In this document: piece after piece, positions 1 through 64,000 of the stretch
Position numbering within the stretch: position 1 is the stretch's first letter
How the letters are laid out: each line of letters starts with the position of its first letter
Assembly: GCA_017516485.1 (NCBI GenBank)
Contig: JAFXCH010000021.1
Coordinates: 62,001-126,000, forward strand
Source: Clostridia bacterium
Lineage (GTDB): Bacteria; Bacillota; Clostridia; Oscillospirales; Acutalibacteraceae
Reading direction: 5' to 3'
Length of the DNA: 64,000 nucleotides
Translations under genes and position numbers: made by a program
The notes under the pieces: model-generated
What the model was told of the DNA's origin: nothing
Seen by the model: only the letters and a program-made list of their open reading frames with translations
The model's database searches: none

Positions 1-182
1 AGCTGCTTACAATGTTCGGCGTCACATCAGAAAAAGTTGTTTCACTTGCCGCAAAGGGTCCGATATACGCTTGTGCAGCAATGATAGCTTCAATTATAGT
101 ATGTATTGTTATTTCCGAACTCACTCAGAAGAAATCCGAAGACACAACATTCTTCTACACAGGCACTATTGAAAAAGAATAA
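1..182 (+). CDS. C-terminal end of a membrane protein (partial)
   Basis: An open frame enters from the left edge (first full codon at base 3) and stops with TAA at 180-182. The visible 59 residues hold one long hydrophobic stretch (roughly residues 17-40, rich in A, I and V) followed by a polar tail ending TGTIEKE. This is what the last transmembrane helix and cytoplasmic tail of a transporter would look like, but the family cannot be named from so little. It lies 12 bases upstream of the phenylacetate-CoA ligase, so it could be the first visible gene of that operon, for example an uptake system for the acid; that link is inference. Confidence 0.55.
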   Translation, partial: LLTMFGVTSEKVVSLAAKGPIYACAAMIASIIVCIVISELTQKKSEDTTFFYTGTIEKE

Positions 183-194
183 TCCGGGAGGATA

Positions 195-1508
195 ATGATA
201 AAGATGTTTTTTCAGAAAGATATTGAAACAATGTCCCGTAAGCAGTTGGAAGAGCTCCAGCTTGAAAGGCTCAAGTGGACTGTTGATTACTGCTACAAAA
301 ACGTACCGTTTTACACAAAGAAGCTCGACGAAGCAGGTGTAACGGCAGACAAAATCAAGTCACTTGACGATATCAAGTACATACCGCCTACAACAAAGGC
401 TGACCTGCGTGACAACTATCCCTTCGGTCTTTTTGCAAAGCCGATGAAGGAGATTGTAAGACTTCACGCTTCCTCAGGCACAACAGGCAAGCCTACGGTT
501 GTCGGCTACACCAAGCACGACCTTGACCTTTGGTCAGACTGTATGGCAAGACTTTGTACCGCTGCAGGTGCTACAAGCGACGATATAGTACAGATATCCT
601 TTGGCTACGGTATGTTCACCGGTGCTCTCGGTCTGCACTACGGTCTTGAGAAAATCGGTGCAACCGTAATCCCAAACTCCAGCGGTAACACAGAAAAAGC
701 ACTTATGTACATGAGGGACTTCGGTACAACCGTACTCGTTGCAACACCCTCTTACGCACTGTATATGTGTGAAACAGCAAAGAGCCTCGAATACCCGATG
801 AGTGATTATAAGCTCCGTCTCGGTCTGCTCGGCTCCGAGGGTTGCACACCGGAAATGCGTACCCAGATTGAAAATGGCTGGGGTCTTTTCGCAACAGACA
901 ACTACGGTATGAGTGAGCTTATCGGCCCAGGCGTATCGGGCGAATGTCAGGAGCGTTGCGGTCTTCATTTCAACGAAGACTACTTCCTGCCTGAGATTGT
1001 TGACCCCGAAACTCTTGAGACAAGAGATGAAGGTGAATACGGTGAGCTTCTCGTTACAACCCTTACCAAAGAGGGTATTCCCCTTCTCAGATACAGAACA
1101 AGAGACATCACAAAGCTCAACTACGAGCCCTGTAAATGCGGCAGAACACACGCACGAATGGAAAAGGTTCAGGGCAGAAGCGATGATATGCTCAAAATCC
1201 GCGGCGTAAACATCTTCCCGTCACAGATTGAAAGCGTACTTATCGGTATGGACCAAGTAAGCCCGCACTATCAGCTTGTTGTACGCAGAGAGGGCTTTGC
1301 AGATACACTTGAGGTTCAGGTTGAGCTTGTTGACAGCAGCCTGCTTGACAGCTACGGCAAGATTCAGGAGCTTCAGAAGAATATTGCAAAACGCATTCAG
1401 ACAGTACTCGGTATCCAGTGTAAGATAAGCATTGTCGAGCACGGCACAATAGAGCGTTTTGTCGGCAAGGCAAAAAGAGTAGTAGACCTCAGAAAAGAGA
1501 ACAAATAA
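195..1508 (+). CDS. paaK: Phenylacetate-CoA ligase family (AMP-forming)
   Basis: The 437-aa product has the usual length of this family. It carries the AMP-binding P-loop SSGTTGKP near residue 94, the DNYGMSE motif near residue 236 and the C-terminal lid with GRSDDMLKIRGVNIFPSQIE. The enzyme activates aryl acids such as phenylacetate or indoleacetate to CoA thioesters with ATP, in the cytoplasm. It sits directly before iorA and iorB, an arrangement in anaerobes linked to interconversion of aromatic amino acids and aryl-acetyl-CoA. The start is ambiguous: the Shine-Dalgarno GGGAGG at 186-191 is 3 bases from the ATG at 195 and 12 from an in-frame ATG at 204. Substrate preference cannot be read from sequence. 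Confidence 0.93.
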   Translation: MIKMFFQKDIETMSRKQLEELQLERLKWTVDYCYKNVPFYTKKLDEAGVTADKIKSLDDIKYIPPTTKADLRDNYPFGLFAKPMKEIVRLHASSGTTGKPTVVGYTKHDLDLWSDCMARLCTAAGATSDDIVQISFGYGMFTGALGLHYGLEKIGATVIPNSSGNTEKALMYMRDFGTTVLVATPSYALYMCETAKSLEYPMSDYKLRLGLLGSEGCTPEMRTQIENGWGLFATDNYGMSELIGPGVSGECQERCGLHFNEDYFLPEIVDPETLETRDEGEYGELLVTTLTKEGIPLLRYRTRDITKLNYEPCKCGRTHARMEKVQGRSDDMLKIRGVNIFPSQIESVLIGMDQVSPHYQLVVRREGFADTLEVQVELVDSSLLDSYGKIQELQKNIAKRIQTVLGIQCKISIVEHGTIERFVGKAKRVVDLRKENK

Positions 1509-1522
1509 GGAGAAAGATAACA

Positions 1523-3256
1523 ATGGCTAAAGAGCTCAGAATAGGTAATGATGCCGTTGCACACGGTCTTTACGAAGGCGGCGTACGTGTAGTTTCAAGC
1601 TACCCCGGCACACCCAGTACAGAAATCACAGAGTTTATTTCTACATACGATGACGTATACTCAGAATGGGCACCCAACGAGAAAGTCGCCGCTGAGGTTG
1701 CACTCGGTGCCGCAATCGCAGGTGCAAGAGCATTCTGCGGTATGAAGCACGTTGGTCTCAACGTTGCATCCGAGCCCGTTTTCACAGGCTCATACACAGG
1801 TGTCAACGCAGGCTGGGTTATCGCAGTTGCAGATGACCCCGGTATGCACTCCTCTCAGAACGAGCAGGATTCACGCCACTACGCAAAGGCTGCAAAGGTT
1901 ATGATGCTTGAGCCTTCCGACTCAGCAGAGTGCCTTGAATTTGCAAAAAAGGGCTTTGAGCTTTCAGAAAAATTTGACTGCCCCGTTATTCTCCGCCTCA
2001 CAACAAGAGTTGCTCACTCACGCAGCCTTGTTGAAATCGGTGAAAGAAACGATATCGGCGTTAAGGAATACACAAAGAATCCGCAGAAGTATGTTATGAT
2101 GCCCGCTATGGCAAGAGGAAGACATGTTATTGTTGAGCAGAGACTTATCGACCAGGCAAAATGGGCTGAGAGCTGTGAACTCAACAGAGTTGAGATGAAC
2201 GACACAAAAATCGGTGTCATCACATCAGGTATCTGCTACCAGTATGCAAAAGAGGCACTCGGTAAGAATGCTTCCTACCTCAAGCTCGGCTGTGTATATC
2301 CCCTGCCCGTAGATATCATCAAGGACTTTGCCGCAAAGTGTGACAAAGTATATGTACTTGAAGAGCTCGATCCGTTTATCGAAGAGCACTGCAAGGCAAA
2401 CGGTATCGAAGTAATCGGTAAAGACGCATTCACAGTGCTCGGCGAATACTCACAGAGCCTTATTGCCAAGGTTATCCTCGGCAAAGATACAGAAAGCACA
2501 TCTACTGACCTTGAAATTCCCGGCCGTCCTCCCGTACTTTGTGCAGGCTGCCCCCACAGAGGTCTTTTCTATGCACTCAAGAAGCAGAATGTAACCGTAA
2601 GCGGTGACATCGGCTGCTACACACTCGGTGCACTCGCACCTCTGGGTATGATTGACACCTGTATCTGTATGGGTGCATCCGTTTCCGCACTCCACGGCAG
2701 AAACAAGGCTAACCCCGAAAACGAGAAGAAATCCGTTGCAGTTATCGGCGACTCAACATTCATCCATTCAGGTGTAACAGGTCTTATTGATATTGCATAT
2801 AACGCAAGCAACTCAACAGTTATCATCCTCGACAACTCAATAACAGGTATGACAGGCCACCAGCAGAACCCCACAACCGGCAAGACAATCAAGGGCGACC
2901 CCGCAACAGCAGTTGACCTTGAGGCACTTGCAAAAGCTGTAGGTATTGACAGAGTAAGAGTTGTTGACCCCTATAACCTCAAAGAAACAGAAACAGCAAT
3001 CAAGGAAGAACTCGCAGTTGACGCACCCAGCGTTATCATTTCACGCAGACCCTGTGCACTTCTCAAGTACGTCAAGCACGAGAAGCCGCTCAAGGTCAAC
3101 GCAGACAAGTGCCGCAGCTGTAAGGCTTGTATGAAGATTGGTTGCCCCGCAATCAGTTTCCGCGACAAGAAGGCTGTTATCGACTTCACCCAGTGTATCG
3201 GCTGCGGTGTATGTGAGCAGATGTGTGCATTCGGTGCAATCGAGAAAGGAGAATGA
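1523..3256 (+). CDS. iorA: Indolepyruvate:ferredoxin oxidoreductase, alpha subunit
   Basis: The 577-aa protein has the family layout: an N-terminal pyrimidine domain (SYPGTPSTEI near residue 26), a thiamine-diphosphate domain with GDIGCYTLG and GDSTF-(I)HSG, and two ferredoxin-type cysteine sets at the C-terminus (CRSCKACMKIGCP and CIGCGVCEQMC) for 4Fe-4S clusters. With IorB it oxidatively decarboxylates aryl pyruvates to aryl-acetyl-CoA, reducing ferredoxin; the reverse reaction makes aromatic amino acids from aryl acids. A good ribosome site (AAGGAGAAAG) lies 14 bases after paaK. All expected catalytic and cluster-binding motifs are present, so I expect an active enzyme. Confidence 0.96.
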   Translation: MAKELRIGNDAVAHGLYEGGVRVVSSYPGTPSTEITEFISTYDDVYSEWAPNEKVAAEVALGAAIAGARAFCGMKHVGLNVASEPVFTGSYTGVNAGWVIAVADDPGMHSSQNEQDSRHYAKAAKVMMLEPSDSAECLEFAKKGFELSEKFDCPVILRLTTRVAHSRSLVEIGERNDIGVKEYTKNPQKYVMMPAMARGRHVIVEQRLIDQAKWAESCELNRVEMNDTKIGVITSGICYQYAKEALGKNASYLKLGCVYPLPVDIIKDFAAKCDKVYVLEELDPFIEEHCKANGIEVIGKDAFTVLGEYSQSLIAKVILGKDTESTSTDLEIPGRPPVLCAGCPHRGLFYALKKQNVTVSGDIGCYTLGALAPLGMIDTCICMGASVSALHGRNKANPENEKKSVAVIGDSTFIHSGVTGLIDIAYNASNSTVIILDNSITGMTGHQQNPTTGKTIKGDPATAVDLEALAKAVGIDRVRVVDPYNLKETETAIKEELAVDAPSVIISRRPCALLKYVKHEKPLKVNADKCRSCKACMKIGCPAISFRDKKAVIDFTQCIGCGVCEQMCAFGAIEKGE

Positions 3257-3261
3257 GCAAT

Positions 3262-3837
3262 ATGGAAACAAAGAGCATAATGATAGTCGGTGTAGGCGGT
3301 CAGGGTACTATCCTTTCAAGCCGTCTCCTCGGTGCAGTACTCACAACAAAGGGTTACGACGTTAAGGTTTCCGAGGTTCACGGTATGAGCCAGAGAGGCG
3401 GCAGCGTTGTAACATACGTTAAATACGGCGATGAAGTTTACTCACCCATTATCGAAAAGGGCGAGGCAGACTACATCCTTTCATTCGAGCAGCTTGAGGC
3501 TGCAAGATGGCTTCCCTACCTCAAGAAGGGCGGCAAGCTTATTGTAAACACACAGCAGATTGACCCGATGCCCGTAGTTATCGGTGCTGCAGAGTATCCG
3601 CAGGGGGTTATTGAAGCAATCGCCGCAACAGGCACAGACATCACTTCAATCGACGCACTTTCACTCGCAGTTGAAGCAGGCTCATCAAAGGCTGTTAACG
3701 TTGTGCTTATGGGCGTGCTTGCTTCAAAAACAGATATTGCATACGATACATGGGTTGAGGCAGTAAAGGCTACAGTGCCCGCAAAATTCCTTGAGCTTAA
3801 CCTCAAAGCCTTTGACCTCGGCTACAATTTCAAATAA
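3262..3837 (+). CDS. iorB: Indolepyruvate oxidoreductase, beta subunit
   Basis: The 191-aa product begins METKSIMIVGVGGQGTIL and carries the GVGGQG glycine loop and the VHGMSQRGGSV motif of the gamma-type domain of 2-oxoacid:ferredoxin oxidoreductases. It is the partner of IorA. I chose the ATG at 3262, ten bases after the GGAG at 3248-3251. The in-frame ATG at 3253 overlaps the iorA stop (ATGA) but is only one base from the GGAG, although coupled re-initiation there is possible. The frame is open further upstream but inside iorA. Same operon as paaK and iorA. Confidence 0.93.
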   Translation: METKSIMIVGVGGQGTILSSRLLGAVLTTKGYDVKVSEVHGMSQRGGSVVTYVKYGDEVYSPIIEKGEADYILSFEQLEAARWLPYLKKGGKLIVNTQQIDPMPVVIGAAEYPQGVIEAIAATGTDITSIDALSLAVEAGSSKAVNVVLMGVLASKTDIAYDTWVEAVKATVPAKFLELNLKAFDLGYNFK

Positions 3838-3853
3838 GAAAGCAGGGATTTTA

Positions 3854-4291
3854 ATGACACCGGTTAAACAGATATCCGTATTCGTAGAAAACAAGCACGG
3901 CAAGCTCTCATCAATAGCAAGACACCTGGCAGACAATGGTGTCAGCATCCGTGCACTTTGCATGGCAGACACAACCGATTTCGGCATCTTCCGCCTTATC
4001 GTTTCCGATTATGAGGCAGCTGAGAAAGCACTCAAAGCAGCAGGCGTAACCTGCTCCGTCACAGAAGTACTCGTTGTTGAGATTGAGGACACACCCGGTG
4101 CTTTTGCCGATGCTATGTCACTGCTTGCAGACAACAGTATCAGCCTCGAATACGTCTATGCCTTCCTCACACCTGAGGTTGGTAAAGCTTACATCATCAT
4201 TCGTGTTGAGGATAATGCTGCGGCCGCAAAGGTACTTTCCGACGGCGGAATCAAAATTGTTTCTCAGGACGAAATAAAGGCTCATTCATAA
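3854..4291 (+). CDS. Tandem ACT-domain protein
   Basis: The 145-aa protein consists of two ACT repeats. The first starts at QISVFVENKHGKLSSIARHL (about residues 6-25) and the second at VEIEDTPGAFADAMSLL (about residues 77-93). ACT domains bind amino acids, so this is likely a stand-alone sensor for an aromatic amino acid. Such genes regularly follow iorAB in Clostridia. The frame is open upstream into iorB, but the ATG at 3854 is the sensible start, preceded by GCAGGG. A Rho-independent terminator follows at 4303-4342, closing the operon. Confidence 0.88.
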   Translation: MTPVKQISVFVENKHGKLSSIARHLADNGVSIRALCMADTTDFGIFRLIVSDYEAAEKALKAAGVTCSVTEVLVVEIEDTPGAFADAMSLLADNSISLEYVYAFLTPEVGKAYIIIRVEDNAAAAKVLSDGGIKIVSQDEIKAHS

Positions 4292-4302
4292 CCAATTTAC
4301 AC

Positions 4303-4342
4303 AAAAAAGACTTCGGATTTTTTACGTCCGAAGTCTTTTTTA
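4303..4342 (+). terminator. Rho-independent terminator of the ior operon
   Basis: A perfect 9-bp stem GACTTCGGA / TCCGAAGTC with a 9-base loop, preceded by A6 and followed by T6, lies 12 bases after the ACT gene stop. Confidence 0.93.
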
Positions 4343-4414
4343 TTATTGACTGAAATAAGTTTGTAGTTTATAGTTAATGTAAATATTTATAAACTAAAAT
4401 ATAAGGAGAAAACA

Positions 4415-6514
4415 ATGGACAAGATTAAAGCTGCAAAAAAAGCAAAAGAGCTTGTTTCACAGATGACAGTTGAGGAAAAAGCTTCTCAGCTTCTTTATAA
4501 TTCCCCTGCTATCGAAAGACTTGGTATCCAGGCATATAACTGGTGGAATGAAGGTGCACACGGTGTTGCCCGTTCAGGCACAGCAACCGTATTCCCTCAC
4601 ACTATTGCTATGGCTTCAACCTTCGACCCTGAGCTTATTGAAAAAATTGCTGACGTAATTTCAACAGAAGGTCGTATCAAGTACAACCAGCACGTCAAAT
4701 ATAACGACTTCGATATCTTCAAGGGTCTCACATTCTGGGCACCCAATATCAACATCTTCCGTGACCCCCGTTGGGGCAGAGGTCAGGAAACCTTCGGTGA
4801 AGATCCCTATCTTTCCGCTACACTCGGCACATCCTTCATCAAGGGTATTCAGGGCGATGGCGAATTCTACAAGGCTTGCGCCTGCTCAAAGCACTTTGCA
4901 GTGCACTCAGGCCCCGAAAAGACACGCCACGGTTTTGATGCAATAGCCGACAAGCACGATATGTTCGAAACCTACCTGCCTGCTTTTGAAAAGACTGTTG
5001 AGGCAGGAGTCAGCGGTGTTATGGGTGCATACAACCGTACAAACGGCGACCCCTGCTGTGCTCACCCCTACCTGCTTGTTGACATTCTCCGTAACAAATG
5101 GAATTTCGACGGTTATATTGTTTCCGACTGCGGTGCACTCGGTGATATTTACCGTGACCACCACTATACAGATACCAAGGCCGAGGCTGCCGCTGCTGCA
5201 CTCAAGTGCACCTGCGACCTCAACTGCGGCGATACATACGATGCTCTTATCGATGCATACGAGCAGGACCTTGTAACAGAAGAAGAAATCACAGTTGCAG
5301 CAGAGCGACTTTACACAATCCGTGCTCTGCTCGGTGAATTTGAAGATGTCAGACCCTACAGCGACATTCCTTTTGAAAAGCTCGACTGTAAGGAGCATCA
5401 GAAGCTTAACCATCACGCTGCACAGCAGTGTCTTGTTATGCTCAAAAACGACGGATTTCTGCCGCTCAACAAGGACTTTAACAAGCGTATAGCTGTTGTC
5501 GGCCCCAACTCCCTCTCCGTAACCGCACTTGAAGGTAACTACAACGGTTACGCTTCCGAATACATCACCGTTGCAGACGGTGTACGCCGTATATTCAAGG
5601 ATGCAACAGTAACTGTTGAAAAGGGCTGCAACTACTGCGATGAATACCTCAACCACTGGAGCGGTTTCCAGAATATGATAAGTGACGGTATCGCAACAGC
5701 TGCAGCAGCAGACGTAACAGTACTCGCACTTGGTCTTGACCAGTCAATCGAGGGCGAGGACACCGGCTTTGATAACGATTACACAGCCTGCGGCGATAAG
5801 AAAACACTCTACCTGCCCGCAACACAGCAGAAACTTGCCGAAGCGGTTTGCGATGTTTGCGATAATGTTATCGTTGTACTTATGTGCGGCAGCTCCATTG
5901 ACCTTGGCGAAAAAGTTACAAGCCACGCAAAGGCAATAGTCCACGCATGGTATCCCGGTGCTGTCGGCGGCCTTGCAGTCGCAGAGCTTATTGCAGGTGA
6001 GTTTTCACCGGCAGGCAGACTACCCATCACAATCTTCAGGGGCAACCACGATATTCCTGATTTTGAGGATTATAATATGAAGGGCAGAACCTACCGCTAT
6101 ATTGACGGTGAGGCTCTCTTCCCCTTCGGCTACGGTCTTTCCTTCACAAAGTTAAATTATGATAACGCAAATATCGACTCGGTTGATGATGATAAAATCA
6201 CACTCAGCGTCGATATTACAAACGCAGGTGATATGAGCGGTTACGAGCGTGCTCAGGTATACGCAAGCTATACCGACAGCCGCTATGCAACACCGCACTA
6301 TCAGCTCTGTGCTCTCAAATCCATTGAAATCGGCAAAGGCAAAACAGTAAAAGTAGCTTTTGACATCGACCGCTACTGGCTCAAGGCAGTAAACGATGAT
6401 GGCGAGCGTGTAGAACCTAACGGCAGCATCAAACTCTTCGTCGGCGGACATCAGCCCGACAGCGTAAGTAATAAACTTATGGGCTATGAATGCATCGCAC
6501 TTGAAATTAAATAA
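4415..6514 (+). CDS. GH3 glycoside hydrolase (beta-xylosidase/beta-glucosidase type)
   Basis: The 699-aa protein matches the GH3 layout: an N-terminal TIM barrel with NWWNEGAHGV near residue 42, NIFRDPRWGRGQETFGEDP, the KHFAVHSGPE segment and the nucleophile aspartate in GYIVSDCGAL near residue 240. A second alpha/beta domain follows, then a C-terminal fibronectin-III-like domain. The NWWNEGxHGV and DPRWGRGQET motifs are those of the beta-xylosidase/arabinofuranosidase branch, but substrate cannot be settled by eye. There is no signal peptide, so it should cleave imported oligosaccharides in the cytoplasm. A clear SD (AAGGAG) precedes the ATG. It is a single gene between two terminators. Confidence 0.94.
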   Translation: MDKIKAAKKAKELVSQMTVEEKASQLLYNSPAIERLGIQAYNWWNEGAHGVARSGTATVFPHTIAMASTFDPELIEKIADVISTEGRIKYNQHVKYNDFDIFKGLTFWAPNINIFRDPRWGRGQETFGEDPYLSATLGTSFIKGIQGDGEFYKACACSKHFAVHSGPEKTRHGFDAIADKHDMFETYLPAFEKTVEAGVSGVMGAYNRTNGDPCCAHPYLLVDILRNKWNFDGYIVSDCGALGDIYRDHHYTDTKAEAAAAALKCTCDLNCGDTYDALIDAYEQDLVTEEEITVAAERLYTIRALLGEFEDVRPYSDIPFEKLDCKEHQKLNHHAAQQCLVMLKNDGFLPLNKDFNKRIAVVGPNSLSVTALEGNYNGYASEYITVADGVRRIFKDATVTVEKGCNYCDEYLNHWSGFQNMISDGIATAAAADVTVLALGLDQSIEGEDTGFDNDYTACGDKKTLYLPATQQKLAEAVCDVCDNVIVVLMCGSSIDLGEKVTSHAKAIVHAWYPGAVGGLAVAELIAGEFSPAGRLPITIFRGNHDIPDFEDYNMKGRTYRYIDGEALFPFGYGLSFTKLNYDNANIDSVDDDKITLSVDITNAGDMSGYERAQVYASYTDSRYATPHYQLCALKSIEIGKGKTVKVAFDIDRYWLKAVNDDGERVEPNGSIKLFVGGHQPDSVSNKLMGYECIALEIK

Positions 6515-6518
6515 GCTC

Positions 6519-6557
6519 AACAGGTACAGCAGTTCATTTTGCTGTACCTGTTATTGT
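6519..6557 (+). terminator. Terminator after the GH3 gene
   Basis: Stem CAGGTACAGC / GCTGTACCTG (6521-6530 with 6541-6550) followed by TTATTGTATT, starting just after the GH3 stop codon. Confidence 0.85.
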
Positions 6558-6688
6558 ATTATTAAGATATTTGTAGTATAATATTATTTAATTTCTACTC
6601 TACCAACGGTTTACATCTCCTCACTAAACCGTCGGTATGTGTATTTTTACTAAAGCTGATGTATACTGAAAGTGAAAGGAGGCACCTT

Positions 6689-7297
6689 ATGAACCAAATT
6701 AAAATCGGAAAATTCATTGCCGAGTGCAGAAAAAGAAAAAGCCTTACACAAATACAGTTGGCAGAAAAGCTTAATATCACAGATAAGGCGGTTTCCAAAT
6801 GGGAAAGAGGCATGGCAATGCCCGATTCTTCGATTATGCTTGAGCTGTGTGATATCCTTGATATCACCGTAAACGAATTATTAAGTGGGGAGAAAATAAG
6901 TATGGAAAACAATGACAGAAAAAACGAACAGCTTTTAGTTGATATATCCAAGGAATTAGAACAAAAAAATAAAATAATATGGAACTCAATGTGGATTATT
7001 ATGGGAGTAAGCATTACAGCTCTCATAGCAGGTATCTTAATTGCCGCTTTTTTGATACCCGAAGGTATATGGCAGCTTGTTGCAATTCTCGGAATCTGCG
7101 TTATATTCCTGATACCCTGTTTTTATGCGTTAAAGCTCGAAGTAAGCATCGGTGCCTACAAGTGCAAAAATTGCGGCCATGAAATCGTGCCGACTTATTT
7201 AGAGGCGCTCAATGCAATGCATATGGGAACAACCCGTTACCTGAAGTGTCCCGAATGTCACAAACGCACCTGGTGCAAAAAAGTGATAAAAAAATAA
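6689..7297 (+). CDS. XRE-type HTH regulator with two membrane helices and a zinc ribbon
   Basis: The 202-aa product has a Cro/C1-type HTH at residues 4-60 (IGKFIAECRKRKSLTQIQLA...WERGMAMPDSS), two hydrophobic helices at about 104-124 and 130-150, and a C-terminal zinc ribbon with CKNCGHE and CPECHKRTWC. Membrane-tethered HTH proteins of this layout are frequent in Firmicutes but mostly uncharacterised. Start chosen at 6689 because GAAAGGAGG sits 6 bases upstream; an ATG at 6659 has no ribosome site. It is a single transcription unit ending at a terminator shared with the convergent gene. Target genes are not evident. Confidence 0.85.
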   Translation: MNQIKIGKFIAECRKRKSLTQIQLAEKLNITDKAVSKWERGMAMPDSSIMLELCDILDITVNELLSGEKISMENNDRKNEQLLVDISKELEQKNKIIWNSMWIIMGVSITALIAGILIAAFLIPEGIWQLVAILGICVIFLIPCFYALKLEVSIGAYKCKNCGHEIVPTYLEALNAMHMGTTRYLKCPECHKRTWCKKVIKK

Positions 7298-7315
7298 ATA
7301 CGAAACTTTGCATTA

Positions 7316-7356
7316 TAAAAAGCCTCCCTGCAGATTCAACCGCAGGGAGGCTTGAA
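7316..7356. terminator. Bidirectional terminator between convergent genes
   Basis: A 12-13 bp stem (AGCCTCCCTGC with GCAGGGAGGCT) lies between the stops at 7297 and 7361. On the minus strand it is followed by TTTTTATAA, so it fits best as the terminator of the large secreted-protein gene. Confidence 0.88.
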
Positions 7357-7360
7357 TGTT

Positions 7361-9928
7361 TTATTCCTGTACTAATCTGAATGTGTGCTCTTGATCCGGA
7401 TTATCCATTGAATATACAAACGAGAAGCCGTATGTGCCGTCCTCATTATAGTGGATTCCGTAACCGTCGTAGCCGTTTTCAGAGCAAACGGTTGCCTCAA
7501 TCCAGTTGTCGCCGTCTTTGATATAGATTGTCGGGCATTCAATCTCTGTAAAGCCGTTGAACCTTACAACATTATTGTTTCTGCCACCCGTTACCTTAAT
7601 CTCTGCAACGTTGTTATCTACGCGGATTGTTGGCACAAGTGCATCGTCTTCAAGTGTTCCTGTAATGGCGGTTACCTTTACAGCTTTTGTACCTGAATCC
7701 TCACGAACTGCTCTGACATTACTGTCATTTTCCTCTTTTCCCTGACCCCAAGGAAGAAGCACGAGGTTAAGTTTTATGCTGTCGCCGGGCTTAAATGTGA
7801 TTTCTTCAACATCAAGTGTCAGGCTACCGCTTGTAAGCTCTTTTTCAGACGAATCACGCACTGTAAAAGCAATATCCTGCTCGGTGCCGTCTGCGATTAT
7901 TTCGCTGTCTTTTACAAGCATTGCAAAGTTACAGCCAAAGTGATTGTCAACATTTGCTTCGCTGTCAGCTGTTACATCGAAGAAGCCCCAGTAAGGACTC
8001 TCATTACCAAGTGTATAGTAAACATCCTTTGAAGTATTTACCGGCACAACAACACTCTCATTGTTTTCGTTGAGGTAGCCGACCTTTTCAAAGTTTACAA
8101 AGCGGCCGTCGAAATAGAAGAGATCGAAGTCACGCTTAAAATTATCGAAAGTGATTTCACGGTTGAAGTTGATTTCAACCTCGTAATATGTGCGGTTCTC
8201 ATCAGTCTGCGGGAATTCTACATGACGAAGTGTATATGTGTAGGAACCACAGTCCGATTCGTAAGTATTTGTTATATCGCTGTATGTCGGGCCGACTGAA
8301 TCAATCTGAGCGTTTTTGTATTCGCTGTAAACCTGACCTGCATCAATAAAGCCAAGTGCCTTTTTATTGTATGTGACAAACTTGAGTGTACCGACAGAAT
8401 TGAACTGTGGCTGTGTAGACCACATAATGCCGCTGCGTGTACGGAAGTCAGGCAGTGTCCAGCCATCCTTTTTATCTACGAAATAGGGTGCTATACAGTT
8501 GGACTCGGTTGTGCCTGTTGAAAGGTGATAGTATGAAACGTGGAATTCAATACCCGAAAGCTGCTTGAGAGGTATGTTACCCCAATTCTGATAGAGGTTG
8601 AGCACTGTCAGGTCAAGTGTTTCGCCTGCCTTAAGTGAAAGCGGGAAGAAGCAATCGCCGTACTGATAATCCTTAACGCTGTAGAAAGGCTCACCGCCGT
8701 CACCGCAGAAGTTTTTGTCAACCTGAACAGCTAAAGGTACGAAAAGACCGTTGCTGTCGAGTATTGCGCCTGCCTCAAGACAACCGTTTGCACCGTTTGT
8801 TCTGACGAATATATTTCTGTCATTATCATCGCAGGTAACGGAAATCGGCATACTGTACTGGTGTGTGGGATGATTGTAAGCCCATGTGAAATCCGTACCG
8901 TCCATACGGAATGTATATGTACCTCTGAGTGCTTCATATCCGAGGTATGCACCGTGGGCATTGCCGCCGTTTACGGTAATACCCTCAAGCGGATTGCGCT
9001 CAAGCTCTGCCTGCTTTGCAACAGAATCAAAGCTGTGAGTGTCGTCGGTATAAAGGCGGAATCCGAATGTTACCTTATTGAGCGAATAATCGCCTGTTTC
9101 GTCATGCTTGTTGATACCTGTACCGGCGATATAATTTGCAACCTGACGGACAATAAAATCATCACCGTTATTCTCAACGAAGAGCGCCTTTGTGCTACCG
9201 TCTGACGGTACGATGAAGCCGACTATACCAACACCGTCTATATCAAATGCAATATATTCAACCGTTGCACTGTCGAGCTTTGAAACATCTGTACCGATAC
9301 CGTTTTTATCCTTGAACTGTACGGAAGCAACAGTTGATTTATCAATTTTAATCTCACTGCCGAATTCTTCAAGCTTTGTTGTAGCTTCGCAAGCAAAAAG
9401 CGAAAGCTCACTGTAAATCTTGTCGCCGTAGAGGTGATATGCCTTGTCAACCTTGAAGTCCTTTGACTTGAAATCGAGGTCGCGTACGTGCACCTCTGTG
9501 TAATACTCACCTATGCGTATAGCATTTATCCTGCCATTCTCTTTGGACGAGCTTGAATAATACTTCTTACCGTCCGAGATATAGTAAGTATCGAAAGAAT
9601 CTGCAACATAAGTGTTACCCTCAGTATCTGTAAGGGTTGCATCCTTTGCCTTTGCAGTAAGGTCGTGGGTAAGTACCATATGAGAATTAGCCATTTTAAA
9701 TGCTGAACGCTCTGCATCGGTATAATACGCTTGCGCTATATCATCAACCTCAGCGGCATACTTGATTGAATTTACGAGATTTGAATCGCCGTCAATATTA
9801 TTAACAATCTCTGTTGTCGGTTTATCACTGTTTTCGGGGGCAACATACTCGCCGTAATTTACATTGAGTACGAGCGACTGAAAGAAAGCGAGGATAACCG
9901 CAAATATTTTCTTGAAAAAAGCAGACAT
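7361..9928 (-). CDS. Large secreted or membrane-anchored protein, unknown family
   Basis: An 855-aa protein with a short hydrophobic N-terminus (residues 4-24, KKIFAVILAFFQSLVL) and no obvious signal-peptidase site. The rest is acidic and rich in Y, F, D and T, as in beta-sandwich extracellular enzymes or sugar-binding proteins. Late segments (for example a region around residues 700-790 with VEEITFKPGDSIKLNLVLLPWGQG) look like beta-sandwich repeats. I do not recognise the family. SD AGGAGGT lies 8 bases before the ATG. It is monocistronic and divergent from an MFS gene, which suggests carbohydrate use. A catalytic role is not supported by any motif I can name. Confidence 0.82.
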   Translation of the reverse strand: MSAFFKKIFAVILAFFQSLVLNVNYGEYVAPENSDKPTTEIVNNIDGDSNLVNSIKYAAEVDDIAQAYYTDAERSAFKMANSHMVLTHDLTAKAKDATLTDTEGNTYVADSFDTYYISDGKKYYSSSSKENGRINAIRIGEYYTEVHVRDLDFKSKDFKVDKAYHLYGDKIYSELSLFACEATTKLEEFGSEIKIDKSTVASVQFKDKNGIGTDVSKLDSATVEYIAFDIDGVGIVGFIVPSDGSTKALFVENNGDDFIVRQVANYIAGTGINKHDETGDYSLNKVTFGFRLYTDDTHSFDSVAKQAELERNPLEGITVNGGNAHGAYLGYEALRGTYTFRMDGTDFTWAYNHPTHQYSMPISVTCDDNDRNIFVRTNGANGCLEAGAILDSNGLFVPLAVQVDKNFCGDGGEPFYSVKDYQYGDCFFPLSLKAGETLDLTVLNLYQNWGNIPLKQLSGIEFHVSYYHLSTGTTESNCIAPYFVDKKDGWTLPDFRTRSGIMWSTQPQFNSVGTLKFVTYNKKALGFIDAGQVYSEYKNAQIDSVGPTYSDITNTYESDCGSYTYTLRHVEFPQTDENRTYYEVEINFNREITFDNFKRDFDLFYFDGRFVNFEKVGYLNENNESVVVPVNTSKDVYYTLGNESPYWGFFDVTADSEANVDNHFGCNFAMLVKDSEIIADGTEQDIAFTVRDSSEKELTSGSLTLDVEEITFKPGDSIKLNLVLLPWGQGKEENDSNVRAVREDSGTKAVKVTAITGTLEDDALVPTIRVDNNVAEIKVTGGRNNNVVRFNGFTEIECPTIYIKDGDNWIEATVCSENGYDGYGIHYNEDGTYGFSFVYSMDNPDQEHTFRLVQE

Positions 9929-10065
9929 AAAATCTACCTCCTCTTATTGATAATTTAATTTTATATTAATCAGATATTAAAGTCAACTGATTTATTTACT
10001 GTTACTGTTGTAATTGTCGCCTACAACAGTTATAATAAATTCATCAACAAAAAGGCGGTAACACA

Positions 10066-11448
10066 ATGAATACACTGAAAAAAGAAGGCAGACAGCTCAA
10101 AAGGCTGCGAAAAATGCAACGCCGAAGCTCCGGCGGAAAATATTTTCTTGTGCTGATTATGCTCATAGCGATAGTCAACATACTCGACGAAGTAACGAGC
10201 AACCTCACGGTTACGGTGCAGTCTTCGTTCGTTACGGAGTTTTTTGTAAATAATCCGTTTTTAGGCAAATACTATTCGTTTGAGGACGGTCTTGCGTTTC
10301 ACTCAACGATAAGCGTAGTCACCTACGTATTCGGCATAATAACTCCGTTTTACAAAGCTCTTGCCGACAAATGGGGCAGAAAGCCTCTGTTTGCAATATC
10401 GACACTCGGTATGGCAACGGGTCTGCTTGTAATTCATCTGTCACCCAATTACATAGTATTCCTCATCGGTTTTGCAATAATCAGCTTCTTTATGGGGCAT
10501 GATATACAGATTATATATATCCTCGAAGAAGCACCTGACAAGCACCGCGCAAAGATATACAGCCTGCTCAAAAGCTTCGGCATACTCGGCGTTATACTTA
10601 TTCCTGCACTGCGTAACGCACTTATGGGCGACGACCCGACAAAATGGCGTGAGATTTTCCTTGTGCCTGCTATAATAGGCTTCATTGCAGTGCTTCTTGT
10701 AATACTTTTCGCAAAAGACACAAAGGTATTTATCGAAGAAAGGATAGCATACCTCTCTATACCTTATAAAAAAAGACAAAGAGAAAAAGAGCTGCAAAAA
10801 AAGGCAAAGCAGGTACAGCGTAACGAAGCAGGTGTATTCAACGGAGTCAAATATATATGGGCAAATAAAGATACCAAATCGCTCATTATTTCGCATATAA
10901 TTTTCGACTCTGCTATGCCTGCAATTGCCCTCTATTTTGAATCTTCAATGCACACCGCAGGAATGAGCACAAGCGAAATCACAAAAGCTCTGTTTATGGT
11001 GCCGATAATCTACGGCTCAATAACCTTCCTCTCGGGATTTATTGCCGACAAGGCTGGCAGAAAGGCTACGGTAACAGGCTTCTCCGTCACCTGTGTTACG
11101 GGCTACATACTCTTTGTCGCAGGTATTCTGCTGGGCTGGAATCCGTATGTAGTCGGTGCGTTTGCAGGTCTTTATCAGGGTTCATACTGGATCGGCAGAG
11201 ACTATATGAACGTTATGATGACAGAAAAAGTGCCAACGGATATACGCGCATCAGTTGTTGCCGCAGAGGGTCTGCTGGTAATAATCGGCCTTGTAGTCGG
11301 CTACGGACTTACAATAGTCGGTATGACAATAATGCCTATATGGTGGGCTTGCCTTGCGGTATCCGTACCGATGGTAAGCGTTGCCGCAGTGATGTTTGCA
11401 CGCAAGGTTAAGGAAACCAAGGGCGCAAACCTCGACGAAATAGCATAA
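10066..11448 (+). CDS. MFS transporter
   Basis: A 460-aa protein with about twelve hydrophobic helices and the MFS signature loop DKWGRKP between helices 2 and 3, with its echo ADKAGRK in the second half. The long central loop (about residues 222-260) is highly basic (KKRQREKELQKKAKQ). The N-terminus is also basic before the first helix. This type includes sugar and metabolite:proton symporters; the substrate is not evident. Divergent from the 855-aa secreted gene with 137 bases between, so the two may be co-controlled; that is inference. The ATG is preceded by AAGGCGG. Confidence 0.88.
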   Translation: MNTLKKEGRQLKRLRKMQRRSSGGKYFLVLIMLIAIVNILDEVTSNLTVTVQSSFVTEFFVNNPFLGKYYSFEDGLAFHSTISVVTYVFGIITPFYKALADKWGRKPLFAISTLGMATGLLVIHLSPNYIVFLIGFAIISFFMGHDIQIIYILEEAPDKHRAKIYSLLKSFGILGVILIPALRNALMGDDPTKWREIFLVPAIIGFIAVLLVILFAKDTKVFIEERIAYLSIPYKKRQREKELQKKAKQVQRNEAGVFNGVKYIWANKDTKSLIISHIIFDSAMPAIALYFESSMHTAGMSTSEITKALFMVPIIYGSITFLSGFIADKAGRKATVTGFSVTCVTGYILFVAGILLGWNPYVVGAFAGLYQGSYWIGRDYMNVMMTEKVPTDIRASVVAAEGLLVIIGLVVGYGLTIVGMTIMPIWWACLAVSVPMVSVAAVMFARKVKETKGANLDEIA

Positions 11449-11496
11449 GTAATTGACTTAAATAAAACGATAAACTTATTATCCGACAATAAAAGA

Positions 11497-11537
11497 TGAG
11501 CCTAAGCCCGAAAATACTGACGGGCTTAGGCTTTTGT
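11497..11537. terminator. Bidirectional terminator between MFS gene and nadE
   Basis: A perfect 12-bp stem AGCCTAAGCCCG / CGGGCTTAGGCT with a 10-base loop; TTTTGTTATT follows on the plus strand and ATCTTTTATT on the minus strand. Confidence 0.93.
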
Positions 11538-11546
11538 TATTATCCG

Positions 11547-12290
11547 TTATGCTTTTATATCAATACCTGACTGAAACGCAGGCATAAGCTGCAGCTTAAA
11601 CAGATTCATCTTATGTTTTCTGTCTATCATTTCTTTTTTTACGGGGTCAGCAATCTCACCGGTACGGATATAATTGTCAAGCTCTGCATAGGTGAAGCCG
11701 AGGTTTTCCTCGTCACTTTTACCGCAAAGTCCGTCAATAGGTGTTTTGTCTACCAGCTCCTTGGGTAAACCAAGAAGATAACCTATCTGCTTGATTTCCT
11801 GCACTGTCAGCGTAGACAGCGGTGAAAAATCGCCTACCGAATCACCGTAGCGTGTGGAATAGCCTACCCAATCTTCAGACAGATTGCAGGTGTTGCACAC
11901 TCTGCCGTTACAGCTCTGCGAAACCGCATACAGCGTGGACATTCTGACTCTTGGCGGAAGATTCTGAATTGTTTGTGCCGTAATCTCAATTTCGGCAGGC
12001 ATATTCCTGATAATACCGTCTACAGCATCCTTGATATTTACAACATAATGTCTGATACCAAGGTGATTTACAAGCATAAAAGCTTTATCAATATCGTGCT
12101 GCTCACCCTGGGGCATAAGAACACCTATAACGCGGTCTTTACCGAGAGCTTCTACGCAAAGTGCCGCCGCAATAGAGCTGTCCTTACCGCCTGAAATACC
12201 TACAACAGCGTTACAGCCGTTACCGTTTGCTTCAAAAAAATCGCGTATCCACTGAACACATTCGTTTTTTACTTTTTCTGCATTAAACAT
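11547..12290 (-). CDS. nadE: NAD+ synthase, ammonia-dependent
   Basis: The 247-aa length fits the single-domain, ammonia-dependent NadE. The PP-loop SGGKDSS is at residues 34-40, and the conserved STRYGDSVGDFSPLSTLTV segment and TPIDGLCGKSDEE loop are present. It amidates nicotinic acid adenine dinucleotide to NAD+ using ATP and ammonia in the cytoplasm. No glutaminase domain is fused, so it relies on free ammonia. It is the second gene after a pncA-like amidohydrolase, 5 bases away, forming a short NAD salvage operon. The nucleotidyl- and phosphoribosyl-transferase steps are not encoded here. Confidence 0.96.
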   Translation of the reverse strand: MFNAEKVKNECVQWIRDFFEANGNGCNAVVGISGGKDSSIAAALCVEALGKDRVIGVLMPQGEQHDIDKAFMLVNHLGIRHYVVNIKDAVDGIIRNMPAEIEITAQTIQNLPPRVRMSTLYAVSQSCNGRVCNTCNLSEDWVGYSTRYGDSVGDFSPLSTLTVQEIKQIGYLLGLPKELVDKTPIDGLCGKSDEENLGFTYAELDNYIRTGEIADPVKKEMIDRKHKMNLFKLQLMPAFQSGIDIKA

Positions 12291-12295
12291 TACAC

Positions 12296-12826
12296 TTAAC
12301 CTCCGATAACATTAACCTGGCACATCTTCATTGTTGTAAGTGCCGCATTGTGGCTTTCAACCGTTACGCCTGCACAGCAGGATGCGTCAACACTTACCTT
12401 TGACTCAATAAAGTTCGCCTTGAGCATAAGAGCGTTTGAAACAACACAGATATCGGTACAAAGACCGATAAGCTCAAATTCAACCTCTGTATTGCTGTAG
12501 TTTACCTTGATATATTCGGGCAATTCGGTAGAACCGAATGTAGGCTTCTCAATTACCCTGTACGCTTTATTTTTGAGAGCAGCCTGCACTTTTGAATCAA
12601 GCTGCCAGCCGTCAGTACCCTTGATACAGTGCGGTACGGGCAGGTTTTTGCCCTCCTGAGTTTCCATATAGTTTTCAAAGTGAGTATCGTAAGTAACTAT
12701 AATATCGCCGTCAAAATTCTCTATTTTATTTACGACATTGTCTACTATTGCAACGGCTTCATTTGTGCCGAGTGCACCGTCAACAAAATCCTTCTGCATA
12801 TCAACTACAACAAGTATTTTTTTCAT
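12296..12826 (-). CDS. pncA: Nicotinamidase-like cysteine hydrolase (isochorismatase family)
   Basis: A 176-aa protein with the catalytic triad of the family: Asp in VVDMQKDFVDGAL, a Lys in the EKPTFGST segment near residue 96, and Cys in GLCTDICVVSNA near residue 130. The metal-site histidine in TYDTHFENY is also present. The likely reaction is nicotinamide to nicotinate plus ammonia, whose products suit the NadE encoded next. The frame extends to a GTG at 12838, but AAGGTGG is spaced 8 bases from the ATG at 12826, which I take as the start. Assignment as nicotinamidase rather than another member rests on context. Confidence 0.88.
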   Translation of the reverse strand: MKKILVVVDMQKDFVDGALGTNEAVAIVDNVVNKIENFDGDIIVTYDTHFENYMETQEGKNLPVPHCIKGTDGWQLDSKVQAALKNKAYRVIEKPTFGSTELPEYIKVNYSNTEVEFELIGLCTDICVVSNALMLKANFIESKVSVDASCCAGVTVESHNAALTTMKMCQVNVIGG

Positions 12827-12950
12827 TATGACAACCACCTTGTAACAGATATATTATTAGATATTATAACAACAACACTTGCAAAAATCAAGCAAACACA
12901 TAATATCAAAACAGACCGCCTCATAAAATACGAAGCAGTCTGTTTTACAA

Positions 12951-14864
12951 TCATTCAAGTCTGAAAAGCCGCGTTTCGCCCTTTTGCATCTCAACGGTAA
13001 AAGCATCTGTTTTGCCGCAATAAGTGCCGCCGAGAAGCTCGCTGATATTTCTTTCTATACCGAGGTTTACTGTTTTTTCACCTGCAGTTACGGCATAAAC
13101 ACATATATAGTTTTCGTTAACATAAATAATGTCGTCGGTTTCGCAGTAAATATGCACTCCGTTTGCTTCACAGAAAGCACGCAGCTCTTTTACCGTAAAC
13201 TTTTCTTTAAGGCTTGAAGTCATAATATACGGCACTTTTTCAGCCTTGCAGATACCGAGTGCCTTTTCCATATTCTCTGTCTTTGCATTGGATAATAAAA
13301 TAACTGCCTTGTACTTGCCGTAAACCTCTTCAAAATCGTAAACATCGTATATATCGTACGGCGTACCCATCACGCCAAGCTCACTGCGCTGATTGTGGAA
13401 AACATTGCGTAAGGATCCGTCCGTCAGATATTTATAAGCACTTTCGTCAACGAATACCGCAACCTCTGCCTTTGAACTTCTGTCAGCATCGGTTATGCTT
13501 TGCTCGTAAATGCGCTTATAGGTCGCCATTTCACTCATAATGTCTTCGTCGGCATACCAGCCGCCCCACATATCAAACCACCACAGTGCATTACTTTTTA
13601 TAAGCTGACGCGCAAACGATTTGCGGATTTCATTCATCGCCTGATACTTTGACTCTCTCGGCTGCCATACGGGAGCTTCAAGCAACCCGTACGGGTCGGT
13701 CGAGGGGTCTTTCTGTGAAAGCGGTACAGTCAAGTGAGTTCTGATATCGCACTCCTGAAAACACATCTTACCGTGCAGACGAACAGAATCGGCAGGGAAC
13801 ATTTCCGTCCAGTCAAGCTCGGGTGAACGCGTGCCGATATATGAATTCGGCGAACAGATAAAGTCGATGTTTTCATCCTTGAGAATATAGTTAAGCGCGT
13901 GATTACCCTGCAAGGAGTTTGTTACTTCAAGAGTATAGCCGTAAAACGTGCCTACAACAACGTTGTTACCCGTTTCTTCCTTGACAACCTGTGCAAAATG
14001 GCTTATAGCTTCTGCAACCTTGAAGTTGGCAAACTCAATATAGCGTGAAAGATACTCGTCATTAAAGTAATCCTGTTTCTGATTAATCAGGCTGAGGTCG
14101 GGCAAGCCCTTGTATTCAAGCTCGGGATAGTACTCAGCAAGAAACTTTTTGAAGCTTTCTTTGGCACATTCACCGTAGCCGCCGTTCATATCAAAATGGA
14201 ACCATTCTTCGGTGTTGCCGCCTGCAATCTGGTAGCCTACAATGTGTGAAGCATATTTGCAGGAGTTTGTATACTGTGTGAATTCACGCAGGAATACTGC
14301 AGCATCATCACGCCATTTCTCGGAATAAAACGATTCTCTGCACGGTACACCGTCTTTATAATTAAGCTCGTCGGGGTTTTCGTTTTCCCACCATACGGGC
14401 ATACTTATATTGACTCGGGGAATTATGTAAGCATCGGGGCAAGCCTCGAGAATTTTTTCAACAGCCTCATCAAAAAGCGAAAAATCAGGCTCGCCTTTCA
14501 CATCAAATATACCTTTTTTGAACGGAGTAAGTCCGTCGGTTATGCTTATCCATCTGCCGGAGAAAAGTACCGGCACGGAAAAGAACTGATACCCTGCCGC
14601 GGCAAAGTCATCATATTCATTGAACTTTTCCAGGTAAGTCATATATGCTACGGCAGCGTGAGGCTCACCGTTGATATAAAGAGTGGGCACACCGCCGCAA
14701 TCCTTAATTTCGGAATGAATACCGGCATATTTACTCATATCGCGTACAACCTCCTTCGTCTTGACCTCATAGTCGGTTTCTTTAAGCGGCTTGTGAAAAT
14801 TGAAATTATAGCCCAAAAACGTGGCTATAGCCAGAAAGAAGCTGATAAGTTTCTGAATAAACAT
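12951..14864 (-). CDS. Secreted/anchored GH42-like glycoside hydrolase
   Basis: A 637-aa protein with a short N-terminal hydrophobic segment (residues 4-20, KLISFFLAIATFLGY) and a clan GH-A-like barrel. YQIAGGNTEEWFHF near residue 210 matches the position of the GH42 acid/base region, and CFQECDIRTHL near residue 352 could supply the nucleophile glutamate. The C-terminal 200 residues look like the trimerisation/Rossmann-like and beta domains of GH42. Substrate unknown; beta-galactoside is a guess from the family. The ATG at 14864 has GTGAGG upstream; the open frame to 15011 is not coding. Monocistronic. Confidence 0.75.
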   Translation of the reverse strand: MFIQKLISFFLAIATFLGYNFNFHKPLKETDYEVKTKEVVRDMSKYAGIHSEIKDCGGVPTLYINGEPHAAVAYMTYLEKFNEYDDFAAAGYQFFSVPVLFSGRWISITDGLTPFKKGIFDVKGEPDFSLFDEAVEKILEACPDAYIIPRVNISMPVWWENENPDELNYKDGVPCRESFYSEKWRDDAAVFLREFTQYTNSCKYASHIVGYQIAGGNTEEWFHFDMNGGYGECAKESFKKFLAEYYPELEYKGLPDLSLINQKQDYFNDEYLSRYIEFANFKVAEAISHFAQVVKEETGNNVVVGTFYGYTLEVTNSLQGNHALNYILKDENIDFICSPNSYIGTRSPELDWTEMFPADSVRLHGKMCFQECDIRTHLTVPLSQKDPSTDPYGLLEAPVWQPRESKYQAMNEIRKSFARQLIKSNALWWFDMWGGWYADEDIMSEMATYKRIYEQSITDADRSSKAEVAVFVDESAYKYLTDGSLRNVFHNQRSELGVMGTPYDIYDVYDFEEVYGKYKAVILLSNAKTENMEKALGICKAEKVPYIMTSSLKEKFTVKELRAFCEANGVHIYCETDDIIYVNENYICVYAVTAGEKTVNLGIERNISELLGGTYCGKTDAFTVEMQKGETRLFRLE

Positions 14865-14997
14865 AGCCCTCACCTCACTTTCAGTATAGCAGAATAATAC
14901 CGAAAAACAATATAATTTTCCAAATAAGATAAAATAAAAATTCATCAAGTCAAATACATTGACAACCGCAGAATGACAGAGGATTATTTTGTCATTA

Positions 14998-15129
14998 CAA
15001 CCCTCAGTCACTTCGTGACAGCTCCCTTCAAAGGGAGCTTTTGACCTGCAATTACACAGTGCTGTTATTCAGAACTAAAACCTCCTTTTAAAAGGAGGTG
15101 GATTTTGCGAAGCAAAAGACGGAGGATTG
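14998..15129. repeat. MITE-like palindromic repeat
   Basis: About 130 bp bounded by imperfect terminal inverted repeats (CAACCCTC and GAGGATTG). Inside are stacked palindromes: GTCACTTCGTGAC (15007-15019), AGCTCCCTT-CA-AAGGGAGCT (15020-15039), ACCTCCTTTT-AAAAGGAGGT (15080-15099) and TTTTGCGAAGCAAAA (15103-15117). There is no coding capacity. The structure fits a non-autonomous mobile repeat of the sort dispersed in clostridial genomes; only one copy is in this window. It fills most of the gap between the GH42-like gene and the SLOG gene. Confidence 0.75.
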
Positions 15130-15186
15130 CAAATTTTCAGTTTTTTTACATCAATCCCTCACCGCCGGTTATATGAAGCCAAAGAA

Positions 15187-15603
15187 TTATGCAAGTTCAA
15201 TTATATACTTTTCTGCCTTGATTGCCATTTGTTTAAATTCCCACGCGCCACCGAAATTGCGAGTGACGTATGTTACGACAGTGTCAGATTTACCCAGCAT
15301 CCATTTATTGCGGTAGTTGATTGCGAAGCGACGAGGAACGTTTTCTATGCCTTCGGGCAGGATTGTGTGTTCATCGGGAGAGTCATTCTCTCTTGGCATA
15401 TAGGCAAGGACAACATAATATTTTATTGGATAAATCTTTGACAAATCCTCAAACTGTCGGCGCACCATAGCATCAAAATCGCCGTGATTGCCGACATAAA
15501 ATATAGTTGCATTTTTATTTTCAATCAAATCTAACAGAGTCAGTCGCAAGGCCGACTCTATTTCTTTTGGTGCATCTCTGTGACCGAAGAAAGTACATAT
15601 CAT
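15187..15603 (-). CDS. SLOG-fold (DUF1273-like) protein, copy A
   Basis: A 138-aa protein beginning MICTFFGHRDAPKEIE, with FYVGNHGDFDAMV near residue 37 and RNFGGAWEFKQMA near residue 118. The FGHRD start, the G-N-H-G loop and the late Gly-rich NFGGA motif match the Rossmann-like SLOG/YpsA superfamily, thought to bind nucleotide-derived ligands. The function of this branch is unknown to me. A close paralogue lies at 34200-34625. It is transcribed divergently from a small HTH gene, with a tandem repeat and a TTGACC-N17-TATAAT promoter between, so it is probably repressed by that HTH protein. SD GGAGTG precedes the ATG. Confidence 0.8.
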   Translation of the reverse strand: MICTFFGHRDAPKEIESALRLTLLDLIENKNATIFYVGNHGDFDAMVRRQFEDLSKIYPIKYYVVLAYMPRENDSPDEHTILPEGIENVPRRFAINYRNKWMLGKSDTVVTYVTRNFGGAWEFKQMAIKAEKYIIELA

Positions 15604-15624
15604 ATAAACACTCCTGTTATGGGG

Positions 15625-15672
15625 ATTATATCCCCCTTAATAATTAAGATTATAACCCCCATAATAATTAAG
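15625..15672. promoter_or_regulatory. Tandem operator-like repeat, SLOG/HTH module A
   Basis: Two adjacent 24-bp direct repeats (15625-15648 and 15649-15672) that differ at two positions. Each contains ATTATA, CCCCC and TAATAATTAAG. In addition TTATGGGG (15617-15624) is the inverse of CCCCATAA (15657-15664). The block lies between the divergent SLOG and HTH genes and overlaps the SLOG promoter, as expected for an operator. Confidence 0.72.
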
Positions 15673-15677
15673 GTCAA
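15649..15677 (-). promoter_or_regulatory. Promoter of SLOG gene A
   Basis: On the minus strand TTGACC (15677-15672), 17 bases, TATAAT (15654-15649): a near-consensus sigma-A promoter 46 bases before the start codon, fully overlapped by the tandem repeat. Confidence 0.75.
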
Positions 15678-15688
15678 GGAGTGGTTAT

Positions 15689-15892
15689 ATGATTATTTTT
15701 GATAAACTCTGGGTGACGATGAAAGCCAAAAACGTTTCCACTTATTACCTCAGAGAAAAATGCGGTATCGACAGCAAAACAATTCGCAGATTGAAAGCCA
15801 ATGAAAATATCGAAACAAAGACACTTGACAAAATCTGTCAGGTACTTAACTGTAATCTTGAAGATATAGCTGAATTTGTTTCTGAAGAATAA
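15689..15892 (+). CDS. Small Cro/C1-type HTH regulator, module A
   Basis: A 67-aa single-domain HTH protein (LWVTMKAKNVSTYYLREKCGIDSKTIRRLK, then ETKTLDKICQVLNCNLEDIAEF) of the YozG-like type. It is the likely DNA-binding repressor for the divergent SLOG gene, acting on the repeats at 15625-15672. SD AAGGAGTGG is 5 bases from the ATG. The next 426 bases contain no gene but hold a terminator and the hairpin array described separately. Confidence 0.85.
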   Translation: MIIFDKLWVTMKAKNVSTYYLREKCGIDSKTIRRLKANENIETKTLDKICQVLNCNLEDIAEFVSEE

Positions 15893-16008
15893 GTACACCA
15901 TGCGTTAAATAGTCTTAGCAAAACATAAACAATCCGTCCGAAAACCGGTATCACATAAGGATATTTTTAGGAAAAACAAAAACAAAGAAAATTATTAACA
16001 AAAGAAAA

Positions 16009-16048
16009 GAGGCAATGCGAATATATCGTATTTGCCTCTCATTTTTTT
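16009..16048 (+). terminator. Terminator-like hairpin after HTH module A
   Basis: GAGGCAA...TTTGCCTC stem with an AT-rich inner part (16009-16038), followed by ATTTTTTT. It lies 117 bases after the HTH stop codon, so the transcript would have a long 3' leader to it. Confidence 0.7.
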
Positions 16049-16097
16049 GCACATTCACCTTTGGTGAGTAAGTGTGCTATTTATTTTCGTATAGTTT

Positions 16098-16293
16098 AGT
16101 GTTATTCTGCCTGTCGGCAGAGTGTTATTATTGCTTTCAGCAATAGTGATATTGAAGCTTTCAGTTTCAGTGATATTTTATTCGCAAACAACTGACCTAA
16201 GGTCAATAACACTGTGCAACGCACAATAAAACTGCGGAGCAATAACACTCGCGAAGCGAATAAAACTGCCGAGTATCCTTACGAACACTCGGC
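16098..16293. repeat. Symmetric array of mini-hairpins with complementary 9-base spacers
   Basis: Four left spacers AGTG(T/A)TATT at 16098, 16121, 16145 and 16169 and four right spacers AATAA(C/A)ACT at 16205, 16225, 16241 and 16259 are mutually complementary in nested order. Between left spacers sit hairpins CTGCCTGTCGGCAG, ATTGCTTTCAGCAAT and GAAGCTTTCAGTTTC; between right spacers GTGCAACGCAC, GCGGAGC and CGCGAAGCG; a GCCGAGT/ACTCGGC hairpin ends the array. A transcript could fold into a rod carrying side hairpins at each level. No protein is encoded. It lies between convergent genes. Confidence 0.78.
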
Positions 16294-16318
16294 TAATCGG
16301 GCGGCTTGATGTTTTTAT

Positions 16319-18643
16319 TCATTTGTTATGGGTTACGCCAGATTCACATTCAACAATCTCAACATCGCTTTTATCGGAAGAAGGCTGTGAATTGATATTG
16401 ACAACAGCGCCCTTCGGCACATACAAAACAGCTTTCATACCCTGAGGAATTATCAGGTTAACGACATAATTCTCCGACGTTTTTTCATATTCCAGAGTAA
16501 TTAATCCTTTTACGCTCGGTACGGTACAGCTCATACTGTCGGAGAGTGCGTACTGCGGCTTGATTTCAACCTTTTCGTAGCCTGCTTCAATCGGTGTTAT
16601 ACCTGCAAAATGCTTGCTCATTATAACAAGCGGTCCGCCGCTCCATGCGTGATTTTTCGTACCCCGCCACGAATCCCAGAATTCCCATAGAGTTGAATAA
16701 TCCTCACCCATCATATCGGCATATCTGTCCTTGATTCTGTCCTCTGCGGCTTCGTACTCCCCCATTTCGCATAAGGCTTCAAGCACATAATACTCCATAT
16801 ACGGGCTTGAATTTTTGGTAGATGTAAGCACGTTTGTTATTACAGCATACTGCTCTTTTTCAGCAAGTCCGGATAAAACCGCAAGTGCATTCGCTCTGTC
16901 ATCGGGCTTTCTTACGTCTTTGCTCTTGTAGCCATCTTCTGTCCAGAGAGCCTTATATCCCTCTTCAACAGCGGCTTTTCTTTCGGCAATAAATGCGATA
17001 TCCTCATTCTTGCCCAGAATCTCTGCCATTTCTTCTACAGCGGAAAGAGCGTAGTAAACCCAAGCGTTTTCTATTGCCGTCATATCTGCCTTACTGCCCC
17101 AGTCAGCCCAATCCCACGAGCCTGCACGGTGCACAACAAGATTATTTTCGCCCATTTCCCAGAGCTTCAGATAATCAAGTGAAGCATCATAAACCTTTTC
17201 GATAAAAGCGGTATCGCCTGTATATTCATAATAAGTCAAGAAGCCTACGATTCCTGCAAGCTGCTGTACGGGAAGCTCAAAATAATCGCCGTTTATAGGC
17301 ACAACCGTCTGCAGCACTTTTGTATCATCAACGTGAGAAAGCATTGCCTCCACGCCCTTCTGATACAGCAGATAGGAATTGCTGTCCATAGAGTACATCG
17401 TCATAATCATTTCGCTTGTGACGTCGCCCCACCACTGTGCTCTTTCTCTGTCGGGGCAATCCATAAAGCTGTCACGCATTGTAACATAGAGCGTACGCAG
17501 TGACTTCTGCCACAGTGAATTGAGAAATTCGTCATCACACTTAAATTCGCCGCAAAAAGTGCTGTCATATCCCGTTTCGCGGTACATCAGTGAAACCACG
17601 GTAACACCATAAGGTATATCGTAAGTAATATGCTCACCGTTGAACCAGCCCAAAGCTTCAAACTCCTGTTCACCGTCTTTGGTAATATATGTAGTCGAAA
17701 CAGCACCGATTAAAGTGTTTTCCGTTGTTATACGGATTTTTTTACCTGCAGGTGCCGTAACTTTAAGATAGGGAGTGAGCTGTGCGTTGTAAGGAATATC
17801 GACGGTGATTTTTTCACCGAAAGGATTTTTCACCCTATAGTTTTCGTAATCCTTTGAATTCTCATAATCCTTAAGACCGTAATCTTTGAGAAAAGGTATT
17901 CCGCGCGGATAAAGCCTGCCGTAATCACCTTCGCCGCCTGATACATATTCGGTTGCATTCTCCCAGGAGGAGGTGTCATAATCCGCACTTGTCCAGTCAC
18001 CGATATCTTTCCTTGCGTCAAAATAAATGCTGTATTCGGCAATTCTGTAATTAGGCGGATACAGAGCGCTGTCGATATAAGCCGAATGTCTTTTAACCTT
18101 CCAGCTTTGGTCGGAAATTATATTTATATCAGCGTTTACCGCTTCAAAAAGGAAACCGCCCTGACCGCTGCCGCAGTAGGAATAGCTTGTTTCATCATCC
18201 CAGTACCAGACTAACGCGCAAACTGTGTTTTCGCCCTCTTTGAGGTAAGGTGAAATATCTATACTATCGTAATAACCGCCGTTTTTTTCGGGGCCTCGTT
18301 TAACACTTCCCTCAAACACAACGGTTTCACCGTTTATGTAAAGCCAATATTTCGAATCCGCAGAAATGTGTGCAATAAGCTCTTCGGGTTTCTTTCCGAG
18401 GTTAATTTTTTTACTAAAGCACATCCAGACGTTTTCTGCCATCAGGTTTTCCTTATCCCATATCCATTTTGCAGTCCAGTCGGTTTTCTCCTCAGTAGGA
18501 ATAACGCTGTATTCGGGAATGGTTTCGGGAATCTCATAATCGTTTGTATACGGTACAAGGTTAGGCGTGCCCCACGAAAACAGTGAAGTAATAAAGCCTG
18601 CCGCTATTACCAGATATGAAATAATTGTCTGAATAACCTGCAT
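16319..18643 (-). CDS. GH78-like alpha-L-rhamnosidase, membrane-anchored
   Basis: A 774-aa protein with an N-terminal hydrophobic segment (residues 5-24, QTIISYLVIAAGFITSLF), N-terminal beta-sandwich domains, then an (alpha/alpha)6 barrel. Family motifs include MDCPDRERAQWWGD near residue 395, the NAWVYYALSAVEEMAE helix, and GTKNHAWSGGP near residue 680. GH78 enzymes release alpha-L-rhamnose by inversion using acidic residues of the barrel. It probably works at the cell surface. SD CAGGAGAG fits the ATG at 18643 better than the one at 18661, which has no ribosome site. Specificity is not certain. Confidence 0.85.
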   Translation of the reverse strand: MQVIQTIISYLVIAAGFITSLFSWGTPNLVPYTNDYEIPETIPEYSVIPTEEKTDWTAKWIWDKENLMAENVWMCFSKKINLGKKPEELIAHISADSKYWLYINGETVVFEGSVKRGPEKNGGYYDSIDISPYLKEGENTVCALVWYWDDETSYSYCGSGQGGFLFEAVNADINIISDQSWKVKRHSAYIDSALYPPNYRIAEYSIYFDARKDIGDWTSADYDTSSWENATEYVSGGEGDYGRLYPRGIPFLKDYGLKDYENSKDYENYRVKNPFGEKITVDIPYNAQLTPYLKVTAPAGKKIRITTENTLIGAVSTTYITKDGEQEFEALGWFNGEHITYDIPYGVTVVSLMYRETGYDSTFCGEFKCDDEFLNSLWQKSLRTLYVTMRDSFMDCPDRERAQWWGDVTSEMIMTMYSMDSNSYLLYQKGVEAMLSHVDDTKVLQTVVPINGDYFELPVQQLAGIVGFLTYYEYTGDTAFIEKVYDASLDYLKLWEMGENNLVVHRAGSWDWADWGSKADMTAIENAWVYYALSAVEEMAEILGKNEDIAFIAERKAAVEEGYKALWTEDGYKSKDVRKPDDRANALAVLSGLAEKEQYAVITNVLTSTKNSSPYMEYYVLEALCEMGEYEAAEDRIKDRYADMMGEDYSTLWEFWDSWRGTKNHAWSGGPLVIMSKHFAGITPIEAGYEKVEIKPQYALSDSMSCTVPSVKGLITLEYEKTSENYVVNLIIPQGMKAVLYVPKGAVVNINSQPSSDKSDVEIVECESGVTHNK

Positions 18644-18669
18644 AGGTATCTCTCCTGTCATTAACCACT

Positions 18670-19476
18670 TTATTTTTTACCAAGCTGATAGAATGCCACT
18701 GCAGAAGCGGCAGCAACATTCAATGAATCAACTCCGTGGTACATCGGTATTTTTACGGTAAAATCGCAGTCGGCTATAGTATTATCGGAAAGACCGTCGC
18801 CCTCTGTGCCCATAAATACTGCGAGCTTCTCTTCTTCCGTCAGCCTCGGGTCATCAATAGAAAGTGAATTATCCTTAAGTGCCATAGCTACGGTTCTGAA
18901 ACCCAGTGCCTTTATTTCGTCGAGGCTGTCATCAGCCAAAAAAGTCCAGTCAATCTGAAAAACGGTGCCCATACTTACTCTTGCGGCACGTCTGTACAGC
19001 GGGTCGGAACAACCCGGAGTAAGGAGCACCGCATCCATACCCAGTGCCGCCGCCGAGCGGATTATTGCACCTACGTTTGTGGGATTCATAACCCTGTCAA
19101 GCACAACTATTCTGCTCTTGTTTTCACACAGCTTTTTTACATCGGGCAAAGGCTTACGCTTCATTGCACACAGCATACCTCTTGTAAGCTTGAAGCCTGT
19201 AAGCTGAGTCAGAACATCAAACTCAGCACAAAATACGGGAACATCCCCTATTCTTTCAAGAATCTGTTTGCCCTCGCCCTCAATATGCCTTTTCTCCATC
19301 AGGCACGAAACAGGCTCGTACCCAGCATCAAGAGCACGCTCAATAACCTTCGGGCTTTCTGCAATAAACAAGCCTTTTTCGGGAAACTCTCTGTTAAGCA
19401 GCTGCACCTCACTCAGCCTCGCGTATACGTCCAGCTCAGGTGCATTAAAATCTTTTATTTCTATGATTTTGTTCAT
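18670..19476 (-). CDS. TrmH/SpoU-family RNA 2'-O-methyltransferase
   Basis: A 268-aa protein with an N-terminal substrate-binding region (residues 1-100, ELDVYARLSEVQLLNREFPEKGLFIAESPKVIERALDAG) and a C-terminal SPOUT domain. The SPOUT motifs are VLDRVMNPTNVGAIIRSAAALGMDA, FMGTEGDGLS and IPMYHGVDSLNVAAASAVAFYQ, forming the trefoil knot that binds S-adenosylmethionine. It methylates a ribose in rRNA or tRNA; the exact site is unknown. The ATG at 19476 has CGGAGAA upstream. It lies 26 bases before the GH78 start and may be co-transcribed with it. Confidence 0.93.
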   Translation of the reverse strand: MNKIIEIKDFNAPELDVYARLSEVQLLNREFPEKGLFIAESPKVIERALDAGYEPVSCLMEKRHIEGEGKQILERIGDVPVFCAEFDVLTQLTGFKLTRGMLCAMKRKPLPDVKKLCENKSRIVVLDRVMNPTNVGAIIRSAAALGMDAVLLTPGCSDPLYRRAARVSMGTVFQIDWTFLADDSLDEIKALGFRTVAMALKDNSLSIDDPRLTEEEKLAVFMGTEGDGLSDNTIADCDFTVKIPMYHGVDSLNVAAASAVAFYQLGKK

Positions 19477-19633
19477 ATTATTCTCCGTTAAAAAATTCAG
19501 GCTATATAAATACAAACCTTTTTTACGGTATCATCACCAAGTTTTTTTGATTGCATCTCAAACCGTTCCGCTTACACGCAGCTTTACAGCGAAATCAATA
19601 ACTATATTTCTCTCAGTTAATGTATTTATTATA

Positions 19634-20872
19634 TCAAATATACATTGCAAGATCGGAGCGTTTGTCAACTCCGGTCTTTTCTTTTGCGGATTTGAGCATA
19701 CTTTTTACCTGTGATTCGGGCATATCAAGCTGATTTGCTATCTGCTTGTCTGTAAGTCCGAATACTGCAAGGCGGGCTATCTCGCGTTCACGCAGAGTAA
19801 GTGCAACGTTAACCGTTCTTTCAAGAATTGAGTTATGAATAATCGTCCAACCTGTGTGCAAACGTTTATGCAAATCCTTCACTCGCTTTACAGCGTACGG
19901 GTCAACAATTGCAAGTCTTTCATCAAGAATTTTGCCAAGCTGTCTGCGGTGCTCTGCAAGCAGGCCGAACAAATCGTCTGCAAGGCAGTATTTTATAGCT
20001 TTGTCGAGATGATATGTTGCCCTTTCGGTATCACCGCACTGCTGGCATGCGATTGCACACATAAGGCGCAAGTATATTTCAGGAATCAGCGTACCACTGT
20101 TCTGTGCTGCGGTTATCATCGGTTCAGCTATGAACGGCACACACCTCATCAGACCCAGACCGCGTATGTTCTGTAATTTCAGCTCACCTGTTGCAAGCTC
20201 CTGTGCGTAAACAATAAGGTATTTAAGATAATATACCATAGCCGCAGGGTGAGCATCAACCGGAAGGCTTTCAAAGCAGCCTCTTTTGAACCATTCAGGA
20301 AAATCTTCCGTTGCACGAATTGCACTGTCAGTTGCAGCAAGTGAAAGTGCAAGAATGTCGCGCTCGGTGCTGTTCTTTACAGGTGCTTCGCATATATGCT
20401 TCCTTGCACGGCGCCACATATTGATGTCACCCGTCCACATTGCACACAGTGCAAGGAGCATACCGCTGCCGATAACTGAATACAAACCTGAATGTTTATC
20501 AAAAAAGTATTGTACATAACTGTATACACTGTCAATTTCGCCGCGTCTGTATGCTATTTCCGCAGAAAAAAGCGCCTGAGCCTCAGGGTTACTCGAAAGA
20601 GCAAATATGCACTTGTTTGCCGTGCCGGGCTCAGAATAAAGGTCAGTCATATCGAGGAAAGGACTTTTACGAGGCATAGGTATATCACGCTGTGCTTCGA
20701 GCTTTGCGGTTTTACTTCTGCCGTCAACAGGTCTGATTGCATCTGCAGGTATAATCCAGTTTGAACCGATACGCTCTGCACCGGGTATTTTGCCGAGTCT
20801 GCAGTAATCCTGCACCCTCCTTACGGATATATTCCACTTTTCCGCGGCTTGCTGAACTGTTAATTTGTTCAT
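19634..20872 (-). CDS. LuxR-type regulator with an N-terminal MerR/excisionase-like HTH
   Basis: A 412-aa protein with two DNA-binding domains. The N-terminus (residues 1-50, TVQQAAEKWNISVRRVQDYCRLGKIPGAERIGSNWIIP) is an excisionase/MerR-like HTH. The middle is helical, with TPR-like character. The C-terminus (about 350-410, LTLREREIARLAVFGLTDKQIANQLDMPESQVKSMLKSA) is a LuxR/GerE HTH. It is transcribed away from the Tad operon, 490 bases upstream, and could control it; that is inference. A near-consensus promoter and a 12-bp inverted repeat lie before the gene, suggesting autoregulation. GTGAGGTG is the ribosome site. Confidence 0.87.
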   Translation of the reverse strand: MNKLTVQQAAEKWNISVRRVQDYCRLGKIPGAERIGSNWIIPADAIRPVDGRSKTAKLEAQRDIPMPRKSPFLDMTDLYSEPGTANKCIFALSSNPEAQALFSAEIAYRRGEIDSVYSYVQYFFDKHSGLYSVIGSGMLLALCAMWTGDINMWRRARKHICEAPVKNSTERDILALSLAATDSAIRATEDFPEWFKRGCFESLPVDAHPAAMVYYLKYLIVYAQELATGELKLQNIRGLGLMRCVPFIAEPMITAAQNSGTLIPEIYLRLMCAIACQQCGDTERATYHLDKAIKYCLADDLFGLLAEHRRQLGKILDERLAIVDPYAVKRVKDLHKRLHTGWTIIHNSILERTVNVALTLREREIARLAVFGLTDKQIANQLDMPESQVKSMLKSAKEKTGVDKRSDLAMYI

Positions 20873-20885
20873 ATTTTAGCACCTC

Positions 20886-20936
20886 ACGCTGTATAATTGT
20901 CGTTTCAACGCTGATTGCATTTTTATTATACAGCGT
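20886..20936. promoter_or_regulatory. Inverted repeat at the LuxR-type regulator promoter
   Basis: A perfect 12-bp inverted repeat, ACGCTGTATAAT (20886-20897) and ATTATACAGCGT (20925-20936), separated by 27 bases. One arm covers the -10 box. This is a plausible operator for the regulator itself. Confidence 0.6.
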
Positions 20937-20953
20937 TTATGCGACAAATGCAA
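20925..20953 (-). promoter_or_regulatory. Promoter of the LuxR-type regulator
   Basis: Minus strand: TTGCAT (20953-20948), 17 bases, TATAAT (20930-20925), then 52 bases to the ATG. Confidence 0.75.
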
Positions 20954-21362
20954 GCTGAATCTATAAAATGTTCATAAACCAATTCTAAACAAATTCTAAA
21001 ATTTATGCACTGACAGAGGCTTGTTTTGCTTGATATACGATTAAATATACGAAATTTGCGTAAAAATTGCATATTTCAGTGTATATTCAATCGTAAATTT
21101 TGTTTTGTGCAAAAGAGAGAAGAAAATTGCAATTTTTCTTGCATTTAACGGCTTTTATTTTAAAAATATTTGTAATAAGAAGGATTGTGTGCAAAGCAGC
21201 GTTTTTACGCTAAAAACCCCACTATTTGTGCATTGTGCAATTTGACTAATAGTTTTCCACATTGTGGAAAACTATTGTTTGACTTCGACAACTGCCGGGT
21301 GTACCATAAAGTTGCAAAGAGGAAGCGACAAGCTTCCGAACAAAACCGGGAGGTGAAAGCTG
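20954..21362. other. Intergenic region upstream of the Tad operon
   Basis: About 400 bases without a gene. It contains a near-perfect 29-base palindrome at 21248-21276 (AATAGTTTTCCACA, one base, TGTGGAAAACTATT) and, nearer the operon, a GGAAGC/GCTTCC hairpin at about 21321-21337 followed by the SD GGGAGGTG. AT-rich runs at 21120-21180 could hold the operon promoter. I compared the leader with the c-di-GMP-I consensus and did not find its conserved core. Confidence 0.5.
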
Positions 21363-22046
21363 ATGGTTGAAACAATTTACGGTGGAGCGCTCGGCACACT
21401 CGCGGCACTGGCCTTTAATCGGATAGCAATTTTCCAGATTAAACGACGCACACAGGAAACCTCAAAAATCGAAGCGGTTAAGAACATAGCTCTGATAGTC
21501 ACCTGGGTGCTGATCTCGGGAGTTCTGTTTGCGGTAACTTTTCTGAGGTACAGCGAAACGGCTGCAAGACTCGAAGCGGTTGCTTACATATCAATAGCAA
21601 TTTCAATCGGCATTGTAGACCTGGATATCAAGAAGATACCGAATTCTTCGGTTCTCGCTCTTCTGATAATCCGAACCGCAGCAATCGTTTACGCAATCGC
21701 AACAGGCACCCCGGTAAAGGAAGCGCTGATTCCTTCTCTGATAGGTCTTGCAGCAGGCTTCATCCTATATCAGCTGCCGATGCTCATCGGAATACCGATA
21801 GGAGCAGGCGACGTAAAATACAGCGCGGCAATCGGCTACTGTCTGGGTGCTTTCGGATACCTTCAGGCGGCACTGATAATGGCAGTCGCCTTACTAATCT
21901 ACCTGGTATACCTGGTAGTAACAAAAAAGGGTTCGCTTAAAACTTCGGTTCCCATGGGTCCATACCTTTCACTCGGTGCAGTGGTAACGGTTCTCTTCCC
22001 GCTGTTCGGCGAACTTTCACAACAGGTTTTCTCATCACTCTTTTAA
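21363..22046 (+). CDS. tadV: Prepilin peptidase (A24 family, TadV/CpaA-like)
   Basis: A 227-aa polytopic membrane protein with the two catalytic aspartates of A24 aspartic peptidases: SIGIVDLDIKKIPN near residue 83 and the GAGDVKYSA motif near residue 148. It removes the short leader of the Flp and TadE-type prepilins encoded downstream. It has an N-terminal helix before the core but no cysteine-rich methylase domain, as usual for TadV. SD GGGAGGTG lies 6-7 bases upstream. First gene of the pilus operon, 60 bases before the first pilin gene. Confidence 0.9.
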   Translation: MVETIYGGALGTLAALAFNRIAIFQIKRRTQETSKIEAVKNIALIVTWVLISGVLFAVTFLRYSETAARLEAVAYISIAISIGIVDLDIKKIPNSSVLALLIIRTAAIVYAIATGTPVKEALIPSLIGLAAGFILYQLPMLIGIPIGAGDVKYSAAIGYCLGAFGYLQAALIMAVALLIYLVYLVVTKKGSLKTSVPMGPYLSLGAVVTVLFPLFGELSQQVFSSLF

Positions 22047-22106
22047 AATCGGAAACAAACCCTTGGTAAGGGTAAAATAAAAAAATTTAAAATGGAGGTA
22101 AGCACT

Positions 22107-22301
22107 ATGTTAAGAAAATGGTTTAAAGACGAAGAAGGTCAGGGCATGGTTGAGTACGGTCTCATCATTGGTCTTATCGCAATTGTTGTTATCGTTGCTC
22201 TTGTAGCACTCGGTCCGAAGATCCGCGATATGTTCGACCAGGTCAATGAAAGCATTGATAATATCGGCAGCGAAGGCACTACAGCAGGTTCAGGTACCTG
22301 A
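22107..22301 (+). CDS. flp1: Flp-type IVb pilin, copy 1
   Basis: A 64-aa prepilin: a basic/acidic leader MLRKWFKDEEG, the peptidase site G/QGMVEYGLI with the conserved Glu at +5 and Tyr at +6, and one hydrophobic helix. The tail ends GTTAGSGT. It is the major subunit of the Tad pilus. The ATG at 22092 lies inside the SD (ATGGAGGT), so 22107 is the start. It is almost identical to the second copy at 22442, differing at only two residues (I/V and M/L in the K-RD-FD segment). Confidence 0.95.
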   Translation: MLRKWFKDEEGQGMVEYGLIIGLIAIVVIVALVALGPKIRDMFDQVNESIDNIGSEGTTAGSGT

Positions 22302-22441
22302 CAGTAAAAATTATCATAACCAAACCTTGCGAAATAAACAGTAGTAAAATTGTTAAACTGAAACTGAATAATTAAACAAATTCAACGCAACAGTTAAAGA
22401 AAATACAAAAAACTAAATTATATTTCAAGGAGGAAAAAGTT

Positions 22442-22636
22442 ATGTTAAGAAAATGGTTTAAAGACGAAGAAGGTCAGGGCATGGTAGAGTACGGTCTTAT
22501 TATAGGTCTTATTGCAATCGTTGTTATCGTTGCCCTTGTAGCACTCGGTCCGAAGGTACGTGATCTGTTCGATCAGGTCAATGAAAGCATTGATAATATC
22601 GGCAGCGAAGGCACAACAGCAGGTTCCGGTACATAA
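22442..22636 (+). CDS. flp2: Flp-type IVb pilin, copy 2
   Basis: A 64-aa prepilin with the same leader, cleavage site (EEG/QGMVEYG) and tail as copy 1, with its own strong SD (AAGGAGGAAAAAGTT). The 140 bases between the two copies show no gene. The copies differ at many synonymous sites, so the duplication is not fresh, yet the proteins are nearly unchanged, implying selection on the pilin sequence. Confidence 0.95.
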   Translation: MLRKWFKDEEGQGMVEYGLIIGLIAIVVIVALVALGPKVRDLFDQVNESIDNIGSEGTTAGSGT

Positions 22637-22695
22637 CAAACCCCGGTAATTAATTCCTTACTAAAATATAAATATGTAAATAATAAATAAACTCG

Positions 22696-22734
22696 TTAAG
22701 GGTAAGTTCGCTCGCGGAGCGAGCTTACCCTTTA
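22696..22734 (+). terminator. Stem-loop between pilin and TadE genes (attenuator or mRNA stabiliser)
   Basis: TAAGGGTAAG pairs with CTTACCCTTTA, with inner CGCTC/GAGCG pairing. It is a long GC-rich stem without a proper T run, so partial termination or 3'-end protection of the abundant pilin mRNA is more likely than full termination. Confidence 0.65.
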
Positions 22735-22762
22735 ATACTTAAAAAGGTGGAGGTGACGGAAA

Positions 22763-23182
22763 ATGAAGAAAAGGTTAAGGAAGTTCAAACGCGAAGACGG
22801 TCAGTCGATGGTTGAATTCGCACTGATTCTTCCGATTTTTCTTCTTATCCTGTGCGGCATCATTGATTTCGGATGGTTGTTCTATAATCAGCTTTCGCTA
22901 AACAATGCCTGCCGCGAGGGTGCAAGGTATGCCGTAGTTCACACCGCTGAAAACGCAGATACACAAATCATAATTAATCACATAGAAAATAATTCAACAA
23001 CGGTTTTTTCAAACGATGGTGTGAATATCAAGGTTACATATTCATCGCCTTCAGATCCTACATCAGGAGATGTAACAGTCAATATGCAGGCTGATATTTC
23101 ATTCTTCACTCCTGTGCTGAGCACCATACTGGGGGAAGAAAAAACGTTGACATCAACGGTAACAATGAAAGTAGAATCATAA
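22763..23182 (+). CDS. tadE: TadE-like minor pseudopilin
   Basis: A 139-aa protein with a basic leader (MKKRLRKFKREDG), the prepilin site G/QSMVEFALIL with Glu at +5, and one helix followed by the TadE motif LFYNQLSLNNACREGARYAVV. The rest is a small extracellular domain. Minor pseudopilin of the Tad system, processed by the peptidase at 21363. SD GGTGGAGGTGA. It follows the stem-loop at 22696-22734, so it may be expressed below the pilin level. Confidence 0.92.
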   Translation: MKKRLRKFKREDGQSMVEFALILPIFLLILCGIIDFGWLFYNQLSLNNACREGARYAVVHTAENADTQIIINHIENNSTTVFSNDGVNIKVTYSSPSDPTSGDVTVNMQADISFFTPVLSTILGEEKTLTSTVTMKVES

Positions 23183-23231
23183 GGGTCGTCGGAACAAATC
23201 CGAACACACCCGGGAAAGGTGACTGTCAGTT

Positions 23232-23984
23232 ATGAAAAAAATTTATCTTATAGCGGTTGTAATCGCTCTTGCGGCAGGCCTTGCAACATACTTTTTTGCA
23301 AACGAGCTGAAAACAAGCAAAATCGTAACAGGTGTTGATGAAGCAGTTGTTCTGATTGCGCTTCAGGATATAGATGAAAACACAATACTTACAGCCGATA
23401 TGTTCCAGGAAGTAACAATGCCGGCTTCAGGTGTTTCCTACGGCACGGTAAGCAAAACCGCCGATGTAGTCGGCTATATGGCAGGTATGAAAATTCTGAA
23501 AGGCGAACAGCTTATGGCAGCAAAGCTGATTCCCGTAGGTGAAAAATCAGCCGAAGGCAGACTATCGTACCAGCTTGAAAACGGAATGTACGCATACACA
23601 ATAACCGTAGAAATTGAAGACAGCGTAGCATATTTCATAAAGGAATATGACTGTATAAACATTTACGATAAACTTTCGGGAAGCGGAACGCCTGTGCTTG
23701 AAAATATTCCTGTAATAAAAATCAGCGACTATACCGCAAATATCCAGCAGGATAACGGCACGGAGATAACAAGTTATTCCGTTCTTACGCTCGCGCTTAC
23801 CAAAGATCAGATTCCGAAGCTTATGTCAATCAACGATTACAGAATAGTTCTTGTTTCATTTGTAGAGAGTCAAAATATAGCAGATGACATTGCAAACGCC
23901 GATATCCCTGAAAACAGAAACGAGAAACCGCAAATAAATCACGGAATGGGCGAAATCACAACAGCACCATCCGAAACCGAATAA
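23232..23984 (+). CDS. cpaB: CpaB/RcpC-like Flp pilus assembly protein
   Basis: A 250-aa protein with an N-terminal membrane anchor (residues 4-25, IYLIAVVIALAAGLATYFFA) and a SAF domain (VVLIALQDIDENTILTADMFQEVTMP) followed by an RcpC-like region. In Gram-negative systems CpaB assists the secretin; here no secretin is present, so the protein probably works in the wall space of a monoderm envelope. SD GGGAAAGGTGAC. Second half is charged and ends in a low-complexity tail. Confidence 0.9.
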   Translation: MKKIYLIAVVIALAAGLATYFFANELKTSKIVTGVDEAVVLIALQDIDENTILTADMFQEVTMPASGVSYGTVSKTADVVGYMAGMKILKGEQLMAAKLIPVGEKSAEGRLSYQLENGMYAYTITVEIEDSVAYFIKEYDCINIYDKLSGSGTPVLENIPVIKISDYTANIQQDNGTEITSYSVLTLALTKDQIPKLMSINDYRIVLVSFVESQNIADDIANADIPENRNEKPQINHGMGEITTAPSETE

Positions 23985-24008
23985 TATTTGATCGGAGATG
24001 AAACGGCT

Positions 24009-25214
24009 ATGGAAAAAATGAATTTACTTGTTTTGTCAGATGACCTTGATTTGAGAATTGAGGTAAAGAATCTTGTAGCCGATGAAGCGTTTGCAATCAG
24101 CGGTTATTCGGGTTTTACGGCAGAAGGTAAAACGAAAATAATAAACAAATACCCCGAAATTGTTCTTTGTGCAGTCCGTGGCGAAGTACCCGATACGATG
24201 TTCAGCTTTGTTCAGGATTTGCTTGCCGTTGCCAAGGGACTGATAGTAATTCTTGTAAACGACAACATAACCGTTGACCTTGTAAACAAAGCTGCACAGT
24301 ACGGCATTCGCAAGGTTCTGCCGATTGACGGAATAAGCTGCGAAGCTTTTTCAGAAAACATCAAAACAGTTTACACGCTTGAACAGCAGCGTATTTTAGA
24401 TACAAACGAAGGTAAAAAGGTGCGCTGTAAAGCTCTCGGATTTTTCGGCGGCAAAGGCGGTACGGGCAAAACAACGCTTGCAATCGGCGTTGCCGCAAGC
24501 CTTGCAAAGGCAGGCAAAAGAGTAATGCTGCTTGACCTTGATTTACAGTTCGGCGATGTGTCGATGGCACTCGACCTGGACACAAAGAATTCGATTGTTG
24601 ACCTTGTTCAGGACAGAGGCGGTATCACAATTGAAAATATAAACGGTTTTGCTGTTGAGCATTCAAGCGGTATGAGCGTGCTTTGCGCGCCCAAAAGCTC
24701 GGAATACGCCGAGTTTGTAACACCCACGCATATTGAGAGGATAATTGATATTATGCGTCCGTATTACGAATACATAATTATTGATTTACCTTCAGCTTTC
24801 AACGATGCAGTAATTACAGCCTGTGAAAACTGTGAAGAAATTTTCTTGGTTTACAACAACGAAATTCTTTCACTCAACAACGCAAAAGTGTGTTACACAA
24901 TACTCGACCAGCTTCATCAGTGCGATAAAATCAGGTTTGTGCTGAACAGAATTGAAAAAAGCCTGATTAAGCCTGAAGATTTCACTGAAATGTTCGGAAT
25001 GAATATGTTTGCACAGATTCCTGCCGATTACCCTGCCGCACTTACAAGCGTGAACAAAGGTATGGCAGTAACGGTTGCACAGCCCAAATCAGCACTTGCA
25101 AAGGGCATATCCGAACTTGCTCAAAAAATAATTGAAGTACATACGGGCATAGTTCCCGTAAACAATACTCAGCCGAAGAAGAAAGTTTTCTCGTTACCGA
25201 AAAAACAGAAATAA
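24009..25214 (+). CDS. tadZ: TadZ/CpaE-like ATPase
   Basis: A 401-aa protein with an N-terminal receiver-like domain (about residues 1-130) and a MinD/ParA-type ATPase with the deviant Walker A GGKGGTGKTT near residue 150, the LLDLDLQFGDVSMALDL segment and YIIIDLPSAF. TadZ proteins place the pilus machine at a site in the cell. Start taken at the ATG at 24009; the SD CGGAGATG ends 8 bases before it. A TTG at 23988 is in frame but has no ribosome site. Confidence 0.9.
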   Translation: MEKMNLLVLSDDLDLRIEVKNLVADEAFAISGYSGFTAEGKTKIINKYPEIVLCAVRGEVPDTMFSFVQDLLAVAKGLIVILVNDNITVDLVNKAAQYGIRKVLPIDGISCEAFSENIKTVYTLEQQRILDTNEGKKVRCKALGFFGGKGGTGKTTLAIGVAASLAKAGKRVMLLDLDLQFGDVSMALDLDTKNSIVDLVQDRGGITIENINGFAVEHSSGMSVLCAPKSSEYAEFVTPTHIERIIDIMRPYYEYIIIDLPSAFNDAVITACENCEEIFLVYNNEILSLNNAKVCYTILDQLHQCDKIRFVLNRIEKSLIKPEDFTEMFGMNMFAQIPADYPAALTSVNKGMAVTVAQPKSALAKGISELAQKIIEVHTGIVPVNNTQPKKKVFSLPKKQK

Positions 25215-25228
25215 TGTGAGGTTTTGAT

Positions 25229-26590
25229 ATGGGACTTCTTGACAGAATAGACGGTCAGAAAAAACTGACGTTACAAAAAGGCGACACAGCTGAGCAAGCT
25301 GAAAAAACAAAAGAAAAAGCCGCAACCGAAGAAACGGTTGAAGACCCGTATCTTGAAACGAAACGCAGAATTCATTTGGCAATTATCGACGAAATGAACA
25401 AAAGCGGTCAGACAATAACAGACCGCGATGCAATGTACAAAATCGTTGATGACAAGGTCAATGAAGACGATTTCCTGATTCCGCGTATTGACAGAGAAAA
25501 GGTTGCGACAGATCTTTTTAACGACATTATGGGCTACGGCCCTATTGAAGTACTTATTCAGGATCCGTCAATCAGTGAAATTATGGTAAACGGCCCGGAT
25601 AAGATATATATTGAAGACAAAGGTAAGCTTAAGCTTACCGACCTCAAGTTCAGGGATGAAGACCACCTGATGAATATTATCAACCGCATCGTTTCAAACG
25701 TCGGCAGACATGTTGACGAAGCAAGCCCTATGGTTGATGCAAGACTTGCTGACGGTTCCCGTGTCAACGCTATCATCCCTCCCCTATCGCTGATAGGTCC
25801 CGTGCTGACAATCAGAAAGTTCGGCAAAAAGCCGATAACGGCACAGCAGCTTTTAAAGTTCGGTTCACTTAACCCCGATATGCTTCATTTCCTTGAAGCG
25901 TGTGTAAAGGGTAAGCTGAATATAGTTGTTACAGGCGGTACGGGTTCGGGAAAGACAACACTTTTGAATGTTCTTTCTTCTTACATACCGGAAGATGAAC
26001 GTATAGTAACAATTGAAGACGCTGCGGAAGTTCAGCTCAAGCAGGAGCACGTAATAACACTTGAAGCAAGACCTGCTAACCTTGAAGGCAAGGGTGCGGT
26101 TACAATACGTAATCTTGTAAAAAACGCCCTTCGTATGCGCCCCGACAGAATAATCGTCGGTGAAGTACGTTCGGAAGAAACGCTGGATATGCTGCAGGCT
26201 ATGAACACAGGTCACGACGGTTCGCTTACAACAACTCACGCAAACTCACCGCGCGATACCGTGGCAAGACTTGAAACAATGGTTCTTATGAGTGGTATGG
26301 AACTGCCGCTCAAAGCTATCAGAGACCAGATTTCTTCAGCTATTGACCTTATCGTTCAGCAGAGCCGTCTGCGAGACGGTACAAGAAAAATAACTTCCAT
26401 AACCGAAGTAATCGGTATGGAAGGCGATGTAGTAAGTATGCAGGATATATTTGTTTACGAAACCGACGGCACAGTTGATGCATCGGGCAAATTCGTGGGC
26501 AAGTTCCGTGCAACAGGAGTAAGACCGAAATGCCTTAAAAAAATCAAAGGAAACGGAGTGACGGTCAATAATGAATGGTTTGCAGATTAG
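25229..26590 (+). CDS. tadA: TadA/CpaF secretion ATPase
   Basis: A 453-aa type II/IV secretion ATPase with an N-terminal domain (residues 1-160), Walker [13 protein letters not shown] near residue 235, the Asp box [12 protein letters not shown], Walker B-type RIIVGEVR and the His box. It powers pilus assembly and possibly retraction on the cytoplasmic side. It overlaps tadB by 20 bases. All catalytic motifs are intact. Confidence 0.96.
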
Positions 26591-27563
26591 TACAATTATT
26601 CTTGCCGTTGCAATAGCTCTGTTCTCTTTCTTTCTCTGGGTCAGCATTATGGGTACGGTAACGCAAGGCCGTCGCACTGTTGAAAAACGTGTTAATAAAA
26701 TAGCGAGTAAAAAAAGCGGCCTGACCTTGCAGATTCAGGAAAAGAAAAAAGAACGCAAATCCTCAATTTTAAAAAGAGCAATTAACAGTAACGGTAAACA
26801 TTCGGTACAGCGTAAAAAGCTTATGGATACGATTTTCAACGAGCTTATTCTGGCCGATATAATGATGAAGCCCGAAGAATTCACTCTTATATGGATAATG
26901 CTTACCTTTGTTCCGGCAGGACTCGCAGCTTTGTTCCGTCTTGGTGTTATGCCTTCGGCAACGCTTGCGGCAATAGGTGCATTTATTCCGATTATTTTTA
27001 TCAAAATAAAAAAGGATAAACGCAGAAAAGCCTTTGAAGCACAGCTTGGCGATACGCTTATAATGATGTGCAACGGCTTGCGCTCGGGTTTTTCATTTAA
27101 CCAGGTAATGGAAAACGTAGCCAACGATATGCCGCCGCCGATAGGCATAGAATTCGGCAGAGTCTGTAACGAAATCCGTTACGGTGCAACAATGGAAGAA
27201 GCACTCAACAATATGTGCGACCGCGTTAAAAGTGCTGACCTTATGCTTGTAGTTTCTGCTGTACTTATTCAGCGTACAACGGGCGGTAATCTTTCTGAAA
27301 TGCTTTCAACAATTTCCCACACAATCCGCGAAAGAATAAAAATCAAAGGCGAAATAAACTCCATCACCGCTCAGGGCCGAATGTCAGGTCTTATTATCGG
27401 TGCCCTGCCAATAGGCATAGCGGCAGTGCTGATGGTAGTAAATCCCGATTATATGTCTACCTTCTTTACCACAAAGATAGGCAACATAATGCTTGTAGTT
27501 TCAGTTGTAATGGAGGTAATCGGATTTTTCGCAATAAGAAAGGTAGTTACCATAGACTATTGA
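26571..27563 (+). CDS. tadB: TadB-like inner-membrane platform protein
   Basis: A 330-aa protein with an N-terminal helix (residues 5-28), two more helices near residues 105-145, a T2SSF domain (FEAQLGDTLIMMCNGLRSGFSFNQVMENVANDMPPPIG) and C-terminal helices. It forms the membrane platform together with TadC. The start lies 20 bases inside tadA, with AACGGAGTGAC as SD. Confidence 0.92.
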   Translation: MNGLQISTIILAVAIALFSFFLWVSIMGTVTQGRRTVEKRVNKIASKKSGLTLQIQEKKKERKSSILKRAINSNGKHSVQRKKLMDTIFNELILADIMMKPEEFTLIWIMLTFVPAGLAALFRLGVMPSATLAAIGAFIPIIFIKIKKDKRRKAFEAQLGDTLIMMCNGLRSGFSFNQVMENVANDMPPPIGIEFGRVCNEIRYGATMEEALNNMCDRVKSADLMLVVSAVLIQRTTGGNLSEMLSTISHTIRERIKIKGEINSITAQGRMSGLIIGALPIGIAAVLMVVNPDYMSTFFTTKIGNIMLVVSVVMEVIGFFAIRKVVTIDY

Positions 27564-27579
27564 TACGGAGGTGAGCTTT

Positions 27580-28503
27580 TTGGAATTTCTCGTTATTGCT
27601 TATTCGTTCCTTGCGTTTATTTTAGTAGTGCTTCTGGCATCTCCCGCAGGACAGAGAATGGATAAAAAGCGAAGCAGGATTGACAGAATCAACAATTCGG
27701 TCGGTCAGCCCATATTCAAAGAACTGGAGCTCCCCTTTTACGAAAGAATTCTCGGCAAGGGTATAAAAAGCGTTTCCGCCAAATTCAGCAAGCTCCTTCC
27801 TCAAAAGAAAAGTGCCCGTAAAACAAAGGCACTTGAAGCTATCGGCAAACAGCTTCGTTATGCCGGCATATTTATGGAAGCTTCCGATTTTCAGTTTATA
27901 AAGTATGCTTTTTTAGTCGGCGCTGTTTTTCTGACACTTGTAATTTCACTGGCGGTAAAAACTCAGGCGCTCATATCCCTGCTTATTATTATGGTGGGTG
28001 TACTGATAGGCATCATGGGGCCTACACTGTACCTTCGCTCACGCGTGTCAAGCCATCAGAAAGGTATCAAAAGGCAGCTGCCCGACGCAATGGATATGCT
28101 TTGTGTATGTATTGAAGCCGGTCTCGGTTTCGACGCGGCACTTTTAAAGGTTTCGCAAAAGCTCAAAGGACCGTTTATTGACGAGCTTCTGATTGTTTAC
28201 CGCGAAATCCAGATGGGAAGAACAAGGCGCGAAGCTTTGCAGAATCTTTGCGACGCAACAAATCTCGACGAGCTTAAAACTTTTGCTTCCGCACTTGTTC
28301 AGGCAGAACAGCTCGGTATACCGATTAACAACGTAATGCGTGCACAGTCCGAACAGCTGCGTACAGAAAGAAGCCAGCAGGCAAAAGAAAAAGGTATGAA
28401 AGCTTCTATCAAAATGCTGTTACCGATGCTGCTGTTCATCTTCCCCGTAGTTTTCATAATTCTTATGGGCCCGACAGTTCTTAATATAATTGATACATTT
28501 TAA
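27580..28503 (+). CDS. tadC: TadC-like inner-membrane platform protein (TTG start)
   Basis: A 307-aa protein with the same organisation as TadB: an N-terminal helix, helices near 105-150, a T2SSF domain (KRQLPDAMDMLCVCIEAGLGFDAALLKVSQKL) and a terminal helix. Start: the GTG at 27571 is part of the SD GGAGGTG itself, so the TTG at 27580 is the better start. The stop TAA shares its last base with the next ATG (TAATG). Confidence 0.92.
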   Translation: MEFLVIAYSFLAFILVVLLASPAGQRMDKKRSRIDRINNSVGQPIFKELELPFYERILGKGIKSVSAKFSKLLPQKKSARKTKALEAIGKQLRYAGIFMEASDFQFIKYAFLVGAVFLTLVISLAVKTQALISLLIIMVGVLIGIMGPTLYLRSRVSSHQKGIKRQLPDAMDMLCVCIEAGLGFDAALLKVSQKLKGPFIDELLIVYREIQMGRTRREALQNLCDATNLDELKTFASALVQAEQLGIPINNVMRAQSEQLRTERSQQAKEKGMKASIKMLLPMLLFIFPVVFIILMGPTVLNIIDTF

Positions 28504-28868
28504 TGCTTATGAAAAAAATAATAATTATTAACAACAATAAAATAGTTACAAAAAATGCAGAACTTGCAGATTCTTTCTTCACCCGTTTCAGGGGGCTGAT
28601 GTTCCGCAAATCAATAGCTGACGATTATGCGTTGGTTATTACCCCTTGCAATCAGATACATATGCTGAATATGAAATTTGCAATTGATGCTGTATACCTT
28701 GATAAAGCAAATAAAGTTGTAAAAGTAGAACGCAATATACAACCGGGTAAAATATGCAAAACGGTAAAGCAGGCAAGCAGTGTGATTGAAGTTAAAGCCT
28801 TTTCTGCCGCACAGCTCGGTATACATGAAGGTGACACACTCAAAACAACTGTGGGGGATGAAAAATGA
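28503..28868 (+). CDS. DUF192 family protein
   Basis: A 121-aa protein with the DUF192 pattern: RFRGLMFRKSI near residue 28, the CNQIHMLNMKFAIDAVYLD core, and AAQLGIHEGDTL at the end. The Cys-x-x-H-M/T-x-x-M core replaces the more usual P-C-x-S-I-H-T/M. The function of DUF192 is not established; it recurs next to Tad genes. There is no export signal. It is translationally coupled on both sides (TAATG with tadC, ATGA with the next gene). Confidence 0.85.
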   Translation: MLMKKIIIINNNKIVTKNAELADSFFTRFRGLMFRKSIADDYALVITPCNQIHMLNMKFAIDAVYLDKANKVVKVERNIQPGKICKTVKQASSVIEVKAFSAAQLGIHEGDTLKTTVGDEK

Positions 28869-29857
28869 AAAAAAATAAAAACGAAACCGCAAAAAGCATC
28901 GCGCTTGAAGAAACAAAAAACACAGCGAAAAATCCACCCGCACGCGGCAAAGAAAGCGGAGAAATCGAAACACTTTTTAAAAAAGTGCTTTACGGCTACG
29001 ACCCTGATGAAGTAGCCTCTTACATAAATGAGCTTAATCATACATATCAAACCGAATCGCGTATGCATGAATCAAAGCTTTCTTCGCTCAAAGAAGAACT
29101 TGTACTTTCAAACAGAGAGCGTAACCTATACATCGAAAAATATAAAGAGTGTCAGGCAAAACTTGATTCTCTTGAAACCCCCGACAAAACAGCGGACAGT
29201 AAAGAATACGAAAATATTATTGCCGAACTCAAAGCACGCTGTGAACTGCTTGAATCTGAAAACGCTTCCTTACAGTCAGCCCAAAACAACACTTCCGAAA
29301 AAGATTATACGGAAAAAATCTATTCCCTTGAAACTGAAAACGCAGACCTTAAAGCAACTGTTGAAGCATCCAAACGCGAAAATTCAGAGCTTTTGAGCAG
29401 GCTTCAGAAAAACGAAAATATAACTGAAGAATACAAGACAGTTTTTGCACAGCTTGAAGCAACTAAAGCACAGCTTGCCGCAAAAGAAAAAGAGCTTGAA
29501 GAAAAGAACTCAAGCCTTGAGGAAAAATCGGATAAAATAAACTTCCTACTTACCGAAACAGAAAAAATCAAAAAGCAAGCTGCAGAGCTTGAAATCAAAA
29601 ACAGCGTATTAAGTCAGCGTGTCAGCGAAAACGAAGACGAAATTCTCCGACTTAAGGACGAAAACAAAATAAAGGCATTTGAATACGCAGAAAAAATAAA
29701 CTCACTTGAAACCGAACATGCCAAGAATAAGCTTGCAATGCAGAAAGAGCTAAAGCTTTACGGTTACTATGTTGACCGTGCAGAGCTTACCCTCGGCGAA
29801 CTTAACAAGCAGATAGAACAGCTGAAACAGTCAATAGATTCTGCGCAGAAAGAATAA
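28865..29857 (+). CDS. DivIVA-like coiled-coil protein in the Tad operon
   Basis: A 330-aa acidic/basic protein. Residues 38-60 (LFKKVLYGYDPDEVASYINEL) match the DivIVA N-terminal lipid-binding motif F-x-x-x-x-x-G-Y-D-x-x-E-V. The rest is a long heptad-rich coiled coil rich in E, K and L. DivIVA proteins mark curved membrane, so it may place the pilus machine at pole or septum together with TadZ; this is inference. Start overlaps the DUF192 stop (ATGA). Confidence 0.82.
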   Translation: MKKNKNETAKSIALEETKNTAKNPPARGKESGEIETLFKKVLYGYDPDEVASYINELNHTYQTESRMHESKLSSLKEELVLSNRERNLYIEKYKECQAKLDSLETPDKTADSKEYENIIAELKARCELLESENASLQSAQNNTSEKDYTEKIYSLETENADLKATVEASKRENSELLSRLQKNENITEEYKTVFAQLEATKAQLAAKEKELEEKNSSLEEKSDKINFLLTETEKIKKQAAELEIKNSVLSQRVSENEDEILRLKDENKIKAFEYAEKINSLETEHAKNKLAMQKELKLYGYYVDRAELTLGELNKQIEQLKQSIDSAQKE

Positions 29858-29890
29858 AAACGGTATTACCTTTTGAAGGGAGTGCTTGCA

Positions 29891-31639
29891 ATGCTGAGGA
29901 ACAGGATAAAATCTTTGACAAAAAAAGAAGACGGTGCGGTAATGGTTATTGCGGCATTTTGCCTTGTAGCATTTTTATCCGTAGCTTCACTTGTTACGGA
30001 TATGGGACTTAAATACCACCAGAAAAGCAAACTGCAAAGTGCAATGGACGCTGCAGCACTTGCCGCTGTACGCTGTATGCCCGATAAGCAGACCGCAAAA
30101 GCAGTTGCGCTCGAATACGTTGAAAAAAACGGCTTTACAACCGACAGCGTAATTGTTGAATTTCCGAGTGATGAAATAGTCCGCGTCTCCGATTCAAGAG
30201 AATGTAAAACCATTTTTGCAAGCCTTTTCGATACCGATTCCGTTCAGATAAATGCCAAAGCTGCAGCACGCTATGTCAACAAAAATATGGCTATAGATTT
30301 TGAGTACCTGATGTTCCACGGTGACACTTCACAGTTCAACTTAAACGGCCACTATAATATCGGCGGCAGTATTTTCGGCAACGGAAACGTATACGCAAAC
30401 GGTGGCGGCTGTACAATAACCGGAACAGTTTTTTCAGCTCAAAACGCTGATTATAACCAATACAGTGTAACTGTAAATCACCTTGAGGATTATGTAAAAG
30501 CTCAGCAAATGCCTGACTTTGATGCAACAATTATGGCTGTTGCTCCTGTTGCAACCGAAGGAATGTTTCAAAAATATTATGCTCCTGTAAACAAACTCAA
30601 CTTTTATCTTAACCGTTATTCTGCAGGCGCAACAATAAACTCATCTGTATCAATTAACGGTAACACTTACTGCGCAGGCACTCTTTCAACAGGCTATTTT
30701 TCTGATGTACTTATTATATACGGTGATTTGTATGTTGAGGGCGATTTCAATCCGCAGTGTCCTGTTTATGTAAAGGGCAATATGTATTGCGGCGGAAATC
30801 TTACCACTACATGGGACAAATCATTTTCCGTCGGCGGCAATTTATATGTAGCCGGCAACACAACCTTCCAGGGCAACACACAGATTTACGGTAATTATTT
30901 TTATACCGGCGGCAACCTTACCCGCGGCTCAAACTACAGCCTGCTGTGCGATTGTGAAACCTATGCAGGCGGCAACATAAAACTCAACGGCCCCACAACC
31001 TTCAACGGTCCGGTTTATTGCCGAGGAATTTTTGATAAACAAGGCAGTGTACAAATGAGCGTAAAGGGTAATATGTATGTTTACGATACGCTAAAACTAC
31101 AAAGCGGAGGCACTACCGTAAACGGCAATATTTACGTCTGGGGTAAAAAAGCAACAGACGAAGCTCCGGCAACCGATATTTCAGGTCCGTTCACGCTCAA
31201 CGGAGACCTTTACAACAGAAAAGAAGAGCTGCTGCTTTCGGGACAGGGTGAATATAAAATAAAAGGTATTATATACAGCGGCGGCAAGCTTTCAACAAAT
31301 CAAGGCTCAAGCGGCATTACATTGAGCGGCTGTATGATAGCTGAAGACGATATAAAAATCGGCGGCAGTACGCACACATACAACGAGGCAGGCGGAACGC
31401 TTTCTATCTATTCACGCAAAGGTGATATCACACTCTATTCTCAGCAGGGCGGATTCGATTTGTGGGGTATAATATATGCACCCAAAGGAAATGTCGCACT
31501 TGCTTCGGGTGATTTTGATATTCACGGCAGTATCATCGGCAATACTTTAACCTGCAACCCCGGCGGTTTGACTATGGGCAGTAATGACCGCGAGCTCCCC
31601 TTCTCCCAATCCGTAAAAGCCGCAGTGCTTATTGAGTAA
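29891..31639 (+). CDS. tadG: TadG-like protein with a predicted beta-solenoid
   Basis: A 582-aa protein. The N-terminus is TadG-like: a basic leader ending KKEDG, then a hydrophobic segment AVMVIAAFCLVAFLSVASLV and the HQKSKLQSAMDAAALAAVR motif. From about residue 140 to the end there are many short repeats of the form G-N-x-Y-(A/C/V)-G-G, predicting a right-handed beta-solenoid. The position-5 glutamate of real prepilins is absent, so it may not be processed. ATG 29891 follows SD GAAGGGAG. Last gene of the operon; terminator at 31666. Confidence 0.85.
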   Translation: MLRNRIKSLTKKEDGAVMVIAAFCLVAFLSVASLVTDMGLKYHQKSKLQSAMDAAALAAVRCMPDKQTAKAVALEYVEKNGFTTDSVIVEFPSDEIVRVSDSRECKTIFASLFDTDSVQINAKAAARYVNKNMAIDFEYLMFHGDTSQFNLNGHYNIGGSIFGNGNVYANGGGCTITGTVFSAQNADYNQYSVTVNHLEDYVKAQQMPDFDATIMAVAPVATEGMFQKYYAPVNKLNFYLNRYSAGATINSSVSINGNTYCAGTLSTGYFSDVLIIYGDLYVEGDFNPQCPVYVKGNMYCGGNLTTTWDKSFSVGGNLYVAGNTTFQGNTQIYGNYFYTGGNLTRGSNYSLLCDCETYAGGNIKLNGPTTFNGPVYCRGIFDKQGSVQMSVKGNMYVYDTLKLQSGGTTVNGNIYVWGKKATDEAPATDISGPFTLNGDLYNRKEELLLSGQGEYKIKGIIYSGGKLSTNQGSSGITLSGCMIAEDDIKIGGSTHTYNEAGGTLSIYSRKGDITLYSQQGGFDLWGIIYAPKGNVALASGDFDIHGSIIGNTLTCNPGGLTMGSNDRELPFSQSVKAAVLIE

Positions 31640-31665
31640 AATCATAAAAAGGTAATAACAGAACT

Positions 31666-31718
31666 TTAAACCACTTCAGTCAATACCGATACCGGTAAAG
31701 ATATGAAGTGGTTTTGTA
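31666..31718 (+). terminator. Terminator of the Tad operon
   Basis: AAACCACTTCA (31668-31678) pairs with TGAAGTGGTTTT (31704-31715), followed by GTATT; it starts 27 bases after the tadG stop codon. Confidence 0.82.
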
Positions 31719-31747
31719 TTGCTTTTCACATCTCACTATACTATAAT
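31719..31747 (+). promoter_or_regulatory. Promoter before the DUF4186 gene
   Basis: TTGCTT (31719-31724), 17 bases, TATAAT (31742-31747), located right after the Tad terminator and 40 bases before the ATG. Confidence 0.72.
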
Positions 31748-31786
31748 TGATTGTAATAACAGAGATATGGAAGCTTATTGATTACT

Positions 31787-32149
31787 ATGCCTACAATTAA
31801 CGAAGCTTTATTGAAATTAAAAGACTCAAAATTCAGGGCAGGATTTCACCTGTCCGAAAAAGAGAGAGAATATGTTGCCGATAAGGGTATGGACACCGTC
31901 AGAAAACACGCGCAGGATTTTATCCGCACGCGTCTTGCTCCTGCATATCCGCCAAACGACGGCAAACAGACTCCGATGCGAGGTCACCCTGTATTTGTTG
32001 CACAGCACGCCTGTGCCTGCTGCTGCAGAGGCTGCCTTGAAAAATGGTATAAAGTTCCTCAGGGCAAAGCCTTGTCCGAAATTCAGCAAGAAAAAATCGT
32101 GAATCTTCTTATGGCGTGGATAGCGGAAGAAACAAGAAACGAGGATTAA
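31787..32149 (+). CDS. DUF4186 family protein
   Basis: A 120-aa protein with the family block FIRTRLAPAYPPNDGKQTPMRGHPVFVAQHACACCCRG, including the CACCCRGCL cysteine cluster that may bind a metal. Function unknown. The ribosome site GGAAG is 14 bases from this ATG but 5 from an in-frame TTG at 31778, so the start is not fully settled. It is followed after 1 base by the deformylase-like gene. Confidence 0.82.
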   Translation: MPTINEALLKLKDSKFRAGFHLSEKEREYVADKGMDTVRKHAQDFIRTRLAPAYPPNDGKQTPMRGHPVFVAQHACACCCRGCLEKWYKVPQGKALSEIQQEKIVNLLMAWIAEETRNED

Positions 32150-32150
32150 T

Positions 32151-32564
32151 ATGGTAAAAGAACTCATACATGACCCGATTTTGCTCAGCATCAAATCAGA
32201 GGTCGCAACAAAAGAAGATTTGCAGGCAGCACAGGATTTGCTCGATACTTTAACCGCTCATAAAGACGATTGTGTCGGTATGGCGGCGAATATGATTGGC
32301 GTGCATAAGCGTATTATAGCTTTTGATAACGACGGCACGTATATGGTTATGTTCAACCCCGAAATAATTAAAAAATCGGAACCCTACGATGCAGAAGAAG
32401 GTTGCCTTTCTCTGCTCGGCGGACCCCGAAAGTGCAAGCGGTATAAAACAATAAAAGTGCAGTGGCAGACAGCTGAATTCCAGACCCGTATAAAAACATT
32501 TACAGGCTTCCCTGCACAGATAATTCAACATGAAGTTGACCATTGTAACGGAGTATTGATATGA
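32151..32564 (+). CDS. Peptide deformylase-like protein with altered motif 1
   Basis: A 137-aa protein with motif 2 EEGCLSL (metal-binding Cys) and motif 3 QHEVDHCNG (HExxH with the catalytic Glu). Motif 1 reads GMAANMIG; standard enzymes have GxxAAxQIG, so the oxyanion-stabilising Gln is a Met. It is also shorter than housekeeping deformylases (about 150-190 aa). It may act on a special formylated substrate or be weakly active. A second, standard def gene would be expected elsewhere. Coupled with DUF4186. Confidence 0.85.
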   Translation: MVKELIHDPILLSIKSEVATKEDLQAAQDLLDTLTAHKDDCVGMAANMIGVHKRIIAFDNDGTYMVMFNPEIIKKSEPYDAEEGCLSLLGGPRKCKRYKTIKVQWQTAEFQTRIKTFTGFPAQIIQHEVDHCNGVLI

Positions 32565-32565
32565 T

Positions 32566-32844
32566 AGCTTATACATACAAAATGCGATTGTTACGGTTGT
32601 TGCGCTCTACGATAAACCGCAGAGCCTGCCTCTGCCCGATATGTACGGCAAGAATCTGATTTTCAAAACAGGCGGTGTTGACGGCTGCGACTGCGACGAA
32701 ATCCTTTCGCTCATCGAGCAGGGCAAGATTGACACAACTCCGCTTATTACCCACCGCTTCGCACTCAAAGATATAGAAAAAGCCTACGAAATCTTTGAGA
32801 ATAAGCTTGACGGTGTAATAAAAATAGCAATTACAGGTGTATAA
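32566..32844 (+). pseudogene. C-terminal remnant of a zinc-type alcohol dehydrogenase
   Basis: From about 32581 the frame reads NAIVTVVALYDKPQSLPLPD, then YGKNLIFKTGGVD, the LITHRFALKDIEKAYEIFEN segment and a normal stop at 32844. These are the last 88 or so residues of a medium-chain dehydrogenase/reductase. No start codon, no cofactor-binding Rossmann part and no catalytic zinc residues remain. The frame begins right after the deformylase stop, so the 5' part has been deleted. A 67-residue ORF from the ATG at 32641 lacks a ribosome site. Confidence 0.85.
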
Positions 32845-32896
32845 AAAACACCGCAGTTGATACTTTTCGTACCGACTGCGGTGTTGCTATTTTAAT
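32845..32896. terminator. Bidirectional terminator
   Basis: ACACCGCAGT (32848-32857) pairs with ACTGCGGTGT (32875-32884), with A and T runs on the two sides, between the dehydrogenase remnant and the convergent glycosidase gene. Confidence 0.87.
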
Positions 32897-32899
32897 AAA

Positions 32900-34114
32900 T
32901 CATTTTTCAAAAGCAGCCATGGCATCTTTTATTGCATAAAATGCAGGCTTTGGATTTCCGTTGACATCTGTTATTCCCCATGCGGTTTCATAGGGGCAGT
33001 CCGACTGTCCGCAGTACCAGCATGCAGGTGAATCCCTCCAGCAAAAAACGAAAAATCCTGCAAGACAGTCTATCTTTTTCAAAGCAGGCAAAAGTTCTCT
33101 GTAAAACTCAGCCTGACCCTCCGGCGTATGGGTTATACCTGTGAGTGTTTCATCGAGAAAGCAGTAGAAATGCTTATACATAGCCTCGAAAACTGCATCG
33201 CCCCAAGTTGCAGGGTCGGGATACTCCTCATAAACATGATATTTCAGCTCCGCCGGAAGTTTTGCGACAAAATTCTCAATGTCTGCACGTGCTGCTTCTT
33301 CGGAATCATAGCCGTAACGTGCAAGAATTTCGGCACGCTGTGCATCACTTTTCGGCTCTCCTGCACTGACAAAACCGAATTCTGCCACAATGATCGGCTT
33401 TTTAGTTATACTGTTTACCTTGCGGACTGCGGAAACATAGTCGTGCAGCTCGCCGCCGTACCACGTGCCGTAGTAAAGGTCAACGCCAACAAAATCCATA
33501 TACTGCAGATAAGGTTTCATAAGGTAGTGCAGCTCTTCCATAACACCTGCGGAGTTGTAACCAATTATCAGGTCGCCCTTGACTTCGCTGAGTGCCTCTG
33601 CCTGAATACCGATAAACTTTGCCGCCTGCTCCATTGTCAGCGGATATGTGAAGTTGGAAACACCCATCTCGTTTGTTATCTGTATTCCGCCTATAATATC
33701 ACGCAGGTCATTGCAGAGAAAAACGGCAATTTCCTTTGTGCGCTCTGCATTTTCGTCAGCTGACGGATCGAAACCGCCTATGTCAAAATATGATCTCGGG
33801 TAAGGTGTGATTGCAAGAACCTTGATTCCACGGTCGGCGTATCCCTTTGCTCTTTCTTTGAACTGAGTATAAGAGGTGCTGATGCTTCCGTCTGCGTTGT
33901 ACGGGTACGGAATATCAAAACGCACCCAACCAAGACCAAGCTCATCGATGCGCTCGTAATTTTCATCAGGATGGCAGACTCCGTAAATATATCCGCCCGT
34001 CTTTTCTTGAAGCAATTGAGTATCTTTATTTGTGCCGTTAAAGAAACCCGTTATTGATGTGAACAGCAAAGAAAATATAAGCAACACGGATTCAAACCAT
34101 TGAACTATATTCAT
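32900..34114 (-). CDS. Secreted/anchored clan GH-A-like glycoside hydrolase
   Basis: A 404-aa protein with an N-terminal hydrophobic segment (residues 4-23, VQWFESVLLIFSLLFTSITG) and a TIM barrel. GIQITNEMGVSN near residue 145 has the N-E pair of the acid/base strand, and PIIVAEFGFVSAG near residue 240 has the nucleophile glutamate; this spacing is that of clan GH-A (GH5/GH39/GH53-like). The exact family is not clear. ATG at 34114 chosen because the hydrophobic segment follows it; the frame is open to 34288 but encodes nothing sensible. SD AGCAGGT is moderate. Confidence 0.75.
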   Translation of the reverse strand: MNIVQWFESVLLIFSLLFTSITGFFNGTNKDTQLLQEKTGGYIYGVCHPDENYERIDELGLGWVRFDIPYPYNADGSISTSYTQFKERAKGYADRGIKVLAITPYPRSYFDIGGFDPSADENAERTKEIAVFLCNDLRDIIGGIQITNEMGVSNFTYPLTMEQAAKFIGIQAEALSEVKGDLIIGYNSAGVMEELHYLMKPYLQYMDFVGVDLYYGTWYGGELHDYVSAVRKVNSITKKPIIVAEFGFVSAGEPKSDAQRAEILARYGYDSEEAARADIENFVAKLPAELKYHVYEEYPDPATWGDAVFEAMYKHFYCFLDETLTGITHTPEGQAEFYRELLPALKKIDCLAGFFVFCWRDSPACWYCGQSDCPYETAWGITDVNGNPKPAFYAIKDAMAAFEK

Positions 34115-34199
34115 ACGAAAACCTGCTTTCTGTTTGTTTAAGTTTATAGTAGCAAACCCGACCGAAAAAAGCAAGACAAAACTGTATCGTATAAACACA

Positions 34200-34625
34200 T
34201 TACGTATGAAATAAATCGAGCACTTTCTTTTGGCTCTTCTCCGCCATCTGTTTAAACTCCCATGCACCGCCGAAGTTGCGGGTGACATAGGTTACGACGA
34301 TATCGGATTTGGTGAGCATCCATTTATTGCGGTAGTTGATGGCGAAACGGCGGGGAACGGTTTCTATGCCTTCGGGGAGAATTGAGTGTTCGTCAGATTC
34401 ATCGTTCTTGCTCGGCATATAGGCAAGGACAACGTAATATTTTATCGGGTAAATCTTTGACAAATCCTCAAACTGACGTCGTACCATAGCATCAAAATTG
34501 CCGTGGTTGCCGACATAAAACACAGTTGCATTTTTATTTTCAATCAAGTTTATCAGATTCAGTCGCAAGGCTGGCTCTATTTCTTTTGGGGTATCTCTGT
34601 GACCGAAGAAAGTTACGGTTGACAT
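34200..34625 (-). CDS. SLOG-fold (DUF1273-like) protein, copy B
   Basis: A 141-aa protein, MSTVTFFGHRDTPKEIE..., about 80% identical by eye to copy A at 15187, including FYVGNHGNFDAMV, YPIKYYVVLAYMP and NFGGAWEFKQMA. It is divergent from an HTH gene and preceded by a TTGACT-N18-TAAAAT promoter framed by two palindromic operators. SD GGAGTG before the ATG at 34625. The frame is open to 34832 but the sequence there is the control region. Probably a ligand-binding or nucleotide-processing protein that is normally repressed. Confidence 0.8.
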   Translation of the reverse strand: MSTVTFFGHRDTPKEIEPALRLNLINLIENKNATVFYVGNHGNFDAMVRRQFEDLSKIYPIKYYVVLAYMPSKNDESDEHSILPEGIETVPRRFAINYRNKWMLTKSDIVVTYVTRNFGGAWEFKQMAEKSQKKVLDLFHT

Positions 34626-34643
34626 AATATCACTCCAAAACAT

Positions 34644-34663
34644 ATTACCCGTAATCGGGTAAT
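34644..34663. promoter_or_regulatory. Operator 1, module B
   Basis: Perfect palindrome ATTACCCGTAATCGGGTAAT, just downstream of the SLOG promoter -10 box on the minus strand. Confidence 0.8.
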
Positions 34664-34666
34664 TGT

Positions 34667-34696
34667 ATTTTACAGGTGATATATTATAAAAGTCAA
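34667..34696 (-). promoter_or_regulatory. Promoter of SLOG gene B
   Basis: Minus strand: TTGACT (34696-34691), 18 bases, TAAAAT (34672-34667), 41 bases before the start codon; flanked by operators 1 and 2. Confidence 0.7.
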
Positions 34697-34712
34697 CCCG
34701 TATTCGGGTAAT
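34693..34712. promoter_or_regulatory. Operator 2, module B
   Basis: TCAACCCGTATTCGGGTAAT, a second copy of the ACCC-N6-GGGT palindrome, overlapping the SLOG -35 box. Confidence 0.78.
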
Positions 34713-34740
34713 AGTTGCAAGATTTGAAGTTATCATAACA

Positions 34741-34760
34741 TTAACCCATAAATGGGTAAT
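34741..34760. promoter_or_regulatory. Operator 3, module B
   Basis: TTAACCCATAAATGGGTAAT, third copy, 21 bases before the HTH start codon, suited to autoregulation of the HTH gene. Confidence 0.78.
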
Positions 34761-34781
34761 TGTTATGATGAGGTGCTTTCG

Positions 34782-35033
34782 ATGGATTACTCTGAAATCT
34801 ATGTAAAGCGTATCCGCAGCCTCTGTAAACAAAGAGGTATCGCAATAAATAAACTTGCAACAATGAGTGATGTCAAACAGTCAACACTTGATAACATTGT
34901 AAGAGGGTTAACAAAGAATCCCCGAGTAAAAACGCTTCATAAGATTGCTATAGCGTTTAATATGACTTTAGCCGAATTTCTGGATTTTGATGAACTGAAT
35001 GATTACTCGTTTGATGACGATGAAGATGATTAA
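34782..35033 (+). CDS. Small Cro/C1-type HTH regulator, module B
   Basis: An 83-aa protein: HTH at residues 5-65 (YVKRIRSLCKQRGIAINKLATMSDVKQSTLDNI, then RVKTLHKIAIAFNMTLAEFLDF) and a very acidic tail (FDDDEDD). It belongs to the same general fold as the module A regulator but is not a close relative. It most likely binds the three TTACCC-N6-GGGTAA sites. SD GAGGTG is 6 bases before the ATG at 34782; the upstream ATG at 34752 lies inside operator 3. Confidence 0.87.
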   Translation: MDYSEIYVKRIRSLCKQRGIAINKLATMSDVKQSTLDNIVRGLTKNPRVKTLHKIAIAFNMTLAEFLDFDELNDYSFDDDEDD

Positions 35034-35060
35034 AGGGCAGACTTTACAGTCTGCCCTTAA
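35033..35060. terminator. Bidirectional terminator after HTH module B
   Basis: AAGGGCAGACT/AGTCTGCCCTT with a 4-base loop, overlapping the HTH stop codon and facing the convergent oxidoreductase gene. Confidence 0.85.
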
Positions 35061-35078
35061 TCATTTATATTCTAAAAA

Positions 35079-36272
35079 TCAGATATCGTATTTGTCTGCA
35101 TCATACTTTGTGCAGGGGTAATTTGCTACGCCGTTTTCATCGGGGAAGGGTGAAAGATTATCGTTTTCATACTGCTTTCTCTCTTCTTCGTTTGAGAAAT
35201 CGGGAATCTTATACTCTGCGCCGTTATGAAGACTGCTTCGCCAGCCGAGGATTGCTACCGCACTCATTGCGCAGGAACGGTAAGCGTTGAAATAAGGCTG
35301 TCTGCCTTCGAGAATACAGCTTAAGAATTCGTGAGCTACATAATAGTCACCGCCGGAATGGCCGCACTGGCTTGCCTTATCCTTATCAAAGGGGAAACCA
35401 ACGGTTGAAACCTTTTCGGGCTCAACGCCTTCGGGTACTTCCCAATCGTTATATACAATTCGGATTTTTCCGCCGTCGCCTCTTACGGTTTCTGCACTAC
35501 CCTTTGCACAAGCAAAACGGTACCAGTTGCCATGGCCGCCGAATTTTGCCCAGCCTGTAATTCTTGCAACTGCACCTCTGCTCATTGTACAGAGCATAAT
35601 TGATGCAACATCTTTTATAGGCTCACCTTCACGCTCCTGACGCATTCCGTCAGTGTAAATGCTTCTTGCGTTAACGGAAACAGGAATATCGTTTGTAACT
35701 CTCATAAGAGGTGCAAACGAATGGCTCAGGTAGAAGCCGGAAGGCATCTGTGCACGCCAGTGAGTTGTTGTGGGTGTGTAGTGCACGTATTCCTCGTGAC
35801 TCATCGGATGAACGTATTCACCCTCGCAGTAAAGAGCCTCGCCAAGAGTACCGCTCTGATAAATCTCCGTAAGCTTACTGATAACGGCAAAATATGCGTA
35901 GTTTTCTGCAAGCATATAAATCGCACCGCTCTTTTCGCTTGCACGGCAGATTTCAACACATTCAGCCATTGTAACTGCAGGCATTGTTTCACTTAAAACG
36001 TGAATACCCTTTTCAAGTGCCAAAACTGCATATTTTGCGTGCTGGTGGAAAAAGTTTGTAAGCACGACAGCATCCATTCCGCTTTCTATAAACTCATCAA
36101 AATCCTTATAAAACTTTGTTTCTTCACAGCAAAACGGCTTGATATTTTCATAAGTCGATTCATCGTAATCGCAAACTGCACTGATATATGCTTTATCGGT
36201 GAGAGTGAGACCCTGCGCAATTCCGCGACCTCTTCTTACACCGAAAACGCCTATTTTAAGTTTCTTATCCAT
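35079..36272 (-). CDS. Gfo/Idh/MocA family oxidoreductase
   Basis: A 397-aa protein with an N-terminal NAD(P)-binding Rossmann domain (LKIGVFGVRRGRGIAQGL) and the family motif near residue 94 (GIHVLSETMPAVTMAE, where the usual EKP is ETMP, so the conserved lysine is missing). The C-terminal alpha/beta domain carries the sugar-binding part, with GGDYYVAHEF and HSFAPLMRV. Such proteins oxidise or reduce sugars, inositols or glycosides. Loss of the EKP lysine suggests an altered reaction. SD ACGGAGGTCG. It is followed upstream by 195 bases without a gene. Confidence 0.87.
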   Translation of the reverse strand: MDKKLKIGVFGVRRGRGIAQGLTLTDKAYISAVCDYDESTYENIKPFCCEETKFYKDFDEFIESGMDAVVLTNFFHQHAKYAVLALEKGIHVLSETMPAVTMAECVEICRASEKSGAIYMLAENYAYFAVISKLTEIYQSGTLGEALYCEGEYVHPMSHEEYVHYTPTTTHWRAQMPSGFYLSHSFAPLMRVTNDIPVSVNARSIYTDGMRQEREGEPIKDVASIMLCTMSRGAVARITGWAKFGGHGNWYRFACAKGSAETVRGDGGKIRIVYNDWEVPEGVEPEKVSTVGFPFDKDKASQCGHSGGDYYVAHEFLSCILEGRQPYFNAYRSCAMSAVAILGWRSSLHNGAEYKIPDFSNEEERKQYENDNLSPFPDENGVANYPCTKYDADKYDI

Positions 36273-36467
36273 AGCAAACGACCTCCGTCAAATAATTAAT
36301 AATTTGATTTTATCACTATCTTAAGTCATAAACAATATTAAATATGAATATTAATCTATACTTTTTTCAAAAATTAACACTCATTTATATAATATAATCC
36401 GATTACTTCATATTGCATCGCATAATAATTTATCGAATTTATACACTTGTGCAACTGTGTTTTCAGA

Positions 36468-37988
36468 TTATAATTCTACCGTTTCTTTATTGTCACCCCA
36501 TATAATTTCAACCGTAACAGGCACATTGGATTTCACTGTTACATTCGGCTTTTCGTCGGGTGAGTTTCTCTCTTCACAGATAAGTGTCAGTTCACCGTCA
36601 GTACCAAACGGATACTTTTCGATTCCGTGTTTTTCAAGGCGATTTACATACCAGGTAATTTTACGGTTTGCCGCATCGGGCTTAATGCCGAAAACGTATT
36701 CAAACATAACCGAAATCGGAATAAGTCCCGTCCAGCCGACAAAATCGGGGATAGCAGGCTTACCCTGCCTGAACTTGCCTTCATCTTTTTCGGGTGCGTA
36801 ATTTTCAAAAACCGTTCCCGTATCTTTAAACACGCTTACAGCTGCATCGAGATGTGTGCAGGCAATTTCATAGGCAAGGTCAGCTTTTCCGTAAGCATCA
36901 AGGCCTTTGAGAACCATATAGTTTGTCGGAGCCCATACGGAGCCGCACCAGTAGCCGCCTTTTTCGTTATATTCGGGGTGATCCTTTGAAAGTGTCGGCA
37001 CTCTGTGCTCGGTTTTGAATTCAGCTTCGTTGTTGAGGTGAGCTATAAAGGCTTCTTTTCTGCTGTCGGGCACACATTTGGCAAGCAATGCCCAGAAAGC
37101 GCCTATATGCTTTACGCCGTTAAATGTATCATCATTTTTAAGGTCATAGTAAAACTGAGTTTTTTCGTCCCAGAGCTTTTCATTAATTACCTTAAAGAGG
37201 TGCTCGCTCTCCTGCTGAAGTTCGGGAATAAATTCCTCTCTGCCGAGTTCCTTTGCCATTTTTATGAGCAGGTTGCAGGCGTTAAGCTCCTGCATACAGG
37301 CATCCACCCACACCATATGGCCGTGGCTGTAGCAGACATGATATTTTTCGTCAAGTCTCGGACAGTTGTCCATTCCGCAGCCATAGCCCGAAGAGAAATA
37401 GGTACCGTCGCGCCATGTAAAATGCTCCTGCATCCACTGGTGATATGCCAGAAGGCAAGGGAATACTCTTGCCAACCTTTCCTTGTCGCCGAAATTAAGG
37501 TAATATTCCCATTCGCACCAGGTCATAACCTCAGGACCTGTTGACGCAGGGTCGTGGCGGGCAAAAATGTCGTTACCTGTCTCCTCTTCAATCTGGCGGC
37601 AGATAAATCCGTCCTTATGCTGATGAGAATAAAAATTATCAAAGGTCTTCTGGAATTTGAAAATTCTGTCGGCATATTTTCCGAACATAAGCATAAATGC
37701 AGAGTCCCACATAAAAATACAGCCGTTGAACGCAGCATCGATGTAATTTGTTATAAAGCCTGTACCCTCTTTAGGCTGATAGAGATTTTTAAAAGCAATC
37801 TCCCACACCTTCCAGTAGCAGTCAATATAATCCTTGTGGTTTTCCCATATCGGCTGCGGAAGCTTATCCTTTATCTCATCAAAAAGCGGAACAGGAGTTT
37901 TTTCAACCTCTGCACCTATAAAAGAATTTTCTTCCATCAAATCTTTATCGTCGTATGTAATCTCGTTGTTCTGCTTAAAGCTTATCAT
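36468..37988 (-). CDS. GH63/trehalase-like (alpha/alpha)6-barrel glycosidase
   Basis: A 506-aa protein without signal peptide. Motifs NGCIFMWDSAFMLMFGKYA near residue 88, PEVMTWCEWEYYL and GGYWCGSVWAPTNYMVLKGL near residue 345 fit the MGH1/GH63 group of (alpha/alpha)6 barrels, whose acid and base are the Asp in MWDSAF and a late Glu such as that in VFENYAPE. It would act in the cytoplasm on alpha-linked sugars. SD GAGGTGG before the ATG at 37988. Same direction as the oxidoreductase, but 195 bases apart. Confidence 0.82.
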   Translation of the reverse strand: MISFKQNNEITYDDKDLMEENSFIGAEVEKTPVPLFDEIKDKLPQPIWENHKDYIDCYWKVWEIAFKNLYQPKEGTGFITNYIDAAFNGCIFMWDSAFMLMFGKYADRIFKFQKTFDNFYSHQHKDGFICRQIEEETGNDIFARHDPASTGPEVMTWCEWEYYLNFGDKERLARVFPCLLAYHQWMQEHFTWRDGTYFSSGYGCGMDNCPRLDEKYHVCYSHGHMVWVDACMQELNACNLLIKMAKELGREEFIPELQQESEHLFKVINEKLWDEKTQFYYDLKNDDTFNGVKHIGAFWALLAKCVPDSRKEAFIAHLNNEAEFKTEHRVPTLSKDHPEYNEKGGYWCGSVWAPTNYMVLKGLDAYGKADLAYEIACTHLDAAVSVFKDTGTVFENYAPEKDEGKFRQGKPAIPDFVGWTGLIPISVMFEYVFGIKPDAANRKITWYVNRLEKHGIEKYPFGTDGELTLICEERNSPDEKPNVTVKSNVPVTVEIIWGDNKETVEL

Positions 37989-38083
37989 ATTGCCACCTCA
38001 TAAAATCAAGCCATTATATATCATAGATTATATCATAAATAAATAATGAAAAAAAGTGCGTTATCGGCAAAATGATATTTTAA

Positions 38084-38125
38084 ATTATTGCAGTTAAGCT
38101 TATCCGTCACAAAACGCAAACCTTC
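38084..38125 (-). pseudogene. Short fragment of a cotJC (manganese catalase-like) C-terminus
   Basis: In the minus frame the bases read EGLRFVTDKLNCNN, matching the C-terminal EGLRFVTDKLDCKN of the cotJC fragment at 40029, with about 80% base identity over 36 bases. Nothing further matches on either side. It is a degraded relic. Confidence 0.6.
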
Positions 38126-38178
38126 TGTACAAACTGTTATCAACAAGATGAAAACAACTGCACCGAGGTGAACAGCAA

Positions 38179-39744
38179 TCAAACAAACTCTTTTATTAAT
38201 TCAGGAAGATTGCGAAGATCTGACAGAACCATTATCAATGCCTTGAAAATCCACTTTATTTTATTCAAAAACTTATTTGCAGCGGAATTATTGATTTGAA
38301 GTTCCTGTGTGTTTTCGGCAAAATCTGCTGTTTTTATAAACGTAAAATCACACTCTGCAGCGGAATGGTCCGATATCACTTTTCCGTTGTCATCACATAC
38401 TTCAACATATCTGAAATCGCTTACAACAATATCAACACCGCCGCCCGATTTATACATAAATCTTTCAACAGAATCCCAGTTACCCCAGGCAGGAAGACCT
38501 GATATATGCCAATTGTAAAGATTAAAATAGTCACCGTTGTTGTGATATTCTATCCACGCATCCTTTAATCCGCACTGAAGATAAAGATTTTTGTAAAGTG
38601 CCCCGTCATCCTCGTGAACATGCATATAATTATTGAAGTCACCCGTTACTATTACAGGTCTGTCATTTTCAGCAGAGCGTGCCTGAATAAATTCGGCAAG
38701 CTGTTTAATTTGGCTTGTTCTTGCAGCGATTGAGCCCTCTCCTCCATAGGCATCGGCGTGCAAATTATAGAAATCAACATATATTCCGTTGCCGACGTCA
38801 ATAACCGAATACACAAAGCCTTTAGGGGTAAGTGCATCGGAACCGTCTGAAAGAATTCCGCTGGCTTCGTTCCAGCTGACTCTGGTTTCATTATATACAG
38901 GCATATTTTTTGTAAAGATATTAAGTCCGTCACCGCCGGGAACACCACCGGTGTGGTTGGTTACATAATCAAAACCGCTTAAATTATTGATAAGATGCTT
39001 GTGATAGCCGAAATCCTCCTGAACAGCAACAATATCAAAATTATTATTTGAAAGATATCGTCCTGCAGCCCTCTGATTGGCAATCACATTTTCACCGTTT
39101 AACGCCGAAAAAGGAAGACCAGCAACATTGAAATTAACCGTTCTGACAGTATGTTTTTCGGATTTATCATAATCATAAAGCTTTATATCGAAGTATTCAT
39201 TATATTCTTTTCCGTTGCAAATATAGGTGAGTCTCCAATAAATCTTGTCATAATTTCTGAAGCCCCCAACATCTTTGTCTTTTAATAAATCTCTGTATAA
39301 TACGCCGTATTCATCTTGTTCCGCAATTGTTTCAATACGCTTAAATGTCACGGGTTGGCTGTAGTCGATATTGCCGTTTTCATCCTTGAGCCAATACGAA
39401 GGGTTTTCTGAATCATTAAGCGAAAATCCGCGCCAATCGGTTTCGCCGTCAAGAGAAACCTTACATTCAAATTTTGTTGTTCCTGCAGGAAACACAAATG
39501 TATATGAAAGGTCATTGAGTTCACGGGATACAGCGTAATCGCCCTGAACACTTTTTTCTTTGATATTATATGACAAATGGCTCGGAAACTCCATTTGATA
39601 AAGGGTTGATTTATAAAGGAACGGCGCAATTTCAACCTGAACACCGTTTTCGGTTTTAAAGCTTTCGGCGTACGCAACAACACTATTGGTAAAACAACCC
39701 AAAGTAATTACAAGCATTAAAATAAAACATAATATTTTTTTCAC
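38179..39744 (-). CDS. Secreted endonuclease/exonuclease/phosphatase-fold protein
   Basis: A 521-aa protein with a normal signal peptide (MKKILCFILMLVITLGCFTNSVVAYA). Residues 30-190 form an N-terminal beta domain. From about 195 the EEP fold is clear: TVNFNVAGLPF, DIVAVQEDFGYH (metal-binding Glu), GDGLNIFTKN, the HADAYGG segment, VIVTGDFNNYMH (Asp-Phe-Asn) and SDHSAAECDF (catalytic His). This fold covers DNases, phosphodiesterases and sphingomyelinases; the secreted form with an added N-terminal domain suggests an extracellular nuclease or phospholipase. It is bracketed by two cotJC fragments. Confidence 0.85.
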   Translation of the reverse strand: MKKILCFILMLVITLGCFTNSVVAYAESFKTENGVQVEIAPFLYKSTLYQMEFPSHLSYNIKEKSVQGDYAVSRELNDLSYTFVFPAGTTKFECKVSLDGETDWRGFSLNDSENPSYWLKDENGNIDYSQPVTFKRIETIAEQDEYGVLYRDLLKDKDVGGFRNYDKIYWRLTYICNGKEYNEYFDIKLYDYDKSEKHTVRTVNFNVAGLPFSALNGENVIANQRAAGRYLSNNNFDIVAVQEDFGYHKHLINNLSGFDYVTNHTGGVPGGDGLNIFTKNMPVYNETRVSWNEASGILSDGSDALTPKGFVYSVIDVGNGIYVDFYNLHADAYGGEGSIAARTSQIKQLAEFIQARSAENDRPVIVTGDFNNYMHVHEDDGALYKNLYLQCGLKDAWIEYHNNGDYFNLYNWHISGLPAWGNWDSVERFMYKSGGGVDIVVSDFRYVEVCDDNGKVISDHSAAECDFTFIKTADFAENTQELQINNSAANKFLNKIKWIFKALIMVLSDLRNLPELIKEFV

Positions 39745-40028
39745 TACGCTTACCCCTGACTATTCATTATTTTTAATTCTATAATATCATATTCTACGCT
39801 GAAACTGTTAGCAAACTGTAAACATAATCCTAATTATGGTATTGTAAAGCATCATCTGTATGAAATAATATTGTTCTTCCAAATCCGTTTGCTTACCATT
39901 ATCAGCTTCTATATCTTAACAGCCTGATAATCCACCCATACCTCGGAACTCATTGGTTGTATAAAAAGCGAATTCAGCGCATTTGCCGCAAATCGGTGCA
40001 CGGATATTTTCCGTACACCGACTCTTTT
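39745..40028. other. Gap between the EEP gene and the cotJC fragment
   Basis: 284 bases with no gene. An imperfect stem CGGTGCACGGA/TCCGTACACCG lies at about 39993-40019, followed on the plus strand by CTCTTTTTC; it may be the terminator relic of cotJC. Nothing else is recognised. Confidence 0.4.
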
Positions 40029-40553
40029 TCAGCAACCGCAGTTTTTGTCAAAGGCGGGATTGCAAGCGTAGTAATTCTTACAGTCAAGCTTATCCGTAAC
40101 AAAACGGAGTCCTTCACCAAATCTCTGGTAGTGGACGATTTCGCGTGCGCGGAGGAATTTGATAACATCATTTACATCGGGGTCATCGGAAAGACGAAGA
40201 ATATTGTCGTAGGTCTTTCTCGCCTTCTGTTCTGCCGCAAGGTCTTCGCTAAGGTCAGCAATGACATCGCCCGTAGACTGAATCGTCGCAGCCGTCCACG
40301 GCTCACCGCTTGCCGCAACGGGATAAATACCTGTTGTATGGTCGACGAAATATTTGTCAAAGCCCTGACGCTTGATTTCTTCAACAGAAAGATTTCTCGT
40401 AAGCTGATAAACCAGCGTGCATACCATCTCTATATGAGAAAGCTCTTCCGTGCCGATATCGGTAAGAAGGCCTTTGAGTTCGCCGTAAGGCATTGCAAAG
40501 CGCTGGCTGAGATACCTCATTGAAGCGCCGAGCTCGCCGTCGGGTCCGCCAGA
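40029..40553 (-). pseudogene. cotJC: 5'-truncated cotJC-type manganese catalase
   Basis: The frame reads SGGPDGELGAS, then MRYLSQRFAMPYGELKGLLT, DIGTEELSHIEMV and HYQRFGEGLRF: the diiron/dimanganese ferritin-like core of CotJC. Family members start about 30-40 residues earlier; here the frame runs upstream into a terminator hairpin at 40562-40600 with no start codon or ribosome site. An internal ATG at 40520 without a good SD is the only start. I treat it as truncated. No cotJA or cotJB lies nearby. The metal ligands E-x-x-H and a second E-x-x-H (REIVHYQ) are present. Confidence 0.8.
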
Positions 40554-40561
40554 CTGTAAAA

Positions 40562-40600
40562 AGTGAGAAAGCCGCTCATTTTGAGAATGGGCGGCTTAGC
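40562..40600 (-). terminator. Terminator of the 62-aa gene
   Basis: On the minus strand AAGCCGCCCATT pairs with AATGAGCGGCTT, followed by TCTCACTTTTT; it abuts the truncated 5' end of cotJC. Confidence 0.8.
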
Positions 40601-40630
40601 TTTTGCGGATTTTAGTATGTATTAGGGTTT

Positions 40631-40819
40631 TTAAGTGTTTATTTTTTCCCAGCCGTCGACTACAACTTCTTCGTTTTCGTCGAGGTGGGTAATGATTCTA
40701 TATTCTCTGCCGCTGTCGCCACGGGCTGTGCCGTCGGCAAAGGCAAGTATTCTGTCTCCGTTAGACAGGACCGCTGTGTACATATATTGTTCTTTTGTGA
40801 ATGAAATTTCGGTTAACAT
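40631..40819 (-). CDS. Small hypothetical protein (62 aa)
   Basis: A 62-aa acidic protein starting MLTEISFTKEQYMYTAVLSN with SD GAAAGGAG 7 bases before the ATG and its own terminator. Alternating hydrophobic and polar residues (TAVLSNGDRILAFADGTA, YRIITHL) suggest a small beta barrel. I do not recognise it. The ribosome site and terminator make it a believable gene. The ATG at 40867 is not needed. Confidence 0.65.
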   Translation of the reverse strand: MLTEISFTKEQYMYTAVLSNGDRILAFADGTARGDSGREYRIITHLDENEEVVVDGWEKINT

Positions 40820-40896
40820 AATCTTTCTCTCCTTTTCGCTTATCGCAAAAGCCATAGTATTAATCACGACAAACCAAAAGAGGTATTATATATAAA

Positions 40897-40927
40897 TGAA
40901 AAAAGCCCCGAAAAAATCGGGGCTTGG
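40897..40927 (-). terminator. Terminator of the interrupted secreted gene
   Basis: Stem AAGCCCCGA/TCGGGGCTT followed on the minus strand by TTTTTTCATT, directly after the TGA at 40932-40934, i.e. after the second, original stop codon. Confidence 0.9.
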
Positions 40928-40931
40928 AGAA

Positions 40932-41441
40932 TCAGAAAGTCAAGATATTTGAAACGTTGTCTATTTTCTGTACGGAGAAGAAATTCTTCTTCGCATAGTG
41001 AATACAGGTTACACGGTACTGATAACCTGAAGGTACGGTAATTACTTTCGCAAGATTGTACATAAACTGATTGATATACAAGTCTTCGTAAACGATATAG
41101 TCAGATCACGAAGAGCTACTGTTAGCCCTACGCTGAATTACAACCTCTTTAAATCCGCTCTTTACAACATCTGCTGTACCGGTTGTTTTGCCGGCAATAT
41201 ACATTTTATTACCGTCTTTGCTTATTGCAATCGAATAAAAATGTATTAAACCGGTTGCACGCTCATTTTCGTTTGCAGAAAGGTTGTTTGGATTCATTGC
41301 AAGAATTGCATTAAATTCTTCATCCGTCAGCTCTACATCATACCATTGTGGCAGCCCTTCCGGCTCTGCAGCAGAGATGTTAGGCACAAGCATTACAAAT
41401 GCAAGACAAATAACAAATAACGAACGAAGAGTTTTTTTCAT
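40932..41441 (-). pseudogene. Small secreted protein (DUF6147-like) interrupted by an in-frame TGA
   Basis: The ATG at 41441 opens a signal peptide (MKKTLRSLFVICLAFVMLVPNISAAE) and a 111-aa frame ending at a TGA (41106-41108) after a run of serines. The same frame continues without a further stop for 57 codons: SDYIVYEDLYINQFMYNLAK, then VITVPSGYQYRVTCIHYAKK and so on, to a TGA at 40932-40934, which is followed at once by a terminator. The continued part looks like the real C-terminus of this family of small secreted proteins. So a point mutation to TGA is likely, giving a truncated protein. SD not strong. Confidence 0.78.
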
Positions 41442-41464
41442 GGTTGAATCATCCTTTGTATTTT

Positions 41465-42262
41465 TTATTTTATTGACTCGGCAATCTTCATCGCCGTATC
41501 AAAATCCGCATTCAACCCTATCTCATACTCAGTGTTTTCGTCAAGATACTTGATATAAGATTTTTCATCATAACCAAATACCAATACATCCATTTCTTCA
41601 ACCTTGATTTGCTTGAAGTATTTATGGTCACCAGGTATATTTCCGAGGCCGACACCCGGGAAATTCTCATCTTTATACTGTGTAATCCCTATGTTTCCGG
41701 AAATACCCATACTCTCATTACTGAAATCAACATAAATTGTTGTCATAAGGTCGTCTTCCTGTGAAACAACACTCTTGCTGTATTCATCACCGAGTAGCGC
41801 CTGAGGCAACACAAGCTGATCCAAGCTTTCAAGAATTAATGTATTTACAATATCGTCAGGGTTGTTATTTGCAGGTTCGGGAACGTTGTTTCTTAAATCG
41901 ATTTTGAAGTGATCGTAATAAAAGGCTATAATTTTATCCGACGATTCACCGGGTATAAGCTTTGCGCCGACAGGAATTGCAACCAAGCCGAGCAACGCTA
42001 TAATAGCTGCAACAAGAAGAATCTTGCCAGCTTTTATCTTCCGTTTTGCAGGTTTAGGTTTATTTGGGGCCTCATTGGGTACCGCATTACTTTCGAGCAC
42101 TGCAACACACAAGTCAACCAGGTTTGTATTCATTTCTGCGGGAGTTTTTTCAAGCTCGGCATCCATGAGACTAATTATATCGCCTTTGGTAAATTTCATT
42201 TCTTTCTCCTCAAGTATTTCCTTGAGTTTAAGGGTATCAATTTTATCAAGCAAATCTGCCAT
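41465..42262 (-). CDS. Membrane-bound anti-sigma factor-like protein
   Basis: A 265-aa protein with a cytoplasmic N-terminus (residues 1-78), one helix (about 79-102, GKILLVAAIIALLGLVAIPVGA) and an extracellular domain. It is encoded directly after an ECF sigma gene, 65 bases away, as expected for its anti-sigma factor. The N-terminal 70 residues have no ZAS motif (H-x3-C-x2-C). The outside part may resemble DUF4367-type domains, with alternating strands. SD AGGAGTTC. A site AGCGTTACCTTTTTT lies 34 bases upstream of the ATG (see findings). Confidence 0.78.
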   Translation of the reverse strand: MADLLDKIDTLKLKEILEEKEMKFTKGDIISLMDAELEKTPAEMNTNLVDLCVAVLESNAVPNEAPNKPKPAKRKIKAGKILLVAAIIALLGLVAIPVGAKLIPGESSDKIIAFYYDHFKIDLRNNVPEPANNNPDDIVNTLILESLDQLVLPQALLGDEYSKSVVSQEDDLMTTIYVDFSNESMGISGNIGITQYKDENFPGVGLGNIPGDHKYFKQIKVEEMDVLVFGYDEKSYIKYLDENTEYEIGLNADFDTAMKIAESIK

Positions 42263-42327
42263 GATGAACTCCTTCTATACTATTTATCGTAAAATTCAAA
42301 AAAGGTAACGCTTTTTTTGAAAAATTT

Positions 42328-42846
42328 TTAAATTTTCTTTTTTGCAATCTTTTTTATCTTGTTGAACAGCCTGTATTTGCGCTGCTTAACACTGTTTTCG
42401 CTCGTTGCGGTCAGCTCCGCAATCTCTTTATACGTTTTGTTTTCATGTATTATGTAATAAAGCAACTGCTTTTCGTCAGCAGTGAGTTTCTGCTTTAGTA
42501 TGCCTTTCAGCTCTTCCAAGGTTTCTTCGTCGAATATTTCGTCTACCATATCATACTCGTACGGCAAATCTATTTGAGCATAATTAGCAACAAACGTTAC
42601 TTTTGCTTTGTTTTTCTCGGTATATTTTTGCTTTATCAGATTATTGAGAGTAGCATACAGCCACGCCTGCGGATATTCCAGGTCGCCGTCCTGGTCAATC
42701 TTCTTACACAGGATAAGGAAAGTTTCGGAAAGCACTTCTTCCTTTTCCTCTTCTTCTCCTACCAATTTAAGATTACACACCTTACGCAGTTGCGGCTCAT
42801 AAAGCTCCCACAGCTCAGCGCACAACTGCTTTTGCGATTCGTTCAT
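42328..42846 (-). CDS. ECF-type RNA polymerase sigma factor
   Basis: A 172-aa protein with region 2 (LSETFLILCKKIDQDGDLEYPQAWLYATLNNLIKQKY) and region 4 (LLYYIIHENKTYKEIAELTATSENSVKQRKYRLFNKIKK). Both sigma-70 domains are complete, with no region 3. Partner of the membrane protein at 41465. SD GAGGAGT-(TATTGT)-ATG is present. The pair probably senses an envelope signal. Confidence 0.9.
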   Translation of the reverse strand: MNESQKQLCAELWELYEPQLRKVCNLKLVGEEEEKEEVLSETFLILCKKIDQDGDLEYPQAWLYATLNNLIKQKYTEKNKAKVTFVANYAQIDLPYEYDMVDEIFDEETLEELKGILKQKLTADEKQLLYYIIHENKTYKEIAELTATSENSVKQRKYRLFNKIKKIAKKKI

Positions 42847-43020
42847 ACAATAACTCCTCGTTTCATTAATTTTACACTTTAAAGTAGTTATGTGTAATTA
42901 TATACAATTCTGAAGAAAAATGCAAATTTTTGTTGCTTGGTGTCGATTATAAAGTTGTTTACTGTATCAATTTGTGAAAAATAAAGGTGTAAGTTTGTGC
43001 ATAGTGACAAAATTCGACAA

Positions 43021-43061
43021 AGTAGCGTTACCTTTTTGAGGGTTGGATGATATATACTTAC
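43021..43061 (+). promoter_or_regulatory. Candidate ECF-type or dedicated promoter before 43114
   Basis: TTACCT, 17 bases, TATATA reads towards the orphan gene; its upstream half AGCGTTACCTTTTT also occurs before the anti-sigma gene (minus strand, at about 42312-42299). Confidence 0.4.
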
Positions 43062-43113
43062 GCGAAACAATTATACTATCTGCTTCGCTAATACATAATT
43101 GTTGGAGGAAAAT

Positions 43114-43737
43114 ATGTCCAGTTTTGAAATTATCAGTTTAGTGTTTAGTGGCTTGAATTTGCTATCCATTTTCTTTTTTGTTGTGCAAATCGTTTTATCT
43201 AGAAAAGGTGAAAGCAACCATTATGAAGAACAGCGCAGAATAATGACGATAAACGTTATGCACCAATGGAGTTCAGGTTTAAAAAAAGAATTCAAATTAG
43301 CAGAAAAAATTGTACATGGATTTAATGAAAACAAATGTAAAGAGTTATATGATTATAAACCTATATCTGTTAATGAACAAACACATGATTTGTTATGCCA
43401 AATGTGTTCTTTGTCGAATGACACATGCACACACTGCAAAAAAGAAAACAACAACTATATAATTTCAGGAGTACCATTAACAGAGTTACGAGGAAATGTA
43501 ACAAATTATCTTAATGCACTGGAAATAGTAGCAACGGCATGGCAACAAGGAATAGTAGATAAAGAAGTTCTGGAAACGCAATTTTCATACTTACATACAC
43601 CTGGAAGCAAATCAGCTTTGCATAACTATAGGAAAGTAGCAGGTGGAGGCAACTCATTCCCCATGCTCGATAAGTTCTACCAACAGATTGAATCAAATCA
43701 CACGTTAAATGTAACACCCAAAAAAACTCAAAAATAA
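43114..43737 (+). CDS. Orphan membrane-anchored protein with a CxxC-x6-CxxC cluster
   Basis: A 207-aa protein: N-terminal helix (residues 6-29, ISLVFSGLNLLSIFFFVVQIVL), then a cytoplasmic helical domain. At about residues 94-107 CQMCSLSNDTCTHC could bind zinc. Overall it is reminiscent of DUF4760-type single-helix proteins, but I cannot assign it. It is distinctly more AT-rich than its neighbours and lies on the opposite strand to the prophage, just outside its lysis end. SD TTGGAGGAAAAT fits ATG 43114. It ends at a terminator. Could be a phage cargo gene or a host defence gene. Confidence 0.75.
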   Translation: MSSFEIISLVFSGLNLLSIFFFVVQIVLSRKGESNHYEEQRRIMTINVMHQWSSGLKKEFKLAEKIVHGFNENKCKELYDYKPISVNEQTHDLLCQMCSLSNDTCTHCKKENNNYIISGVPLTELRGNVTNYLNALEIVATAWQQGIVDKEVLETQFSYLHTPGSKSALHNYRKVAGGGNSFPMLDKFYQQIESNHTLNVTPKKTQK

Positions 43738-43738
43738 A

Positions 43739-43780
43739 AATATGCCGTCTCCTATATAAAAGAGACGGCATATTTATTTT
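43739..43780. terminator. Terminator after the orphan gene
   Basis: ATATGCCGTCTC/GAGACGGCATAT stem with a 10-base loop, then TTTATTTTATC. Works in both directions. Confidence 0.9.
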
Positions 43781-43831
43781 ATCTATCTATCCTCATGTTA
43801 AATCACCAATTCTTTCTTTTATTTTATTATG

Positions 43832-43861
43832 TTATATAATAAGCTTTTTAGTTATTTTCAT
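43832..43861 (-). CDS. Nine-codon micro-ORF with a perfect ribosome site
   Basis: On the minus strand AAAGGAGGTGAT, complementary to the full anti-SD of 16S rRNA, is 8 bases from an ATG opening MKITKKLII and a stop (a second ATG two codons earlier overlaps the SD). Such a strong site on such a short frame suggests a leader peptide or tiny expressed peptide. No downstream gene on the same strand follows before the terminator at 43739. Confidence 0.35.
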   Translation of the reverse strand: MKITKKLII

Positions 43862-43959
43862 ATTCATCACCTCCTTTATATCCTTCCATTATATATATTT
43901 TACTGACCATCAAAAAGTAACGCACAAAAGTTAAAAATTCACAAAAAATTAACATTTTT

Positions 43960-43998
43960 AAAAAGCCATCCGTATTTTTGAAAACGGGTAGCTTTTAC
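43960..43998 (-). terminator. Terminator of the prophage late operon
   Basis: On the minus strand AAAAGCTACCCGT pairs (with two G-U or mismatched positions) with ACGGATGGCTTTT and is followed by TAAAAATG; located 22 bases after the holin stop. Confidence 0.72.
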
Positions 43999-44019
43999 TG
44001 TGTTTATCTATTCTGTTTT

Positions 44020-44268
44020 TTAATTCGGCTTATCGTATTTCATTGCTCTGTCGGAGTCGGAGACACCTTTGGTTGTCGGGTCGACTACGATGCCGAACTG
44101 TGCGAGCACTGCGACGAGTGCGAGGAAAAGATTCTGTACTGTGTCCTGCGTGATTGACGGCGCAATTCCCACAAGTGCAAGCACTGAATAAACAAAGGTT
44201 ATCACTACGGGGATTGTCGCAATCCAGAACGAGGGCTGTTTGAGTCTTACCTTCCAATTGATTTTCAT
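44020..44268 (-). CDS. Phage holin, phi LC3 family
   Basis: An 82-aa protein: MKINWKVRLKQPSFWIATIP start, two hydrophobic helices (about 14-34 and 45-62) and a polar tail ending VSDSDRAMKYDKPN. The NWKVR-x-K-x-P-x-FW start and the VDPTTKGVSDS-x-RA tail are the family signature. It forms membrane lesions that let the endolysin out. Last gene of the late operon. Confidence 0.95.
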   Translation of the reverse strand: MKINWKVRLKQPSFWIATIPVVITFVYSVLALVGIAPSITQDTVQNLFLALVAVLAQFGIVVDPTTKGVSDSDRAMKYDKPN

Positions 44269-44285
44269 AATATCACTCCTTTAAA

Positions 44286-44540
44286 TTACTTTAAAATAAA
44301 ACTTACGAATGCTGTTGCGGCGGCACCGATGAGGGCAAATACGAGCTTGTCCCACATCGTACCGGGTCTGCTCTGCATCTGAATAACGCTTGCCTTCAGC
44401 TCGCCGAGGGTAACGAGTATGTTGTCGAGCTTGGTTGTGACCGTTGCAAGCTCCTCGTTAAATTGGTTTCTGCTCTTAAAAAGTGCCTCGATGTTTTCTT
44501 CTGCTTTCAGAAGGCGGTGCTCAATTTCTTCTATCGTCAT
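44286..44540 (-). CDS. XhlA-like lysis-associated membrane protein
   Basis: An 84-aa protein with an N-terminal coiled coil (residues 1-58) and one C-terminal helix (LVFALIGAAATAFVSFILK), the layout of haemolysin XhlA in Bacillus prophage PBSX. It lies between endolysin and holin genes, each within 20 bases, and probably assists lysis. Confidence 0.85.
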   Translation of the reverse strand: MTIEEIEHRLLKAEENIEALFKSRNQFNEELATVTTKLDNILVTLGELKASVIQMQSRPGTMWDKLVFALIGAAATAFVSFILK

Positions 44541-44541
44541 T

Positions 44542-45186
44542 TCACTTCACACCCCCTGCGTAAGCAACAAAGCCTGCTTTGGTTGTGCCGGCGGCAGAGT
44601 ATGTGACAAGGTAGCAGTTGTCGACTATTGCAACGCAGGTTGCTGATTCTCTCGCATCAAGTGAGCCGATGCTGTTCTTGCCTGCCTTGCAGTCTGCAAC
44701 AGTCTGATAGACCTTTTCGGGTGTGCTGCCGTTCTTCCACGGTTTCGCCATAAAATCACCTTCTTTGTCGCTGAATTTCTCCCAGTTAATAACGCTGTTG
44801 GGATTGATGAGATTCTTGCCGTAACCCCAAGTTTTGGAGCTTTGCACTTCAATATGCAGATGAGCACCATAGCTATTGCCCGTGTTGCCCATTCTGCCGA
44901 GTATCTGACCGCTGACAATTCTGTCGCCGACCTTTACTGCAGGCTTATCCGCCATATGAGCGTAAAGAATACTGCGGTTGTCGTCGGTGCGGAATACAAT
45001 GTGGTTGCCGTAGCTTGAACCGCAGGAATTGACACGGGTAATCATACCATCTGTGCAGGCAACAAGTATGCGGCCAGTGTCGCATACTCTGTCAACACCT
45101 GTGTGGTAGCCGAGCTTCCAATTGCCTTTCTTCTTGTACTCTGTTGTCTGTCGAGATATTGCCCTGAAAGGTGAACGATACATCAT
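44542..45186 (-). CDS. Endolysin: M23 peptidase with a C-terminal wall-binding-like domain
   Basis: A 214-aa protein. The M23 zinc sites are GYHTGVD (His and Asp near residue 28) and HLHIEV (H-x-H near residue 112). A linker at 145-155 leads to a C-terminal domain (KPWKNGSTPEKVYQ...SIGSLDARESATCV), likely SH3-like and wall-binding. It cleaves peptide cross-links. Translation is coupled to the 25-aa ORF (ATGA overlap), with GAGGTG upstream. Confidence 0.9.
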   Translation of the reverse strand: MMYRSPFRAISRQTTEYKKKGNWKLGYHTGVDRVCDTGRILVACTDGMITRVNSCGSSYGNHIVFRTDDNRSILYAHMADKPAVKVGDRIVSGQILGRMGNTGNSYGAHLHIEVQSSKTWGYGKNLINPNSVINWEKFSDKEGDFMAKPWKNGSTPEKVYQTVADCKAGKNSIGSLDARESATCVAIVDNCYLVTYSAAGTTKAGFVAYAGGVK

Positions 45187-45260
45187 CCGAACATCACCTC
45201 AAGAATATGAATAAAATATGCTATGTAAAGTGGAAAAACTGTAAATAATGCGTGTATCAT
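45183..45260 (-). CDS. Tiny hydrophobic phage ORF (25 aa)
   Basis: MIHALFTVFPLYIAYFIHIL..., 25 residues, almost entirely hydrophobic, with SD AAGGTGAGGTGAC upstream. Its start overlaps the stop of the preceding gene (ATGA at 45260-45257), and its stop overlaps the endolysin start (ATGA at 45186-45183). This double coupling in the lysis module supports a real small membrane peptide, perhaps an antiholin-like or lysis-timing factor. Confidence 0.6.
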   Translation of the reverse strand: MIHALFTVFPLYIAYFIHILEVMFG

Positions 45261-45565
45261 ATTGTCACCTCACCTTCTGAATTTTTGTTTCGGGGAATAG
45301 CATAAAAGTCTCTCGGGTTTGCGACAAAATCATAATTAGCGGCACAAGTAGCCGTATATGTTGACGGTCTAAAGCCAAGAATAATTTTGCCTGTTTCTTC
45401 CCAAGTTTCCTCGTCATATTCAGGCATATCACAGTTATTATCGTGCAGAATGTAACCGTCGTTTGCTTTAACTGTGTACACTTTGAATACACCGTCAAGC
45501 AATTTTTTTTGCATTGTGGTATTTTCAATCAAAGTCGGATTTACATCTTCATAAGTTATAACCAT
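45257..45565 (-). CDS. Phage hypothetical protein (102 aa)
   Basis: A 102-aa acidic protein, MVITYEDVNPTLIENTTMQK..., rich in Y, D and N, with SD AAAGGAGTG 5 bases before the ATG at 45565. The sequence resembles short baseplate- or fibre-associated proteins by composition only; no family recognised. ATGA-coupled to the 25-aa ORF. Confidence 0.75.
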   Translation of the reverse strand: MVITYEDVNPTLIENTTMQKKLLDGVFKVYTVKANDGYILHDNNCDMPEYDEETWEETGKIILGFRPSTYTATCAANYDFVANPRDFYAIPRNKNSEGEVTI

Positions 45566-45578
45566 TTTTAACACTCCT

Positions 45579-46148
45579 TTACATAGACCAACCGATACTG
45601 AATACATAATCAATCCAAGTCATACCGCCTGGAGCGGTGTCGCCGTCGGCTTCAAGTAACGATATCACTTCATTTGATAATGTTGCTGAATAGTAATATT
45701 CGTACTCAGTCCCCATATAGTTATATAAGCCTAACAGTATACTTTTAGCACTTTCCAGAGTTAAGGTTCTCACTTGACACACGAAATTGCATTTTATCGT
45801 TTCAGGTACAACCTTTAAATTTTCAAGCTGAGGATTCCAAGTACTCGCCTCTATACTATCTGCGGAGCTGAAGTCCAAAGTTTCAATTGTACGCAGTCTG
45901 CCGCTTCCTTGCAGCATGCCTGTCCAAGCAATCACGTTTTGAGTGTTTGAAAGATATACGCTATTCAGCGCTGCACAAGCACTAAAAGCTCTGTTCAGAG
46001 TTTTAAAGCTCTCACAATCCAAGGTAATAGAAGTGATAGTGCTTTTACCCCAAAAACTAACGCCTGTTATGTTATCTTTGAACCATTTTATGCCGTTTAC
46101 CTTTTCGATAAGTCTTTCAACTTTACCTTTTAATGTCGCAAGGCTCAT
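45579..46148 (-). CDS. Leucine-rich-repeat-like phage tail-accessory protein
   Basis: A 189-aa protein. Residues 35-125 contain a repeated pattern (ITSITLDCESFKTLNRAFSACAALNSVYLS, TIETLDFSSADSIEASTW, LENLKVV), similar to BspA-type leucine-rich repeats, which would form a curved binding surface. This is a plausible receptor-binding or attachment protein. It overlaps the preceding gene by 4 bases (ATGA). Confidence 0.7.
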   Translation of the reverse strand: MSLATLKGKVERLIEKVNGIKWFKDNITGVSFWGKSTITSITLDCESFKTLNRAFSACAALNSVYLSNTQNVIAWTGMLQGSGRLRTIETLDFSSADSIEASTWNPQLENLKVVPETIKCNFVCQVRTLTLESAKSILLGLYNYMGTEYEYYYSATLSNEVISLLEADGDTAPGGMTWIDYVFSIGWSM

Positions 46149-46939
46149 TCGTCAAGCACCCCCGATTCGTCAATCATTGCTTCGATTTCGTCAAGTGAGC
46201 CGTTGATTGCGGCTGTGACGTAGGTTTCCATTTTGTTTTGCGTTACTCCGAGCGGAATAATAATAGGGTCTTTGGGAACTGGTACGCCAAAACCACTTTC
46301 ATCCGCCGAAAGATTGATTTTTATTTCACTGTCGGTTTTTTCAACGCTCGATATTACATCTCCGTCATTGACGTAGCGAAGTTTGAAACCTCTGTGCTTA
46401 AGTCTTGTCGAAGCGCTACCGCCACCGGGAATTATAGAGAAACCACCTTCGGGGGATTCATATTCATCAGCGTCACAATGAAGATTGTCAAGAGTCTTTT
46501 GGTTTTCGTGCGTGTGTATTTTGTCCGTCCAATCCTTTATTTTTGCCCAAATGCGCGCTAAAAGGTTGGGCCTGGAGTCTGCTTCTACTTCAACTCCGTT
46601 GATACTCTGCGTGATAAAACCGCTCACAACGGGAGATTTGGTGATAATTTGAGGCTCTGCGGTATCATATTCTGTTACGTAACCGACTATCTGAAAAGAA
46701 ATCGCACCCTCTACCGTAAGCTGATTGGTCAAGAGGATGGAAAATGTGCTGTTTTCTTCGTTATAGGTACCTTCAATTGGTATCTTATCACCTGCGGCAG
46801 TACCGACTTCAGCTGTTAAAAAATCGCACTTCGCCAACTCTGGCGAAAGTGCGAAAATAATCTTTGTATTATTATGTTCACCAGATCTACCGACGTTACC
46901 AACAGTTGAGTCGGTGAAATCAACATTAATCGTTTTCAG
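46145..46939 (-). CDS. Phage tail/baseplate accessory protein, probable CTG start
   Basis: A 264-aa protein when started at the CTG at 46939: (M)KTINVDFTDSTVGNVG..., followed by ...LSPELAKCDFLTAEVG. The region upstream of the first ATG (46837) is clearly protein-like and in frame. A TAG blocks the frame five codons above, and the only possible start there is CTG (or ATT), with GAGGAGGT spaced 8 bases from it. Middle part IWAKIKDWTDKIHTHENQKT resembles linker regions of baseplate upper proteins (BppU-like N-termini). It overlaps the 64-aa gene by 14 bases. Confidence 0.75.
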   Translation of the reverse strand: MKTINVDFTDSTVGNVGRSGEHNNTKIIFALSPELAKCDFLTAEVGTAAGDKIPIEGTYNEENSTFSILLTNQLTVEGAISFQIVGYVTEYDTAEPQIITKSPVVSGFITQSINGVEVEADSRPNLLARIWAKIKDWTDKIHTHENQKTLDNLHCDADEYESPEGGFSIIPGGGSASTRLKHRGFKLRYVNDGDVISSVEKTDSEIKINLSADESGFGVPVPKDPIIIPLGVTQNKMETYVTAAINGSLDEIEAMIDESGVLDE

Positions 46940-47120
46940 CGGAAACTACCTCCTCGCTTATTCTGTTTTCTTCGCATACTGTGAGCAGATGAGCCACCGC
47001 CTGGCGTGCGCCGGCAACAGCGTTAAGGTTTGCTTTTGCCTGTTCAACAGCTTTTTCTGCCGCTTTCTGCTGCGTTTCAAGCTCTTTTGCGTATGCTTCA
47101 ATATCTGTTTTGTTAAGCAT
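46926..47120 (-). CDS. Small coiled-coil phage protein (64 aa)
   Basis: A 64-aa helical protein, MLNKTDIEAYAKELETQQKA..., ending in an acidic tail. Predicted coiled coil over most of the length. Its ATG overlaps the preceding spike stop (TAATG), and its last codons hold the SD for the next gene. Probably a structural or assembly accessory. Confidence 0.8.
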   Translation of the reverse strand: MLNKTDIEAYAKELETQQKAAEKAVEQAKANLNAVAGARQAVAHLLTVCEENRISEEVVSAEND

Positions 47121-49813
47121 TATTTTTTCACCTCTGTATCAAATTTGGTTGCAAGCTCCTGAATAGCTTTCCAAGCCAGAGCTATCATTGAATAAAGGTC
47201 TATGTGCTTACCGTCTGAGCTTATAACTTCTTCGGGTGTGTTGTAGCCGTCGCCGATAACAAGGCCGTATCGGGGGGGCAGTTCATTTTTTGATTCGTTG
47301 CGAAGTTCGGACTTGTAATTGTAAGAATAAATGCCTGATCCACAAACCTTTTCAAGCATATTTGATGCAGGCTTTATGTTGGTTTTAAGTGACATTTCAG
47401 AAGAGCCTTCAATTCTTTCCGCAACAATACCACCGCCCCAATACAACTTATCTGCACCTAACTCAAGTCGGCCTGATGTTTCGCTTCCCGCCTTTCCTTG
47501 CAAAACTACAAGTGCTTCGCCATCTGACGCGAAACAATCAAGTCTGCACATTATGGTTTCTTGATCGTCCAATAATTCTAATGCTGCTGTTGGTTTTGCA
47601 CGACTCTCTTTTATTATTACATTATACCAACCTGCATAAAAATCAGAATGTGCAGTATGTGGCTCTACAGCCACACACCACTGTACAGCTCCTTTAGGAA
47701 TTGCAATATTAGAAAACGTAAATCTGTCATGGTTTTTGCTTTCGTCCCAATAATTGACCAACACATAAGACTCTGATGAAATAAGTGGACCGTCTTCTTC
47801 GGTAGTATAAGCAAAATAATATTTTGTCCATCCGTATTTTCCTGCTGTGAATTCTATAAAAAGCTTTGTTATACCTGACGTATAACGAAGCCTTGAAAGT
47901 GGTATCAACTTTTTTTCGTTCATTATCACAACATCATATGTTCTTCCATCAATATTTTTTTTCGTCGTTGCCAAGTTATTTGAAGCATAATCTACGTTCT
48001 CGGTATAAGAAAGATATCCAACACCGGGTTTGAGCATTCCATACATATCGCCTGTATATCGTATGTGTCTGTAACCTTCAAACTGATTAGATGATGTTGT
48101 TATAATTCCGTTTGCATACAGATTATTTTCAAGTTCGATATCACCGTTATACAGAACCAAGTCTCCGATAATACCTATGCTTGTTGAGTTACCCAAAGAT
48201 GCTGCGCCAATATTTATTGAAACAGTACCATTTTCATTTGACAGGGAAATATTATCAGATGTGATAGATGTAGTACCGACACCTTCATATTCCCACATTG
48301 AAATCGTGGAAAATGTTTTGCCGCTTGAGTTATCCACTTTAATTGAAGCTGTGGCATACTCATCAGCATCTGATGCAAAATCTTCATTACTGATTTTGAG
48401 CGTTGCTGTATCGGAACCGTTAGCGTTTTTAAACTTTACTTTGATATTACCTGTTACACCGAGAGAGCCGTTCTCATCCGTGCCGAAAATCATTTCTTCA
48501 GATTTGTCGAAAATCTGAATCATACCGTTGTAAATCTTAACACCTTCGGCAGAAATGCTCGTTACGTGCTCGATATCCAAATGATCAGGGTCGTAGAGAT
48601 CTTCAAACTTGAGGTCGATTTTATCGCTCAATGCTTGTATCGTTGTTCTCATACCGTCGGCATCTTCAACGATGCCGCGTATCAAACCAGCCTGATAATC
48701 AACCTCGAGTGCAAGCTTTTTCATTTGTTTTTTTGTTGAGCCTGCAATAGTGAAATTGGTTTCACCTTGCGTCTGCGTAGCAGCACCGATGTTTGACCTT
48801 ATTCGGGAATTGGAAGAGATGTTGAGGATAACAGTTTCAAACGTGCTGCCGTCTTTTTTCTCGACCGTTATAACATCACCGAGGTCGTATATGTAATCGT
48901 CAATGAAATCTGTTACGCTGAACGGGATAATTGACCTACCGATTATGTTCTGTGCAACGTCGGCGATTATATCTGCTCTTATTGCAGGTGTGCCGGCAGC
49001 GTTGGCAATAGCACCGTCGACAAAGGGGTTATCGTCAATGCGCCAATTTACAGCCGAATCCGTCGCACCTTCAGGGTAAACGATATCATCAGTATAAGTT
49101 GAGTGTCCGAGTGTAACAGCTGTTATTTCGCCGAATTTCGGTTCTTGAGATACTGTTTTATAGTACCATTTACTTACGGTCTTGCCGGTGCTTTCGGGCT
49201 TGAATATTCTCAAGCCGCCCTCACGTGATATAACTGCAAGACAGCCGCTCAATTCTGCAATGCGTGCGATAATCTCTCTGTCGCTTATACTTGCAGCTGA
49301 ATTCGGTGCAGAGAGTAAAGTTTTGTTCGCAAACGGAAACGATGTCGTCTCGAGTTCGACACCGTGCCGCTCACATATATGTTGGACAAAATTCAGGATT
49401 GTGCACGGATAATCAATATCATTAACAAATGACGTATCGAAGCGAGATGAACGGTCAGTTCCTTTGAATTTGATTGTACGTTTTGTCAGCTCATTGGTGA
49501 TGTTATCATCCGTGGCCGAGAAGATACCCATAGGTACCCACTCGGTTTCGCCGTCGATTTCAAAACCTCTGTATACGGTTATCTCCCTGCCATTGAGTGA
49601 AATATTGCTGTCACGATTGAGCAGCTCAAACTCACACGTTTTTGCCGGGAATACACCTATCAGCCGCTCAGCAGAATGACTGATTTTTGGAAATGACATA
49701 AGGGCGGTTTCACCCGTATAGGTTACGCCGCCCACTACTATTTTGGATTTAGGTCGCCTGACTATTGAGTCGGCAATATGTGCTGTGTATTTATCGGAAA
49801 CATTGTTGTACAT
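47120..49813 (-). CDS. Phage tail tip/spike protein with a C-terminal S74 chaperone domain
   Basis: An 897-aa protein. The N-terminal 350 residues resemble tail-associated (Tal/hub) proteins (AERLIGVFPAKTCEFELLN, VYRGFEIDGETEWVPMGIF). The middle is a fibre-like beta region. The C-terminus, SLKTNIKPASNMLEKV, then RYGLVIGDGYNTPEEV and DLYSMIALAWKAIQEL, is a peptidase S74 intramolecular chaperone, which cuts itself off after the fibre trimerises. ATG 49813 has GAGGAGG 7 bases upstream. Likely receptor-binding and wall-penetrating part. Confidence 0.87.
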   Translation of the reverse strand: MYNNVSDKYTAHIADSIVRRPKSKIVVGGVTYTGETALMSFPKISHSAERLIGVFPAKTCEFELLNRDSNISLNGREITVYRGFEIDGETEWVPMGIFSATDDNITNELTKRTIKFKGTDRSSRFDTSFVNDIDYPCTILNFVQHICERHGVELETTSFPFANKTLLSAPNSAASISDREIIARIAELSGCLAVISREGGLRIFKPESTGKTVSKWYYKTVSQEPKFGEITAVTLGHSTYTDDIVYPEGATDSAVNWRIDDNPFVDGAIANAAGTPAIRADIIADVAQNIIGRSIIPFSVTDFIDDYIYDLGDVITVEKKDGSTFETVILNISSNSRIRSNIGAATQTQGETNFTIAGSTKKQMKKLALEVDYQAGLIRGIVEDADGMRTTIQALSDKIDLKFEDLYDPDHLDIEHVTSISAEGVKIYNGMIQIFDKSEEMIFGTDENGSLGVTGNIKVKFKNANGSDTATLKISNEDFASDADEYATASIKVDNSSGKTFSTISMWEYEGVGTTSITSDNISLSNENGTVSINIGAASLGNSTSIGIIGDLVLYNGDIELENNLYANGIITTSSNQFEGYRHIRYTGDMYGMLKPGVGYLSYTENVDYASNNLATTKKNIDGRTYDVVIMNEKKLIPLSRLRYTSGITKLFIEFTAGKYGWTKYYFAYTTEEDGPLISSESYVLVNYWDESKNHDRFTFSNIAIPKGAVQWCVAVEPHTAHSDFYAGWYNVIIKESRAKPTAALELLDDQETIMCRLDCFASDGEALVVLQGKAGSETSGRLELGADKLYWGGGIVAERIEGSSEMSLKTNIKPASNMLEKVCGSGIYSYNYKSELRNESKNELPPRYGLVIGDGYNTPEEVISSDGKHIDLYSMIALAWKAIQELATKFDTEVKK

Positions 49814-49824
49814 ATTCCGCCTCC

Positions 49825-50199
49825 TCAATTTGGTATTGTCTGGATGAATCGCAGCTCAAAAGAATCACATACAAATTCGCCGTTTACCAGCATGTGTGCT
49901 TTGATTGCATCTGCTACAGGGTACATAGTCTTAGTAAGTCTTTCGCCCGCTCGCAGGTCATAAAAATTAACCGTACATTCGTCAAGTGCTCTGACAGCGA
50001 GAATCGTGCGAATTTCAGCCTCTGTTTTCCCTTTTTCAAAGCGTAGAGTAATTTTATCTCTTTCGGGCAAAACCTCGCGGAACATAACGTTTTCATCTGT
50101 TGCACCGCTTCCTGCACCGTCGGTCTGCGGATATTCCCAAGACATACCGTCAGCGACAAGCGTTATATTGCCGTTGATAACAACTTCATATTTTTGCAT
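49825..50199 (-). CDS. Phage tail protein (124 aa)
   Basis: A 124-aa protein, MQKYEVVINGNITLVADGMS..., ending SFELRFIQTIPN. It lies between tape measure and tail tip, where the distal tail protein or a short tail-completion protein is encoded. The length is too small for a full Dit, so I call it only tail protein. SD GGAGGT lies 7 bases before the ATG. Confidence 0.8.
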   Translation of the reverse strand: MQKYEVVINGNITLVADGMSWEYPQTDGAGSGATDENVMFREVLPERDKITLRFEKGKTEAEIRTILAVRALDECTVNFYDLRAGERLTKTMYPVADAIKAHMLVNGEFVCDSFELRFIQTIPN

Positions 50200-50202
50200 A
50201 CG

Positions 50203-52548
50203 TTATACCTCCAATAAGATTTTACCCTCTTCGAGTTGAGCCTGATTAATCTGCTTGATGATTCGTCTGCCGTCAGGATAGTTGACAACAACCTCAATCA
50301 TAAGTTTCACATCTCTGGCTATGTTCTTTGCCTTTTCTACTGCCTCGGTAATTTTGCTTTCAGGTGCGATAATCTCACCCTCTCGACGGTTATCACCGAC
50401 GATTGCAAGCTGAGGGTTGTTTGCCCTTACCCATCCGCCTTCAGCAAGCATAGGTATCTGAGGAACGGTAGCTCGCCATGTTAACCAACTGAACGGTTTT
50501 ATTTTCGCAATCTCAATCGAGGATATTTTATCGAGTACTGTATTAAGACCCTCGAAAGGTTTTTTAACCACAGTATTTATACCCTTAATCAGTGCGTTTA
50601 CGACTGTTTTAAATGAGGTTACTATACCATCTTTGATACCGTCGAAAACCTTGCCGCCGGCAGAGAATACATTCTTTACAGCGGTCCAGGCGCTGGTGAA
50701 AGTAGTTTTAAAAAACGTAGATACGCTCGAAAACGTATTTTTTATGCCTGACCAAGCTTGAGAAGCGCCGTTTCTTAAAGAGGTCCAAGCGTTTGAGGCC
50801 GATAATGAAACGCTGGACCATAATCCGGTAAAAAAGCTGCGTATCGGTACAACAACATTATTGTTAAACCAATCTTTTGCTTTTTGCCAAGCTTCTTTTG
50901 TTTTTTCCCAAGCAGCAACTGCTGCCGCTTTAATTTCATCCCAGTGCTTCACGCATACTATAATGATTGCTACCAGTGCTGCTATAGCTGTTACAACCAA
51001 TCCAACGGGATTGGCGTTCATTACTGCGTTTACTATTGCTTGTGCTGCCGCATATGTTTTAGTTGCAGCCGTTGCCGCAAATTGAACGGTTTTATATGCC
51101 GCCCACGCTGCTGTAACTATACCTATAGTGTATGCAATACCCTCAAGTATAGGCTTACCGTCGGTTTTTAACCATTCAAGTGCGTCGTTTACGGTATCCA
51201 TCTGTTGGCTAAGACTCGACAGGTCTGCAGAAATTGCAGGAGCTAACCATTCAATAATATCGGCATACAATTCGGAAATATATCCAATTACTATAAGTAT
51301 TATTTCAGCTATATTACCGGCTATATTTTTAAGTGAAACAAAAGCATCACGTCCGCCGTTTTCCCAAATTTGCTTAATAGATTTTGTAACTCGTTGTGCC
51401 GAATTTGAAATCTTTTCGAAGTGGCTTGCTATAGCATTGGCAAACGACTGCGTTTCTTTACTTATGCCTTCATAATCTACACCTGTATTGAATGTAGAAT
51501 TTGAAGTGATGCCAGTGCTTAAAGCACCCGATCCTGCAGAAGAATTTGAGCCTGATGAAAGAACGTTGATTTCATCATAAGCGGCAAAGGCTCGCTTGAT
51601 TTTTTTTGCTGCAGCTGTAGCTGCACTGCCTGTGTCAGCTATAGAATCAGCTGCAATAGATGCGGCATTACCCGTAGCCGTAATTGACGACACCGTTTCA
51701 GTTTTCTTACCGAAAAGTGAAGCAATAGCAGATGCCGCTTTATTTGCTGCCGTCATTATGCGGTTGAGCATCTGAAGCAACGGTGCAAGCACCTGAATAA
51801 TTACTGCACCAAGTGTCGCCTTGAGTGAATCGAACTGAAGCTTCAGTATTTTCGTCTGGTTTGCCCACGAATTAGATGTACGGGAAAAGTCACCCTGTGC
51901 ATCGGCTGTGACACTCATCAGGTAATTGTAACGCAACAGAGCCTGATTCGCCTGGGTCATGGAATTGTACGACTGCGTAATACCCTGCGAGAGTGCATAC
52001 GCCTCAAGGTTAGCAACCGACATATTGATACCGAGCTGTCTCAAGGGCATTATTTCTCCTGATATGCCTGAACGAATTTTTTCAAAAGCTGTTTCTACAT
52101 CAAGGTTGTAAAATGATGCTATATCGCCTGCAAGCTCAGTTAAAGACGTTGACATATCATAGGCAGAATCAGTACCTAATCCCATTGATTTAAACATCGC
52201 ACCCATGGTACCAGAAAATTGCTTTGCGTGCAGCTCCGATACACCGAATGCTTTTGCAGTAGTTTTAGCCCATGCATTGATTTTCGGTGCAGAATCGCCG
52301 AATGTTACATCAACAACATTCTGCACCTCGGTAAGGTCCGAGCCAAGCTCAACACATTCCTTTGCAAAGGCTGTAACTACTTTAACAGAAAAGGCCGCCG
52401 CAACAGCTGCGCCGACCTTTTTCATTGCTCTACCCATAATGTTTTGGGCAGAGTTACCTGCTGATTTTACTTGTTTTGTGAAGGCGCCGCTGTTTGACAA
52501 GATATCAAACGACACGGCACCTACGTTAGTAGCTGATATTCCTGTCAC
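50203..52548 (-). CDS. Tail tape measure protein
   Basis: A 781-aa protein. It begins VGAVSFDILSNSGAFTKQVK and has the TMP core ELGSDLTEVQNVVDVTFGDS...FSGTMGAMFKSMGLG...IASFYNLDVETAF..., hydrophobic helices near residues 480-515, and tryptophan-rich repeats at 550-620 (AWEKTKEAWQKAKDWF). It sets tail length and passes into the host. The start is the GTG at 52548, which overlaps the preceding stop (GTGA) and lies right after the GGGAGG; an ATA 8 bases after the SD is an alternative, rare start. Confidence 0.9.
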   Translation of the reverse strand: MTGISATNVGAVSFDILSNSGAFTKQVKSAGNSAQNIMGRAMKKVGAAVAAAFSVKVVTAFAKECVELGSDLTEVQNVVDVTFGDSAPKINAWAKTTAKAFGVSELHAKQFSGTMGAMFKSMGLGTDSAYDMSTSLTELAGDIASFYNLDVETAFEKIRSGISGEIMPLRQLGINMSVANLEAYALSQGITQSYNSMTQANQALLRYNYLMSVTADAQGDFSRTSNSWANQTKILKLQFDSLKATLGAVIIQVLAPLLQMLNRIMTAANKAASAIASLFGKKTETVSSITATGNAASIAADSIADTGSAATAAAKKIKRAFAAYDEINVLSSGSNSSAGSGALSTGITSNSTFNTGVDYEGISKETQSFANAIASHFEKISNSAQRVTKSIKQIWENGGRDAFVSLKNIAGNIAEIILIVIGYISELYADIIEWLAPAISADLSSLSQQMDTVNDALEWLKTDGKPILEGIAYTIGIVTAAWAAYKTVQFAATAATKTYAAAQAIVNAVMNANPVGLVVTAIAALVAIIIVCVKHWDEIKAAAVAAWEKTKEAWQKAKDWFNNNVVVPIRSFFTGLWSSVSLSASNAWTSLRNGASQAWSGIKNTFSSVSTFFKTTFTSAWTAVKNVFSAGGKVFDGIKDGIVTSFKTVVNALIKGINTVVKKPFEGLNTVLDKISSIEIAKIKPFSWLTWRATVPQIPMLAEGGWVRANNPQLAIVGDNRREGEIIAPESKITEAVEKAKNIARDVKLMIEVVVNYPDGRRIIKQINQAQLEEGKILLEV

Positions 52549-52880
52549 CTCCCAGCAAGTGAGCTGAGAATCTGTTGCAGTTGATTGACAGACATTGTGG
52601 GCTTTGTTTCTTTGAGCATTTTTTGTGCTTTAAAAGCCTGCCAATCGGAACGGATGCGTTTCTCTGTCACGGTCATATTCGCAATCCGCTCACGGTCTGT
52701 TTCAGCTCTTATCTGCACTACTTCGCCCAAAGGAGTATCTGCCATAAGTCCGCCGAGGAGCTTGAGATACTCGCTCACAGAAATATCTTCCTGAAGGAGC
52801 CTGATACCGTATTGCTTGGCAAAGCTCGCAATAATCAGAGCTTCGTCAAACTCAGGGTCATACCAGGTCTCCGTACTTAG
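52545..52880 (-). CDS. Frameshift extension of the tail assembly chaperone (gpGT-like T part)
   Basis: The -1 frame from 52880 reads LSTETWYDPEFDEALIIASF, then AKQYGIRLLQEDISVSEYLK, and runs to a TGA at 52545-52547, 111 residues. The part before 52778 has no start codon but is clearly protein-like, so the whole segment is probably made only as a fusion (217 aa) with the upstream frame through slippage at 52880-52886. Fused G-T chaperones bridge the tail tube protein and tape measure during assembly. An internal GTG at 52778 could be an alternative start but lacks an SD. Confidence 0.82.
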   Translation of the reverse strand, partial: LSTETWYDPEFDEALIIASFAKQYGIRLLQEDISVSEYLKLLGGLMADTPLGEVVQIRAETDRERIANMTVTEKRIRSDWQAFKAQKMLKETKPTMSVNQLQQILSSLAGR

Positions 52881-53197
52881 TTTTTTGCTGTTGCCTCTTT
52901 CTTCAGGGTCTCATAATCCTGACCTGTGATAGCCGCCATAACGTAGAAAGTAAGATTCTGGAAACCTTCAAACGTGATACCGCCTTCGGCTTCCATAATC
53001 TCTTTAAGCTGCTTCTTACCAAGGGCAAGCTCGAGAGCCGCCATATTGGTATCTTCAATGTTGGGGTCTGCCTGAACGGCCTGAATCTTATCCCACGTGC
53101 TTTTGCGGTCATCAACCGTGTAGATTTTATCACCGATTTTGAGTGACGGATGATTGTCGCCTGTAAGAATAGAGCCTTTTGTGTCAATAATTTTCAT
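52877..53197 (-). CDS. Tail assembly chaperone (gpG-like)
   Basis: A 106-aa protein, MKIIDTKGSILTGDNHPSLK..., ending ATAKN-stop. It lies between the tail tube gene and the tape measure gene, the classical position of gpG. It coats the tape measure protein before tail assembly. Its last codons form the slippery heptamer A-AAA-AAC. SD GGAGGAATAAAAA. Confidence 0.85.
   Translation of the reverse strand: MKIIDTKGSILTGDNHPSLKIGDKIYTVDDRKSTWDKIQAVQADPNIEDTNMAALELALGKKQLKEIMEAEGGITFEGFQNLTFYVMAAITGQDYETLKKEATAKN
52880..52886 (-). promoter_or_regulatory. Slippery heptamer for -1 ribosomal frameshift
   Basis: A-AAA-AAC in the correct register (X-XXY-YYZ): codons GCA AAA AAC TAA on the minus strand. 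Slipping back one base leads into the T extension. The 0-frame stop is immediately after. Confidence 0.9.
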
Positions 53198-53224
53198 TTT
53201 TTATTCCTCCGTTATTTGTTTTTG

Positions 53225-53665
53225 TTATGCATTTTTAGGTTCGAAAGTAGGCTTGCCGTTTGAAACGCAGTCAAAGGTAAGGGGTGCTACATTGGTTGCG
53301 TCGCCGCCCATAAAGTCCTTAACCTGCAATACAACGGGTGCCGTAAAAACCGCACCGTCAGGGAAAGTAAGCCTCAGCTTTGAATCGCAATCCCTGCCGT
53401 TTGCAAGTGCTTTGCTTGCAATATAATCATTGCCGGCATCGCCGATATTACGCTTACCGCTGAACGATGCAACAAAGGACTTCGCAGTTGCGAGAGCTCT
53501 CTGCCAGCCATCTTCGGTAAGTGAATTCCAGGTTTCAACACCTGTTTCAATGGAAAGGCCCATGCTCTCCATATCCGCAACTGTTGCATAGGTTTCGGCT
53601 GCACCGCCTGACGTCTCGACTTCAATAGTGATATCGTAGACGGGGAAAACACCTGAAAAACTCAA
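53225..53665 (-). CDS. Major tail tube protein (TTG start)
   Basis: A 146-aa protein, MSFSGVFPVYDITIEVETSG..., with a compact beta-rich sequence typical of tail tube proteins: VQVKDF-type strands, LRLTFPDGAVFTAPVVLQ. It lies directly before the chaperone gene, as expected. The frame opens with a GTG at 53674 that is part of the SD (AAGGAGTG); the TTG at 53665, 8 bases further, is a better start. Confidence 0.85.
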   Translation of the reverse strand: MSFSGVFPVYDITIEVETSGGAAETYATVADMESMGLSIETGVETWNSLTEDGWQRALATAKSFVASFSGKRNIGDAGNDYIASKALANGRDCDSKLRLTFPDGAVFTAPVVLQVKDFMGGDATNVAPLTFDCVSNGKPTFEPKNA

Positions 53666-53670
53666 AAAAA

Positions 53671-54060
53671 TCACTCCTTGTTAATGTAAAAATCTAACTC
53701 AATGGAGTACTCGCACACACCTTTATCATCACTGCCCAAATCAACGGGATAGTCATAACGGGATATAACGAATACTCTCTTGTTTTCTATGACGAAGGTC
53801 TTTTCGTCAAAAAAGTCGTAAAGCTCCTGTGCTTTTTCAGCCGCCTTTATGGGGCTGTTGGTAAAACGCAGGAGCACTGTTACGGGGAGCCGCTCAAAGC
53901 TTTTGTTTGCCTTGCCGCCGAGAGCTGTAATTTTAGGGGCGGCATGCTTCGAATTATAGAAGCATACAGCCCTGTCACTGTCCTTATCGATACGACCGAC
54001 GGATATGCTGTCCGTCCAACCGTATTCTGTCTGAAAAAAATCTCTTATTGCTTTAAGCAC
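53671..54060 (-). CDS. Phage tail terminator/minor structural protein (GTG start)
   Basis: A 129-aa protein, starting LKAIRDFFQTEYGWTDSISV after the GTG, with SD GGGAGGT 7 bases upstream. The fold is likely that of a tail terminator (gpU-like): YVF-type strands RVFVISRYDYPVDLG and the ending CEYSIELDFYIN. Position between the gp10-like gene and the tube gene agrees. Confidence 0.78.
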   Translation of the reverse strand: MLKAIRDFFQTEYGWTDSISVGRIDKDSDRAVCFYNSKHAAPKITALGGKANKSFERLPVTVLLRFTNSPIKAAEKAQELYDFFDEKTFVIENKRVFVISRYDYPVDLGSDDKGVCEYSIELDFYINKE

Positions 54061-54063
54061 CGC

Positions 54064-54441
54064 TCAACCTCCCAGACTCTTACGCATAAACACCGCAAAA
54101 ACCTTTTTGGCATAGTCCTTTTTCGTACCGTTGATATAAGGCTCAAACCAGCCCGCTCCTGCATTTGGATTATCACGAGTGCTGAATTTATACTCAGGAT
54201 GGAAATACAGTCGCCTTGCATATGGCGTATCGGATACGACAAACACCTTGCCCGAATCAACCTCGGAATCATCAACAAAGGTCGAACGATTCTGAAGCTG
54301 ACCCGTATCAAACGGCATTGTTTGCGACTGTTGCAAATCTGTTTTGACCGCATCAGCAGTCTTAATCAGTGCTTTACGTATATCAGACTCTATACGGTTA
54401 ATATTTGCTGTGTTATACGTTACCTTTGGTGTCAGCTTCAT
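54064..54441 (-). CDS. HK97 gp10-like minor capsid/head-tail protein
   Basis: A 125-aa protein with the pattern PFDTGQLQNRSTFVDDSEVD...TPYARRLYFHPEYKFS of gp10-family head-tail joining proteins. It overlaps the preceding gene (ATGA), and its translation probably depends on it because no SD is visible. Confidence 0.83.
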   Translation of the reverse strand: MKLTPKVTYNTANINRIESDIRKALIKTADAVKTDLQQSQTMPFDTGQLQNRSTFVDDSEVDSGKVFVVSDTPYARRLYFHPEYKFSTRDNPNAGAGWFEPYINGTKKDYAKKVFAVFMRKSLGG

Positions 54442-54785
54442 ATCAGCTTAAAGACGGTGTGATGCACCGTACCGTCGGGATTTTTAGGCCTTGCAGCTTC
54501 GTGTATATGCATTACACGCTTACCGATTTGCACGGTACCCGAAGATATTTCGGGCATATTCGGTGCAATATCGCCCTTGACGATGACCTGACCGCTCAGT
54601 ATTACCTGCTTGCCGTCAGCGGTATAAACACGCTTTGTATGCTCTGACCACATACATTTTGTGCTTATCGGCTTCGCCTTTTCGGGCTCACCGTCTTTAT
54701 TGAGACCTTTTACATCGAGAGTTATGGTGCAAGGTGTTACAAGCAGATGATCGGGGAACGGTAACTTTTTGACTTTTGTTGCCAT
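54438..54785 (-). CDS. Head-closure/minor capsid protein
   Basis: A 115-aa beta-rich protein (VTPCTITLDVKGLNKDGE, VIVKGDIAPNMPEISSGTVQ, HIHEAARPKNPDGTVHHTVF). This fits the head-tail stopper position in the gene order. SD GAGGAGGG; the start shares bases with the preceding stop (TAATG). Confidence 0.78.
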   Translation of the reverse strand: MATKVKKLPFPDHLLVTPCTITLDVKGLNKDGEPEKAKPISTKCMWSEHTKRVYTADGKQVILSGQVIVKGDIAPNMPEISSGTVQIGKRVMHIHEAARPKNPDGTVHHTVFKLI

Positions 54786-55165
54786 TATAAAGCCCTCCTC
54801 ATAAGTCCTGTTTGCTCAAGCAGTTTATATGCCAGCGTTGCCATACCGGCACGCTCTGCGGCGGTTTGTTTGCCGCTCACACTCACACTGATATCGAGTA
54901 CGCTGTAACTTTCAATCTGCGGTTCACCGTCGGTATAACCGCCATATTCCTGAATGTAATCAGCTTGGACACACACGGCTTTTCTCACCTTATCTTTTTG
55001 AAATTCGGTGAGAGTGTCAAAACCGATACCTCTGATACGATTAAAAGTGACCTCGTCGACTTTCATCTCGGCGAGGTCAAGCAATTCTCTTATATCTTTG
55101 ATGCAATCTTCATCAGGCTCACTGCTCTTGCGGTTGGCTATGTAGTAGTCAATATCGACGTACAT
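54785..55165 (-). CDS. Head-tail connector (gp6-like)
   Basis: A 126-aa mostly helical protein (IKDIRELLDLAEMKVDEVTFNR, FQKDKVRKAVCVQADYIQEYGG), typical of the gp6/gp15-type connector that follows the capsid gene. It ends MRRAL. Confidence 0.82.
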   Translation of the reverse strand: MYVDIDYYIANRKSSEPDEDCIKDIRELLDLAEMKVDEVTFNRIRGIGFDTLTEFQKDKVRKAVCVQADYIQEYGGYTDGEPQIESYSVLDISVSVSGKQTAAERAGMATLAYKLLEQTGLMRRAL

Positions 55166-55169
55166 AGCA

Positions 55170-56117
55170 TCAGCCCTCTACATCAACATAGAGGCTGTCA
55201 ATTTTGCCGGACTTGCCGTTGGGGAAGGTGAAAACGTCAGAAAGCTCACGCTCCTGGTAGAGGTAACCGTCACCTTCAGTATGTGCACCGGGATTGAAGT
55301 AATAAATACTTGAAATCTTGGGCACAAACTTTGTAGTAAGCGGAGAAGCGATAAGAACGTTGAGGTGCTTGGATGCTTCAACGCCGTCGCCTGCCTCTAC
55401 AGGTACGAAGCCGCCGTCTTCGGAATCAAAGTTGAAGCTGTCATAGAACACTTCATCGTCGATAACCTCAAAAACAGGTACGCCGTCAACTTTTGCAACA
55501 CGTGTCTCGATACCTGCACCGCCCTCGGCAATCTGAGTCATCTCGATTGTCTTGGAAATTTCGGCAGACATTTCGAGAAGATCCATAATCTCACTGCGGA
55601 CATAGACGATAAGGGCACCCTTGGCTCTGTAGATACGAAGCTTACCTGCGGCAATCATAGCCTTGAGCTTTGAAAGCACGTTTGCTTTTGTCCACGAGCT
55701 GAGTGCACTTTCTGACCAGTAACCCTCCTGCTCTTTTGCAAGTGCGGCACACTTCGAGAAGAAAAGAGCGTTCTTTTCGGGTGTTGACTGTGTGCGTGTG
55801 AATACCTTGGCGATATTCTGAATGGATGCGGTTGCGTTGCTCTCGCTTACTTCTGCCTTATCGACAAGGAAGGAAATATCACGGTCATGCTTGAGGGTGA
55901 AAGCTACATCCGTCTGATTGATTGAACCTCTGTTCCAACCGCCGTTGCGGCTGTGGCTCTTAAAGCCGGTAGTGCTCATCTGTGTGAAGTGGAAGGTCTT
56001 ACCATCCTCCATAAATTTCACGTTGTTGGTGATGAACGGAGAAATAAGACTCTCCTGCATAAAGATTTCAAGAAGCTCGGGCTCCCATCTTTCAGCATAG
56101 TTTACATTGTTAGGCAT
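55170..56117 (-). CDS. Major capsid protein
   Basis: A 315-aa protein, MPNNVNYAERWEPELLEIFM..., with an HK97-like order of a helical N-arm, an E-loop region rich in S, N and R (STTGFKSHSRNGGWNRGSIN), and P-domain spine helix. It follows the scaffold gene. SD AAGGAG. No protease gene is present, in agreement with a separate scaffold. Confidence 0.88.
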   Translation of the reverse strand: MPNNVNYAERWEPELLEIFMQESLISPFITNNVKFMEDGKTFHFTQMSTTGFKSHSRNGGWNRGSINQTDVAFTLKHDRDISFLVDKAEVSESNATASIQNIAKVFTRTQSTPEKNALFFSKCAALAKEQEGYWSESALSSWTKANVLSKLKAMIAAGKLRIYRAKGALIVYVRSEIMDLLEMSAEISKTIEMTQIAEGGAGIETRVAKVDGVPVFEVIDDEVFYDSFNFDSEDGGFVPVEAGDGVEASKHLNVLIASPLTTKFVPKISSIYYFNPGAHTEGDGYLYQERELSDVFTFPNGKSGKIDSLYVDVEG

Positions 56118-56137
56118 TTGTTTTTTCTCCTTACATA

Positions 56138-56746
56138 TTAGTTGAATCTGTTCCAGCTCTTCTGCTTGGGCTTATCTGCCGGGGCAGGAGCTGTGTTTTG
56201 CTGACCGTCGCCGCCGATTGCAAAACCGACTGTTTTGCCGTCAGCCTTTTCGGCAAGTTCGGGCCATTCTTCAAACAGCTTTTTGACAGCTTCGGTAGCT
56301 TTATCACGGCTGAAATTGCCTTCGTCATCAAGACAATCCGCACGGTCGATAAGCTTGACCGCCCTTGCAACCTTCTCTGCTTTGACGTGCTGCGAGAGCA
56401 TAATGTTCTCAAGCACAGAGTTTTCAAGGCTTGCTGTCAGCTCGGCAACTTTTGTATCATCCTGACCGACGGACTGACTTGCACCCTCTGCCGCTGCAGC
56501 TTCTGCGAGGATCTTCTTCGCCTTCTCTTTGTCGGTGATACCCAGCTCTTTGAGGAGCTTGTTTACTGCCTTTTCGCTGTTTTTCTTGCTGATGTTGTTC
56601 ACATCGTCGTCTGTGTACTTCTTTTCAGGCTCGTTTGTGGGCGGTGTTGTGTTGGGCGGTGTTGTGTTGGGCGGTGTTGTACCGCCTTCGGTACCGTCTC
56701 CCGGTTCCTGAGCGTCAAGTACAGTTTCTTTGTTGTTTTCTGCCAT
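56138..56746 (-). CDS. Capsid scaffolding protein
   Basis: A 202-aa protein with a proline/threonine-rich N-terminal linker containing three copies of a TPPNT unit, then a highly helical, charged segment (residues 40-150) and a basic C-terminus. It is typical of SPP1/phi29-type scaffolds which guide the capsid and leave. The C-terminal KPKQKSWNRFN tail would bind the capsid protein. SD AAAGGAGAC. Confidence 0.85.
   Translation of the reverse strand: MAENNKETVLDAQEPGDGTEGGTTPPNTTPPNTTPPTNEPEKKYTDDDVNNISKKNSEKAVNKLLKELGITDKEKAKKILAEAAAAEGASQSVGQDDTKVAELTASLENSVLENIMLSQHVKAEKVARAVKLIDRADCLDDEGNFSRDKATEAVKKLFEEWPELAEKADGKTVGFAIGGDGQQNTAPAPADKPKQKSWNRFN
56638..56681. repeat. 15-bp tandem repeat in the scaffold gene
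   Basis: About three copies of a 15-bp unit (GGGCGGTGTTGTGTT in plus orientation), in frame, encoding the TPPN repeats. Confidence 0.85.
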
Positions 56747-56816
56747 TTTGTCTCCTTTTTACGGATAAGGTCATCCGCTCCCCGTTTATACGCACACGGG
56801 CAAACGTATTTTGATA

Positions 56817-56852
56817 TGAAAAAAGACACCCTGCAAAATTGCAGAGTGTCTG
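56817..56852 (-). terminator. Terminator inside the phage late region
   Basis: On the minus strand GACACTCTGC pairs with GCAGGGTGTC (56825-56850), followed by TTTTTTC. It lies just after the zinc-ribbon gene and before scaffold and capsid genes. Confidence 0.87.
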
Positions 56853-56870
56853 AATTCAACTGTATAAAAT

Positions 56871-57050
56871 TTATTCGGCTATAAAGCCCTCAAAATGAGT
56901 AGCAGCATTGCAATCGCTACACTTAAAAAACAAGGTTTTTCTTTGACCGTGATTCAATTCTTCAACTTCAATACTTTTGCTACTGCATTTAGGGCAAATT
57001 CCCTTTTCTTTATTCTTTTCATAAGATAACAGATTTTTCGTCCAATCCAT
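56871..57050 (-). CDS. 59-aa zinc-ribbon protein downstream of the MuF gene
   Basis: A 59-aa protein, MDWTKNLLSYEKNKEKGICP..., with CPKCSS (near residue 19) and CSDCNA (near 44), a classic two-knuckle zinc ribbon. SD GAAAGGAGGG is excellent; the start overlaps the stop of the MuF gene (TAATG). It is AT-rich, like the C-terminal part of MuF, and is followed by a terminator. Function unknown; position fits an immunity or regulatory partner of the fused metallopeptidase. Confidence 0.82.
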   Translation of the reverse strand: MDWTKNLLSYEKNKEKGICPKCSSKSIEVEELNHGQRKTLFFKCSDCNAATHFEGFIAE

Positions 57051-58399
57051 TATAATTTGCCCTCCTTTCTAAGGCTTTCGACAAACGTATCTTCAGCTTC
57101 ATAAGCCAGTTTTTCAAATGCACCAAGATTGTTTTGTACATATTCCGTACCGAATTCTTTAAATTGTTTTACATGCTGTAATTCATGATAAAGAGTTCTC
57201 AGCAAGGTTTCCTTATCTCTAAAAGCATTTGGAAAGAATGTAATACCACCAACAGATTCACTATCCGCTCTACCAGTATAAGCTAAACTCAATAATTCCT
57301 CATTGAAATCAATGTTTAAACTTATTCCTGTCAAATCAATATCGTATTCTTTTGCAAGCTCACGAATTCGCTTTTTGCTCATTCTTTCGACAAGTCCGGA
57401 AAAAGCACCTTTGTTGGCTCTTTTTCTTAACATTTGCTTCGGCTTTATTATATCACTTTTTTCAGATTTTGCAATATCTGAATTATTGATTTTATATTCA
57501 TTCAGCTTGTTATCCTCTGTCTCGTAACCGTTGATATCCTCTAATTCGGGGTAGTATGTACCGAGGCCGTGACGGCAACGTGGATGATAGAGCCCTTGTG
57601 CCATTGCTTCACTGAGTAGCATATAATCGCCGTCTTCCTGTGTACCGCCCGAATAGACATCATCAATCAGCACTTTACCCTCAAACGGCTTGCAGAGGTC
57701 GCACGAGGTTGAATGGCGGGAAATTATGACAAGTGTTTCACCTATCGACTTACGGAACTCGCCCTCGCCGACCATATAAGCACGCTGATTTGCTGTACGC
57801 ACCGCCATTGATGCATAATCGGCAATATTTACACGCCTGCCGTCCTTATACTCAATGCAATTGAGACCTTTTTTCTCAAATTCCTCAACAGCCTTTTTAA
57901 CAGCCTGCTCTTCGGTATAAACACCGTTAGAGACAAACATACCTGCTTTGAAGATTGTCTGACGGTACTGGTCGTTCATCATACGCAGTACGGCAGAGTT
58001 GGCACGGGCAAGGTCGTTATTGAGGGCGTTAATCAGCCCTTGCACCTTCCTATCGTCGATATGGAAGAAGCTGTCCTTCATCACCTTTGCGGACTTATAG
58101 CCTTTTTTGAGTGCTTTACGGTAACGCCTGAGCTCGTGCTTTGAGCCCTGATTGAGCTCATCAATCATCTGCCGGCTCACTTCTTCGGGCAGGCCGCTCA
58201 GCTTTTTACCCATAATCCGCTCATTCTCACGCTGAAAACGCATAAGCTCCTTGAGCTTGATTGCCTGCCACTGCGGATATTTCAGCCCTGTAAGGGCTTC
58301 CTCTGCCTCGTGCAGACCGAGGTTGCGTTTCATTGAAGCGATAAGCTCAGCTTCCATTTCACGGTAAATATCGGCAATATAGCCGTCGAAATTCTCCAT
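57050..58399 (-). CDS. MuF-like minor capsid protein fused to a HExxH metallopeptidase domain
   Basis: A 449-aa protein. Residues 1-300 are the minor capsid/MuF family: helical N-terminus, then RTANQRAYMVGEG, SCDLCKPFEGKV and HPRCRHGL (putative zinc-binding). After a linker (300-335) comes a separate C-terminal domain of about 115 residues with ITFFPNAFRDKETLLRTLYH, ELQHVKQFKEFG and NNLGAFEKLAYEAEDTF: the HELQH zinc site with a downstream Glu (AEDTF) is that of zincin toxin domains. DNA of the last part looks more AT-rich. MuF is injected with DNA in phages, so the domain may act on the host. Confidence 0.87.
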   Translation of the reverse strand: MENFDGYIADIYREMEAELIASMKRNLGLHEAEEALTGLKYPQWQAIKLKELMRFQRENERIMGKKLSGLPEEVSRQMIDELNQGSKHELRRYRKALKKGYKSAKVMKDSFFHIDDRKVQGLINALNNDLARANSAVLRMMNDQYRQTIFKAGMFVSNGVYTEEQAVKKAVEEFEKKGLNCIEYKDGRRVNIADYASMAVRTANQRAYMVGEGEFRKSIGETLVIISRHSTSCDLCKPFEGKVLIDDVYSGGTQEDGDYMLLSEAMAQGLYHPRCRHGLGTYYPELEDINGYETEDNKLNEYKINNSDIAKSEKSDIIKPKQMLRKRANKGAFSGLVERMSKKRIRELAKEYDIDLTGISLNIDFNEELLSLAYTGRADSESVGGITFFPNAFRDKETLLRTLYHELQHVKQFKEFGTEYVQNNLGAFEKLAYEAEDTFVESLRKEGKL

Positions 58400-59877
58400 T
58401 ATTCAGTCGCAAAGCCAAGCGGAGTTTTATTTACTGCAGGCTCTTCAACAACTTCGATGCCGCGTTCCTCTTTGATACGTCGCACCTCAGCTGCTTTCCA
58501 ATTTTCATCCTTGCTGTCACCGTACAGTTCATCAACCTGGGTTTTGATTGACATAATGCCGTTTTGCGAAGCCTTACCGATTGTTTCAACCTGTGCCTCA
58601 AAGCTCGGGTTTGCATAACCGCCGAAAGAAACGTCAACATTGACATCCTTATATTCAACACCGTTTATCGCATCGCAGAACATAAGTGTTGTTTTAACAA
58701 GGGTTTCGAGCGTTGCTGTGAGCACGCTTACGATATTATCACGGGTGTAGAGCGTTGTTTTTTCCTTCTCTCGCTGAGCCTCTGCATTGTCAAGCTTTTT
58801 GACGTCGATGCCAAGCGTTGACGGAGAAATTATACCCTGCAGGCAAAGGTCGAGTACTGTACAGTAAGTCGAAAGCAGTGCCTCGTGTTGTATCTTACCC
58901 TGAGTAGTGGTTATCTTTTTGGTATCACCCTCAGCCATAGAATTTTCAATCTGAAAATAATCGTTGTCAAAATCGCTTCCTGCTAAGACTTCACCTGTTT
59001 CGTTGTCTCTGGGAAGCAGGTCAAGCGGAATATAAGTTTTAATCTGACCTTTGCGTACTGCCAACATCCATTGCGATACGATTTCGTCGAACGCATCAAA
59101 GTTGTCGTGCTTGCCGTCAAATATGCTCTTGCCCCTGCCCGGATGAACGACTGACGCTCTGAATCTCATAGGTACGGCAGGAATAAAATCGGAATGATTG
59201 TTAATTTCCCTATATGACTCAAAACCTGTAACAGATGTTATATCGTACTGCTGACCGTGCATATCCTCAAGACCGTAAGAAATACCACTACGGCGGTAAT
59301 ACTCTTTGAGAACATACATTTTACCACCCGACTCTTTTCGGGTTTTGAACACTATACCCTTAACTCTGCCGCGAGTATATTCATATTCAACACGGTCAGC
59401 CTCAAAAAACTCAATAATCGGATGCTTTGAAATGTTTTCATCATACGAAAGCTTGAAAACACCGTCTCCGAAAACAAGCACATCACGCACAGCAGCGGAT
59501 ACAAGCTTATCAAGATCGTTTTCAGTAGCTATAGCATCCCATTCACTCTGCCGCTCAGAGAGCTTTATATCGTTAAGGTCGCCGACACTTACATTAGTCA
59601 GCGTATCAACGATAAGACCGGGCAAGCCTGTATGTATTTTTCTTATTCGCATGCCTTTTGTCGGACTGCTCGCCCAGAAATGATTATTGCCGATGCTGTC
59701 GTTAATATTGCTATACAGATTATGCAGCTCATTTGCCTTGCCTCTATACCATATTCGATTGACAAAACACTCTGCATCGAAGCTGAGAAGCTGTTCGATA
59801 TTGACCGACAGACCATGATTTACATCTATATCGAGAAAATCACGGATTTTCTGCTTTATTTTATCGCTCATTTTCAT
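58399..59877 (-). CDS. Portal protein (SPP1-like)
   Basis: A 492-aa protein with the portal pattern: LSFDAECFVNRIWYRGK near residue 30, FGDGVFKLSYDEN near 145, the large clip/wing region, and NAEAQREKEKTTLYTRDN near 365. It is the dodecameric gate for DNA packaging. SD AAAGGAGACAGG is 8 bases from the ATG. Located between terminase and MuF genes. Confidence 0.92.
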   Translation of the reverse strand: MKMSDKIKQKIRDFLDIDVNHGLSVNIEQLLSFDAECFVNRIWYRGKANELHNLYSNINDSIGNNHFWASSPTKGMRIRKIHTGLPGLIVDTLTNVSVGDLNDIKLSERQSEWDAIATENDLDKLVSAAVRDVLVFGDGVFKLSYDENISKHPIIEFFEADRVEYEYTRGRVKGIVFKTRKESGGKMYVLKEYYRRSGISYGLEDMHGQQYDITSVTGFESYREINNHSDFIPAVPMRFRASVVHPGRGKSIFDGKHDNFDAFDEIVSQWMLAVRKGQIKTYIPLDLLPRDNETGEVLAGSDFDNDYFQIENSMAEGDTKKITTTQGKIQHEALLSTYCTVLDLCLQGIISPSTLGIDVKKLDNAEAQREKEKTTLYTRDNIVSVLTATLETLVKTTLMFCDAINGVEYKDVNVDVSFGGYANPSFEAQVETIGKASQNGIMSIKTQVDELYGDSKDENWKAAEVRRIKEERGIEVVEEPAVNKTPLGFATE

Positions 59878-61235
59878 TTCCTGTCTCCTTTACCTATCTG
59901 CTTACGGTACGGTATCCACGCATACTGAGAAGAGTTAACCGTATGGTCGTTTGCATCCTCAGGCTCGTTATCCCTGCCCTCTTTCCACGAGTAGGCTTCG
60001 AGCTCCTTGATATGCTCACCGCACGTATCACAAACCAAATAATGCCCGGAATGAAGCCATCCGAGCATAAAGTTGATACGGTCAATTATTGCAACCTTTT
60101 TGTATGAATCGTTGAAGCTGTATACACAAGGATGATTACGCTTGTATTTATTCAGCTCTGTTATGGTCGCCTGGTCAGCCGAATCCACAAACACATTACG
60201 GGCTATGCCCCACTCCCTGCCGTTACGGTTGAGAAAATCAACAAAATTCACGGCTGTATCAGATGGAGCTATCGGAGTATCGAGAGAAGCGTTGTTATAC
60301 ACCTTTTCGTCAAGGTATATCACCTGCCGCTCAGCGGTTATGCCCATAAAGCTCATAGCAATTGTATCGGGCGATTTTGTCGAATAAGCCGTATCAAGTC
60401 CTGCAGTGAAGCTGACAAATTTCATCTTGTCGTCCTTCACCTTTTGCCGCAGCTCATCACGCTTTATAATGTGCTTGCTTCGGCTGAAATTCGGAAACAC
60501 AAGGCCTGTTGCTCTTCCACGCAGACCAAGAATCTTGTTTTTATGCAACTTTGTACCGGGCGGAACATTCTCGATAATCTGTGCCCTTTTCTTGTCAGTA
60601 AGTGCTGCGTTATGGTCAAAGCTGAAATACCACCACACCCAGCCTGCTTTCGCATCTTCATCGAGCATACTGCGAAGCTCTGCAGGTGCGTCATTATCGT
60701 ATTCGGGCAAAGGCCGTGCATGGTTTATGTATTCGGAATATATCGGCAATGACGGTGTATCGGGATTAAGAGTTGCCATAAGATAATCACAACGCATAGC
60801 AGCCTCACGCACATACTCCATATCAGCGATATTTATCTCATCAATGTAAAGGCAGCCATACTGACCGCCAAGAGCTTTTTTCCATCGGCTTTGGTTATCA
60901 TAACCGAGGATATATATAATCTTCGTACCGTTCGGCGTACTGTATGCAATATGCGGCAATCTGTGTTCTCCCTTACCTGACGGATTGTATTCGACCAAAT
61001 CGCCGAACACATCAAGGATTCCGCAATCTTTATTGATGATGTTTTTCTCAATCGTACCGGTATCAAGTCCGCTGAGAACATGGAGCTTTTTCGGGCTGGC
61101 AGCAACCTTGAGCATATATTTAATGACGCCGACAGTTGTTTTGCCTGCAAAGGTCGTGCCCTCGAGGAATTCAACTGCGGCGTCTGTGCGGAGGAATACC
61201 TTGTATTTATCACTGAGAATAATCTCTTCACTCAT
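59874..61235 (-). CDS. terL: Terminase large subunit
   Basis: A 453-aa protein with an N-terminal ATPase domain (Walker A-like TTFAGKTT near residue 27, Walker B CLYIDEIN near 127) and a C-terminal nuclease domain (GLDTAYSTKSPD near 281, VDSADQATITEL near 345, DRINFML near 385). It cuts and pumps phage DNA. PBSX/SPP1 type. Overlaps both neighbours by 4 bases. Confidence 0.95.
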   Translation of the reverse strand: MSEEIILSDKYKVFLRTDAAVEFLEGTTFAGKTTVGVIKYMLKVAASPKKLHVLSGLDTGTIEKNIINKDCGILDVFGDLVEYNPSGKGEHRLPHIAYSTPNGTKIIYILGYDNQSRWKKALGGQYGCLYIDEINIADMEYVREAAMRCDYLMATLNPDTPSLPIYSEYINHARPLPEYDNDAPAELRSMLDEDAKAGWVWWYFSFDHNAALTDKKRAQIIENVPPGTKLHKNKILGLRGRATGLVFPNFSRSKHIIKRDELRQKVKDDKMKFVSFTAGLDTAYSTKSPDTIAMSFMGITAERQVIYLDEKVYNNASLDTPIAPSDTAVNFVDFLNRNGREWGIARNVFVDSADQATITELNKYKRNHPCVYSFNDSYKKVAIIDRINFMLGWLHSGHYLVCDTCGEHIKELEAYSWKEGRDNEPEDANDHTVNSSQYAWIPYRKQIGKGDRK

Positions 61236-61894
61236 CGCTTCAACTGCTCCATTATGCTTTTAAGTTTACCGTCACCTTTTTTACCACCCGCAGGATTTTT
61301 GCCGGCAAGCTTTGCCTCAAGCTCTTTTTCGCGAAGTGCAATCATACGGTCGTCAATACCCATCTGATGCAAAGTTTGTATGCTTTTTGACATAGCAGAC
61401 TGAATACGTGTCAACGCATCCTCTGCCTTGACTAAAGCCTCAAAATTGCCGTTTGTGCCCGGCTTTTCTGATTTAAATTTTTCTATATACATAAAGACAC
61501 GCCGCTCACGGATCTTTTGCAGAGCCACTTCTTCAAGCAGCATATTCCGCTCACTGCGTTCCTGCTCGTTTTCAATGAACTCACGTTCTTCTTCGGTAAG
61601 AAAATCAAGCGAAATCGAGCTATAACCGCCGTGAGTCTGGCTGTTTGTATTGCCAATCGGTGCACCGCCACTGTTACCGACAGAATTGACATTTCCCTTC
61701 TGTCCGCCACGCTTCTTTGTCTCGGTTTCTTCCGTTCGGGTGTTCGGGTCGTCGGGACGCTCCCATTTGTAGGTGCTTTTCCATCGGCGGAGCGTTCCTT
61801 CTGGGATATCCAGCCTTTTAGATATTTTTTCATATGACAGCCCTTTTTGCCACAGCGTTTGGGCTTTAAACCTTTTTTCGTTAGGCTTGGACAT
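61232..61894 (-). CDS. terS: Terminase small subunit
   Basis: A 220-aa protein with an N-terminal HTH (LWQKGLSYEKISKRLDIPEGTLRRWKS), a glycine/asparagine-rich linker (GGQKGNVNSVGNSGGAPIGN) and a helical oligomerisation region. It recognises the packaging site. ATG 61894 with AGAGAGGTC upstream; the earlier GTG at 61900 is less likely. Confidence 0.9.
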   Translation of the reverse strand: MSKPNEKRFKAQTLWQKGLSYEKISKRLDIPEGTLRRWKSTYKWERPDDPNTRTEETETKKRGGQKGNVNSVGNSGGAPIGNTNSQTHGGYSSISLDFLTEEEREFIENEQERSERNMLLEEVALQKIRERRVFMYIEKFKSEKPGTNGNFEALVKAEDALTRIQSAMSKSIQTLHQMGIDDRMIALREKELEAKLAGKNPAGGKKGDGKLKSIMEQLKR

Positions 61895-62019
61895 TTTCAC
61901 GACCTCTCTTTAGTGATTCGAGTTGTTTCGCAGCAAAAGCTGAAGGAAAGCTGCTTTTGTGTTTGCTACTTTCCTCAGTTTACACTTTATCACACATCTA
62001 TCGGGAATGTCGGGAAAAT
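61895..62019. other. Short gap between regulator and terminase
   Basis: 125 bases with no gene. It contains AAAGCTG-AAGG-AAAGCTGCTTTT-like self-complementary bases and could hold a late promoter or packaging site; no clear consensus is visible. Confidence 0.3.
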
Positions 62020-62472
62020 TTATTTTTGGGCTTTCCAAAAACGGTCCATCTGCTTACGCTGTGTGGACCCGTCACCTGCAATATCGAGAGTTTCGCAGAC
62101 ATCCTCCCACGACAAACCCATAATGTAATGCAACCGAATAAGACTGCGGATGTTAGGATCTGCAACCTCATCAAGCCAGAGCTCAACAGCGGCTCTTTGC
62201 CGCTCAAGCTCCAGTTTCTTTTTATAGATCTTTGCTTTTGTCTGCTGCTGCAACCGCTTTATCTTGTCGACAGCTTTCGTATCTTCGGGTGCAACGCCGC
62301 TCACCTTAATCGTCATAGGCAGATACGGGAACTGCTCACTGCTGCCCTTTACTGTATCAGTCTGATGCAACTTCATTTCATCTTTTTCAAGCTTATCAAG
62401 ATATTTTTCCAACACAGCGATTTCTGTTACACCTGCACGGTAACTCTCGAGCATATATTTTGTCACTTTCAT
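62020..62472 (-). CDS. Phage late-gene regulator (RinA/ArpU-like)
   Basis: A 150-aa protein with a coiled N-terminal half and a C-terminal HTH resembling sigma region 4 (IRSLIRLHYIMGLSWEDVCETLDIAGDGSTQRKQMDRFW). Such proteins switch on the late operon just before terminase. Start at ATG 62472, 7 bases after AGGAGG; the ATG at 62478 overlaps the SD. Confidence 0.85.
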   Translation of the reverse strand: MKVTKYMLESYRAGVTEIAVLEKYLDKLEKDEMKLHQTDTVKGSSEQFPYLPMTIKVSGVAPEDTKAVDKIKRLQQQTKAKIYKKKLELERQRAAVELWLDEVADPNIRSLIRLHYIMGLSWEDVCETLDIAGDGSTQRKQMDRFWKAQK

Positions 62473-62484
62473 CTGCATACCTCC

Positions 62485-63411
62485 TTAACATACATCATCA
62501 AGCCAATCATCGTAAGCACCGGGGTTAACAAGCGGTTCACCGGTACCGGCTTTAACCATTATCACACTTACATACCAATTGAGATTGAATTCGTTGAACT
62601 TCTTTACAAGCTTAACAAAACGGTAGCCTTTGAATTTCTTCTCCCAGAAGTCTTTATCATCAACACGCTCGCGTGCAATCCGCTCAACATATCTTTTTGT
62701 AACTCTGCCGTCTTTGGGCTCAAGCACAGTCGGTTGAGTAAGATTCTTCGAATATGCAAAGCTCTTACTTCCGCAGGGGTCCTTTGCTATATACTTGGCA
62801 GCCGCTTCGAATCCAAACTTCTCAGGCTGATAGCGGTTACAGTTGATACGGTACGGCCACATAGCCTCTACTGTCTCCGCATCAAGTCCGCCGCTCATAA
62901 ACAAATGAAAGTGCCAATTGAGCTGACCTTTACGTGCTCCGCTCTTATACTCCTGACGCTCCATTACGTATATGTACTTAAAAGGCTCAGCGAGCTTGCT
63001 GACCTTGTGCCTGAGCTTGTCCAGGCGAACGGCAAGAAATTTACTCTCACTTTCTTTACAAACTTCTTCAAGCTCTGACAATTCAGCGCTGACCTTTTTC
63101 AGCTCGCTTTTTCTTTTGGTTTTGATTCGGCGTAGGTAGTTGACTATATCTTTACGTGCCTGCTCTTCAGTCTGAGGTGCCTGAAAGTCCTCGTATGTCG
63201 GATGCACGAAGAAATCAGTATTATCGAAATTTGCATTGACGAGGCGTACTATCTTCTTTTTTGCCTTTGCACGGTTGTATTTCTCCTGAGCTTCGGTTGA
63301 AGGCTTTGTTTTTGGTGCCCTTGTCGGCACACGGCGACCGTCATCGAATATCGGATAGTAATCCACCTCAAGCATTTTGCCGCTTATCGTCTTTTTGTTT
63401 CGGATTTTCAT
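62485..63411 (-). CDS. rep: HUH-type rolling-circle Rep protein
   Basis: A 308-aa basic protein. Motif 2 is HFHLFM (in LNWHFHLFMSGG near residue 166) with the two metal-binding His; motif 3 is KYIAKD near 208, a Y-x-x-K site carrying the catalytic Tyr. The N-terminus (residues 1-80) is basic and the middle is coiled. It nicks and religates DNA to start replication. Such a Rep in a tailed-phage gene cluster is uncommon. ATG follows the DnaD-like gene by 4 bases. Confidence 0.87.
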   Translation of the reverse strand: MKIRNKKTISGKMLEVDYYPIFDDGRRVPTRAPKTKPSTEAQEKYNRAKAKKKIVRLVNANFDNTDFFVHPTYEDFQAPQTEEQARKDIVNYLRRIKTKRKSELKKVSAELSELEEVCKESESKFLAVRLDKLRHKVSKLAEPFKYIYVMERQEYKSGARKGQLNWHFHLFMSGGLDAETVEAMWPYRINCNRYQPEKFGFEAAAKYIAKDPCGSKSFAYSKNLTQPTVLEPKDGRVTKRYVERIARERVDDKDFWEKKFKGYRFVKLVKKFNEFNLNWYVSVIMVKAGTGEPLVNPGAYDDWLDDVC

Positions 63412-63415
63412 TGTT

Positions 63416-63814
63416 TCAGCCTCCCCAATCCGTTAACACCTGATTGAGCAAATCCAGCTCCATATCCTCGGGTGAGTTATAAAGTGTTGTCCTCATCCAT
63501 TCGTGCGGATTTTGTACTCTATCTTTTTGGGCTCGGTATTTTTCTGCCACCCACTCTATCTCTGCACCAGTCAGCTTTTCATATACTGCCTGAACATCAC
63601 CGGCGTATGTCGGCATTTTGTTTATGACAATATAGCACTCCGGCGGAATTATCATTACTTTAGCTATCACACCGCATATAGCACGGTAAAGCTTCAGCTT
63701 CTCTTGATCACGTGCAAGACACGTTATCTCAAACTTTTTTTCAAGCCCTGCGGCAATTTCACTCACTGACGGACGTACTGACCGATTCTTGTATGCATAC
63801 TGCTTTGAATTCAT
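63416..63814 (-). CDS. DnaD/DUF6017-like replication-associated protein
   Basis: A 132-aa protein, start MNSKQYAYKNRSVRPSVSEI with SD AGAAGGAG. The C-terminal part (VYEKLTGAEIEWVAEKYRAQ, then KDRVQNPHEWMRTTLYNSPE) resembles the conserved C-terminal domain of phage replication initiators (DUF6017-like). The open frame to 63904 is not needed. Just upstream of rep, so both may belong to the replication module. Confidence 0.75.
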   Translation of the reverse strand: MNSKQYAYKNRSVRPSVSEIAAGLEKKFEITCLARDQEKLKLYRAICGVIAKVMIIPPECYIVINKMPTYAGDVQAVYEKLTGAEIEWVAEKYRAQKDRVQNPHEWMRTTLYNSPEDMELDLLNQVLTDWGG

Positions 63815-64000
63815 TTCTTTTCTCCTTCTCTTTTTTCGTCGATGAAATACTATACAATACAAGGCCGCCAAGCGAGCCTGACTCGCCTTGTTTTTTTGCC
63901 GCAATACTGCGATAGATAATGTATTTATATATAAGGTATTATATAGTCCTCACGGCTCCGCCGCATTTGGCAGAGCCGCTCAATGAATTATTTCATATAT
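63815..64000. other. Right edge, no gene
   Basis: 186 bases, AT-rich with a GGCTC(T/C)GCC-type hairpin at about 63954-63977 and a GGCGAGTC/GACTCGCC hairpin at about 63874-63892. The gene preceding on the minus strand would begin beyond the window. Confidence 0.4.

Follow-up and report, generated by a model that had tools for sequence, protein, structure and literature searches.

A YpsA-like SLOG gene paired with exchangeable divergent regulators and class-specific putative operators

Results

Organization of the SLOG locus

The window, the whole 64,000-nucleotide stretch of DNA analysed here, contains a SLOG-fold gene and a divergent helix-turn-helix (HTH) gene; it belongs to C34, one of the 65 contigs of a 2.17-Mb genome. 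The features of the locus are as follows.

34203..34625, minus strand: SLOG-fold gene, 141 aa, YpsA-like, predicted effector of the module; ATG at 34623-34625
34645..34662, no strand: putative operator O3, TTACCCGTAATCGGGTAA, immediately beyond the SLOG -10; pattern match, place conserved across class A loci
34667..34672, minus strand: SLOG promoter -10, TAAAAT, 18-bp spacer; read by eye, same spacing read in L096, L061 and L118
34691..34696, minus strand: SLOG promoter -35, TTGACT; read by eye, with TTGAC in the corresponding position in most class A loci
34694..34711, no strand: putative operator O2, centre ACCCGTATTCGGGT, running into the SLOG -35; pattern match, place conserved across class A loci
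34742..34759, no strand: putative operator O1, TAACCCATAAATGGGTAA, in the HTH leader, inside a longer dyad ATCATAACA...TGTTATGAT; pattern match and sequence
34782..35033, plus strand: HTH gene, 83 aa from the ATG at 34782, Cro/CI-type, class A
35079..36272, minus strand: oxidoreductase gene flanking the insertion site

The two start codons are separated by exactly 156 bases, and this gap holds three TTACCC-N6-GGGTAA palindromes. An initial annotation had described three ACCC-N6-GGGT copies there, and we found the same number, with the cores at 34647, 34696 and 34744, three bases from the positions it gave. Its placing of the copies, one overlapping the -35, one just past the -10 and one before the HTH gene, also agreed with the sequence: the proximal palindrome begins approximately 5 bp past the SLOG -10, and the promoter extends between the middle and the proximal palindromes. 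In shuffles of the whole window the core motif occurred 0.25 times on average, with three or more copies in 1 of 100 shuffles. The genome contains 15 copies, and the 12 others all lie within open reading frames (ORFs) of at least 150 aa; our script also assigned the three locus sites to a 210-aa ORF, which is a mere upstream TTG extension of the SLOG frame. Given that these three are the only copies in the genome outside long ORFs, they appear to be an operator set dedicated to one locus. The locus has the arrangement of an HTH repressor-operator switch, in which a divergent HTH gene accompanies palindromes repeated across the promoter of the target, and the HTH protein matched Pfam HTH_3 (40.3 bits, cut-off 23) and HTH_26 (40 bits, cut-off 22).

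By reading, a 67-aa COOH-terminal piece of a zinc alcohol dehydrogenase was seen at 32641-32844 of the window. A longer relative stands directly beside the SLOG gene in L018, and the window area has therefore probably been rearranged.

Family and fold of the SLOG protein

The window protein has the SLOG/YpsA fold, with a score of 20.1 bits against Pfam YpsA (PF06908) that falls below the gathering cut-off of 27.7; the same profile matched 47 of 64 SLOG relatives at E ≤ 0.01. With regard to the GxD/E signature of YpsA, residue D45 is invariant in the 64 sequences. In a Foldseek search of the PDB the best match was ShosA (E 1.5e-4), followed by DprA, and the window protein differs from both in being a single domain of 141 aa. 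ShosA is partnered by a phosphoribosyltransferase toxin, ShosT, whose gene adjoins the SLOG gene; the ShosT gene is missing here, and the divergent partner encodes an HTH protein instead. Thoeris ThsA is a SIR2-SLOG fusion, whereas the 141-aa window protein has no SIR2 region and is covered by the SLOG fold.

Compared with YpsA of Bacillus subtilis (PDB 2nx2, PF06908), the window protein not only scores below the Pfam cut-off but also belongs to a family in which the glycine of the GxD/E signature, as given for YpsA in the available part of PMC6459960, varies according to our own reading of a 13-sequence alignment. The accessible text of the same paper couples ypsA with gpsB, whereas the window SLOG gene has a dedicated divergent regulator. 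Overproduction of YpsA blocks division and colony formation, as stated in the available portions of PMC7376506 and PMC6459960. Nucleotide or ADPR-type ligands have been predicted for YpsA-like SLOG proteins, together with links to cADPR sensing and conflict systems, in the part of PMC9503650 at hand.

Pairing of SLOG genes with divergent regulators

A search for relatives yielded 159 loci with a match, 152 of them full-length and 129 distinct, with 80 of 390 genome-contig relatives entered; L067 and L087, which have no start, were dropped from the locus set. HTH genes were detected with profiles seeded with four HTH proteins. That SLOG homologues in other genomes might likewise have a divergent HTH neighbour, as the initial annotation had proposed looking for, was borne out: 109 of the 124 distinct SLOG genes with at least 300 bp upstream have one, including L074, a locus with a class D HTH that was missed through a wrong start and added by hand. 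Nine others have only a divergent ribbon-helix-helix (RHH) gene and six have neither (L107, L021, L035, L058, L084 and L172), although L107 retains sequence that reads as class B operators but lacks the regulator gene. Among loci L092-L171, a divergent HTH gene lay within 500 bp of 66 of 70 SLOG genes and of 2 of 264 control ORFs, all 150 aa or longer, a comparison that favours the SLOG loci because the profiles were built from SLOG-side regulators. In the accessible parts of the open-licence literature, no description of this SLOG-regulator arrangement was found.

SLOG genes are not the only neighbours of the class A HTH. This regulator gave 29 matches in 250 genomes; of the 23 that were assessed, 11 stand next to a SLOG gene and 12 do not. 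In L198, a class A HTH gene with all three palindromes is divergent to another HTH gene rather than to a SLOG gene.

Regulator classes and their putative operators

On comparison of the loci, the SLOG family is paired with about a dozen classes of predicted Cro/CI-type HTH regulators and with two RHH classes. The classes were set by motif patterns that we wrote ourselves, leaving 6 regulators unclassified. For classes B, C, D, E, F, G and I a single member was checked, and each matched a Pfam HTH model above cut-off, as did class A; this check covered A-G and I, excluding B2, H, J and K. For the RHH classes, scores against RHH_1 and Arc exceeded the cut-off in R1 and in one R2 member, and another R2 member matched HicB only weakly.

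Operator motifs defined for four classes were present in their own loci (A, 13/13; B, 18/18; C, 8/8; D, 18/18) and in none of the loci of every other listed class. Given that the patterns were written after viewing the sequences, the within-class counts are descriptive, and the test lies in the cross-class zeros and in the near-constant spacing. Eleven of the 13 class A loci carry three or more sites, spaced 48-50 and then 45-51 bp apart, with SLOG proteins that, the window's own aside, are just 50-86% identical to that of the window; the exceptions are L064 with one site and L170 with two. Fifteen loci had first been called class A, and the two left out of the operator check, L169 and L171, have an RHH gene nearer the SLOG gene and lack class A sites. 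By reading, an operator also lies at or past the SLOG -10 in classes B, C and D.

The window contains a second SLOG copy with a regulator of another class.

15187..15603, minus strand: second SLOG copy, 138 aa, 83% identical to the first
15616..15674, no strand: putative class C operators of the second copy, TTATGGGG / CCCC(A/T)TAATAATTAAG repeats; class C pattern
15689..15892, plus strand: divergent HTH gene of the second copy, class C, 67 aa, HTH_26 62.5 bits

A third, distant SLOG gene of the same genome (36% identical, G000:C9:73658-74107) has its own divergent class G HTH. That regulators might differ within a genome to avoid cross-talk was not supported: 4 of 21 same-genome pairs, counted without unclassified copies, had regulators of the same class, compared with approximately 2.5 expected by a hand estimate from class frequencies. 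Copies in one genome are not enriched for differing regulators, so the exchange described below is not accounted for by a need to prevent cross-talk.

Exchange and stacking of regulators

We placed 15 regulator labels (14 classes, with 5 of the unclassified loci together as the remaining label) on a 108-tip SLOG tree whose bootstrap values are not fully settled. The labels required 59 changes, compared with a minimum of 14 and with a mean of 78.4 for shuffled labels, none of 200 shuffles being as low as 59. Regulator labels are therefore clustered beyond shuffled expectation yet far from tracking the tree, so that exchange is frequent but not free. Among 88 pairs of SLOG proteins at least 80% identical, 48 have regulators of differing class; conversely, in 261 pairs the HTH proteins are at least 75% identical while the SLOG proteins are at most 60% identical.

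Two or three regulators stand in a row at 10 loci (L066, L068, L071, L079, L090, L105, L156, L165, L169 and L171). The inner regulator belongs to class A, B or D in six of these (L066, L068, L071, L079, L105 and L165), and there only the operators of the inner regulator were found at the SLOG promoter, with a stray class A match 904 bp away in L165. Stacking with inner-only operators points to regulator replacement by insertion next to the SLOG gene. An outer class A HTH gene that looks decayed was seen in L105, 396-666 bp upstream of the SLOG gene and behind an inner class B HTH gene.

The site downstream of the oxidoreductase gene was compared in six genomes. It holds a class A HTH gene with a SLOG gene in the window's genome (G000) and a class I HTH gene with a leader RNA in G001. 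The remaining four, G002, G003, G006 and G007, have neither, and different genes come after the oxidoreductase gene there, as read from close orthologues.

Proposed mechanism

By comparison of relatives, then, the locus is a paired module with class-specific putative operators, regulators that are exchanged and stacked, and a SLOG gene under purifying selection. We consider it probable that it constitutes a two-gene cassette in which a YpsA-like SLOG gene is held off by an exchangeable local HTH repressor. The 83-aa HTH protein would bind the three palindromes and repress its own gene along with the SLOG gene, the SLOG -35 being blocked by one site, with another at the SLOG start point and the third in the HTH leader. 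A signal would remove the HTH protein and release SLOG, and repressor-operator cassettes would replace one another at the SLOG start. From the sequence we infer that the HTH protein binds directly and that it represses rather than activates. As published for its fold relative YpsA, the SLOG protein may bind a nucleotide-type ligand and inhibit growth when in excess, in which case derepression would amount to a brake applied under certain conditions, such as infection or stress.

The initial annotation had interpreted the locus as a self-repressed two-gene switch in which the SLOG protein makes, binds or senses a signal nucleotide. That interpretation is supported in part: the switch agrees with the pairing and the class-specific putative operators seen across relatives, and the nucleotide signal is plausible by analogy.

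These comparisons suggest that this gut-bacterial SLOG product must stay tightly off until some signal arrives. The combination of a conserved effector with repeatedly replaced regulators, even of another fold, would be a sign that silence matters more than the signal that lifts it. About a dozen regulator classes, four with defined putative operators, offer a natural series with which to probe both the trigger of SLOG and its action in the YpsA branch.

Genomic neighbourhood and alternative explanations

Alternatively, the pair could be an anti-phage abortive infection module in which a phage product removes or binds the HTH protein and SLOG acts on a nucleotide, for instance NAD or cADPR, to stop growth. 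We regard this as possible, if less than likely. It would accord with the links of YpsA-like SLOG proteins to cADPR sensing and conflict systems in the available part of PMC9503650, with the presence of defence-like genes near some relatives, and with a patchy spread: searches detected the SLOG group in 47 of the 250 genomes examined from the family (E 1e-25), and a phylum sample of 299 genomes contained it in 3 (E 1e-20), the window's genome being counted in both. Against it, none of 36 window ORFs of 170-700 aa matched PADLOC at 1e-15, the SLOG protein had no match there at E 1, and the HTH protein gave weak HTH matches, the best at 2e-6. There is also no conserved third gene (the largest cluster among 590 ORFs of 121 loci comprises just 10 loci and the next, deformylase-like, 7), and many SLOG relatives stand among metabolic genes. 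Among the nearest 100 of 209 candidate flank ORFs, the families listed (25 of 112) include SoFic, type I and II methylases, type II restriction enzymes and GajB; the control for this comparison, the 36 window ORFs, is small and comes from one place, and the flank listing counts families rather than proteins. By reading, genes of defence-like appearance (HATPase, C5 methyltransferase, AbiH-like and type I methylase) were seen beside the SLOG pairs L113, L115, L116 and L169.

An unlikely alternative is that the pair is a selfish or mobile element whose repressor confers immunity against incoming copies, which would explain repressor turnover. Phage immunity regions exchange repressors together with operators, and the present loci resemble them in the joint turnover of a repressor and its operators next to genes that are conserved; they differ in that no phage genes were seen, the payload is a SLOG gene and the regulators differ in fold as well. 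The stacked regulators and the single site at which the module is present, changed or absent in six relatives would also fit. The commonest neighbour is a TnpV-like gene (10 of 121 loci; L094, L101-L104, L109, L113, L115, L116 and L155), lying within approximately 3.5 kb of the SLOG gene; nine members read as such and one is an odd long ORF, and the two members tested scored 128 bits against Pfam TnpV. A resolvase-type recombinase gene lies near L100. However, the pair itself contains no transfer gene, and the TnpV-like genes stand at varying distance and near few loci. A phage or plasmid origin found no support in tblastn searches, which matched 1 of 50,697 phage records (27% identity) and 2 plasmid records (32-34%); viral contigs gave just 4 distant SLOG relatives. 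A fold search returned 33 viral models at E ≤ 0.001, the best being a DprA-like phage protein with 24% identity.

It is improbable that the HTH protein acts as an activator, or switches with a partner, and turns on the counter-oriented SLOG gene as an output upon a signal, in the manner of prophage TF-smORF modules. Activation of a small gene in counter-orientation by XRE factors is described in the available part of PMC10432266, and O2 abuts the SLOG -35, a possible activator position. The likeness to those modules, as presented there (PMC10432266), extends to dissimilar factors that follow one logic with a neighbouring small gene and to module-wise specificity; in them, however, the factor is an activator and a phage repressor is disabled by the output, whereas here a single conserved family forms the output and the sites have the look of repression sites. 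The -10 is followed directly by O3, operators at or past the -10 recur by reading in classes B, C and D, which is the classical place for repression, and RHH regulators, of another fold, occupy the same place.

It is quite improbable that SLOG is simply a LOG-type metabolic enzyme with a substrate-responsive regulator. The motif PGGxGTxxE, the signature of LOG phosphoribohydrolases, is absent from the 13-sequence SLOG alignment, and the window regulator consists of little beyond its HTH domain and belongs to a set that is freely exchanged. The two genes could also form a toxin-antitoxin pair, with the HTH protein not only repressing SLOG but also neutralising it through direct contact. This would fit a small, patchy two-gene module with operators over both genes, and is very improbable: type II toxin-antitoxin genes form a co-directional operon, whereas SLOG and HTH genes are divergent, and closely similar SLOG proteins occur beside regulators of other classes and even of another fold, which would hardly be expected if the HTH and SLOG proteins touched directly.

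A leader RNA in some relatives

The 13 loci with a SLOG-HTH gap of 254-316 bp have a conserved leader element, TGACCGCTATACACA ... GATAGCGAGGTCA, which varies slightly among them and precedes a terminator and then the SLOG gene. A conserved structured leader ahead of an intrinsic terminator is the layout of a riboswitch or attenuator. Models of the leader identified 10 credible places in searches of the family and the order, after L185 and L186 (of 8 matches) and L221 (of 5) had been dropped because the motif was missing; four of the ten are in the R1 seed alignment and six outside it. The next gene belongs to the SLOG family in 7 of the ten (4 of the six non-seed leaders), such a gene lies approximately 540 bp on in one non-seed case (L220, Pfam YpsA 60.3 bits), and none follows in L179 and L182, one of which is outside the seed. 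The SLOG gene after the leader of L039 has an internal stop. In L217 (leader 1489-1656) a YpsA-type gene is split over two frames, its downstream part scoring 50.2 bits against Pfam YpsA, and a divergent HTH gene was not seen; the genes upstream of this leader look like those of a conjugative element. In L179 (1493-1640) and L182 (1498-1663), an HTH gene, leader RNA and terminator were seen with no SLOG gene after them.

Seven leaders were folded, three over shortened ranges, and six were more stable than their shuffles (z -2.1 to -5.6), with L218 the exception (z 0.9). Base pairs were formed in 96.3% of counts, and the covariation score exceeded all 500 shuffles, supporting the structure as a whole; the double-sided changes all lie in the terminator helix, P1 hardly varies, and further pair types were not above shuffles (158 of 500). 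By our own reading, changes in the outer stem occur in the leaders of L184 and L217.

A search of 14 loci gave no Rfam family over the leader with an E of 5 or better, and the accessible parts of the open-licence literature did not bring a riboswitch and SLOG together. In the window the leader was not found (R1 model, best E 0.0084 and 1.1; R2 model, none at 0.01); R2-model candidates occur in L101 and L103 at E of approximately 0.003. A class-wide search added one further candidate genome; L294, one of the two matches of this search, is assigned by model match alone. Pattern scans of viral contigs gave no true copy among 63 contigs, screened by script for a nearby second-strand motif that one of them had, and 9 that were read; blastn against phages and plasmids returned nothing.

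A doubtful extension of the repressor cassette would be that SLOG genes of this order are silenced in two layers, by the exchangeable repressor-operator cassette at the promoter and, within one branch, by a structured leader RNA of a new class, bearing an intrinsic terminator and reading a small nucleotide-type signal of the kind that SLOG handles. On this view the leader RNA also accompanies an HTH gene alone and precedes other SLOG subfamilies in other bacterial families. If confirmed, it would provide a first handle on the ligand.

Two minor observations concern RNA elements at these loci. The second class D operator, for example in L056 and L066, and the leader RNA in its 5' strand have 12 bases, TGACCGCTATAC, in common, and a NiCo riboswitch above gathering score was seen in L111 at 2632-2717.
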